A stretch of 41,844 bases of DNA. Source: an uncultured Faecalitalea sp. GTDB lineage: Bacteria > Bacillota_I > Bacilli_A > Erysipelotrichales > Erysipelotrichaceae. Position numbers and translations under genes: made by a program. Every line of letters begins with the position of its first letter. Within the stretch, counting starts at the first letter, position 1. Positions 1 through 41,844 of this stretch are shown here, piece by piece. Location: NCBI GenBank assembly GCA_946408025.1, contig CAMJQJ010000008.1, positions 1-41,844 on the forward strand, in the 5' to 3' direction. Under the pieces are notes generated by a model. That model worked only from the letters and a program-made list of their open reading frames with translations, did no database searches and was not told the origin of the DNA.

Positions 1-47
1 GACCACCGAGATCTACACTCTTTCCCTACACGACGCTCTTCCGATCT
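1..47 (+). other. Illumina P5/TruSeq read-1 adapter sequence (assembly contamination at the contig end)
   Basis: gaccaccgagatctacactctttccctacacgacgctcttccgatct matches the 3' part of the P5/universal adapter; trxB coding sequence starts immediately after it. Confidence 0.97.
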
Positions 48-926
48 GGCCCAGTAGGTCTGACTGCAGCTTTATATGCTTCAAGAGCTGGTTTAAAAAC
101 AATGATTTTAGAGAGTGGAGCACCTGGTGGAAAACTGGTGAAAACACATCAAATTTCAAACTATCCTGGTGTAAAAACATTAGCGGGAACTGAACTTGCA
201 ATGTCGATGCTGGAGCAGGCCACTAGTTTTGGAGCTATGTATGAATACGGTGACGTAGAAAAAGTAGATGCGGATAAAAAAGTATATTTAACAGATGGCT
301 CAATTGTTGAGGCTAAGGCTGTTATCGTAGCTACAGGAACGAAGGAAAGGTTGCTAAATATTCCTGGTGAAGCAGAAAATATTGGTCGAGGTGTTTCGTT
401 CTGTGCTGTATGCGATGGAGCGTTTTTCAAAGACAAAGATGTAGTTGTGATAGGTGGAGGTAACTCTGCTTTAGAAGAATCTTTATATCTTACAACATTT
501 GCGAAAAGTGTGACGATCGTCATTCGACGTGATGTGTTTAGAGCAGAGAAACAGATTCAAGAACAAATTGAAGCTAATGATAAAATTCATATCATTAAAA
601 AGCATATTCCTAAACAAGTATTAAGTGAGAATGGAAAAGTATCTGGTATATTATTGGAGAATGTAGATACTAAAGAAACAACGACATTAAATTGTCAGGG
701 TATCTTCCCTTATGTAGGGCAAGATCCAATGAGCCAATGTTTAGAAGGTTTGGATGTATTGGATGAAAGAGGATATGTTCTTGTGGATAAAAACATGGAA
801 ACCAAAGTCAAAGGTATCTATGCTGCTGGAGATGTTCTTCAAAAAGATCTTCGCCAAGTTGTTACTGCAACGAATGATGGAGCAATTGCAGCTCAGCATA
901 TATTTCATCAAATAACCGGAATGTAA
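48..926 (+). CDS. trxB: Thioredoxin-disulfide reductase, 5'-truncated
   Basis: Frame is open from nt 48 (GPVGLTAALYASRAGLKTM...), extending the 102..926 ORF; FAD-binding GPxGLTAA, CAVCDG redox motif, NADPH-binding GGGNSA, C-terminal YAAGDV. Confidence 0.95.
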   Translation, partial: GPVGLTAALYASRAGLKTMILESGAPGGKLVKTHQISNYPGVKTLAGTELAMSMLEQATSFGAMYEYGDVEKVDADKKVYLTDGSIVEAKAVIVATGTKERLLNIPGEAENIGRGVSFCAVCDGAFFKDKDVVVIGGGNSALEESLYLTTFAKSVTIVIRRDVFRAEKQIQEQIEANDKIHIIKKHIPKQVLSENGKVSGILLENVDTKETTTLNCQGIFPYVGQDPMSQCLEGLDVLDERGYVLVDKNMETKVKGIYAAGDVLQKDLRQVVTATNDGAIAAQHIFHQITGM

Positions 927-927
927 A

Positions 928-955
928 AAGAATCAGAATATCTGATTCTTTTTTT
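928..955 (+). terminator. Intrinsic terminator after trxB
   Basis: AAGAATCAGA-ATA-TCTGATTCTT followed by a T tract. Confidence 0.85.
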
Positions 956-998
956 GTTTGATTCATGTTAATTTATAAATAATAGAAAGGAGCATATA

Positions 999-1835
999 AT
1001 GATTCGTTTATTTGCAAGTGATTTAGATGGGACTCTTTTTAATAAATATCATAAATGTGATGATAAAATTGAAAATGCAATACGAGAGATCGTTAAACAT
1101 GATCGTTTTTTTACCGTAGCAACAGGTAGAGGAATAAACATGGTTGATTTAAATGGAGCTTCAAGTATTGCTTATTATATTTGTTTAAATGGTTCTGTAA
1201 TTGTAGATCCAAACAGAAAATTATTACATAGTGAGCCAATTGATAAAGACATATTGAATGAAATCATAGAGACTTTCGGAACAGCTCATTTAGAATATGT
1301 AGCTTGGAATAAAGTATATTCAATGTTTGATAAAAATGAAATTTTAGGTTATCGCAGAAAGGTTTGGAAAGAAATTGCAGATGATTCGTGGCTGGATAAT
1401 TTTTTGAATAATATTACAAAGAATTATGAATATAGCCAATCAAAGGAAAATATCCTTAAACAAGATATATGTAAAATAAACTATCATTTTGAAGATGGTG
1501 AATCTAACGCTGAATTAGATTACTTTTTGAAAAAATATTCAAATAGACTTGTAAATGCGCCTAGCGGAAAAGGCATGTATGAAATTACGAAATACGGTGT
1601 GGATAAGGCTTCAGGAATACAATGGTTAGCCAATTATTTACGGATACCAAAAGACGAAATTGCGGTATATGGAGATGGCGGGAATGACATTACAATGCTT
1701 GAAATGTATGAACATTCTTATGCTCCCAGTACAGCGTGTGATATGGTAAAAGAAAAAGCCCAACAAGTGATTGGACCATATAATGAATATAGTGTAATTG
1801 AACATATGTTAAAAACTATAAAAACAAGCGAGTGA
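999..1835 (+). CDS. Cof-type HAD-IIB family hydrolase
   Basis: N-terminal DLDGTL, C-terminal GDGGNDITML; RBS agaaaggag. Confidence 0.9.
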   Translation: MIRLFASDLDGTLFNKYHKCDDKIENAIREIVKHDRFFTVATGRGINMVDLNGASSIAYYICLNGSVIVDPNRKLLHSEPIDKDILNEIIETFGTAHLEYVAWNKVYSMFDKNEILGYRRKVWKEIADDSWLDNFLNNITKNYEYSQSKENILKQDICKINYHFEDGESNAELDYFLKKYSNRLVNAPSGKGMYEITKYGVDKASGIQWLANYLRIPKDEIAVYGDGGNDITMLEMYEHSYAPSTACDMVKEKAQQVIGPYNEYSVIEHMLKTIKTSE

Positions 1836-1849
1836 CATCGCTTGTTTTT
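1821..1849. terminator. Bidirectional terminator between convergent genes
   Basis: AAAACAAGCGA...TCGCTTGTTTT; the HAD stop codon lies in the loop. Confidence 0.75.
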
Positions 1850-1870
1850 AAGATGTTGGAATATGGAGTT

Positions 1871-2764
1871 TTATCTTTTGGCAGATTGAGCCATTTTAAA
1901 ATATGTGTGTCTAACGCCACGAATCGCAATGGACATTGCCATGATGTTTTCAGGTAAAGCAATTCCTCCCCATCCGGCATCTCCAATATGTTGGATATCA
2001 ATTCCAGAACGTTTACTAGATAATGCGATTTCTCGAATTGTATCAATGTCTGAGGTTTCTTGACTAGTTCCGATTGCGCTTAAAGATAAACATCCTGCCT
2101 CTTTGATGATCTTACATGCTTCTGTTATTGTGCTTTCTTGTAATCCTGGTACAGTTCCAGCAGCAGGCATTAAAATAACATCAGCACCTGCTTTGATAAA
2201 TTCTTTTATTGTAGGAATGTCAACAACAGGTTCATCAACACCTGCTGCATGCATTTTACCTGCAATGATTAAACCGCTAAAATTTTCTTTACATTCTTTG
2301 ATTGCTTTGATGATCATTTTGTTTGTAACACCAGTTCCAGGATTTCCTGTTAAACATATAAATTGAAGGCCAAGTTTTTCTGCTTCTTTAAAGGTTTCTA
2401 TTGATGCAGTTCTTCCTTTTGATATTTCGATTTTTTCAGACATCATAGAAACTTGATCGTCTACAGGTTCCAAGTTTGCTCCAATTGGTCTGCCGCATAA
2501 TTCTCTCAGTAGCTTAATAGGATCATTAGTCTCAGGTAAGCCAGGAATTTCTGGATGGAAGCAATCAAATCCATTTAATAAAATCATATCTGAGCCAAAT
2601 GCAGATGCAACTTCAGCGTTTGTGATATTTCCTAAGAGACATCCATTAAATACAACTGTTTCAGTTAATACAGTTCTACCTTCACTAGCAAGAATAGCTT
2701 GTTTTAACTCTTTTCCATTCATAGATAAAACTTCACTTGGTTGACAACTTAATAATCTTTTCAT
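1871..2764 (-). CDS. TIM-barrel-like conserved protein (DUF7916 / formerly called PEP-phosphonomutase-like)
   Basis: 297 aa MKRLLSCQPSEVLSMNGKELKQAILASEGRTVL...; glycine-rich barrel strands; RBS aaggagaacaatgtc. Family name recalled, not searched. Confidence 0.6.
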   Translation of the reverse strand: MKRLLSCQPSEVLSMNGKELKQAILASEGRTVLTETVVFNGCLLGNITNAEVASAFGSDMILLNGFDCFHPEIPGLPETNDPIKLLRELCGRPIGANLEPVDDQVSMMSEKIEISKGRTASIETFKEAEKLGLQFICLTGNPGTGVTNKMIIKAIKECKENFSGLIIAGKMHAAGVDEPVVDIPTIKEFIKAGADVILMPAAGTVPGLQESTITEACKIIKEAGCLSLSAIGTSQETSDIDTIREIALSSKRSGIDIQHIGDAGWGGIALPENIMAMSIAIRGVRHTYFKMAQSAKR

Positions 2765-2955
2765 GACATTGTTCTCCTTTTTTTATATTTTACAATGTAT
2801 ATAAGATCAAAATTAGTAAAATTATTTCCTAATAAAAAAGAAAGGTTATCATTATTAATGATGAAATTTGTGATATTACGTTTTATGTTTTGAAAATTTT
2901 CTGATTTAAGGAACATAAGATTTTTACAGTAGAATAAATTCTCGTTAAAAGTCTG

Positions 2956-2984
2956 TTGTAAAGTGAATGCGATTCATGTAGAAT
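2956..2984 (+). promoter_or_regulatory. Putative sigmaA-type promoter of the purine operon
   Basis: TTGTAA-17 nt-TAGAAT. Confidence 0.55.
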
Positions 2985-3029
2985 AAATGTGCAGAAGGAA
3001 TTCTGGTGCTGTTTTTGGAGGTCTTACTT

Positions 3030-3077
3030 ATGGTCTTAAGAAGATTTACAAAATTGAAAGAACACAGGCTGTTTTAA
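3030..3077 (+). CDS. Putative 15-aa leader peptide MVLRRFTKLKEHRLF upstream of purE
   Basis: GGAGG (3017-3021) 8 nt before ATG; stop TAA (3075-3077) overlaps the first bases of the terminator stem at 3076. Confidence 0.45.
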   Translation: MVLRRFTKLKEHRLF

Positions 3078-3105
3078 GCGTGCCCTTGATAGGTGCGCTT
3101 TTTTT
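3076..3105 (+). terminator. Intrinsic terminator/attenuator in the purE leader
   Basis: AAGCGTGCC-CTTGATA-GGTGCGCTT (9 bp incl. two G-U) followed by seven Ts, directly upstream of the purE RBS (gggagg). Confidence 0.75.
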
Positions 3106-3125
3106 AATGCAAAGGGAGGATAAAA

Positions 3126-3611
3126 ATGGAAACTAAAGTGTTGGTAGTAATGGGTTCAAGAAGTGATTTGCCCGCAATGGAAGGTTGTATGAAACAACTG
3201 GATGATTTCAAGATTGGTTATGAAGTACGTGTATTAAGCGCACATCGTACACCAAATGAAGTGATCAAATTAAGTTCAGAAGCAAAAGATCGTGGGATCA
3301 AAGTTATTATTGCGGCTGCTGGAGGCGCTGCTCATTTAGCTGGTGTTATCGCTAGTTCGACACCACTTCCAGTTATTGGTATTCCAATGCAGACCAGTGC
3401 ATTAGGTGGAATGGATTCATTGTTGTCAACGGTTCAAATGCCTCAAGGAGTTCCAGTGGCGACTGTAGCAATTGGAAAAGCTGGCGCAAGAAATGCAGCA
3501 ATCTTAGCTTGTCAGATGATCGGATTGGCCGATGAATCTGTTCAAAAAACAATCGAAGATTTTAAAAAAGAACAGGCCGAAAATGTATTGGCACAGTCTA
3601 TTGTAGAATAA
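3126..3611 (+). CDS. purE: 5-(carboxyamino)imidazole ribonucleotide mutase
   Basis: VMGSRSDLPAM, SAHRTP, AAAGGAAHLAGV motifs. Confidence 0.96.
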   Translation: METKVLVVMGSRSDLPAMEGCMKQLDDFKIGYEVRVLSAHRTPNEVIKLSSEAKDRGIKVIIAAAGGAAHLAGVIASSTPLPVIGIPMQTSALGGMDSLLSTVQMPQGVPVATVAIGKAGARNAAILACQMIGLADESVQKTIEDFKKEQAENVLAQSIVE

Positions 3612-3622
3612 AGGAGAAAAAG

Positions 3623-6600
3623 ATGGATACACGTATTTTTGTTCAGAAAAAAGAACAGTTCCAAGTTGAAAGCGAGTCGCTGGGTACTGAATTAAGACAG
3701 TCTCTATCACTTTCTGATGATTTTAAAGTCTCTTTATATAATATTTATGACATTTTTAACGCAGATGAAAACGATATTCAACTTTTGAAAAAGAATGTCT
3801 GCAGTGAAGTGGTAACGGATGTTGTATATGATTCAATTGATCTAAATGGTAAAAAATATCTTGCTTATGAATATTTACCAGGGCAATATGATCAAAGAGC
3901 TGACAGTGCTATGCAATGTTTAATGTTATTGAATAATAAGCAGACAGTTCGTATTCATTCAGGAACATTATTGGTGTTCGATGGACAAGTTTCAGAAGAA
4001 GATCTAGAAAAAATAACAGGTTATATTGTTAATCCCGTAGAAGCTAGAGTAAAAGATTTAAGCGTATTAGAAGATGATCAGGATGTTGAAGTAGCACCAG
4101 TTCCTATCTTGAATGGATTCATCGATATGAACAAAGAAGAATTAAATGCTCTTCGTGAAAAAGAAGGATTGGCCATGTCACAAGAGGATATCGAATTTGT
4201 TCAGGATTATTTTAAAAATCAGGAAAAACGTGATTGTACGATGACTGAATTAAAGGTGTTGGATACATATTGGTCTGATCACTGTCGTCATACAACGTTT
4301 GAAACAGTATTGGAATCTATTGATTTTAAGCTAGATACGTTAAAAGAACAGATCCAAGATTCTTATGAAAAATATCTTGCATTACGTAATGAAGTGCATG
4401 GTGGAAAAAAAGAACAGACTTTGATGGATATGGCAACGATTGCTGGTAAATATCTTCGTAAACAAGGTAAATTGGATGATATGGAAGTCAGTGATGAAAT
4501 TAATGCCTGCTCTGTAGAAATCAAAGTAGATGTTGATGGAAAAGATGAAGACTGGTTGTTGATGTTTAAGAATGAAACGCATAACCATCCAACTGAAATT
4601 GAACCGTTTGGTGGTGCCAGTACATGTATTGGTGGAGCCATTCGAGATCCATTATCAGGAAGAAGCTATGTTTATCAGGCGATGCGTGTTACTGGAGCTG
4701 GAGATATCACAAAACCAATTTCGGAAACGATGGAACATAAACTCCCACAGTCAAAAATTTCTAAAACAGCTGCACATGGCTACTCAAGCTATGGTAACCA
4801 GATTGGATTAGCAACTACTTTTGTCGAAGAAATCTATGATGAAGGTTATGTTGCCAAGAGAATGGAAGTTGGAGCAGTTGTTGGAGCTGCGCCTAAATCT
4901 CATGTAAAAAGAGAAAAACCACAGCCAGGAGATATCATTGTTTTGATTGGTGGAGCAACTGGTCGTGATGGAATCGGAGGCGCAACCGGTTCAAGTAAGG
5001 AACATAATGAAACAAGTCTTGAAAAGTGTTCAAGTGAAGTACAAAAAGGAAATGCTTTGATTGAACGTAAATTGCAGCGTTTATTTAGAAATCCTGCATG
5101 TACGAAATTAATCAAAAAGGCTAATGACTTTGGTGCTGGTGGTGTCAGTGTTGCTGTTGGTGAATTGGCCGATGGATTGGATATTGATCTAGATGCTGTA
5201 CCAGTAAAATATCAAGGTCTTGATGGCACAGAGCTTGCAATCAGTGAATCACAAGAGCGTATGGCTTGTTGTATTGAGGCAAAAGATTTTGAGAAATTTA
5301 AAGCAGAAGCATATAAAGAAAATCTAGAAGCTATCAAAGTGGCTACTGTTACGGATACAAATCGTCTCGTGATGAAGTTTAGAGGCGAAACAATTGTCGA
5401 TATGTCCCGCGCGTTTTTAGATACAAATGGAGTAAGAGCTCATCAGGCTGTTGAAATTTGTGAAAGTGAATATGATGAAAAGCCATTTGATAAAAAAGAT
5501 ACAAATCTTGTGGAAGTTTTACATGATCCAAATGTGGCTTGTCAGATTGGTTTAGCAGAGATGTTTGATGCCTCTATTGGAAAAAGTACAGTATTGATGC
5601 CTTTTGGAGGAAAATATCAATTAACTCCTGAAGAAGGTTCTGTTCAAAAATTACCAGTATTTGGAATGACAAATACATGTTCAACCATGACATATGGATA
5701 TGATCCAAAACTAGCAAAATACTCTCCATATTTAGGAGCTAGTTATTCAGTAGTTGAAGCTTTAGCTAAAATAACAGCTTTAGGTGCTGATTATTCAACA
5801 TGTCGTTTGTCAAACCAAGAATACTTTGAAAGAGTTGGAAACGATCCTAAAAAATGGGGAAATCCGATGCAGGCTTTATTAGGTCTTGTCGATGCACAGA
5901 TTGCTTTTGAAACACCAAGCATTGGTGGAAAAGACAGTATGTCTGGAACATATAAAGATATTCATGTTCCACCTACATTGATCACATTTGCGATCACAAC
6001 TCAAAAAACAGATTCTGTTGTCAGTGCTTCTTTCAAAAAAGCAGGTAACTATGTTTACTTAGTCAAACATGAAGCATTGGCTGATCATATGCCAAATTAT
6101 GAACAGTTAAAAGATAATTTTAAAGCTGTCCATGAAAAAATGCAGGAAGGTAAGATCGTTGCGGCAAGTGCAGTTAAATTTGGTGGCATCGGATATGCGA
6201 TTGCCAAGATGGCATTTGGTAATAAATTAGGTGTTGCGATCCAAAGCGATGAAGATGTTTATGGATTTAATACAGGCTCATTGATCGTAGAGGCAACAGA
6301 AAGTATCATGGACCCTCGTTTCACATTGTTAGGAATCTTGAATGAAGAAGACAAGATCGTTATCAATGATGAGGTGGTTACGATTGAAGATGCTTTAATA
6401 GCTTGGAAAGAAAGATATGATGATATCTATCCGATGAATGTTGATCTAGGAAAAGAAACTTTGGATACACCTCTAACAGTAAAAGAACCAGTTTATTCTA
6501 AAGTGAAAGTGGAAAAACCAGTAGTCGTAATTCCAATCTTCCCTGGACAAAACTGTGAATATGATACAACGGCAAAATTTGAACGTGCTGGTGCTGAAGT

Positions 6601-7315
6601 GCATCAAGTTGTATTTAATAACTTGACTGTAGAAAATATCAAGGCAAGCATAGATACATTGGCAGATGAAATTTCTAAGGCTCAAATTTTGATGATTGTT
6701 GGTGGATTCAGTTCAGGAGATGAACCAGATGGATCTGGTAAATTCATTGCCAATGTACTTCGCAATCCAAAAATTTCAACAGCTATTGATACGATGCGTG
6801 CTAATGATGGATTGATATTAGGTATTTGTAATGGATTCCAGGCATTGATCAAATCAGGTTTGTTGCCTTATGGTGATATTGCAGGATTAAATGAAGAGAA
6901 TCCTACATTATTTAGAAACAATATAAATCGTCACGTAAGTCATATTGCTCGTACTCGTGTTACATCTAATGCATCACCTTGGTTCATGTCTATGACACCA
7001 GGAGAAATGCATTCGGTTGCGATGTCTCATGGAGAAGGTAAGTTTGTCGCATCAAAAGAAGTGTTAGATGAACTTGTTAAGAATGGTCAGGTTGCAACAC
7101 AGTATGTCAATGAAGAGGGTGTTCCAACGATGGATGGCTTAGATAATATCAATGGTTCAAGCATAGCCATTGAAGGTATCTTCTCTAAAGATGGTAAGAT
7201 CTTTGGAAAGATGGGACATAGTGAGCGATATGAAGAAGGCTTGATGCAAAATATTTACGGAAATAAAGACCAGAATATTTTCGAAAATGGTGTTCGTTAT
7301 TTCACGCATAAATAA
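3623..7315 (+). CDS. purL: Phosphoribosylformylglycinamidine synthase, single-chain PurL-PurQ type
   Basis: 1230 aa; TYWSDHCRHTTF, MFKNETHNHPTEIEPFGGA, C-terminal glutaminase GICNGFQ and HSVAMSHGEG. Confidence 0.96.
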   Translation: MDTRIFVQKKEQFQVESESLGTELRQSLSLSDDFKVSLYNIYDIFNADENDIQLLKKNVCSEVVTDVVYDSIDLNGKKYLAYEYLPGQYDQRADSAMQCLMLLNNKQTVRIHSGTLLVFDGQVSEEDLEKITGYIVNPVEARVKDLSVLEDDQDVEVAPVPILNGFIDMNKEELNALREKEGLAMSQEDIEFVQDYFKNQEKRDCTMTELKVLDTYWSDHCRHTTFETVLESIDFKLDTLKEQIQDSYEKYLALRNEVHGGKKEQTLMDMATIAGKYLRKQGKLDDMEVSDEINACSVEIKVDVDGKDEDWLLMFKNETHNHPTEIEPFGGASTCIGGAIRDPLSGRSYVYQAMRVTGAGDITKPISETMEHKLPQSKISKTAAHGYSSYGNQIGLATTFVEEIYDEGYVAKRMEVGAVVGAAPKSHVKREKPQPGDIIVLIGGATGRDGIGGATGSSKEHNETSLEKCSSEVQKGNALIERKLQRLFRNPACTKLIKKANDFGAGGVSVAVGELADGLDIDLDAVPVKYQGLDGTELAISESQERMACCIEAKDFEKFKAEAYKENLEAIKVATVTDTNRLVMKFRGETIVDMSRAFLDTNGVRAHQAVEICESEYDEKPFDKKDTNLVEVLHDPNVACQIGLAEMFDASIGKSTVLMPFGGKYQLTPEEGSVQKLPVFGMTNTCSTMTYGYDPKLAKYSPYLGASYSVVEALAKITALGADYSTCRLSNQEYFERVGNDPKKWGNPMQALLGLVDAQIAFETPSIGGKDSMSGTYKDIHVPPTLITFAITTQKTDSVVSASFKKAGNYVYLVKHEALADHMPNYEQLKDNFKAVHEKMQEGKIVAASAVKFGGIGYAIAKMAFGNKLGVAIQSDEDVYGFNTGSLIVEATESIMDPRFTLLGILNEEDKIVINDEVVTIEDALIAWKERYDDIYPMNVDLGKETLDTPLTVKEPVYSKVKVEKPVVVIPIFPGQNCEYDTTAKFERAGAEVHQVVFNNLTVENIKASIDTLADEISKAQILMIVGGFSSGDEPDGSGKFIANVLRNPKISTAIDTMRANDGLILGICNGFQALIKSGLLPYGDIAGLNEENPTLFRNNINRHVSHIARTRVTSNASPWFMSMTPGEMHSVAMSHGEGKFVASKEVLDELVKNGQVATQYVNEEGVPTMDGLDNINGSSIAIEGIFSKDGKIFGKMGHSERYEEGLMQNIYGNKDQNIFENGVRYFTHK

Positions 7316-7326
7316 AGGAGAAAAAA

Positions 7327-8352
7327 ATGGATTACAAAAAAGCGGGTGTAGATATTGAAGCTGGTTATAAATCAGTGGAATTAATGAAAAAACACGTAAA
7401 AGAAACGATGCGTCCTGAAGTTTTAGGAGGACTTGGTGGGTTTGCCGGTGCCTTTGATCTTTCAAAGATCAAAGGTATGGAAGAACCTGTTCTGTTATCC
7501 GGAACCGATGGATGTGGAACAAAGGTGAAATTGGCTTTTGTTTTGGATAAACATGATACGATTGGTATCGATGCAGTTGCAATGTGTGTGAATGATATTG
7601 CGTGTGCTGGAGGAGAACCACTATTCTTCCTAGATTACATCGCATGTGGTAAAAACTATCCAGAAAAGATTGCGACGATTGTAAGTGGTGTTGCTGAAGG
7701 ATGTAAACAAAGCGAATGCGCACTAATTGGTGGAGAAACAGCTGAGCATCCAGGCTTAATGCCAGTAGATGAATACGACCTTGCTGGATTTGCGGTAGGT
7801 GTCGTAGACAAAAAAGATATAATTGATGGTTCAAATATCAAGGAAGGCGATGTGTTAGTTGGTATCGCATCTAGCGGTGTTCATTCAAATGGATTTAGTT
7901 TAGTTCGTTCTGTATTTGACATGACAGAAGAATCCTTGAATACGTATTATGATGAGCTGAAAAAGACATTAGGAGAAGCATTGATCGAACCAACACGCAT
8001 CTATGTTAAAGCTTTAAAAAATGTAAAAGATGCTGGTGTTACAATCAAGGGGTGCAGCCATATTACAGGTGGAGGTTTCTATGAAAATGTTCCTAGAATG
8101 CTTCCAGAAAACGCAAAAGCTATTATTAAGAAAGACAGTTATCCAGTTCCTGCAATATTTGATTTGATTGCCAAGAATGGAAATGTAGAAGAAACGATGA
8201 TGTATAACACATTTAATATGGGGTTAGGAATGGTCATTGCATTAGATCCAAAAGATGTGGATACAGCCATGGAGGCAATTCAGAAAGCTGGAGACACTTG
8301 TTATATCGTAGGAAATATTGTTGAAGGTCAAAAGGGTGTCGAATTATGTTAA
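7327..8352 (+). CDS. purM: Phosphoribosylformylglycinamidine cyclo-ligase
   Basis: DYKKAGVDIEAG, LLSGTDGCGTKVKLA, GGETAEHPG, HITGGGFYENVPR. Confidence 0.97.
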   Translation: MDYKKAGVDIEAGYKSVELMKKHVKETMRPEVLGGLGGFAGAFDLSKIKGMEEPVLLSGTDGCGTKVKLAFVLDKHDTIGIDAVAMCVNDIACAGGEPLFFLDYIACGKNYPEKIATIVSGVAEGCKQSECALIGGETAEHPGLMPVDEYDLAGFAVGVVDKKDIIDGSNIKEGDVLVGIASSGVHSNGFSLVRSVFDMTEESLNTYYDELKKTLGEALIEPTRIYVKALKNVKDAGVTIKGCSHITGGGFYENVPRMLPENAKAIIKKDSYPVPAIFDLIAKNGNVEETMMYNTFNMGLGMVIALDPKDVDTAMEAIQKAGDTCYIVGNIVEGQKGVELC

Positions 8353-8936
8353 GACTGGCCGTACTGATTTCTGGAGGAGGTACGGATCTTCAATCCATCA
8401 TTGATGAACATAAAAAAGGAAATATCAACTGTGAGATTGCACTTGTCGTCAGCAATCGCCAGAGTGCCTATGGACTTGAAAGAGCGAAACAGGCGGGTAT
8501 TCCAACGGCATGTATAAAAGATCAAAAAGAACTTTTGAAAAAACTTCAGGATGAAAAGATTGATTTTATCGTTTTAGCCGGTTATCTTGCAATCTTACAG
8601 GAAGATTTGATTAAAGCGTATCCAAATAAGATCATCAATATTCATCCATCCTTGATTCCTTCTTTCTGTGGGCCAGGTATGTATGGACTTCATGTTCATG
8701 AAGCTGCCTTAGCCAAGGGAGTAAAGGTAAGTGGAGCTACGGTACATTTTGTTTCTGAAGAAGTAGATGGTGGGCCAATCATTTATCAAGAAGCTGTATC
8801 GATTGCTGATTTGGATACAGCTGAAGCAATTCAAAAAAGAGTTCTTGAGATAGAGCATAAGATCTTACCTATGGTAGTTCGTTATTATTGTGAAGACAAG
8901 ATCAAAATAGAGAAAGGAAGAGTGCATATTCTATGA
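8346..8936 (+). CDS. purN: Phosphoribosylglycinamide formyltransferase
   Basis: LISGGGTDLQSI, INIHPSLIPSF, GATVHFVSEEVDGGPII; overlaps purM. Confidence 0.96.
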   Translation: MLRLAVLISGGGTDLQSIIDEHKKGNINCEIALVVSNRQSAYGLERAKQAGIPTACIKDQKELLKKLQDEKIDFIVLAGYLAILQEDLIKAYPNKIINIHPSLIPSFCGPGMYGLHVHEAALAKGVKVSGATVHFVSEEVDGGPIIYQEAVSIADLDTAEAIQKRVLEIEHKILPMVVRYYCEDKIKIEKGRVHIL

Positions 8937-10465
8937 AAAGAGCATTAGTCAGTGTTTCAGACAAGACGGGTCTAGTGGAGTTTGTTCAAGGGTTAGTTGA
9001 CTGTGGTTATGAGATCATTTCTACGGGAGGAACTAAAAAAGCTTTGGAAAATGCTGGAATCCAGACAATTGGAATTAGTGAAGTAACAGGATTTCCAGAA
9101 ATTATGGATGGTCGTGTAAAGACACTTCATCCAAAAGTACATGGAGCTCTTTTGTGTGTTAGAGAGAATCCAGATCATGTTAGACAGTTAAAAGAGCTAG
9201 GAATCGAATATATCGATCTAGTTTGTGTAAACCTCTATCCATTTAAAGAAACTGTACAAAAAGAAGGCGTAAGTCATGAAGAGATAATCGAGAATATCGA
9301 TATTGGCGGTCCAAGTATGTTACGTAGTGCTTCTAAGAATTATCAGAGCATTCCTGTTCTTTGTGATCCAAAAGATTATGAGAAAGTATTGAATGAAATC
9401 AAAGAAAATGGTGAGACAACGTTAGAAACACGTGAACACCTTGCCGCAAAGGTATTCCGCCATACAGCTCGATATGATGCAATGATTGCAGATTATTTGA
9501 CAAAACGCACTCATGAAGAATTTCCTGAAAGTTTGACGATTACATTTGATAAAGTACAGGATCTACGTTATGGAGAAAACCCTCATCAAAAAGCTGCTTT
9601 CTATAAAGGTATGAATCCTAAGTACTCTTTGGCAAATGCAACACAGCTTCATGGTAAAGAACTTTCTTACAACAATATCCAAGATGGTAATGCAGCTATC
9701 GAGGTCTTGAAAGATTTTGAAGGGCAGTATGCTGCTGTTGGTTTAAAACATATGAATCCATGTGGAGTGGGTATTGGTGAAAATATTGAAGCTGCTTGGG
9801 ATAAAGCATATGAAGCAGATCCAGTATCTATCTTTGGTGGTATTGTTGCCTTAAATGACAAAGTTGAAAAAGGATTAGCTGAAAAATTATCTAAAATTTT
9901 CCTTGAAATCATTATTGCTCCAGATTTTAGTGATGAAGCATTAGAAATTTTAACTCGAAAGAAAAATATACGTTTGATGAAACTAGATACAACATTGTCT
10001 ACATCTACTGCATTGAAATATACGAACGTCAATGATGGACTGTTGGTTCAGGAAATGGATACACACGTAGTAAAAGAAGAAGATTTACGTTGTGTGACAA
10101 ATCGTAAACCAACAAAAGAAGAAATCGAACAACTACTATTTGGTTGGAAAGTGGTTAAGCATGTTAAATCAAATGCTATCGTTCTTGTAAAAGACAACAT
10201 GACGATTGGAGTAGGTGCTGGACAAATGAATCGTGTTGGAGCTGCTAAGATTGCGATTGAACAAGCACAGGAAAAAGCTAAAGGTTCTGTTATGGCAAGC
10301 GATGCTTTCTTCCCAATGCCAGATACAGTTCAAGAAGCGATTAAGGCAGGAGTTACAGCAATTATCCAACCAGGAGGTTCTATTAAAGATCAACTTTCTA
10401 TTGACGAGTGTAATGAACATGGTATCGCAATGGTGTTTACCGGAATTCGTCACTTTAAACATTAA
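8933..10465 (+). CDS. purH: Bifunctional AICAR transformylase/IMP cyclohydrolase
   Basis: ALVSVSDKTGLVEF, DGRVKTLHPKVHG, LRYGENPHQKAAFY, KHMNPCGVG; ATGA overlap with purN. Confidence 0.97.
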   Translation: MKRALVSVSDKTGLVEFVQGLVDCGYEIISTGGTKKALENAGIQTIGISEVTGFPEIMDGRVKTLHPKVHGALLCVRENPDHVRQLKELGIEYIDLVCVNLYPFKETVQKEGVSHEEIIENIDIGGPSMLRSASKNYQSIPVLCDPKDYEKVLNEIKENGETTLETREHLAAKVFRHTARYDAMIADYLTKRTHEEFPESLTITFDKVQDLRYGENPHQKAAFYKGMNPKYSLANATQLHGKELSYNNIQDGNAAIEVLKDFEGQYAAVGLKHMNPCGVGIGENIEAAWDKAYEADPVSIFGGIVALNDKVEKGLAEKLSKIFLEIIIAPDFSDEALEILTRKKNIRLMKLDTTLSTSTALKYTNVNDGLLVQEMDTHVVKEEDLRCVTNRKPTKEEIEQLLFGWKVVKHVKSNAIVLVKDNMTIGVGAGQMNRVGAAKIAIEQAQEKAKGSVMASDAFFPMPDTVQEAIKAGVTAIIQPGGSIKDQLSIDECNEHGIAMVFTGIRHFKH

Positions 10466-10547
10466 TTTGTAAAGGCTTTCATTTTTGTTGAAAGTAACGC
10501 CCAAAAGTGCTTTAATTAAATAAGAAAGAATACTGGGGTGAATATGA

Positions 10548-11039
10548 ATGAAAGAATTACAAGCAATTGATAAAGTGATGGAAGCATACTATGAAATTAC
10601 AGGGTTGCATAGTTACTTTATCCAAAGCAAAAACGATATTACAGACAGTGCAAAAGAAAAAAACTTCTTCTGTAAATGTTTGAAAACAAGTGCTTCTGCT
10701 TTAAAACAGTGTGATGAATGTACAGTAGAAAATTATTCAGCGGCTCTAGAATCCAAAAAAGTACAGACATATTCTTGCCATGCAGGATTGGTAAAGTGGT
10801 CTGTTCCAGTTCGGATTAACGAAGTTGCTGGAGTAATTATCTCAGAGGGAGTTATTTCAAAACGTCAGGTAGAAGAAAGCGAAGAATGGATTAATTATTT
10901 AGCTGAGAAATATAATGTTTCTAAACCGATTCTAATGAAAAATTATTCTAATGTTCGTGAAATGACGGAACAACAAGTAGATCAGGCTATTGCACTGTTA
11001 GAAAGTTTGGTCGCATACTATAAGACAGAAGTAAAATAA
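10548..11039 (+). CDS. Stand-alone PocR-type ligand-binding domain protein
   Basis: 163 aa; Cys-rich FFCKCLKTSASALKQCDECT...YSCHAGLVKWSVPV typical of the PocR domain; no DNA-binding domain follows. Confidence 0.7.
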   Translation: MKELQAIDKVMEAYYEITGLHSYFIQSKNDITDSAKEKNFFCKCLKTSASALKQCDECTVENYSAALESKKVQTYSCHAGLVKWSVPVRINEVAGVIISEGVISKRQVEESEEWINYLAEKYNVSKPILMKNYSNVREMTEQQVDQAIALLESLVAYYKTEVK

Positions 11040-11043
11040 AACA

Positions 11044-11078
11044 AAGCAATCATAATTGATAAGATTATGGTTGCTTTT
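11044..11078 (+). terminator. Terminator after the PocR-domain gene
   Basis: AAGCAATCATAA...TTATGGTTGCTTTT. Confidence 0.85.
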
Positions 11079-11120
11079 ATTATAGAATATGAAAAAGCTT
11101 ATTATGATGTAATAGTTATA

Positions 11121-11162
11121 CAAAAAGGTCAAATCTACAACATAAATTTGAGATTTGACCTT
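11121..11162 (-). terminator. Terminator of the glucosaminidase gene
   Basis: Minus strand AAGGTCAAATCT...AGATTTGACCTTTTT. Confidence 0.85.
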
Positions 11163-11171
11163 ATCTGTTTA

Positions 11172-12629
11172 TTAATTTAAATCTGAAATTTTAATATATC
11201 CGACACAGTCTTTTGTATAGGTTTTACTAGTGTTAATTTTACCTTCTTCGATAGGAGCTTCACTCATAATCTGGTACCATCCATTATCAGAATCGGTGTA
11301 TACAAAGCTGATGATTTCGCCCTTTTCATAAGAATAAAGAACAGAGCCATTAACTTCATCATATATATTCAAGTTGTTTTCAAGTTTTTGCGTGACGATT
11401 TGAATTTTATTTAAATCTTTACCATCATCTAAACTATAGTAGAAACTTGCTGCTTTTTCACCCCAATAAGGATCAGATGCGTATTGAACATTGATACCAC
11501 TGGCTTTATTGCCAAACCAGGATCCATGATATCTTTCATCTTCAGGGTTAGCATATCCTTGCTGAAGGAAATTATAGGCATGTTGATATACACAGTCTTC
11601 TAAGGAGTCATAGCTGTTGGCGTTATCTGGATTTGAATCATATGCAGCATGACCAAATAGGTTGTGATTTTCAATTGCATATTGACTTTGACCATAACCA
11701 CTTTCATTTAAGGCAACTGCAAACATCATGGTAGCATTGATGTAGGTTTGATCTTGCACGTCGGTAAAAATAGATCCATTCTCGTAGAGAACACTTTCTG
11801 TATCTGCACATGGATAGGCACTGGCTGTGGCACTGATTCCAACACGACCTAAATATTCATTATAGTCTGAATCGTCTAAATTTGTTAAAGAGCGATGTGG
11901 AACATATTGATAAAAGTTGTAATAAGCTTCAGAATTTACAGCATTGTCGTGTACATCATTGATGACATCACTGGATAGTTGATCCATATTGGTATAAAAC
12001 CAATTTCCATCATAAGAGAAATAAGTTGTATTCTCTTTTAGAAAATCGGGAGCAGGTCCAATAGCTAATGTTTGATATTGTGCACTGTCGGCATCGATTA
12101 ATATCGCATGGATCAAAGATCTGTTATTTACATAGTAGTAGGACTGAAGATAATCGTCATAATAAAATAATTGAATATCATCAATAGAAACCCAGGCTTT
12201 AACTCCACTCATCATAAAGAGGACTTTAGATCCATCGTTACTAGTTTCAATGTATAACCCATCTGTTCCATAGCTGCCGTTTAAATATCCATCTTCGTTT
12301 GTCCCATCAACGACATAAGATGTGTTTTCAGTGACTTCTTTTGTATTAAAATTAACGATGGCATTATGCAGGGCAACAATTTTTCCATCTTCATTGGAAA
12401 TGACGATATTTTCATTTTCTTCTAGTGAATTCATCTTCCACTTAGCGAATATAAAATGATCATATGTTCCGTATTGTTCCTTGGTTTTGATATCATATAC
12501 CGTAAATGTTCCATTTTCTGTGATTTTAAGACCGATAAAGCCAATGAGAAAAAGTGCCAAAAAAGCGATCAAAAAGACTTTTATCGACCTTTTTAATTTT
12601 CTTTGGTTTTGCTTCCTTCTTTTTTTCAT
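11172..12629 (-). CDS. Membrane-anchored/secreted N-acetylglucosaminidase-domain cell-wall hydrolase with C-terminal SH3-like region
   Basis: N-terminal KKRRK...TM signal; NATMMFAVALNESGYGQSQYAIENHNLFGHAA glucosaminidase core. Confidence 0.85.
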   Translation of the reverse strand: MKKRRKQNQRKLKRSIKVFLIAFLALFLIGFIGLKITENGTFTVYDIKTKEQYGTYDHFIFAKWKMNSLEENENIVISNEDGKIVALHNAIVNFNTKEVTENTSYVVDGTNEDGYLNGSYGTDGLYIETSNDGSKVLFMMSGVKAWVSIDDIQLFYYDDYLQSYYYVNNRSLIHAILIDADSAQYQTLAIGPAPDFLKENTTYFSYDGNWFYTNMDQLSSDVINDVHDNAVNSEAYYNFYQYVPHRSLTNLDDSDYNEYLGRVGISATASAYPCADTESVLYENGSIFTDVQDQTYINATMMFAVALNESGYGQSQYAIENHNLFGHAAYDSNPDNANSYDSLEDCVYQHAYNFLQQGYANPEDERYHGSWFGNKASGINVQYASDPYWGEKAASFYYSLDDGKDLNKIQIVTQKLENNLNIYDEVNGSVLYSYEKGEIISFVYTDSDNGWYQIMSEAPIEEGKINTSKTYTKDCVGYIKISDLN

Positions 12630-12709
12630 ATGATTATTTTAACATAACAAGAATGAGGTGTCATTTATTTCATTTTCATGGTATATTAGACTAGCGAAAG
12701 GGTGATTAT

Positions 12710-13786
12710 ATGTCAAAAATGGAAGATAGACTGGATTCTCTTGTTGAACGATATAACGAAATCAATGAATTGATGATGTCCAGCAGTGTTGTGTCAGATC
12801 GAAAACAAATGGCAAAATTAGGGCGTGAACAAAATGAGCTGACACCAATCGTTGAAACATATGCAGAATATAAACAGGCAAAAGAAGAATTCGAGGAAGC
12901 AAAAATACTTCAAAAAGAAGATGATAAAGAATTAAGAGAACTTGCAAATGCAGAAATTGAAAGATTGGAACCTGCAATTAAAGAGTATTTAGATAGACTT
13001 GAACTATTGCTGGTGCCAAAAGACCCAAATGACTCACATAACGCGTTTATGGAAATTCGTGGTGCAGCTGGTGGCGATGAAGCGAATATCTTTGCGGGTG
13101 ATTTGTTCAGAATGTATGCAAAATATGCTGAAAGCAAAGGATGGAAAGTGGAAGTTACCGATTCAGAAGATAGCGAAGCTGGTGGTTTCTCTTTGATTAC
13201 ATTCAAGGTAACAGGGCAAAATGCTTATGGTACTTTGAAATTTGAATCTGGTTCTCATAGGGTTCAACGCGTTCCAAAGACGGAAAGTCAGGGGCGTATT
13301 CAGACTTCAACAGCAACCGTATTATGTTATCCAGAATTAGATGAAGAAGATTTTGATATCGATATGAACGATCTTGAAATTGAGACGATGCGTGCTTCCG
13401 GTGCTGGAGGGCAGCATGTCAATAAGACCGATTCTGCAGTACGTATTGTACACAAGCCAACAGGTATCGTTGTTAAATGTCAGGATGGACGCTCTCAACA
13501 TGAAAATAGAGCGACAGCATTGGCTACAATTGCAGCTCGTGTAAAAGAGGAGCGTCAGCGTGAATTGGATGAAAAAGCAGGAGCTGAAAGACGTACTAAA
13601 ATTGGTACAGGAGATCGTGCTGAAAAGATTCGTACATATAACTACCCACAAAATCGTGTAACTGATCATAGAATTGGGTATAGTGTTAATCAATTGGATC
13701 GTATCATTGATGGACGTTTAGAAGATTTGATGAACGCATTACAATTGGCTGATCAACAGGCTAAACTTGCAGGAGAACAACTGTGA
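12710..13786 (+). CDS. prfA: Peptide chain release factor 1
   Basis: MRASGAGGQHVNKTDSAVRI (GGQ motif), TYNYPQNRVTDHR. Confidence 0.97.
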   Translation: MSKMEDRLDSLVERYNEINELMMSSSVVSDRKQMAKLGREQNELTPIVETYAEYKQAKEEFEEAKILQKEDDKELRELANAEIERLEPAIKEYLDRLELLLVPKDPNDSHNAFMEIRGAAGGDEANIFAGDLFRMYAKYAESKGWKVEVTDSEDSEAGGFSLITFKVTGQNAYGTLKFESGSHRVQRVPKTESQGRIQTSTATVLCYPELDEEDFDIDMNDLEIETMRASGAGGQHVNKTDSAVRIVHKPTGIVVKCQDGRSQHENRATALATIAARVKEERQRELDEKAGAERRTKIGTGDRAEKIRTYNYPQNRVTDHRIGYSVNQLDRIIDGRLEDLMNALQLADQQAKLAGEQL

Positions 13787-14628
13787 AATACAGAGAATAT
13801 GTAAAAGAAGGCAAAGAACGTTTATATAAGGCTAATCAGGGTGAACAGGCAGCTTTGTTGTTGATGAATGAGCTTTGTGAAAATAGAGGTATAAATCTTT
13901 ATGTTTCTATGGAAGAGGAAGCAGACGAAGCGATTGCTACGGATTATCTTGAAGGCATTCATCAAATGGAACTGGGCAAACCGCTAAGTTATGTTTTAGG
14001 GTATGAATGTTTCTATGGCTATAATTTTAAGGTTAATGAAGATGTATTGATTCCTCGACCAGAAACAGAAGAGCTGGTTGGTCTTGTCTTAAGTATGTTT
14101 GATGATAAATTTTCTAAACGAGAACATGTGAGCGTATTTGATGTGGCAACTGGTTCAGGTGCTATAGGAATCACATTGAATTTAGAAGAAAGAAAGATGG
14201 ATGTGATTGCTTCAGATATCTCGATGGATGCATTAAAAGTAGCTAAAGAAAATAATGATATACTTCATGCGAATGTAAACTTTATTTGTGGCAGCATGTT
14301 AGATCCGTTTATTGATAGAGATCTACATTGCGATATTTTAGTTTGCAATCCACCATATATTCCTAGTGAAGAAAAGATGGAACATAGTGTTGTGGATTAT
14401 GAACCTCATGTTGCCTTATTTGGTGGAAAAGACGGACTAAAGTTTTATCGAGATGTCTTTGAAAAAGCCCATCTAGTCTTAAATGAAAATGCCTTTTTAG
14501 CATTTGAAATGGGATACCAGCAAGGTGAAGCATTGAAACAGCTAGCTAGAGAATACTTTAAAGAAGCAACGATTACCGTGCATAAAGATATGGCAGGAAA
14601 AGATCGTATGCTGACGATAGAACTTTAA
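13783..14628 (+). CDS. prmC: Release factor glutamine methyltransferase
   Basis: FDVATGSGAIG, VCNPPYIPSEE (NPPY motif); overlaps the prfA stop. Confidence 0.96.
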   Translation: MKYREYVKEGKERLYKANQGEQAALLLMNELCENRGINLYVSMEEEADEAIATDYLEGIHQMELGKPLSYVLGYECFYGYNFKVNEDVLIPRPETEELVGLVLSMFDDKFSKREHVSVFDVATGSGAIGITLNLEERKMDVIASDISMDALKVAKENNDILHANVNFICGSMLDPFIDRDLHCDILVCNPPYIPSEEKMEHSVVDYEPHVALFGGKDGLKFYRDVFEKAHLVLNENAFLAFEMGYQQGEALKQLAREYFKEATITVHKDMAGKDRMLTIEL

Positions 14629-14656
14629 CAGCACAAAACTGTGCTGTTTTCTTTTT
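14627..14656 (+). terminator. Terminator after prmC
   Basis: AACAGCAC-AAAACT-GTGCTGTT then TTCTTTTT. Confidence 0.85.
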
Positions 14657-14676
14657 GTTGGTGTATAATTCGATTT

Positions 14677-16026
14677 ATGAAGACAAGACAAATAGACTTT
14701 TCAAACGGAAAAATTTTAGAAAATATCATCATGTCGGCAACACCTATGTTGGTCGCACAGTTGTTGAATTTAATGTATAACATCGTAGATCGAATATATA
14801 TTGGAAAGATCGAAGACATTGGAGTTGTTGCACTTGGTGGGGTGGGCTTGTGTTTCCCTGTGATTTCTTTGGTCACGGCTTTCACAAATTTATTTGGAGC
14901 TGGCGGAGCTCCTCTTTGTTCGATTGAAAGAGGAAAGAGAAATTTAGAAAAAGCAGGACGAATCATGAATGTTTCTTTTTATATGCTTGTGGTTACTTCT
15001 GTTGTGTTAACGATAATTGGCTTGGTTTTAAGTGAACCTTTGTTATATCTGTTTGGAGCCAGCAATGTAACGATCCAATATGCATTGCCTTATATGCATA
15101 TTTACTTTCTGGGAACAATTTTCTCTATGATTGCCTTAGGTATGAATCCCTTCATTAATGCTCAGGGATTTGCCAGTACAGGAATGATGACGATATTTAT
15201 TGGTGCAATTACTAATATCATATTAGATCCGGTATTTATATTTGGCTTGGATCTTGGAGTAAAAGGAGCAGCCATCGCAACGGTTCTTTCTCAAATCATA
15301 TCTGCAGTTTTTGTGCTTTTGTTTTTGACAGGAAAAAAACCAGAACTAAAATTACAACGTTTAAAGAATGTAGAATTTCGTTTTGATGAAATGAGTGATA
15401 TATTAAGCCTTGGATCATCAAGCTTTGTGATGCAATGTACAAACAGCCTGGTACAAATTGCCTGCAACAGTATGCTTTCGCAGTTTGGTTCAGATCTTTA
15501 TGTTTCGTGTATGACGGTAATTAATTCAGTGCGTCAGATTTTGGAAGTTCCAGTTCTTGCGATTGGAGATGGATCTAGTCCAATCTTAAGCTACAATTAT
15601 GGAGCAAAAAATTATAGAGGTGTAAAAAAGGCAATACGCATCATTACAATTGCTGGTGTATTTTATACTTTGGTGGCATGGTTGTTTATCTTTTTATTTC
15701 CAAGTTTCTTTATTAATATATTTAATGATGATCCAAGCCTTCTGCAAATTGCAATTCCTGCCATGCACACATATTTCTTTGCATTTGTCTTTCAAGCTTT
15801 TCAATATTGTGGGCAAACCGTTTTTAAATCTTTGAACAAAAAGAAACAGGCTATTTTCTTTTCACTTTTAAGAAAAGTCGTGATTGTCGTTCCTTTAACA
15901 TTTATTCTTCCATATTTGGGATTTGGTACTTTGGGTGTATTTATGGCAGAACCTATTTCGAATTTTATTGGTGGTTCGATTTGTTTTGTTACGATGTTGG
16001 CAACCGTTTATTTTAGACTGGATTAA
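14677..16026 (+). CDS. MATE family efflux transporter
   Basis: MKTRQIDFSNGKILENIIMSATPMLVAQLLNLMYNIVDRIYIGKI; in-frame start inside the 14641 ORF; TATAAT at 14664-14669. Confidence 0.92.
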   Translation: MKTRQIDFSNGKILENIIMSATPMLVAQLLNLMYNIVDRIYIGKIEDIGVVALGGVGLCFPVISLVTAFTNLFGAGGAPLCSIERGKRNLEKAGRIMNVSFYMLVVTSVVLTIIGLVLSEPLLYLFGASNVTIQYALPYMHIYFLGTIFSMIALGMNPFINAQGFASTGMMTIFIGAITNIILDPVFIFGLDLGVKGAAIATVLSQIISAVFVLLFLTGKKPELKLQRLKNVEFRFDEMSDILSLGSSSFVMQCTNSLVQIACNSMLSQFGSDLYVSCMTVINSVRQILEVPVLAIGDGSSPILSYNYGAKNYRGVKKAIRIITIAGVFYTLVAWLFIFLFPSFFINIFNDDPSLLQIAIPAMHTYFFAFVFQAFQYCGQTVFKSLNKKKQAIFFSLLRKVVIVVPLTFILPYLGFGTLGVFMAEPISNFIGGSICFVTMLATVYFRLD

Positions 16027-16085
16027 ATAGTTTATTTTTCTGTTTAGAAAAGTGTATAATGGACAAGTAGAAAGAAGTGATATAA

Positions 16086-16952
16086 ATGATCAGTAAAAAT
16101 ATGCCATGTTGGTGTGGTTCTGGAAAAAAATATAAACATTGTCATGAAGAGTGGGATAATACAATCAATATTTTGAAATTACAAGGTCAACAGGTTCCAA
16201 GTCATAATTTGATTAAAAGTTCTGACGATATTAAATGGATCAAAAAAGCTGCCAAGATCAATAATGAAATTCTAGATTTGGTAGAAAAAGAGATTCATGC
16301 AGGAATGAGTACGGAAGATATTGATAAAATGGTTTATGATTATACCGTAAGTCATGGTGCTATTCCGGCTTGTTTAGGATATGAAGGCTTTCCAAAAAGT
16401 GTATGTACTTCAATCAATAGTGAAGTATGTCACGGTATACCAGATAAAAATATCATTTTAAAAGAAGGGGATATCATTAATGTGGATTGTACAACGATTG
16501 TTCACAGACATTATGCGGATGCATCTCGAACTTTTTGTATTGGACAGGTAAGCGATGAAGCCAAGAAATTGGTTGAAGTTACTAAAGAATGTTTAAAAGT
16601 TGGAATTGAAGCGGTTCGACCTTGGGGGCATTTTGGCGATATTGGAGCGGCAATTCAAGAAGTTGCTCACGCTAATGGATACAGTGTTGTCAGAGATTTT
16701 TGTGGTCACGGGGTTGGAAATGCTTTCCATGAAGATCCATATGTACACCATGTTGGAATCAAAAACACAGGTATGGTCATTGCCCCAGGAATGGTATTTA
16801 CGATCGAACCAATGATTAATCAAGGAACAAGTGAATTGTATATTGATAAAAATAATGGTTGGACGGCTTATACGAAAGATGGTAAGTTGAGTGCTCAGTT
16901 TGAACATACGATCCTGGTTACGGACAAAGGTGTTGAAATTATTGCGTATTAA
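16086..16952 (+). CDS. map: Type I methionyl aminopeptidase with N-terminal SEC-C zinc motif
   Basis: NMPCWCGSGKKYKHCH SEC-C motif followed by the MetAP fold (CHGIPD, DASRTF, GHGVGNAFHEDPYV, TIEPM). Confidence 0.96.
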   Translation: MISKNMPCWCGSGKKYKHCHEEWDNTINILKLQGQQVPSHNLIKSSDDIKWIKKAAKINNEILDLVEKEIHAGMSTEDIDKMVYDYTVSHGAIPACLGYEGFPKSVCTSINSEVCHGIPDKNIILKEGDIINVDCTTIVHRHYADASRTFCIGQVSDEAKKLVEVTKECLKVGIEAVRPWGHFGDIGAAIQEVAHANGYSVVRDFCGHGVGNAFHEDPYVHHVGIKNTGMVIAPGMVFTIEPMINQGTSELYIDKNNGWTAYTKDGKLSAQFEHTILVTDKGVEIIAY

Positions 16953-16954
16953 TG

Positions 16955-16985
16955 AAGAGTTGATGTAACGTCAATTCTTTTTTTT
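16955..16985 (+). terminator. Terminator after map
   Basis: AAGAGTTGA-TGTAACG-TCAATTCTT plus T tract. Confidence 0.7.
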
Positions 16986-17039
16986 GTGTCTGTAGATTGG
17001 TCATGCTATACTAATCTAGCTTAGATAAGGAGATCATGA

Positions 17040-19181
17040 ATGGATAAAGAAATTATCAAACGTATTGCCGGTGAATTAAATATAGGAGTAGATCAGGTTT
17101 CGAATACTTTGACACTTTTAGAAGAAGGAAGTACGGTTCCTTTTATTGCTCGATATCGTAAAGAAATGACCAAAGGATTGGATGAAGAGCAAATTCGTGT
17201 CATTCAGGAAGAATATAATTATCAAGTTAATTTACAAAAACGTAAGGAAGAAGTAATCAATCGTATAGAAACTTTAGGGAAATTGACAGATACGATTAAA
17301 GAGCAAGTACTAGAGTGTACAAAGCTTTCACAAGTAGAAGATATTTATCGTCCTTATAAACAAAAAAAGAAAACACGTGCCAGTGTTGCCATCGCAAATG
17401 GAATGAAGCCTTTGGCAGATTTATTGTTGAAATTACCTAGAAAATTCGAAGAAAAAGATGTAGAAGCTTTTTTGAATGATAAAGTGTCAGATGTTCAGGA
17501 AGCTTTGCAGCAGGCTAAAGATATCATTGCGGAAATGGTCAGTGATGATCATGATATTCGAAGTAAGATCTATGATTCTATGATGAATTATGGAAGAATC
17601 GTGACAAAAGAGAAGAAAGAGCATGATGATCAAGCCAAGGTATATCGTATGTATTATGATCGTGTTGAAAAGATATCCCATCTTGCCAGTCACAGGATCA
17701 TGGCAATAGATCGTGCAGAAAAAGAAAAAGTAATCAATGTGCAGATTGAGTTTAATGAAGAATATATTGAAAACTTTGTTAAACGTCGATATGTTCGCTA
17801 TCCAAATAGTCCATGTGCAGCTTACGTAAATGAAGCCATCGTTGATGGTTTAAAGCGACTTGCATATCCATCAATTGAGAGAATGGTACGATCTGAATTG
17901 AGTGCTAAAGCACATGAAAGCAGCATAGATGTTTTTTCGATGAACCTTGAAAAATTATTATTGCAGGCACCGATCAAAAATAAACGCATTTTAGGCTTTG
18001 ATCCAGCTTTTCGAACAGGCTGTAAACTTGCTGTTATCGATGAGTCAGGAAAAATGCTATGTGTAGATGTGATTTATCCACACCAGCCAAATGCAAGGAT
18101 AAAGGAAGCGAAAACAAAGCTTGTAAAGTTGATCAAAGAATATGATGTATCAATCGTTGCGATTGGAAACGGAACAGCAAGTAGAGAAAGTGAAACTTTT
18201 GTCAGCAATCTCATTTCAGAATATGGATTGGATGTTCAATATACTATCGTATCTGAAGCGGGAGCAAGTGTATACAGCGCTAGTAAATTAGCAATTGAAG
18301 AATTTCCAGATTTGCATGTAGAACAAAGAAGTGCTATTTCAATTGCAAGACGATTGATGGATCCTTTGTCTGAATTAATCAAGATCGATCCACAATCCAT
18401 TGGTGTTGGACAATATCAACATGATCTTCCTGCTGCACGCTTAAAAGAGAGATTGGATTTTGCGGTAGAGAAAGCTGTAAACCTTGTAGGGGTCAATATC
18501 AACACTGCAAGCCCAACACTTTTAAAACATGTTGCTGGGTTAACAAGTGCCATGGCCAACAGCATTGTATCGTATCGCCAAGAAAATGGCAGGATATTAT
18601 CACGTCAGGAAATTAAAAAGATTCCTAAGATTGGGGCAAAATCCTTTGAACAGTCTGCAGGTTTTTTAAGAATTGAAGATGGAGTGGAAATGCTCGATCG
18701 TACTAGTATTCACCCGGAATCTTATAAATATGCCAAGGTCGTTTTAGATCTTCTAGGTCTTGATGAAAATGAAATGGGAACTCAGATCGCAAAAAAAGCT
18801 GTTGATTCTTACAATAAAGAAGAATTGTTAAAAAAGGCAGAATGTGATGCTTATACTATGAACGACATTTTGGATGCAATCAAACAACCTCTGAGAGATT
18901 ATCGTGAAAATAATGATGGTCCAATTTTAAGAAGTGACATTTTGGAAATCGAAGATCTTCATGTGCATGATAAACTTCAGGGAACGGTACGAAATGTTGT
19001 GGATTTTGGAGCTTTTGTCGATATTGGGCTACATGAAGATGGCTTGGTTCATATTTCGCAGATGGCAGATCATAAAATAGGACATCCAAGTGAAATGGTC
19101 TCGGTAGGCGATATTATTGATGTTTGGGTATACAAGATTGATGAGGAAAAAAATAAAGTACAATTAACGATGATTCCATAA
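17040..19181 (+). CDS. tex: Tex family S1 RNA-binding protein
   Basis: VPFIARYRKEMT, GFDPAFRTGCKLAVID, GVNINTAS HhH region, C-terminal S1 domain. Confidence 0.96.
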   Translation: MDKEIIKRIAGELNIGVDQVSNTLTLLEEGSTVPFIARYRKEMTKGLDEEQIRVIQEEYNYQVNLQKRKEEVINRIETLGKLTDTIKEQVLECTKLSQVEDIYRPYKQKKKTRASVAIANGMKPLADLLLKLPRKFEEKDVEAFLNDKVSDVQEALQQAKDIIAEMVSDDHDIRSKIYDSMMNYGRIVTKEKKEHDDQAKVYRMYYDRVEKISHLASHRIMAIDRAEKEKVINVQIEFNEEYIENFVKRRYVRYPNSPCAAYVNEAIVDGLKRLAYPSIERMVRSELSAKAHESSIDVFSMNLEKLLLQAPIKNKRILGFDPAFRTGCKLAVIDESGKMLCVDVIYPHQPNARIKEAKTKLVKLIKEYDVSIVAIGNGTASRESETFVSNLISEYGLDVQYTIVSEAGASVYSASKLAIEEFPDLHVEQRSAISIARRLMDPLSELIKIDPQSIGVGQYQHDLPAARLKERLDFAVEKAVNLVGVNINTASPTLLKHVAGLTSAMANSIVSYRQENGRILSRQEIKKIPKIGAKSFEQSAGFLRIEDGVEMLDRTSIHPESYKYAKVVLDLLGLDENEMGTQIAKKAVDSYNKEELLKKAECDAYTMNDILDAIKQPLRDYRENNDGPILRSDILEIEDLHVHDKLQGTVRNVVDFGAFVDIGLHEDGLVHISQMADHKIGHPSEMVSVGDIIDVWVYKIDEEKNKVQLTMIP

Positions 19182-19184
19182 AGA

Positions 19185-19212
19185 AAAACTGCATATTGAT
19201 GCAGTTTTATTC
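19185..19212. terminator. Bidirectional terminator between tex and the M56 gene
   Basis: AAAACTGCAT-ATTG-ATGCAGTTTT. Confidence 0.8.
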
Positions 19213-20316
19213 TTTTATGATAGGTATTTTAGAAAAAGGTGGAGTACTGGGATTTTGAATGGACGCATTTGTACCGTCTATATAAATCGTATATGTTCCA
19301 TCTTTGTGTTGGATGATGCGTGCATCTTCAATCGTTTCTTCAGTAATCGTTAAATAAGGTCCGTCTGAAGGTGGTGGCGGAAAATATGGCTCAAAAATAA
19401 TGCTGTTGGAGAAGAATACTAGACTACAGGTGAGTACTAATAAGAAGAAATTGGTTTTTTTCATAAAAGATTCTTCTAGAATGTAACTGATCCTGTATTC
19501 TAGGACATTTGTGTTGTCATCAATCAAAAAGCTGTAATGTTCTTTTGCAAATTGGTCTGTTCTATCTACGAGAGATTTTTGAATACAAATTAGGAGTTGC
19601 GCATAGTTTAATCGTTCTCGTTCATTCATTTTCTTTACTACTTTTTCATCTACTCGAATTTCTAAGAATAAATCGACATTTTTACGAAATAAGTATACAG
19701 GTGGAAACCACCAGTATATCATTGCGATAAAATTGACAAACTGTTTGATGTGGTAATCGTGATTTTCAATATGTTTGACTTCATGCATTAAAATGGTTTT
19801 AAGGTTATCATTCTCAAAATGAATGTTTGGCAGGATGATAACTTTTTTTGAACCAAGAACTTTTGGAGAATCGCAAAAAGAAGTGATAAGCACATTGTAA
19901 TTTGTTCCAGAATATTCTGGCAATAGCGCAGATAGTTTACAATTATTAGATTGCTTTTCAAGCCTTTTAAACATTCGGTTTAAATACAATAACTCTCTAA
20001 TATATCGGATAAAATTAAATAGGATACCTGCAATCCATATCGTGCTTAAAAAGGTATAAACAGGAATATTGAAAATTAGTGGATATTTAAGAAATAAAGT
20101 CATTGGATTCATGATAAAGCCAGCGGGAATTGTTCTTGTGAATCGAAATTCAATAGGAAGACATAATCGAATCATGATTATAAAAACTAAGGTAATGATA
20201 ATGTTAGATCGAACAAATTTGTAATTCTTTTTTGTCGTAAGTAAGAAATTTAATAACACGATCAACAAAGTTGATACAATACAAGTAATGAACAAAGATG
20301 AAATTGAAAAATTCAT
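19207..20316 (-). CDS. M56 family (BlaR1-like) membrane metallopeptidase without PBP sensor domain
   Basis: Multiple N-terminal TMs, MHEVKHIENHDYHIK (HExxH-like), LEIRVDEKVV; short C-terminal extracellular tail. Confidence 0.85.
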   Translation of the reverse strand: MNFSISSLFITCIVSTLLIVLLNFLLTTKKNYKFVRSNIIITLVFIIMIRLCLPIEFRFTRTIPAGFIMNPMTLFLKYPLIFNIPVYTFLSTIWIAGILFNFIRYIRELLYLNRMFKRLEKQSNNCKLSALLPEYSGTNYNVLITSFCDSPKVLGSKKVIILPNIHFENDNLKTILMHEVKHIENHDYHIKQFVNFIAMIYWWFPPVYLFRKNVDLFLEIRVDEKVVKKMNERERLNYAQLLICIQKSLVDRTDQFAKEHYSFLIDDNTNVLEYRISYILEESFMKKTNFFLLVLTCSLVFFSNSIIFEPYFPPPPSDGPYLTITEETIEDARIIQHKDGTYTIYIDGTNASIQNPSTPPFSKIPIIKE

Positions 20317-20495
20317 AAACTACTTCTTTCTAGCTCAATTTTTATATTGATTAATTGATTTTGTTGTTCAATTGTATGTATATTAGAGCATTTATAAAAT
20401 ATATTAGCGAATAATGGAATTTCAAAAGATGAAAAATTGTCTATGTTTTAAATGATATCCATGATTTCATTTCTCTTTATAGATAGTTTGATCAT
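20313..20495 (-). pseudogene. Internally deleted BlaI/MecI-type repressor remnant
   Basis: Minus-strand frame MIKLSIKRNEIMDII*NIDNFSSFEIPLFANIFYKCSNIHTIEQQNQLINIKIELERSSL*; the N-part resembles KHLTVRENEIMEIF and the C-part resembles SLEELENLIQERIKKL of the BlaI at 31582; stop TGA overlaps the M56 ATG. Confidence 0.65.
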
Positions 20496-20516
20496 ATTGT
20501 AATTCCTTCTTTGAAG

Positions 20517-20525
20517 ATTATATCA
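20517..20525 (-). promoter_or_regulatory. Putative extended -10 promoter of the blaI-remnant/M56 operon
   Basis: Minus strand TGATATAAT followed by RBS AGAAGGAA and ATG at 20495. Confidence 0.5.
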
Positions 20526-20598
20526 AAAAAAGTAAAAAAATTTAAATGATGTAAATATAAATTGATATCAGAAATAAATAGAGAGATAAAGGTATGAA

Positions 20599-20624
20599 AA
20601 AAGATCCGTGCAATCGGATCTTTA
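20599..20624. terminator. Terminator after the RHH gene
   Basis: AAAGATCCG-TGCAAT-CGGATCTTT with flanking A/T tracts. Confidence 0.8.
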
Positions 20625-20888
20625 AGATTGTTTATGATTATCTTTTTTTCTATCTTTGACAGCCTTGGTCAAGATATATTCAATTTGTGAGTTGATGCTT
20701 CGAAAGTCATCGTTTGCCCAGGCAGAAATATCCTGCCAAAGACTAGGGGATAGTCGTAAGATAATTTGTTTCTTTTGTTTTTCTTTTTGTTTGAGTGCTT
20801 TTTCTTTTTCCTGGATCTCTTTTTCTAGTTCTTCAAGTCGTTTTGCACGTTCTTGTAATGCTTTTTCTTTGATATCTAAATCATTCAT
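20622..20888 (-). CDS. Coiled-coil + Arc/ribbon-helix-helix-like DNA-binding protein
   Basis: 88 aa; charged coiled coil then KKQIILRLSPSLWQDISAWANDDFRSINSQIEYILTKAV. Confidence 0.75.
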   Translation of the reverse strand: MNDLDIKEKALQERAKRLEELEKEIQEKEKALKQKEKQKKQIILRLSPSLWQDISAWANDDFRSINSQIEYILTKAVKDRKKDNHKQS

Positions 20889-21889
20889 TAGTATATAGAT
20901 CCACTATTTACAACAGGTTGTGTGTCTTTGTTGGAACATAAAACAACTAAAAGATTAGAGACCATAGTAGCTTTTCTTTCCTCATCTAATATCACTACTT
21001 CTTCTTCGCCTAATTTATCGATAGCCATTTTTACCATACCAACGGCTCCATCAACAATTTTTTGCCTAGCGGCAATGATGGCAGAAGCTTGCTGTCTTTG
21101 TAACATGGCAGCCGCAATTTCTTCAGCATAAGCTAGATGCGTAATTCGAACTTCCTCAATGTCTAATCCGGCAATTTGAACACGTTTGATTAATTCTTCT
21201 TTCATATCATTGGCGATTTCTAAGGAGCTAGAACGAAGTGTTTTTTCATTACTGTTTTCGTCTTCGCAATCTAGATCATCGTAAGGATATTTTCGAGCGA
21301 TATTTCGAATTGTAGAATCGGTTTGAATTGATAAGAATTCAGCATAGTTATCAACATTAAAAACAGCTTTTGTCGGATTGGCTACTTTCCAGATTACAAC
21401 AGCACCAATGATTATTGGATTTCCTAAAACATCGTTTACTTTTTGAGTTCCGTTATTTAAAGTGATGCTCTTTAAGGAAACAGTTTTTTTAGGAGTAATG
21501 TCAGGAATCACCGTTGTCTTATCATTATTTTCGATTTTATTACGATTGATATAAGCTTTACTGAAGATAGGATTATTATAAGATACAAAAGGATTCACGT
21601 AGTAATAGCCAGGTTTAAGAATAGTTCCATAATAGTTTCCAAATAAAGTTAATACTAGGGCTTCGTTTGGCCCAACGATTTTTAAACCTCCATACATGAT
21701 TGAAAAAATGATAACCAATATAATACCTGTTGCAAGTAGTATACCACCAAATGTTTGTCTGTTCTGTTCTAATAAAATGGAACCGAGTACGATTAAGCCT
21801 ACAGATAGAATCAATCCAATAGTAATTACGACTAACATGATCATTCCGTTTATTGGATGAATCTCTTTTTCTTCAATGTTTTGTAACAT
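20888..21889 (-). CDS. SPFH (stomatin/band 7) domain membrane protein
   Basis: Two N-terminal TMs, VGPNEALVLTLFGNYYGTILKPGYYYVNPF, AAAMLQRQQASAIIAARQKIVDGAV; TAATG coupling to the RHH gene. Confidence 0.9.
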   Translation of the reverse strand: MLQNIEEKEIHPINGMIMLVVITIGLILSVGLIVLGSILLEQNRQTFGGILLATGIILVIIFSIMYGGLKIVGPNEALVLTLFGNYYGTILKPGYYYVNPFVSYNNPIFSKAYINRNKIENNDKTTVIPDITPKKTVSLKSITLNNGTQKVNDVLGNPIIIGAVVIWKVANPTKAVFNVDNYAEFLSIQTDSTIRNIARKYPYDDLDCEDENSNEKTLRSSSLEIANDMKEELIKRVQIAGLDIEEVRITHLAYAEEIAAAMLQRQQASAIIAARQKIVDGAVGMVKMAIDKLGEEEVVILDEERKATMVSNLLVVLCSNKDTQPVVNSGSIY

Positions 21890-21913
21890 AAACGATTACC
21901 TCCTTTGATGATT

Positions 21914-21944
21914 AAATGATATCAAAATGATATCATTTTGTCTA
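21914..21944 (-). promoter_or_regulatory. SPFH-RHH promoter containing a tandem 11-bp repeat operator
   Basis: Perfect AAATGATATCA x2 (21914-21924, 21925-21935); minus-strand -35 TAGACA (21944-21939), 17 nt, -10 TATCAT (21921-21916). Confidence 0.6.
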
Positions 21945-22049
21945 AATAAATTTTAAAAAATTAAAATTTAATAGTTAATGATGTTAACTATACTTGTTTT
22001 ATTAAAATATAAGGTATATAGTAAAAACATAAGAAAGGAAGTATTTGAA

Positions 22050-22346
22050 ATGGTGAAGTGGACACAAGAGCAGTATGCGACTCGTTTACAGGAAATGAAA
22101 CAAGAAGCACACGACAAGATGTGGTTATACATTGAGCTTAATGCAAAAGAGTTTATGGAAGAATGTGAACCAGGCATTAAGAACTTAACAACTTGCTGCA
22201 AAGCAATGTTAGATGCAATGCTTGAAGGTGATGGATTCATTGTTGAACCTAAATCTCGTTCAAAAGTTGCAGGTGCATTAACTGTAAGATATTATGTAGA
22301 TAATCTACATCCAGGACGTAGAAAATATTCAGAAGTAAATCAGTAA
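22050..22346 (+). CDS. Conserved hypothetical protein, 98 aa
   Basis: RBS gaaaggaag before ATG 22050 inside the 21978 ORF; MVKWTQEQYATRLQEMKQEAHDKM...VRYYVDNLHPGRRKYSEVNQ; followed by a strong terminator. Confidence 0.75.
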   Translation: MVKWTQEQYATRLQEMKQEAHDKMWLYIELNAKEFMEECEPGIKNLTTCCKAMLDAMLEGDGFIVEPKSRSKVAGALTVRYYVDNLHPGRRKYSEVNQ

Positions 22347-22351
22347 ACGAA

Positions 22352-22387
22352 AAAAAGGTATTCCTTATTTTGTTGGAATACCTTTTT
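22352..22387. terminator. Bidirectional terminator
   Basis: AAAAAGGTATTCC...GGAATACCTTTTT. Confidence 0.9.
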
Positions 22388-23174
22388 AGTCGATAAGGCC
22401 AAAATGCTTAAATGCATTTTTTAATCCATCTTTATCAATATCTGTTGTTGTATAATCTGAAACTTCTTTTACATGATCATTTCCGTTTCCCATGGCTACA
22501 CTAATGTCTGCTTCCTTTAACATCGTAATATCATTCTCAGAATCACCAACAGCCATTGTTTTTTCGCTGTTTTGATAATAAGTTTTTACATATTGTATAG
22601 CTGTAGCTTTATTATATGTACAGTTTGTAATTTCTCCACCTGTATTTTTAAATGGAGTAAATACCAATCCCTTAGGTAAGTTTTCTATTAAGCTGGAAAT
22701 GTCAGATCCTTCAGGATAATGAATCGAAACTTTCATGATTTGTTGATAATCTTCTTCTGTGATTTCATTGAAGTGATGATGAATCATCATGCCGGCACCA
22801 GTTCTATCGTCTTCGGCGAATTTTTTGAACATTTCATAGTTTATATCATTTTGAAATGTTTTTTTTGAACCCTCTAAAGACATTCCAAGATTCATAGGCT
22901 CAATAAGTGTAATGAGTGTTTTTACAACTTGTGGACTTAAAGGTTTATAGAATATTTGTTTGTTGTCAATAAATATTTCGCTTCCGGCTGAAAAACAATA
23001 TCCATCAATAGGAAGCCCTTCTAAAGGCTTTAAAGGGACTTCACATTTTGTTCTGCCTGTATTGATAAACATTTTATGGCCATTTTTATGTGCTTGAATG
23101 ATGGCTTCTTTGGCGCTGGAACATACTTGGTGCCATCTCCAAAGAGTGTCATCTAAATCTAAAAATACTATCAT
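22386..23174 (-). CDS. HAD-IIB family hydrolase
   Basis: FLDLDDTLW, INTGRTK, GDSENDITMLKEADISVAMGNG. Confidence 0.9.
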   Translation of the reverse strand: MIVFLDLDDTLWRWHQVCSSAKEAIIQAHKNGHKMFINTGRTKCEVPLKPLEGLPIDGYCFSAGSEIFIDNKQIFYKPLSPQVVKTLITLIEPMNLGMSLEGSKKTFQNDINYEMFKKFAEDDRTGAGMMIHHHFNEITEEDYQQIMKVSIHYPEGSDISSLIENLPKGLVFTPFKNTGGEITNCTYNKATAIQYVKTYYQNSEKTMAVGDSENDITMLKEADISVAMGNGNDHVKEVSDYTTTDIDKDGLKNAFKHFGLID

Positions 23175-23259
23175 GTCTAAAATCTTCCTTTCGCAAAAAA
23201 GAGTTTATCATTTATTTTATTGGATTTCCATTGTAGAATATAAATAGAGGAAAAAGATT

Positions 23260-23928
23260 ATGAAGAAAACAATCACAATAACCATTTCCCGCCAATTTGG
23301 ATCGAATGGGCGCGAGATTGGAAGGAAGTTGGCAGAATACTTGGATATTGGTTATTATAATAAAGAAATTATGGAAAAGATTGCCAAGGATATGGGCGTT
23401 AGTTCGGATTTTTTTAATGAAGATAATCAAAATGAAGAAGGTTTATATTCAATATCAAATCGTAAGCTAAGAGGTTTTGGAAGTATTGCGGAATTAAGTG
23501 TAAACTCACAGGTTTTTGATAGAGCTACAGATTTAATTTGTGGTATTGCTAAACGAGAAAGCTCTGTTATTGTAGGAAGATGTGCGGACTATATTCTAAA
23601 AGATAATCCAGATACGATATCTGTGTTTTGTTTTAGCAATCTTGAAGAACGAATTCGTTTTTCAATCAATGAATATAATGTTCCTGTCAAACAGGCGAAG
23701 AAAATTGTTCAGGAAAAAGATATAAAGCGCGCTCGTTTTTACGAGTTTCATACGAACCAAAAATGGGGGGATGCAAAGAATTATACTTTGTTGATAAATA
23801 CCTCAAAGATGAGTACGGATGAGGTTGTGGAAACGATAGCGGCTCTTTATGATAAAAAAGCCGGAATCACCTCATTTAAAGGTGCTTTCCAAGATCAATA
23901 TATTGAGCATAAAAGTTTTAAAATATAA
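23260..23928 (+). CDS. Cytidylate kinase-like family protein
   Basis: ITISRQFGSNGREIGRKLAEYLDIGYYNKEI; VGRCADYIL. Confidence 0.88.
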   Translation: MKKTITITISRQFGSNGREIGRKLAEYLDIGYYNKEIMEKIAKDMGVSSDFFNEDNQNEEGLYSISNRKLRGFGSIAELSVNSQVFDRATDLICGIAKRESSVIVGRCADYILKDNPDTISVFCFSNLEERIRFSINEYNVPVKQAKKIVQEKDIKRARFYEFHTNQKWGDAKNYTLLINTSKMSTDEVVETIAALYDKKAGITSFKGAFQDQYIEHKSFKI

Positions 23929-23930
23929 GA

Positions 23931-23967
23931 AAACCGGGCAATCAAATATGATTACCCGGTCTTTTTT
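23931..23967. terminator. Terminator after the cytidylate kinase-like gene
   Basis: ACCGGG...CCCGGT hairpin with TTTTTT. Confidence 0.8.
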
Positions 23968-23985
23968 ATCAATTTTTGATCGATC

Positions 23986-25317
23986 TTATATCATATATGG
24001 TGTGGCGAAATATACAACAAATATGATCATCAACACCCAAACAGTAGGGTGAATTTCTTTTGCTTTACCTGCAGCGATCATCGCAACTGTATAAACGATG
24101 AAACCACAAGCGATACCATTAGAGATAGAGTACATTAAGATCATCATGGCAATTGTGATGAAACCACTCGCTGCAAAAATCATATCATCCCAGTCAATTC
24201 CTTTAAGCTGCTGAGCCATCATGATTCCTACAACGATTAGAGCTGGAGCTGTGACAGCATTTGTGACAGCACTCAAAATAATTGGAGAAATGAAAATTGA
24301 TAATAAGAAACAAATACCTGTAGTAACAGCTGTAAGACCAGTGCGACCTCCAACTCCTACTCCTGAGCTTGATTCAACAAAACTTGTTACAGTACTAGTA
24401 CCAATTGCGGCACCAAATACAGTTCCGATTGCATCAGCAACTAGAGCCTTTTCAGCATTTTCTAATTCGCCGTCTTTGTTTACTAAGCCGATGCGGTTAC
24501 CGATTGCAACCAATGTGCCGGCTGTATCAAAGAAGTCAACGAATAAGAAAGAGAAAATTGCCACAAAAGCATTGAAAGGATTCGCAAATAATTCTCCAAA
24601 ACCATTCATGAATGCACCAGCCGCTTTCATTTCAAAGCTAGTTGTAAATAAAGTTTCAGGTAATGTAGGCATTCCTTCAATATGACCAACACTTCCGGCA
24701 ATTATACCAATAATGGCTGTGATAACCATTCCTACAAATACTGCAGCAGGAATTTTTTTGATTACTAACGCAATAGTGATCAATAGCCCAAAAACAGCTA
24801 ATAATACAGTAGGGTCTGCTAGATTACCAATCCCTACAAACGTAGATTCGTTTGCAACGATGATTCCAGCATTCTTAAGTCCTACAAAGGCAATGAAGAA
24901 GCCGATACCAGAACCAATTGCAAGTTTAAGCTGAACAGGAATTGCGTTGATGATTGCTTTACGAATTCCAGTAACGGAAATAACCACAAAGATAACACCT
25001 GAAATAAATACAGCGCATAGTGCAGCAGACCAGCTGAATCCCATAGCTCCGCAAATTGTATATGAGAATAAAGCGTTAACACCCATACCAGCTGCTAGAG
25101 CTACTGGATAGTTTGCAACAAGTCCCATTACAATAGAAGCAAAAGCAGCAGAAATTGCTGTAGCTAAGAAAACAGAAGCAACATCCATTCCTGCATCTGA
25201 CAAGATGTTTGGATTAACACCCAAGATATAAGCCATTGCAAGGAAGGTCGTGATTCCGGCAATGATTTCTGTCTTGATGGTTGTCTGTTTTTCTTTTAGT
25301 TTAAAAAGTTTTTCCAT
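23986..25317 (-). CDS. NCS2/AzgA-type purine (guanine/hypoxanthine) permease
   Basis: MEKLFKLKEKQTTIKTEIIAGITTFLAMAYILGVNP; start trimmed to 25317, which has an aagaggagag RBS. Confidence 0.9.
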   Translation of the reverse strand: MEKLFKLKEKQTTIKTEIIAGITTFLAMAYILGVNPNILSDAGMDVASVFLATAISAAFASIVMGLVANYPVALAAGMGVNALFSYTICGAMGFSWSAALCAVFISGVIFVVISVTGIRKAIINAIPVQLKLAIGSGIGFFIAFVGLKNAGIIVANESTFVGIGNLADPTVLLAVFGLLITIALVIKKIPAAVFVGMVITAIIGIIAGSVGHIEGMPTLPETLFTTSFEMKAAGAFMNGFGELFANPFNAFVAIFSFLFVDFFDTAGTLVAIGNRIGLVNKDGELENAEKALVADAIGTVFGAAIGTSTVTSFVESSSGVGVGGRTGLTAVTTGICFLLSIFISPIILSAVTNAVTAPALIVVGIMMAQQLKGIDWDDMIFAASGFITIAMMILMYSISNGIACGFIVYTVAMIAAGKAKEIHPTVWVLMIIFVVYFATPYMI

Positions 25318-25340
25318 ATATTCTCTCCTCTTGTCTATTA

Positions 25341-25376
25341 AAAAAGACCATCTCATTGTACACAATGAAACGGTCT
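25341..25376 (-). terminator. Terminator downstream of addA
   Basis: Minus strand AGACCGTTTCATTGT-GT-ACAATGAGATGGTCTTTTTT. Confidence 0.85.
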
Positions 25377-25391
25377 GTTTCAAATGATTTA

Positions 25392-28300
25392 TTAATCTAG
25401 ACTAATAATTTTCATCAAATGAAAAGAATAGATGTATGTTTTGATTTTCTTGTTTGGTTCGATTGTGTGAATGGCTTTTTTATATGTATCTAGTTGAGAG
25501 TGATATTTATCAATCAGCTCATTCTCACTTTGAACTGTATCTGTCTTAAAATCCAATATGCAGATATGATCAGGAAGCCATGCGATCAAGTCGATAAAAC
25601 CATGGATGATCTTTTCGTTTTCTCTTGTGATATAGCTGCATTCAAATTCGTGTTTGTTTTGAAGCATCTCTTTATATGCCGGGCATTCATTTAAGCTTAA
25701 TAATTGTTTGATGTCTGTAGCTTGCAGGGTGAAATGATGTTTACTAGCGTAGTGGATACAATCTCCTTTTTGATATGGGTATGCACAATTGGCAACAATT
25801 TCATGAAACAAAGTACCACGTGAGGTTGAAATATTTTTATTTAGATCGATAACAGGCCATTCTGAAGATTGTTTGGCAGCTGAAGCCGTTTGCCCACTTA
25901 TGCTTGAAATGATACCTTGATAGACTTGACTGGTTTCGATGTCATCATCTTTTTTGCGAGGTAATGGGCGTTTATATAACTGATTTTTTTTATCTAGCTT
26001 AAACAGGGAAGAAGACTTGTTTAGATATGTATGCAAAAGCCATCCAGTATAGCTTGATTTTTCTAAGAGCGATAAAGTATTTAAACAAGAAGCATAATTA
26101 TTGATGTCATCAAGATAATCCACGATGACTAGTTCTTTTTCAGCTCGAGTTGTTGCAACATAGAATACTCGCATTTCCTCCTTTAAATCATCGTGATTTT
26201 TCTTGGTGACAAAAGAAAGGTGACTTAAGGATGTCCTTTTGAATTTTAAGCTTGGATCTAGAGCGTTTAAAGATATTCCTAAAACTGGATCGACTAGAAC
26301 AGGGTTGCCGGAATATTTATCTTTGGTTTCATGAGAGGAAAGAATATAGATGATAGGAAATTGAAGTCCTTTGGAATGATGCATGGTCTTGATTTTTACG
26401 ACATCGGCATCTTTTCCATAAGGGTACGCTTCTCCTACGGCATCCTGATTAGAATCATTTATGATTTGTTCAAGGAACAAATTTAAATCATTTTGTTCTT
26501 CAAATTGGCTTGCCATTTCTAAAAATTGGTCAAGGTTAGTTTTATCTTGATTAGTTGTATAATTAAAATAAAAATCATTATGACCATAAATGTGACGAAT
26601 TAAATCACTGATAGGTTCATTTTTATATTGTCTTAGTTGTTTCCAAGATTCTATGAATGGCTTATCTTTGACAAGTGAATAAAGAGAGACATTCTTTTCT
26701 TTGTCTAGACAACAACTGGCAATATCGTTGCTGGAAACATTGCCAATAGGAGAGCAAAGACTGGCCATAAGGGCAATGTCATCGCTAGGATCATTTAATG
26801 AAATAAGGGTTGATAATACGATTTGAATCGCATGATTTGTATAAAAACCATGATCAATTTCTGCAAGCACAGGTATTTCATAAGTTTCAAGAACCTTTTT
26901 TAGCTCTTCCTGAGGTGAATGTGTCCTTGTCAAGATGCATATGGAACTATAGGGAACCCCTTGTTCATGTTTTGTCAGGATATCATTGGCGATAAGGTCA
27001 TAGACATTGTTTTTATGAAGACTTTTTGCCTGGATCTTATTAAAGCTTTCCTCTTGATTTTCTATCCAGCTTAGATATTCAGTATAAAGAAAACGGACAG
27101 GATGCTGCTCTGAATCTTTTTGCCTGGCTGTTCCAACTTTGGCGATATCATCCTGGCGAAAGTTTTGTCCTAATAAACTTGTGTTCATTATATGGGCGTA
27201 AAACTCATTATTGAATTCAACGATACTTTGATTGGAACGATAGTTTTCATCCAGTACGATCAAACAAGAATTTTCATCTTTTTTATCCATGTGTCCCTGC
27301 ATGATTTCCGGTCTGGCTTGACGAAATCCATAAATAGATTGTTTGATATCACCAACACGGAAAACATTATCTTTTCGTGCAAAACATTGAATGATGTTTT
27401 CTTGAAGTTCATTTGTGTCCTGGAACTCATCGACAAGGATCATTTGATATTTATTACGAACTTCTTCTTGGATCATAGGTTGTTTTAAAAGTTTATAGGC
27501 AAAATGTTCCATATCAGTAAAGTCTATGATTTCCATATCAGCTTTCTTTTTCGCAAAAATTTCCATAGTCAATAAAGATAGAGTGCAGAATGTATTGATT
27601 CTTTCTATATTGTTATTTAGATCTTGATCATACTCTTCTTTTTCATATAAGACATTAAGGATATTTCCTTCAATTTTTTTAAACGCCCCTTGTTCTTTTT
27701 CGTAACTGATTTTATTGATTGTTTTCTTAAATCCGGGAGTGCTGTTGAAATAGATTTCAAATTGTTTTTTAAAAGAGGCATAATCGTGTTTATGAAGAGA
27801 TTCTAAGCACGTGTTCAAATATTCTTCTTTTAAGGTAAATAGTTGATTGTCTGCTTCTTTCATGTTTTTACAAATTTCAATCATAGATTCAATTTGCTCG
27901 ATAAAATATTGAAAGAACCAGTTGTATGTTTCCTGGCTGCAGGGCTTGTTCATCAAAGAAAGGATCCATTGAGTAGAGTCTGGTTTTGACATGGCAACAT
28001 TGATCAAATCACGAATACTGGAAAGAATATCATCTTCTGTTTTTCCCAATGCATTAAAGAAAAGCTTTAACTTTACAAAGTCTTTTGTATCTAAATTATT
28101 ACATGCTTCATTATATGCATCTAAGAAGGCTTTATTGGTTTGAGCGCTACTAGCCACAGATTTGGACATAGTATAAGAAATAGGAACTTTATAATAGTAA
28201 TTTTTAACAATGGATAAACAGAATCCATCAATTGTGCATATGCTTGCTGTCTCTAGTAAAGCCAATTGTGATTGAATATAGTCTGTTTGTGGTTTTTCTT

Positions 28301-28514
28301 GAAGACGCTTTTTTAGACGATCTTTCATTTCGTTGGCGGCATCTTCAGTAAATGTCATAGCTAAGATACGATCGATGGAAATCTTATCTACTAAAACAAG
28401 TTTACATAGTCTTTCGACAAGCACACTGGTTTTTCCACTACCGGCACTAGCACTGACAAGGATGTTTTTGCCGCGTAGATCGATAGCTTGTTGTTGAGCT
28501 TTAGAAAATGGCAT
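25392..28514 (-). CDS. addA: ATP-dependent helicase/nuclease subunit A
   Basis: NILVSASAGSGKTSVLVERL, VDEFQDTNELQ, C-terminal nuclease HGFIDLIAWLPDHICILDFKTD. Confidence 0.95.
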   Translation of the reverse strand: MPFSKAQQQAIDLRGKNILVSASAGSGKTSVLVERLCKLVLVDKISIDRILAMTFTEDAANEMKDRLKKRLQEKPQTDYIQSQLALLETASICTIDGFCLSIVKNYYYKVPISYTMSKSVASSAQTNKAFLDAYNEACNNLDTKDFVKLKLFFNALGKTEDDILSSIRDLINVAMSKPDSTQWILSLMNKPCSQETYNWFFQYFIEQIESMIEICKNMKEADNQLFTLKEEYLNTCLESLHKHDYASFKKQFEIYFNSTPGFKKTINKISYEKEQGAFKKIEGNILNVLYEKEEYDQDLNNNIERINTFCTLSLLTMEIFAKKKADMEIIDFTDMEHFAYKLLKQPMIQEEVRNKYQMILVDEFQDTNELQENIIQCFARKDNVFRVGDIKQSIYGFRQARPEIMQGHMDKKDENSCLIVLDENYRSNQSIVEFNNEFYAHIMNTSLLGQNFRQDDIAKVGTARQKDSEQHPVRFLYTEYLSWIENQEESFNKIQAKSLHKNNVYDLIANDILTKHEQGVPYSSICILTRTHSPQEELKKVLETYEIPVLAEIDHGFYTNHAIQIVLSTLISLNDPSDDIALMASLCSPIGNVSSNDIASCCLDKEKNVSLYSLVKDKPFIESWKQLRQYKNEPISDLIRHIYGHNDFYFNYTTNQDKTNLDQFLEMASQFEEQNDLNLFLEQIINDSNQDAVGEAYPYGKDADVVKIKTMHHSKGLQFPIIYILSSHETKDKYSGNPVLVDPVLGISLNALDPSLKFKRTSLSHLSFVTKKNHDDLKEEMRVFYVATTRAEKELVIVDYLDDINNYASCLNTLSLLEKSSYTGWLLHTYLNKSSSLFKLDKKNQLYKRPLPRKKDDDIETSQVYQGIISSISGQTASAAKQSSEWPVIDLNKNISTSRGTLFHEIVANCAYPYQKGDCIHYASKHHFTLQATDIKQLLSLNECPAYKEMLQNKHEFECSYITRENEKIIHGFIDLIAWLPDHICILDFKTDTVQSENELIDKYHSQLDTYKKAIHTIEPNKKIKTYIYSFHLMKIISLD

Positions 28515-31087
28515 TATTGATCCTCCTTGTTCGTTCTGTTTGGTTTTATTACTTCATTGCGAGCGTTGCGGCAAATCATACGATATGCACAATAATTACA
28601 GGCGTTAGCTTCATGATCTGGACGAATGTTTCCAGAAAGGATGTCTTTGGTCAAGTTGATTATGATTTCAGCGTGTCTTTGCTTAAGTTCCTCGAAAGAA
28701 GGACTGTCTTTTTTTGTGATAAAAAGATTATCTTCATCACAATATGTTGTAATGTCTTGATAAGTCCATCCCTTAAGTTTCTTTTGTTGGATAAAAGCAT
28801 CTAGGGATTCGCTAATTTCGATTTTTGTGCTCTCAGGTGTCTTTTTTCGATAATTTAAACGCCAAGGTTTATGTGAAACAGGGGAGCTTTTTAAAGAAAT
28901 ATAAAAACTTCCTGTTGGAATCAATCTGGTCTGAGCTTGTGTGGTAATCGTATAGGTTGCTAGTTGAAGAGAAGTTCCGTTTTCAAAGTCGCTAACTTTT
29001 AGATCTTTGTCACTGGATTTATAGTCGAAGATACAAAAAGATGTCTTAGAAGTATCGATACGGTCAACATAACCGTATAATTCAATGGTCATATCTTGCC
29101 AGGGGATCGAGTATGAGAACTTTTGTTCTTGTTTGAAAATATTCATATGCCAATTTTTTTCGAAATAGATTAATTGTTCTAAAATGAGTTCTGTTTTGAT
29201 CTGAAGTTCCTGAATTTGAGCATTGATCCACTTCTCTTTGTTTGGGAAAATCTTTTTGGCGAATCGAAATTCATTTTCAATAACCTCATGTATTTGTTCA
29301 GCATTCACGTTAACGTAATCTTTTTTGTGTTTTGAGGTTAATGTTTCTAGGATATGATGAAGGATCGTACCTCTAATACGGATATCGTGCCAATCTTGGT
29401 TTTCTTTAAGGTAAAGACCATAACGAATAAAATGTTTTAAAGGACATTTCGCAAAAGTTTCAAGACGAGAAATTGAACCGATAAATGTTTTATGGTTTAA
29501 ATAGAGCTTGTTGGCAAGATCCTGACTTAGCTCAAATTGAGGTGTTTTAAATCGTGAATGTTCACGAATCGCAACGAATTCGCTAGGCATGTTCATGTAG
29601 GTATCAATCTGCATGTTTTTTTCAAGAGCTTTAGATTGATATGTGGATTGAGGGGTGATGACATACAGCTCTTTTGCCTGATCGAGTGTTTTGTAAAGTT
29701 GTTCAATTTGAAAATCAATACGTTCTCTAAGGCTAGGCAATTCAGTGTTTTGGATGTATGCTTCATCAAAAATACCCGTTTTTAAAGATAGGATGTTAAG
29801 GTCTTTGGCATCAGCGCTCAAAATGAAAATGATATCTTTTAATGGGGAGATGTCATTAAGTGTGCCAATCAAAATGCCTTGATAAGTTTCCGGTGTTCTG
29901 TGTTCTTGTATTTTATTTATGGCATCTATCAATAAATCTAGGTCTTTCTCTTGTTTTAAGAATGGTTTTGCCTGTGTGATCAAATCAATGATTTGATGAA
30001 GGGTGATAAGATCATTAGAAGATAGTTGAGGATATTGTTCTTTAAGCTCATTGAGTATTTCCAAAATATTTTCATGGCTCCATGTAAAGATCTGACTATG
30101 TTCATTAAGCCACTTTTGAGTGTATGCTTCAAGATTTTGATAGGTTTGATATGTGAATTCTTCAATCAAAGAATTTTCCTGGTATTCAATTTGATTGATT
30201 GGATATGCGCCTGGGTAGGCAAAAGGAAAAAGATCAAAATATTTTTGGATTAGATCTTCTTGATAAAATTTAGAGACAAAGTTTTTAAAACTATCTAATG
30301 ATTTATCTTTTAACCATGTTAAACCTACAATGATTTTTTGACTTAATATGGAAGGTGTTTTTTTATTCAACAAAGTATAAGGTATCTTGTAATGATCAAA
30401 CATTTGACACAACACCTGTGTATCACTTAAAGAAGAAACAGCGATTTGAATATCATCGGCATTCATCTTGTTTTCCAGAATGGTTTTTGCGACAACAGAT
30501 GCCTGTGTTCTAGCGTTGGAACATGTGTAATAGTGCTTGTTGGGTAAGGGATTATTTTCCAATATATGGGCGTTATTTTCTAAAAGAAAACGAATCCAGA
30601 TGTATTCGGTATCGGTAAATATTCTTCTTAAAATATAAACATTAGAAAAATCTTGTTTTTTTAGCTCGTTGATCGTCTTGGATGTGTATGATTCTTTTAA
30701 TGGGATATCTTTGATCAAATGAATAACTTCTTTTAGGTCTTTTTCTTTTTGTGTGTTATCTTTTAACTTGGAAAAGTCAAAATCGAAAGAATAGGCCCAT
30801 GCGATAAAGGTTAAACACGAACTTAAAAAATCAGGAGCATCTTTACTGGAAAAAAAGGCATTATCTTGAGAAAGAGCCTGAAGCTTTTCTTTATATTGAT
30901 ATAAGATCTCGACATGTGAAGGTAAATTATCTGGGAAATATGGAGTTATAAAAGCATTTAAGCTCATAACTTTTATGGAGAGCGTATTGCCTTTTGACTT
31001 AAGAATCTTATCATATAGAGGAAGATGTAAAGAAGCATCGGCTAAAATAATAGAATTATTGACAATATCAAACATAGTAATCACCAT
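28514..31087 (-). CDS. addB: AddB/RexB-like nuclease subunit (PD-(D/E)XK, Fe-S)
   Basis: SRLETFAKCPLKHFIRYGL, FDYKSS, CNYCAYRMICR; TAATG overlap with addA. Alternative start 31075 has SD GGTGAT. Confidence 0.88.
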   Translation of the reverse strand: MVITMFDIVNNSIILADASLHLPLYDKILKSKGNTLSIKVMSLNAFITPYFPDNLPSHVEILYQYKEKLQALSQDNAFFSSKDAPDFLSSCLTFIAWAYSFDFDFSKLKDNTQKEKDLKEVIHLIKDIPLKESYTSKTINELKKQDFSNVYILRRIFTDTEYIWIRFLLENNAHILENNPLPNKHYYTCSNARTQASVVAKTILENKMNADDIQIAVSSLSDTQVLCQMFDHYKIPYTLLNKKTPSILSQKIIVGLTWLKDKSLDSFKNFVSKFYQEDLIQKYFDLFPFAYPGAYPINQIEYQENSLIEEFTYQTYQNLEAYTQKWLNEHSQIFTWSHENILEILNELKEQYPQLSSNDLITLHQIIDLITQAKPFLKQEKDLDLLIDAINKIQEHRTPETYQGILIGTLNDISPLKDIIFILSADAKDLNILSLKTGIFDEAYIQNTELPSLRERIDFQIEQLYKTLDQAKELYVITPQSTYQSKALEKNMQIDTYMNMPSEFVAIREHSRFKTPQFELSQDLANKLYLNHKTFIGSISRLETFAKCPLKHFIRYGLYLKENQDWHDIRIRGTILHHILETLTSKHKKDYVNVNAEQIHEVIENEFRFAKKIFPNKEKWINAQIQELQIKTELILEQLIYFEKNWHMNIFKQEQKFSYSIPWQDMTIELYGYVDRIDTSKTSFCIFDYKSSDKDLKVSDFENGTSLQLATYTITTQAQTRLIPTGSFYISLKSSPVSHKPWRLNYRKKTPESTKIEISESLDAFIQQKKLKGWTYQDITTYCDEDNLFITKKDSPSFEELKQRHAEIIINLTKDILSGNIRPDHEANACNYCAYRMICRNARNEVIKPNRTNKEDQ

Positions 31088-31124
31088 TACACATTATAAC
31101 AGAAATGAACTATAATGACCTTAC

Positions 31125-31292
31125 TTAGAATAGCAGCTTATACTTCATGATGATCAATACCATATCGATCGATAAGATCATGATGAATAACATGGTCAAT
31201 ATAAAGAAGGATATCCATTTTCTTAATGATTTGTAATTAATATTTTGAAATTTTTTTATTATTTTTAGAGTTAATTTATATATTTTTTTCAT
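31125..31292 (-). CDS. Small cationic single-TM protein, 55 aa (not in the ORF track)
   Basis: MKKIYKLTLKIIKKFQNINYKSLRKWISFFILTMLFIMILSIDMVLIIMKYKLLF; SD AAGGGG 5 nt before ATG. Confidence 0.6.
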   Translation of the reverse strand: MKKIYKLTLKIIKKFQNINYKSLRKWISFFILTMLFIMILSIDMVLIIMKYKLLF

Positions 31293-31314
31293 TATGTCCC
31301 CTTATTTATAAGAG

Positions 31315-31343
31315 TATCTAACTAAGTTGAAATAAAAAGTCAA
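31315..31343 (-). promoter_or_regulatory. Promoter of the 55-aa ORF
   Basis: Minus strand TTGACT-17 nt-TAGATA. Confidence 0.6.
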
Positions 31344-31581
31344 GATAAGTTTATTAAATGGTATCTTATCAGGAATAATAGGTAATTTATTTTCGTAAAT
31401 GTTCGAAATTGTTTGTTAATTTTGTCGATTTTAACGGATTTTTTCTCAAAAAAAGCAAATTTTTAATGATTATACGCTTAAAATTCTTGTCTATATTATA
31501 AAATTTTGTTAAATTAGTAGTATATATTAGATTATACATTTTATATACCTAATATGGAAATCGGATTGGAGGTCCTTGAAG

Positions 31582-31947
31582 ATGGCAACAAAACATTTAA
31601 CGGTTCGAGAAAATGAAATTATGGAAATTTTCTGGCATTCAGATAACCCTTTAAGTGCTAATGACGTATATAATGTTCAACCAGAATTAAGTAAGAATAC
31701 GATTCAGGCAGTTTTGCGAAAGCTTCTTAAAATGAATTATCTAGAAGTGGCAGGAATAGGTTATAATAAAAATTCTTTAACTAGAGAATTTAAGGCATCT
31801 ATTTCTCAAAGTCAGTATTTCAGCAATTTCTTAGTAGAAAGTGAGTCTTTTCAATTAGCTTGTCAGTTTGTCAAGAAAACAAAAGATACAAAATCACTTG
31901 AAGAACTGGAAAATCTGATTCAGGAAAGAATAAAAAAATTATCTTAG
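31582..31947 (+). CDS. BlaI/MecI/CopY family transcriptional repressor
   Basis: HLTVRENEIMEIFWHSDNPLSANDVYN...NTIQAVLRKLLKMNYLEV winged helix; GGAGG RBS. Confidence 0.88.
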   Translation: MATKHLTVRENEIMEIFWHSDNPLSANDVYNVQPELSKNTIQAVLRKLLKMNYLEVAGIGYNKNSLTREFKASISQSQYFSNFLVESESFQLACQFVKKTKDTKSLEELENLIQERIKKLS

Positions 31948-31954
31948 TGTATTT

Positions 31955-31982
31955 AAATCTGATCTTATGATTAGATTTTTTT
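31955..31982 (+). terminator. Terminator after blaI-like gene
   Basis: AAATCTGATC-TTAT-GATTAGATTTTTTT. Confidence 0.8.
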
Positions 31983-31986
31983 GTAC

Positions 31987-32018
31987 AAAAAAAGCCATGG
32001 AAATTTCTATGGCTTTTT
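31987..32018 (-). terminator. Terminator of the FAD protein gene
   Basis: AAAAAGCCAT...ATGGCTTTTT with flanking A/T tracts. Confidence 0.8.
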
Positions 32019-32022
32019 ATTT

Positions 32023-33396
32023 TTATAGGTTTTCGGCAATTGTTCTAGCGACATATACTCCAGAAGCACTCGCATGGCTGAGTGAGTGTGTAACTCCTGA
32101 GCAGTCTCCAATGACATACAAACCTTTATGCTTTGTTTCAAGGTGTTTATCTACTTTTACCTGCATGTTATAAAACTTAACTTCTACACCATATAATAAA
32201 GTATCATCGCTTGCAGTTGAAGGGCACACTTTATCTAGAGCGTAAATCATTTCGATGATGTCATCTAATTGGCGTTTAGGGATAACTAAAGATAAATCTC
32301 CTGGCGTAGCTTTTAAGGTAGGAGTCACAAAACCAGATTCAATACGGCTAGGTGTTGATCTTTGACCACGAATTAAATCACCAAAACGTTGTACGATGAC
32401 ACCGCCTCCTAACATATTAGAAAGACGGGCAATGCTTTCTCCATATTGGTTACTGCTGGAGAAAGGTTCCGTGAAATGATTTGATACCAATAAGGCAAAG
32501 TTGGTGTTGTTTGTAAAGCGAGCTGGATCTTCATAGCTATGTCCATTTACTGTTACGATACCATTTGTATTTTCATTAACAACAACACCTTTTGGATTCA
32601 TACAGAAAGTACGAACACGGTCTTGATATTTTTTAGAGCGATATACGATTTTTGATTCATATAATGAATCTGTTAATTCGCTGAATGTATCGGCTGAAAG
32701 TTCAACGCGCACACCAATGTCAACGCGATCGCTTTTTGTTTCGATTCCTAAGTTGGAACAGATAGATTCCATCCATTTGCTTCCAGAACGGCCAGTAGAG
32801 ATAATGCATTGTTTTGAAGTAAAGGTTTTATCTTCACTTTTTACCTGATAACCATTATCTATTTTATCAACAGTTTGGATTGCGGTATAGAAATGAAAGT
32901 CAACACGATCTTTTAATTGATTGTATAGATTTTCTAACACAATGTAATTGATATCCGTTCCTAAGTGGCGGACTTTCGCCTTTAAAAGGTGAAGATCGTT
33001 CTGTAAACATTTTTTGGCAATTGTTGGGTCCTGATTGGCATAAAGACGTGTCTTAGAACCACCATACTGGCAGTTGATCTCATCTACGTATTCCATTAGA
33101 TCAATGGCTTCCTGTTTTCCGACATAGGCGTATAAATCACCGCCGAATTCATTTGTGATGTTGTATTTTCCATCGCTAAATGCGCCGGCTCCACCAAATC
33201 CATTCATAATGGCACAAGTCTTACAGTTAATGCAGGACTTGATTTTCTTTCCGTCAATTGGACATTTTCTTTTTTCTAATGGTCCTCCTGTTTCGAAGAT
33301 ACCAATTTTTAATTCTGGTTTTAATTTGATAAGCTCATAAGCAGAAAAGATTCCACCGGGACCAGCCCCGATGATAATGATGTCATAATCGTGCAT
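32023..33396 (-). CDS. NAD(P)/FAD-dependent oxidoreductase (COG2509-like)
   Basis: DIIIIGAGPGGIFSAYEL, CINCKTCAIMNGFGGAGAFSDGK, C-terminal GLYVIGDCSGVTHSLSHASASG. Confidence 0.88.
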   Translation of the reverse strand: MHDYDIIIIGAGPGGIFSAYELIKLKPELKIGIFETGGPLEKRKCPIDGKKIKSCINCKTCAIMNGFGGAGAFSDGKYNITNEFGGDLYAYVGKQEAIDLMEYVDEINCQYGGSKTRLYANQDPTIAKKCLQNDLHLLKAKVRHLGTDINYIVLENLYNQLKDRVDFHFYTAIQTVDKIDNGYQVKSEDKTFTSKQCIISTGRSGSKWMESICSNLGIETKSDRVDIGVRVELSADTFSELTDSLYESKIVYRSKKYQDRVRTFCMNPKGVVVNENTNGIVTVNGHSYEDPARFTNNTNFALLVSNHFTEPFSSSNQYGESIARLSNMLGGGVIVQRFGDLIRGQRSTPSRIESGFVTPTLKATPGDLSLVIPKRQLDDIIEMIYALDKVCPSTASDDTLLYGVEVKFYNMQVKVDKHLETKHKGLYVIGDCSGVTHSLSHASASGVYVARTIAENL

Positions 33397-33485
33397 GTTT
33401 TTTCCTCCAAAAGGCCATGTTTTTTATTTTGATCAGTTAGCCTGAATAATTATACGGATGGTCAAACTATTTTACAAGTGAAAAA

Positions 33486-34196
33486 CTATATTCTTAAAGT
33501 TGTTTCTAATGCTAGCTTGATCATAGTATCAAAACTTTTTTCTCTTTGTTTGCTGGTGAGGTTTTCATCGTGAACAAAAGAATCAGAAATGGTACAGATG
33601 CAGGCTGCTTTTTTGTTTAAAACATGGGCGTTATGAAACAAGGCAAAGCTTTCCATTTCCACAGCTGCGCATCCGTTTTTTATTGCGATGTCTTGTGCTT
33701 GATTTGTTTCGTGATAAAATACGTCACTGGAATGAAGACGACATTCTTTTAAATTGATGTTCATGATCTTGGCAGTATCTTTGATTGACTGGTTTGTCCA
33801 AGGAGTTGGATATTGAACGTCGCTCCCTTCACCAGATTGAACTTTGGCAAATGTAGATTCAGACCAGCAGGATGTAGCTAATAATACATCCATGGCGTGA
33901 AGTTCTGGGATATATCCTCCACATGAGCCAATGCGTATGATGGTATCTACATCATAGAATTTAAATAGTTCATAGGAATAGATACCAATGCTTGGCATAC
34001 CCATTCCAGATGCCATAACAGAAATTTTCTTGTTTTTGTATGTTCCTGTATAGCCTAAAACGTTGCGTACGGTGTTAAAACAAATAGGATTATCTAAATA
34101 ATTTTCAGCGATGAATTTTGCGCGTAAAGGATCACCGGGCATTAAGACGATCTTGGCAATTTCACCATTCTGTGCATTATTGTGTGGTGTGCTCAT
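33486..34196 (-). CDS. deoD: Purine-nucleoside phosphorylase
   Basis: MPGDPLRAKFIAENYL, GMGMPSIGIYSYEL, IRIGSCGG, AVEMESFALF. Confidence 0.96.
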   Translation of the reverse strand: MSTPHNNAQNGEIAKIVLMPGDPLRAKFIAENYLDNPICFNTVRNVLGYTGTYKNKKISVMASGMGMPSIGIYSYELFKFYDVDTIIRIGSCGGYIPELHAMDVLLATSCWSESTFAKVQSGEGSDVQYPTPWTNQSIKDTAKIMNINLKECRLHSSDVFYHETNQAQDIAIKNGCAAVEMESFALFHNAHVLNKKAACICTISDSFVHDENLTSKQREKSFDTMIKLALETTLRI

Positions 34197-34297
34197 AAAC
34201 AGGCCTCCTTGTATTATAAGAATATCATATTCATTGGTTTTATTGACATAAAAAGAAACAAAGGATATTATTCGTAATATAAAAGAGGGTATTGATT

Positions 34298-35173
34298 ATG
34301 GGATTAAAACAAAACTATCTAAAAGAGTTAATTTATATATTAATAGGTAATCTTATTGTCGCATGTGGTGTTTCATTTTTTGTTTTGCCAAACAATATAT
34401 TGACAGGAGGAGTTTCTGGTGTTGCGGTAGCTCTAGAACCTTTGATTCATATTGATCCTGTTTGGATGATCAATGGTTTGACAATTGGATTATATTTGAT
34501 AGGAGCCTTGTTGCTTGGAAAAGCTTTTGCGCTTAAATCGCTGGTGTCTGCTATTTGTTATCCTGTTTTTATTACACTAACTTCTTATATTTCGGAAATC
34601 TTACCTCCAGATACTTTTCTTATGGAAGAATATTTAGCTGCTATATATTCTGGTCTTATCATGGGGATTGGAGTTGGACTTGTATTTCGTGTAAATGCTT
34701 CTACGGGAGGTATGGATATTCCGGCTTTGATAATACATAAGTATGCCAAAATTCCAAGTGGGGATGCAGTCATGATCATTGATTGTTTAACTGTCTTATT
34801 AGGGGTTTATACTTATGGTCTGAGTGCAGCTCTTGTTGGTGTAATCTCAGTGTTTGTTTCTGGGCAGGCCATAAATAAAACGGTAATGCTAGGTTCTCAA
34901 TCAGCAAAGAACGTTTTGATCATTTCGGAAAAGTGGGAAGAGATTCGAGATTATCTTTTGAACAAGATGGAAAGAGGCGTTACGGTTTTGAATGCAACTG
35001 GAGCTTATACTAAAAGCAACCGTCCAGTTTTAATGTGCGTAATTTCAACGAAACAATATCCTTTATTTGAAAAGGATGTAATGAGTTTTGATCCTAAAGC
35101 TTTTATTATCGTGCAGGACGTGCATGAAGTAAGGGGTTATGGATTTACTTTTGAGGATGAGGATCTACAATGA
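34298..35173 (+). CDS. YitT family membrane protein (DUF2179 C-terminus)
   Basis: PNNILTGGVSGVAV, RVNASTGGMDIPALI, C-terminal DUF2179-like DPKAFIIVQDVHEVRGYGF. Confidence 0.92.
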   Translation: MGLKQNYLKELIYILIGNLIVACGVSFFVLPNNILTGGVSGVAVALEPLIHIDPVWMINGLTIGLYLIGALLLGKAFALKSLVSAICYPVFITLTSYISEILPPDTFLMEEYLAAIYSGLIMGIGVGLVFRVNASTGGMDIPALIIHKYAKIPSGDAVMIIDCLTVLLGVYTYGLSAALVGVISVFVSGQAINKTVMLGSQSAKNVLIISEKWEEIRDYLLNKMERGVTVLNATGAYTKSNRPVLMCVISTKQYPLFEKDVMSFDPKAFIIVQDVHEVRGYGFTFEDEDLQ

Positions 35174-35706
35174 AAGAACATATAAAAGAAGTAATTGTCG
35201 TAGAAGGCAAAAATGATACTAATGTTTTACAGAGCTATTTTGATTGTGATACGATCGAAACAAGTGGGGATAGCACAAATCCTTTGGTATTGGAAAGGAT
35301 AAAAGAGGCTCAAAAAATAAGAGGTGTGATTGTTTTTACTGATCCAGATAGACCTGGAGAACATATTCGTCGCTGGATTCAAGACAACGTACCAGGTGTA
35401 AAACATGCTTTTATTGCTAAAGATAAGGCGAAAACAGAGAAAAAAGTTGGTGTAGAGCATGCGAACAAAAAGGATCTGTGGCAGGCTTTGAATCAAGTTG
35501 TGAGTTTTGAAAGTGATGAGGAAAGCTTGTCTTGGCAGGATTATATTGATTTAGGTTTTGTAGGGGATGCATCTTTTCGCAATCGTGTATGCGAAATGGT
35601 TCATATTGGCCCATGTAATGCTAAAACATGTTTTAAAAGATTAAATCAAATGCATGTAACGCGAGATAAAATTGAAAATTTATTAGAGGATGAAAAGAAT
35701 GGATAG
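35170..35706 (+). CDS. rnmV: Ribonuclease M5
   Basis: Toprim: VIVVEGKNDTNVLQ, GVIVFTDPDRPGEHIRR. Confidence 0.94.
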   Translation: MKEHIKEVIVVEGKNDTNVLQSYFDCDTIETSGDSTNPLVLERIKEAQKIRGVIVFTDPDRPGEHIRRWIQDNVPGVKHAFIAKDKAKTEKKVGVEHANKKDLWQALNQVVSFESDEESLSWQDYIDLGFVGDASFRNRVCEMVHIGPCNAKTCFKRLNQMHVTRDKIENLLEDEKNG

Positions 35707-36568
35707 ACCGATTGCAACGATCAAACGAACAAAAGAGATTCAGGAAAAATATAATGTTTTCACAAAAAAAAGTTATGGACAAAATTTTATCATTGAACCA
35801 AGGGTGGTCGAGAAAATTGCGGATGCTGCTATAAAATCTAAGGATGAATTGGTATTTGAAATAGGTCCAGGTATTGGGGCTTTAACTCAGTATCTAACGA
35901 TGAAATCAGATCAGGTCATCGCTTTTGAAATTGATGACCGATTGCCCGAAGTTCTGGAAAATGAAATAGGATATGATCATTTAAAAATCGTTTTAAAAGA
36001 TATTTTAAAAGTGGATATTAACGAGGAAATAAAAAAATATAGAAAACCAGATCAGAAGGTTGTCTTTGCCTCAAACCTTCCTTATTATATAACGACACCG
36101 ATCTTGTTTAAGCTTTTTGAAGCAGTAGAGCCTATTGAAAGAATTACTGTGATGATGCAAAAGGAAGTGGCAGATCGCTTTTTAGCTAGCCAAAATGATA
36201 AGGAATATAATGCATTGAGCGTTATAACTCAATATCGATGCGATATCAAAAAGGTCATGGATGTATCTCGACGTGTTTTTTGGCCAAGCCCTAATGTGGA
36301 TTCGGCTGTTTTACAGTTTACATTTCATCACAAATACAATTTAAAAGATGAAGAGCTTTTTTTTAAGATGGTCAAAGCTTGTTTTGTGCAACGAAGAAAG
36401 ACAATCTACAATAATTTCCAGGCTTTATTCAAAGATAAAGAAGAAGCTTTACAACTGTTGGAGAAGGCACAATTAAAAAGTTCGATTAGAGCGCAACAGT
36501 GCACTTTAGAGGATTTTATTAGATTATATGAGGTAAGTTATGAAAGTTTATGCACCGGCAAAAGTTAA
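35699..36568 (+). CDS. rsmA: 16S rRNA (A1518/A1519) dimethyltransferase
   Basis: KKSYGQNFIIE, EIGPGIGALTQYL, NLPYYITTPILFKL; start trimmed for SD spacing. Confidence 0.96.
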   Translation: MDRPIATIKRTKEIQEKYNVFTKKSYGQNFIIEPRVVEKIADAAIKSKDELVFEIGPGIGALTQYLTMKSDQVIAFEIDDRLPEVLENEIGYDHLKIVLKDILKVDINEEIKKYRKPDQKVVFASNLPYYITTPILFKLFEAVEPIERITVMMQKEVADRFLASQNDKEYNALSVITQYRCDIKKVMDVSRRVFWPSPNVDSAVLQFTFHHKYNLKDEELFFKMVKACFVQRRKTIYNNFQALFKDKEEALQLLEKAQLKSSIRAQQCTLEDFIRLYEVSYESLCTGKS

Positions 36569-37379
36569 TTTAGGTTTGGATGTAGTCAGAACCATGGAAA
36601 ATGGATATCATGAGTTGGATATGATCATGGCTCCAATATCTTTACATGATGAATTAGATATTGAATATGCAGATCAAGATAAGATTGAAATTGAAAATAT
36701 GGAGCTTAGTGAAGATAATACGATTTCTAAAACACTTGGATTGCTGAGAAATCACTATGACATTAAACATCACTATTTGATTCGTGTTAAGAAAAATATT
36801 CCAAGTCAAGCTGGGCTTGCCGGAGGGAGCGCGGATGCGGCAGCAGTATTAAAAACGGTTCTAGAACTCGAAGATATAGATCTTAAAATGGAAGAAAAAT
36901 TGAATTTGGCTAAACAAATTGGTGCAGATGTTCCGTTTTGCGTGGTTAATCAGCTTTCAAGAGTCAAAGGAATTGGTGAGAAAATCGAAATTCTAGATAC
37001 GGATTGGAAATTCAACATTTTGCTTGTAAAACCGGATTTTGGTGTTTCAACACCAGAGGCGTTTAGGTTGTGGGAAAATCAGGAAGAATTTCATCCAGAT
37101 ATAGACTATGTTCAGATGGCCTGCGAGAGTCAGATTTTGGATTTATTGGTGCAGGCTATGGGGAATGCTTTAGAGCCTGTAGCATTTGAATTAAAACCAG
37201 AACTGGTCAAAATTAAAGAAGAAATGTTATATTTAGGTATGGTTCGTGTCATGATGTCCGGTTCAGGTTCTAGTATGATGGGTTTTTGCATTGATGAAGA
37301 TGTCTTGAAAAAGGCAAAAAGTGTATTAGAAAAGAGATATAGTTTTGTTGAAATTGTAAGTGTGGGGGCGAAATTATGA
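36540..37379 (+). CDS. ispE: 4-diphosphocytidyl-2-C-methyl-D-erythritol kinase
   Basis: APAKVNLGLDV, SQAGLAGGSADAAAVL, MMSGSGSSMMGF. Confidence 0.95.
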   Translation: MKVYAPAKVNLGLDVVRTMENGYHELDMIMAPISLHDELDIEYADQDKIEIENMELSEDNTISKTLGLLRNHYDIKHHYLIRVKKNIPSQAGLAGGSADAAAVLKTVLELEDIDLKMEEKLNLAKQIGADVPFCVVNQLSRVKGIGEKIEILDTDWKFNILLVKPDFGVSTPEAFRLWENQEEFHPDIDYVQMACESQILDLLVQAMGNALEPVAFELKPELVKIKEEMLYLGMVRVMMSGSGSSMMGFCIDEDVLKKAKSVLEKRYSFVEIVSVGAKL

Positions 37380-37585
37380 TAGCTTCTTTGATAAATTATA
37401 TAATTTTTTTTGCGTGTTTTGGTTTGAGCTTTTATGCGCTCAGTGCCATTAAGTTTGAAAATTTCTGTAAGGTCAAACAGCCTGGAAAAGTTACTTTATT
37501 GATGTTCTTGTTGTCATTAGCTTTAGCATACCTTAGTTCACAGGCGATATTGAGCTTGACAATATATAATGGATTAGGGGTGTAG
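37376..37585 (+). CDS. DUF1146-family small membrane protein
   Basis: 69 aa, two hydrophobic segments, ALSAIKFENFCK...; ATGA overlap with ispE. Confidence 0.75.
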   Translation: MIASLINYIIFFACFGLSFYALSAIKFENFCKVKQPGKVTLLMFLLSLALAYLSSQAILSLTIYNGLGV

Positions 37586-37587
37586 AG

Positions 37588-38523
37588 ATGTTTGCTCACT
37601 GGATTGCGTTAGATCCTGGCTCGAATTCATTACGTTTTTATGATTATTTTAATGATAGAGAAGTTTATTTAAAGACTTGTATTGCATATGATAAACAAAA
37701 GGTAATTACCTTAGCTGATCAAGCACTTGCCTATGTTTATCAGAATAAGAAAGATATAAAAGTAAGGTATCCTGTTAAACAAGGTAACATATTAAATGAT
37801 GTTACACCTTTGATTCGTCAGGGACTTAAAGAACTAAAGGCTTCGCAAAATGTATTCAAGCCTTGTTTTTTGGTGTGCTTGAATGAAGAGGTCAGTGATG
37901 AAGAAAAGTTAAAGTGGCAGCAACAACTAGCAGCTTGTAAAGTTCGTAAAGTTGAATTTGTTACTCCGATGGAAATTTTACAGACTGATCAAGCTTGTTT
38001 TGTCATTCATGCTGGGCACTCTTATACCGAAATGGGAATTTATGCTCATGGTCATGAATTTGTTCATAAGAGTATTTATTTTGGTGGAATGGGGATGGAT
38101 GAAAAAATTAAGATGATCATCGCTCAAAAACAAAATTGTCTTATTTCTAATGAAGATGCCAGTGCTTTAAAAGAAGCTGTTTCACAAGCCTTTAGAATGA
38201 ATAAGAATCCCATGCTGCAATGTATGGCGATGGATCGATATGGAAAACTTGTCAATATACAAATAAGGGCTTCTGATATATGGCCAGCTATGGAAGATCA
38301 GATACGTCAAATTGTATTATGGGCAAAACACTGCTACATGAATATGGGAAATGAGATGAAACAGCGCCTGATGAATAATGGAATTATGTTAAGTGGTGGA
38401 TTGGCAAACTGTTTTGGGCTCAAGGAAGCTTTAAAACATGAGTTTGACTGTCCAATCATTTGCACAACTAAGCCTGAATGCGATATTATAGAACAAATGA
38501 AAGGGTTGAAGCAATTTGTTTGA
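37588..38523 (+). CDS. Divergent MreB/actin-like ATPase-fold protein
   Basis: IALDPGSNSLRFYD (phosphate-1), VIHAGHSYTEMGIY (phosphate-2 position), GIMLSGGLANCFGLKEAL (adenosine motif). Confidence 0.75.
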   Translation: MFAHWIALDPGSNSLRFYDYFNDREVYLKTCIAYDKQKVITLADQALAYVYQNKKDIKVRYPVKQGNILNDVTPLIRQGLKELKASQNVFKPCFLVCLNEEVSDEEKLKWQQQLAACKVRKVEFVTPMEILQTDQACFVIHAGHSYTEMGIYAHGHEFVHKSIYFGGMGMDEKIKMIIAQKQNCLISNEDASALKEAVSQAFRMNKNPMLQCMAMDRYGKLVNIQIRASDIWPAMEDQIRQIVLWAKHCYMNMGNEMKQRLMNNGIMLSGGLANCFGLKEALKHEFDCPIICTTKPECDIIEQMKGLKQFV

Positions 38524-39610
38524 TATCACAATACTGATCGTACCTTTTTTCATTTCTCTTGGATTGACACCGCTCATAAAAAAATATTCGGTGCTTGCCA
38601 AAACATATGCCAAGGAAAATGAAAGAACGGTCCATCATGGAAAAATATCACGTATTGGAGGAGTATCCATCTATGTTTCTTTTATTATCTCAATGGCTTT
38701 GTTCGTAAAAGCGGATATGGCCATTAACGGGATGATCTTAGGTGGAAGCTTAATGTTTTTTGCGGGATTGATCGATGATCTAATCGATATGAAACCTTTG
38801 GTAAAACTTGCATTCGAAGTATGTGCCGCTTGTATTTTGTTGGCTTTTGGGGTTGGTGTGGATGTTTTACGCTTGCCTTTTGGAATTACGGTAGATTCTA
38901 TTGCTCTTTCTATTGTTTTTACAATCGTATGGATCGTTGGGATTACCAATGCGGTCAATTTGATCGATGGATTAGATGGTTTATGTGGCGGCATGAGCGT
39001 TGTGATCTTTGTGGTTATCGGTTGTATTGCTATTGTTGAAAGAAGAATGGATATTATGATCATTACTTTTCTTTTGGCAGCCAGTACATTTGGTTTTTTA
39101 GTCTATAATGCGCATCCTGCCAGCATCTTTATGGGAGATTGCGGCTCCTTATTTTTGGGGTTTATGATTTCAGCAATTAGCTTATTAGGGTTTAAGAGTT
39201 CAACAATCGTAACTTTGGCTTTGCCAATGCTCTTGTTGATGCTTCCGATCATTGATACTTTATCGGCTATCCTACGAAGAACTTTAAAAGGAAGAAAGTT
39301 TTTAGAGGCAGATAAAAGTCATATTCACCATTTGTTGATGAAGCAGTTTGGACACAGAAATACGGTCATTATTATGTGTGGTATCACGACTCTATTTGGC
39401 TTTAGTGCTTTTGTCTATATGCTGAATGAAATGTTTGGATTATTAGCTATCATGATCATATTGTTAGCGGTAGAAATATTTATTGAAAAGTCAGCAATGA
39501 TCTCGGAACACTTTCATCCTATACTGGGGCTTTGTCGAAGAATTATGGATAGGATTAAGGCGGTAACAAGAATAATAAAAGAATATAAAAAGAAGAAATC
39601 TGCAAAATAG
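38516..39610 (+). CDS. MraY/WecA/TagO-family undecaprenyl-phosphate sugar-1-phosphate transferase
   Basis: NAVNLIDGLDGLCGG, HPASIFMGDCGSLFLGF, ADKSHIHHLLM. Confidence 0.93.
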   Translation: MFDITILIVPFFISLGLTPLIKKYSVLAKTYAKENERTVHHGKISRIGGVSIYVSFIISMALFVKADMAINGMILGGSLMFFAGLIDDLIDMKPLVKLAFEVCAACILLAFGVGVDVLRLPFGITVDSIALSIVFTIVWIVGITNAVNLIDGLDGLCGGMSVVIFVVIGCIAIVERRMDIMIITFLLAASTFGFLVYNAHPASIFMGDCGSLFLGFMISAISLLGFKSSTIVTLALPMLLLMLPIIDTLSAILRRTLKGRKFLEADKSHIHHLLMKQFGHRNTVIIMCGITTLFGFSAFVYMLNEMFGLLAIMIILLAVEIFIEKSAMISEHFHPILGLCRRIMDRIKAVTRIIKEYKKKKSAK

Positions 39611-39623
39611 CAGATTTTTCTTT
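39596..39623 (+). terminator. Terminator after the TagO-like gene
   Basis: AAATCTGC-AAAATA-GCAGATTT plus T-rich tail. Confidence 0.75.
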
Positions 39624-39666
39624 ATTTTGTCATGATTTTGTCACTTTTTTTTGTTTCAATACAGTT

Positions 39667-40224
39667 ATGGAACCAAAAAAATGGATGAGTGAAAAGGAAA
39701 ATATTTTGAGATCTAAGTATCTTGGACCGATGGTTGAAGATGCTTTTTATCAAGAAAGAATGATGATTCTAAAATTAACCGACAAAGAAAAATTTGATTA
39801 TATGGTATCTAAGATGAATTATTGTAAACGTAAAGAATATTCATCAGGAAGGGCTTTGGATCTTAATGTGAACATGGGTGACCTTGCCTACATAGATTTT
39901 GGTCAAGCTTATCAGCACGAAATAGGATATCTACATTTTGGCTTGGTCATGACAGTGAAAAGAGGAAAAGCCTTTGTAGTGCCATTAAGTGGAAAATATA
40001 AAGCCTATTTAGAGGCTTATGACAACAAAAAAAATCCTACTGGGAAAAGACATTTGATGCGCTTAGGTTATATAGAAGGGTTGACCAAGGTATCTGTGTT
40101 GTTTATCAATGACTCAAAATGGATCAATACATCTCGTATTATAGAAATTAAGGCACATATCGATATAAATGGAGAGATATTTAAAGAAGTTCAAAAGCGT
40201 ATTATAGAAATGATCATTGAATAA
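39667..40224 (+). CDS. PemK/MazF-like protein
   Basis: GDLAYIDFGQAYQHEIGYLHFGLVMTVKRGKAFVVPLSGK resembles the PemK/MazF barrel; N-terminal helical extension. Confidence 0.6.
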   Translation: MEPKKWMSEKENILRSKYLGPMVEDAFYQERMMILKLTDKEKFDYMVSKMNYCKRKEYSSGRALDLNVNMGDLAYIDFGQAYQHEIGYLHFGLVMTVKRGKAFVVPLSGKYKAYLEAYDNKKNPTGKRHLMRLGYIEGLTKVSVLFINDSKWINTSRIIEIKAHIDINGEIFKEVQKRIIEMIIE

Positions 40225-40282
40225 AAGATTAATGTTTTCTTTTGAATTTTTGTTAGGAATGTGGTAAACATTTATCTGTACA

Positions 40283-40333
40283 ACGAGCCGATCAAAACGT
40301 AAGTCCAGTTGTTTTGAATCGGCTCGTTTTTTA
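40283..40333 (+). terminator. Strong intrinsic terminator upstream of the DUF2798 gene
   Basis: ACGAGCCGATCAAAAC...GTTTTGAATCGGCTCGT (one bulge) followed by TTTTTT. Confidence 0.85.
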
Positions 40334-40351
40334 CTTGAAAGGAGGAGAAAT

Positions 40352-40804
40352 ATGCCAAAAACAAAATTTCAAGATTTGATTTTTACAATGATAATGGTGT
40401 TGATTTTTGTCTATGTCATGACTTTTTACAATGCTGGATTAGAAAATGGAGTTACTTTTTCTACATTTGGGTATGCACTAAAGAATATGTGGGTAGAAGT
40501 GATAGGAGCCTTTATTGCCCAGAGATATATTGCTTCTAAAATTGTAAAAAAATTAATTGTAAAAATTTTTGATGAAGATGATAAACCTGTTTTTAAGATT
40601 CTGGCGACAGCGGGATTTACTGTATCTTTAATGGCTCCGATGATGACTTTTTATGTGTCATTTTATCATCTGGGATTTTCATCTGAATTTCTTGGTCATT
40701 GGTTAAGTAAGTTGGTGCTTAATTTTCCTTTTGCCCTATGTGCCCAAGTATTTTATGTTGGACCTTTTGTAAGATGGATTTTTAGATCTTTATTTAACGG
40801 ATGA
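40352..40804 (+). CDS. DUF2798-family membrane protein
   Basis: TKFQDLIFTMIMVLIFVYVMTFYN...PFVRWIFR; RBS aaaggaggag. Confidence 0.8.
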   Translation: MPKTKFQDLIFTMIMVLIFVYVMTFYNAGLENGVTFSTFGYALKNMWVEVIGAFIAQRYIASKIVKKLIVKIFDEDDKPVFKILATAGFTVSLMAPMMTFYVSFYHLGFSSEFLGHWLSKLVLNFPFALCAQVFYVGPFVRWIFRSLFNG

Positions 40805-40992
40805 TTAATGGGACAATATCTAATATACTAATTAAAATAGATAGTATAAGAAAAAAACGAATAGATGTTTCACTTCTTTTAATATAAATTGTTTGATTTG
40901 CATTGTTGCAAAAAATGATAAATGTACTGGAAAAGATAGACAGAGCTTTTTAAAATAAATACAGAAAGATAATTGTTAATAGAAAGGATCGT

Positions 40993-41844
40993 ATGAATAA
41001 TCAATATTTATTGAAATTACGTAACGGAGAAAAGTTATCTACCTGTCAACAAGTTAAGATGATATTGTTGCTATCTTTGCCGACAATCTTATCACAAGTT
41101 TCTAGTACAGTGATGCAGTATATCGATGCCAGCATGGTTGGAAGTTTGGGTGCAAATGCTTCTGCAAGTATTGGCTTGGTCTCTTCAACAACTTGGATGT
41201 TTGGAGGGGTAGCTTTTGCTACAATAACAGGATTTACTGTTCAGGTGGCACATGCGATCGGAGGCAAGAATTTATCTCATGCTAGAAATATTATGAAGCA
41301 AGGTTTTATCGTTGGAGTAATTTTTTCCTTTATCTTAATGATCGTTGGAATATCTATTTCTTTTCAGCTTCCAATATGGTTAAAAGGAACAGAAGCAATT
41401 CAATATCAGGCTTCACTATATTTTTTATTTTTTGCACTTTTTTTTCCTTTTCAACAATTGAACTATCTTGCGACGGGAATGCTACAGGCTTCTGGTAATA
41501 TGAAGGTGCCTAGTTTATTAAATATATGCATGTGTTTTTTAGATGTTATTTTTAATATGTTTTTTATCTTTTGTATGGATTTAGGGGTTATGGGGGCAAG
41601 TATTGGAACGGGCTGTTCTCAATTGGTTGTTTCATTATTCCTATGTGGTTTTCTTTTTTTTAGAAGTGATTCTTTATCATTGCGAAAAAAAGAAAAAATA
41701 TCTTGGGAAAAAGAGATTTTAAAAAGGGCATTAAAAATTGGTCTTCCTGTTGGTTTGGATAGATTAGTGACAAGCAGTGCATATGTTGCATTTACCCGTA
41801 TTGTTTCTCCTTTAGGAACAATTGCAATTGCGGCCAATAGTTTT
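40993..41844 (+). CDS. MATE family efflux transporter, 3'-truncated by window end
   Basis: MNNQYLLKLRNGEKLSTCQQVKMILLLSLPTILSQVSSTVMQYIDASMVGSLG...; frame open to the last base; RBS agaaaggatc. Confidence 0.92.
   Translation, partial: MNNQYLLKLRNGEKLSTCQQVKMILLLSLPTILSQVSSTVMQYIDASMVGSLGANASASIGLVSSTTWMFGGVAFATITGFTVQVAHAIGGKNLSHARNIMKQGFIVGVIFSFILMIVGISISFQLPIWLKGTEAIQYQASLYFLFFALFFPFQQLNYLATGMLQASGNMKVPSLLNICMCFLDVIFNMFFIFCMDLGVMGASIGTGCSQLVVSLFLCGFLFFRSDSLSLRKKEKISWEKEILKRALKIGLPVGLDRLVTSSAYVAFTRIVSPLGTIAIAANSF

Follow-up and report, generated by a model that had tools for sequence, protein, structure and literature searches.

A leader open reading frame with a self-occluded start precedes purE in Faecalitalea and its relatives: a probable translation-dependent attenuator of the purine operon

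In Firmicutes, PurR and riboswitches for guanine or PRPP are known to control purine operons. What controls the purine operon in Faecalitalea? We analysed a window of 41,844 nucleotides, a whole contig (C8) of an uncultured Faecalitalea sp. whose genome is closely related to that of Faecalitalea cylindroides; the PurE proteins of the window and of F. cylindroides ATCC 27803 (L001) are 99% identical. The operon starts at position 3126 and has the gene order purE-purL-purM-purN-purH. A classical PurR, combining a PuR_N domain with a phosphoribosyltransferase, was not found in the source genome, which is 79% complete; PuR_N matches were weak, lay inside far larger open frames (586-723 aa) and were rejected. 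The purD, purA and guaB genes of the same genome were examined and lack a comparable leader.

Features of the purE leader are collected in Table 1. An earlier, sequence-only reading had described a 15-codon open reading frame (ORF) preceded by GGAGG at a spacing of 8 nt, with its UAA on the first bases of a terminator followed by the purE ribosome-binding site, and this description is right base for base. The same reading recognised no riboswitch core, in agreement with our Rfam search, in which no family, known purine, PRPP, ZTP, THF and other aptamers included, matched the window leader; below-threshold matches were judged meaningless. The promoter that it predicted is plausible as a consensus match but is not above chance, 3.4 such matches being expected by chance in that stretch. 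Similar -10 boxes occur at the same place ahead of the Shine-Dalgarno (SD) sequence in relatives, and transcription would start near 2990. The terminator hairpin has 9 bp (5 G-C) and a 7-nt loop followed by a T-run; it is the single terminator-like hairpin found in 1 kb, where shuffled sequences gave 0.4 +/- 0.6.

Table 1. Features of the purE leader and operon in the window.
Feature	Position	Strand	Evidence or remark
Predicted sigma-A-type promoter: -35 TTGTAA (2956), 17-nt spacer, -10 TAGAAT (2984)	2956..2984	+	consensus match only
P1 5' strand UUUUG	3013..3017	+	covaries with 3049-3053
Leader-ORF SD GGAGG, within P1, internal loop and P2 base	3017..3021	+	invariant in MAFFT alignment A3
P2 5' strand GUCUU-a-CUUA, bulged A 3026	3021..3030	+	covarying pairs
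Hexaloop UGGUCU; holds leader start codon together with A3030	3031..3036	+	nearly invariant while stems vary
P2 3' strand UAAGAAGAU	3037..3045	+	covarying pairs
P1 3' strand CAAAA, within leader ORF	3049..3053	+	covarying pairs; SD-side/ORF-interior complementarity test
Leader ORF MVLRRFTKLKEHRLF, 15 codons + UAA (TAA 3075-3077), ATG 3030-3032	3030..3077	+	frame comparison in relatives
U-run directly 5' of terminator stem	3072..3075	+	compared across leaders
Intrinsic terminator, stem 3076-3100 + U tail	3076..3106	+	present in almost all relatives
purE SD AAGGGAGG	3112..3119	+	sequence reading
purE (ATG at 3126)	3126..3611	+	NCBIfam TIGR01162, 199 bits
purL, purM, purN, purH (remaining controlled operon)	3623..10465	+	NCBIfam TIGR01857, TIGR00878, TIGR00639, NF002049

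Several other candidates were discarded. We claim no operator, because the imperfect palindrome TGAATGCGATTCA between the -35 and -10 boxes is lost in F. cylindroides ATCC 27803. The GGUGC at 3007-3011, considered as a pairing partner of the terminator arm, is UUGC in the same strain. The leader also has a 19-nt match within feoB of the same genome, which is attributed to chance.

Elsewhere in the window, positions 1-47 are Illumina adapter sequence (CACCGAGATCTACACTCTTTCCCTACACGACGCTCTTCCGATCT), an assembly contamination at the contig start, and the gene that follows (from 102), encoding thioredoxin reductase, is truncated at its 5' end. A 297-aa protein without NCBIfam match is encoded on the minus strand (1871-2764), divergently from purE, and the purE promoter lies in the intergenic region between the two genes. 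Just 3' of purH, a small protein (10548-11039) bears a weak likeness to the N-terminal portion of PocR (34 bits, cut-off 500); it is possibly a ligand-binding domain protein belonging to the purE operon. Two genes on the minus strand were assigned by eye: 23986-25383, for which NCBIfam gave no match at the E cut-off, to an NCS2/AzgA-type purine permease, and 33486-34196 to a purine nucleoside phosphorylase of the DeoD type.

A covariance model search revealed that a 48-nt region (3009-3056) recurs ahead of purE in about 20 genera of Erysipelotrichaceae. Clear matches were each time located 5' of purE, and none was found at other sites among 298 genomes of the class; weak matches (L138, L140-L143) were judged false by their context. 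The shared region folds into two stems, P1 and P2; the internal loop contains the SD, and the AUG is found at the hexaloop, UGGUCU. The sequence-only reading had the ORF and terminator in place but overlooked this conserved hairpin. Pairing is maintained in 97.6% of the cells of the MAFFT alignment, compared with 43-54% when the partner strand is slid. Two-sided changes occur at 4 pairs in this alignment and at 7 of the 14 pairs in a larger, model-fitted one. For instance, the P1 strands UUUUG/CAAAA become UAUAG/CUAUA or UUGUUG/CAACAA, P2 varies from CUUA/UAAG to GUUA/UAAC, and a further group of genera features an ACGAA/UUCGU stem with the same UGGUCU loop. In three leaders (L003, L144 and L145) the loop sequence is altered and the AUG is kept at the same place. 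The conserved unpaired bases are those of the SD and of AUG-GUC only; the 3' internal loop is free to vary.

Changes in the stems also change the encoded peptide. Residues 4 and 5 differ among leaders (MVLRR, MVLTR, MVLSR, MVMTF, MVFRS), and pairing is preserved. All 27 hairpin-bearing leaders, which are related and do not represent 27 independent trials, keep the AUG frame open until 8 nt or less from the terminator; the other two frames are open that far in 3 and 10 of them, and shuffles gave 8.5. All motif-bearing leaders with a terminator keep the ORF. No amino acid or codon is shared or enriched among 54 leader peptides, and glycine, which seemed to be avoided, occurs at the shuffled level. 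Because the peptides are not conserved, the Arg/Lys/His content to which the sequence-only reading had drawn attention carries no signal. On these comparisons, selection appears to act on the leader ORF as a frame and not as a peptide. SD, start codon and in-frame stop are all conserved, as is the location before a single gene, in the manner typical of upstream ORFs (uORFs) acting in cis. The site of the stop is not rigid: some ORFs end 10-20 nt 5' of the stem (L155, L179, L184), and others run through the terminator (L009, L012, L013, L113). In L009 and L013 the ORF remains open as far as the purE start codon, which suggests translational coupling to purE.

Sister genera lacking the UGGUCU motif have the same module, an SD and a short ORF with its stop at a terminator before purE, and the peptides are unrelated. 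Such an ORF is associated with 44 of the 67 non-riboswitch terminators, compared with 2.5 expected from shuffles under strict settings. This count is conservative because the 67 include a few clade-B riboswitch terminators, likewise devoid of the ORF; cases missed include ORFs extending past the terminator. As a control within the same loci, none of the 24 terminators of purine riboswitches has such an ORF. About 7 of 64 leaders appear to lack the module (L166, L176, L195, L198, L199, L204 and probably L183). The open frames and this excess of stops overlapping terminators support the leader-peptide attenuator of the sequence-only reading, refined here to a family-wide trait that often adjoins a purine riboswitch. 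Two findings that the reading had named as contrary to it, an Rfam aptamer in the leader and related leaders retaining the terminator but not the ORF, were looked for, and neither turned up in the window leader or among the motif-bearing leaders, respectively.

The purine riboswitch (RF00167) occurs only in sister genera and not in the clade of the window. It lies 5' of the module in one set of genera and 3' in another, where riboswitches beyond the scanned loci were identified by core sequence only; on whichever side, the module is always ahead of purE. The reversed order, in which ORF and terminator precede riboswitch, second terminator and purE, is found in L161, L162, L167, L168, L170, L171, L173-L182, L184 and L200-L203. 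Three leaders (L194, L196, L197), in which no purine riboswitch was seen before purE, feature longer ORFs of 33-38 codons that end close to the terminator; these suggest the same idea at pyrBI-like length. In a neighbouring family (f2, L186-L193), purE is internal to an operon and has no such leader. The gene before it, whose product ends in ..GKIVGLF, is presumably fhs (formate-tetrahydrofolate ligase), in which case purine and one-carbon genes share one operon.

When motif-less leaders were folded, the SD side paired with the interior of its own ORF, as in UGAAAGUGA/UCAUUUUCA, UUGAAGGGGA/UUUCUCUUUCAA, GUUACG/CGUAAC and UUUGUAG/CUACAAG. In 37 non-redundant leaders this pairing averages -10.3 kcal/mol, compared with -8.1 +/- 0.4 when partners are permuted (0/5000 permutations), and in the 24 motif-less leaders to -11.0 versus -8.7 kcal/mol (0/5000). 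The same test around the start of purE itself showed no effect (-5.96 versus -6.10). Restricted to the motif clade, the test is uninformative (305 of 5000 permutations reached the native pairing) because members of this clade share strands; the clade's case is carried by the covariation counts. Since native SD-side pairing exceeds permuted pairing and pairing at the purE start does not, the feature common to these leaders is a predicted hairpin that hides the leader start and is closed by a strand inside the leader ORF, the UGGUCU motif being one clade's version.

The layout of the predicted attenuator is established by sequence comparison. How it works is a further step: the purE leader probably acts as a translation-dependent transcription attenuator, in which leader translation masks the terminator and lets RNA polymerase pass. 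As the leader RNA emerges, P1 and P2 would enclose the SD and AUG of the 15-codon ORF in a hairpin, the 3' strand of which is part of the ORF. Should this folding precede the arrival of a ribosome, the leader would stay untranslated, the terminator would fold and transcription would stop. A ribosome that loads would unwind the hairpin and rest at the UAA, its footprint covering the 5' arm of the terminator, so that the terminator could not fold and polymerase would proceed into purE. Translation would hinge on whether a ribosome binds while the second P1 strand is still to be synthesized, or on a factor holding the hairpin closed, and the peptide itself would have no information content. Such an attenuator would act alone in the clade of the window and beside a purine riboswitch elsewhere.

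The direction, translation being the ON state, is one that we infer from the lack of an antiterminator together with published E. coli data. Across 52 leaders, the 5' arm of the terminator pairs upstream no better than in shuffled sequences (mean z ~0); because it has only chance-level partners, the terminator would fold unless a ribosome is present. In E. coli, a stop codon placed 5 bp before a terminator lowers termination from ~90% to <10%, an effect abolished without translation (PMC4824070). In B. subtilis, RNA polymerase moves faster than the ribosome, and a terminator directly behind a stop codon is the usual arrangement (PMC7858274), so that proximity of stop and terminator alone need not mean masking. 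Such uncoupling would make the case for masking weaker unless coupling is re-established by pausing, as it is in vmlR (PMC9226507). A run of 4-7 U before the stem is present in 19 of 25 motif-bearing leaders versus 6 of 27 others, and may be a pause site; it is the one feature seen here that could correspond to the pause region of pyrBI-type attenuators, which responds to the end-product nucleotide.

What the attenuator would sense can be suggested only tentatively. The speed of RNA polymerase, reduced at low ATP or GTP as pyrBI responds to UTP, is one possibility. Translation-initiation capacity (fMet-tRNA/10-formyl-THF, or ppGpp acting on IF2) is a somewhat doubtful candidate, and a ligand or protein holding the hairpin closed is doubtful to a similar degree. 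The sequence does not favour ATP/GTP sensing, because the purine-rich leader ORF that was sought was not found (A 35, G 15.5%). Speculatively, the leader could be a kinetic purine sensor devoid of aptamer and repressor: low ATP/GTP would slow polymerase, and the ribosome would take the SD before the second strand is made. The race between co-transcriptional folding and ribosome loading could, as speculatively, read the purine pool, alone in the clade of the window and as a second input beside the riboswitch in sister genera.

The conserved hairpin could instead be a new riboswitch aptamer or protein site whose ligand locks the SD and AUG, with ORF and terminator serving as expression platform. 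The near-fixed UGGUCU, retained while stems vary and even in genera with ACGAA/UUCGU stems, points this way, as does clade-wide conservation before purE only. We nevertheless regard it as rather unlikely: the unpaired bases outside the SD and AUG-GUC are not conserved, L003, L144 and L145 have other loops, and motif-less genera have unrelated hairpins at the same place.

Less probable still is that the ORF is an independent small gene, or a relic, with its own terminator, purE being reached by readthrough only. Stops near terminators are ordinary in Firmicutes (PMC7858274), but here position and frame are conserved and peptides are not, four ORFs continue through the terminator, and the module precedes or follows the riboswitch depending on the genus, yet always lies ahead of purE. 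Attenuation of the trp/his type, in which a ribosome stalled at control codons switches an antiterminator, would fit the length of the leader ORF, which is typical, and the terminator behind it. We consider it very improbable, as the 54 peptides show neither a run of control codons nor a shared or enriched amino acid, and the chance-level pairing of the 5' arm leaves no antiterminator mutually exclusive with the terminator. Translation-dependent masking of the terminator is the reading that we retain.

The pyrBI attenuator of E. coli senses UTP through a 44-codon leader ORF, has no antiterminator and does not depend on peptide sequence. The purE leader resembles it in an ORF that would be translated up to or into the terminator, in the lack of an antiterminator, in the unimportance of the peptide and in preceding a nucleotide-biosynthesis operon; it differs in its length of about 15 codons, in serving a purine operon and in a start that lies in a hairpin with its own interior. 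In Streptococcus, the fthC uORF motif combines SD, AUG, uORF and terminator without an amino-acid code, and its authors suggest initiator-tRNA supply as the signal (PMC11109978). The purE leader shares this organization, and fthC is a one-carbon gene, but gene, genus and stems differ, and the fthC SD and AUG lie between two hairpins (PMC11109978). The vmlR leader of B. subtilis is likewise a Firmicute uORF inside a hairpin, with a terminator and control through uORF translation, but its uORF has 3 codons, and it relies on stalling by antibiotics and on an anti-antiterminator (PMC9226507); no antiterminator was found in the purE leader. Guanine and tandem guanine-PRPP riboswitches precede pur operons (PMC5912903). 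Here, too, de novo purine genes would be under RNA control, and a purine aptamer lies beside the module in sister genera; unlike the tandem, the window has no aptamer, and the second input would be a translated ORF instead of a PRPP aptamer.

The sequence-only reading had called a translated leader with its stop on the terminator unusual for pur genes. Our search of open-access papers turned up no report of a leader-ORF attenuator ahead of pur genes, and this layout has apparently not been described for them. uORF-dependent attenuation as a kind is already known from pyrBI, fthC and vmlR; the new elements are the operon that it serves, the self-occlusion of the start and the way in which the module pairs interchangeably with a purine riboswitch.

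The whole family places a putatively translated leader ORF with a self-occluded start before its purine operon, whether or not a purine riboswitch is present as well. If translation sets readthrough, purine synthesis would be tied to the loading of ribosomes, to the speed of polymerase or to the supply of initiator tRNA. The attenuator would require close coupling of transcription and translation in a phylum thought to be largely uncoupled, and the question of coupling is directly testable because of this requirement.
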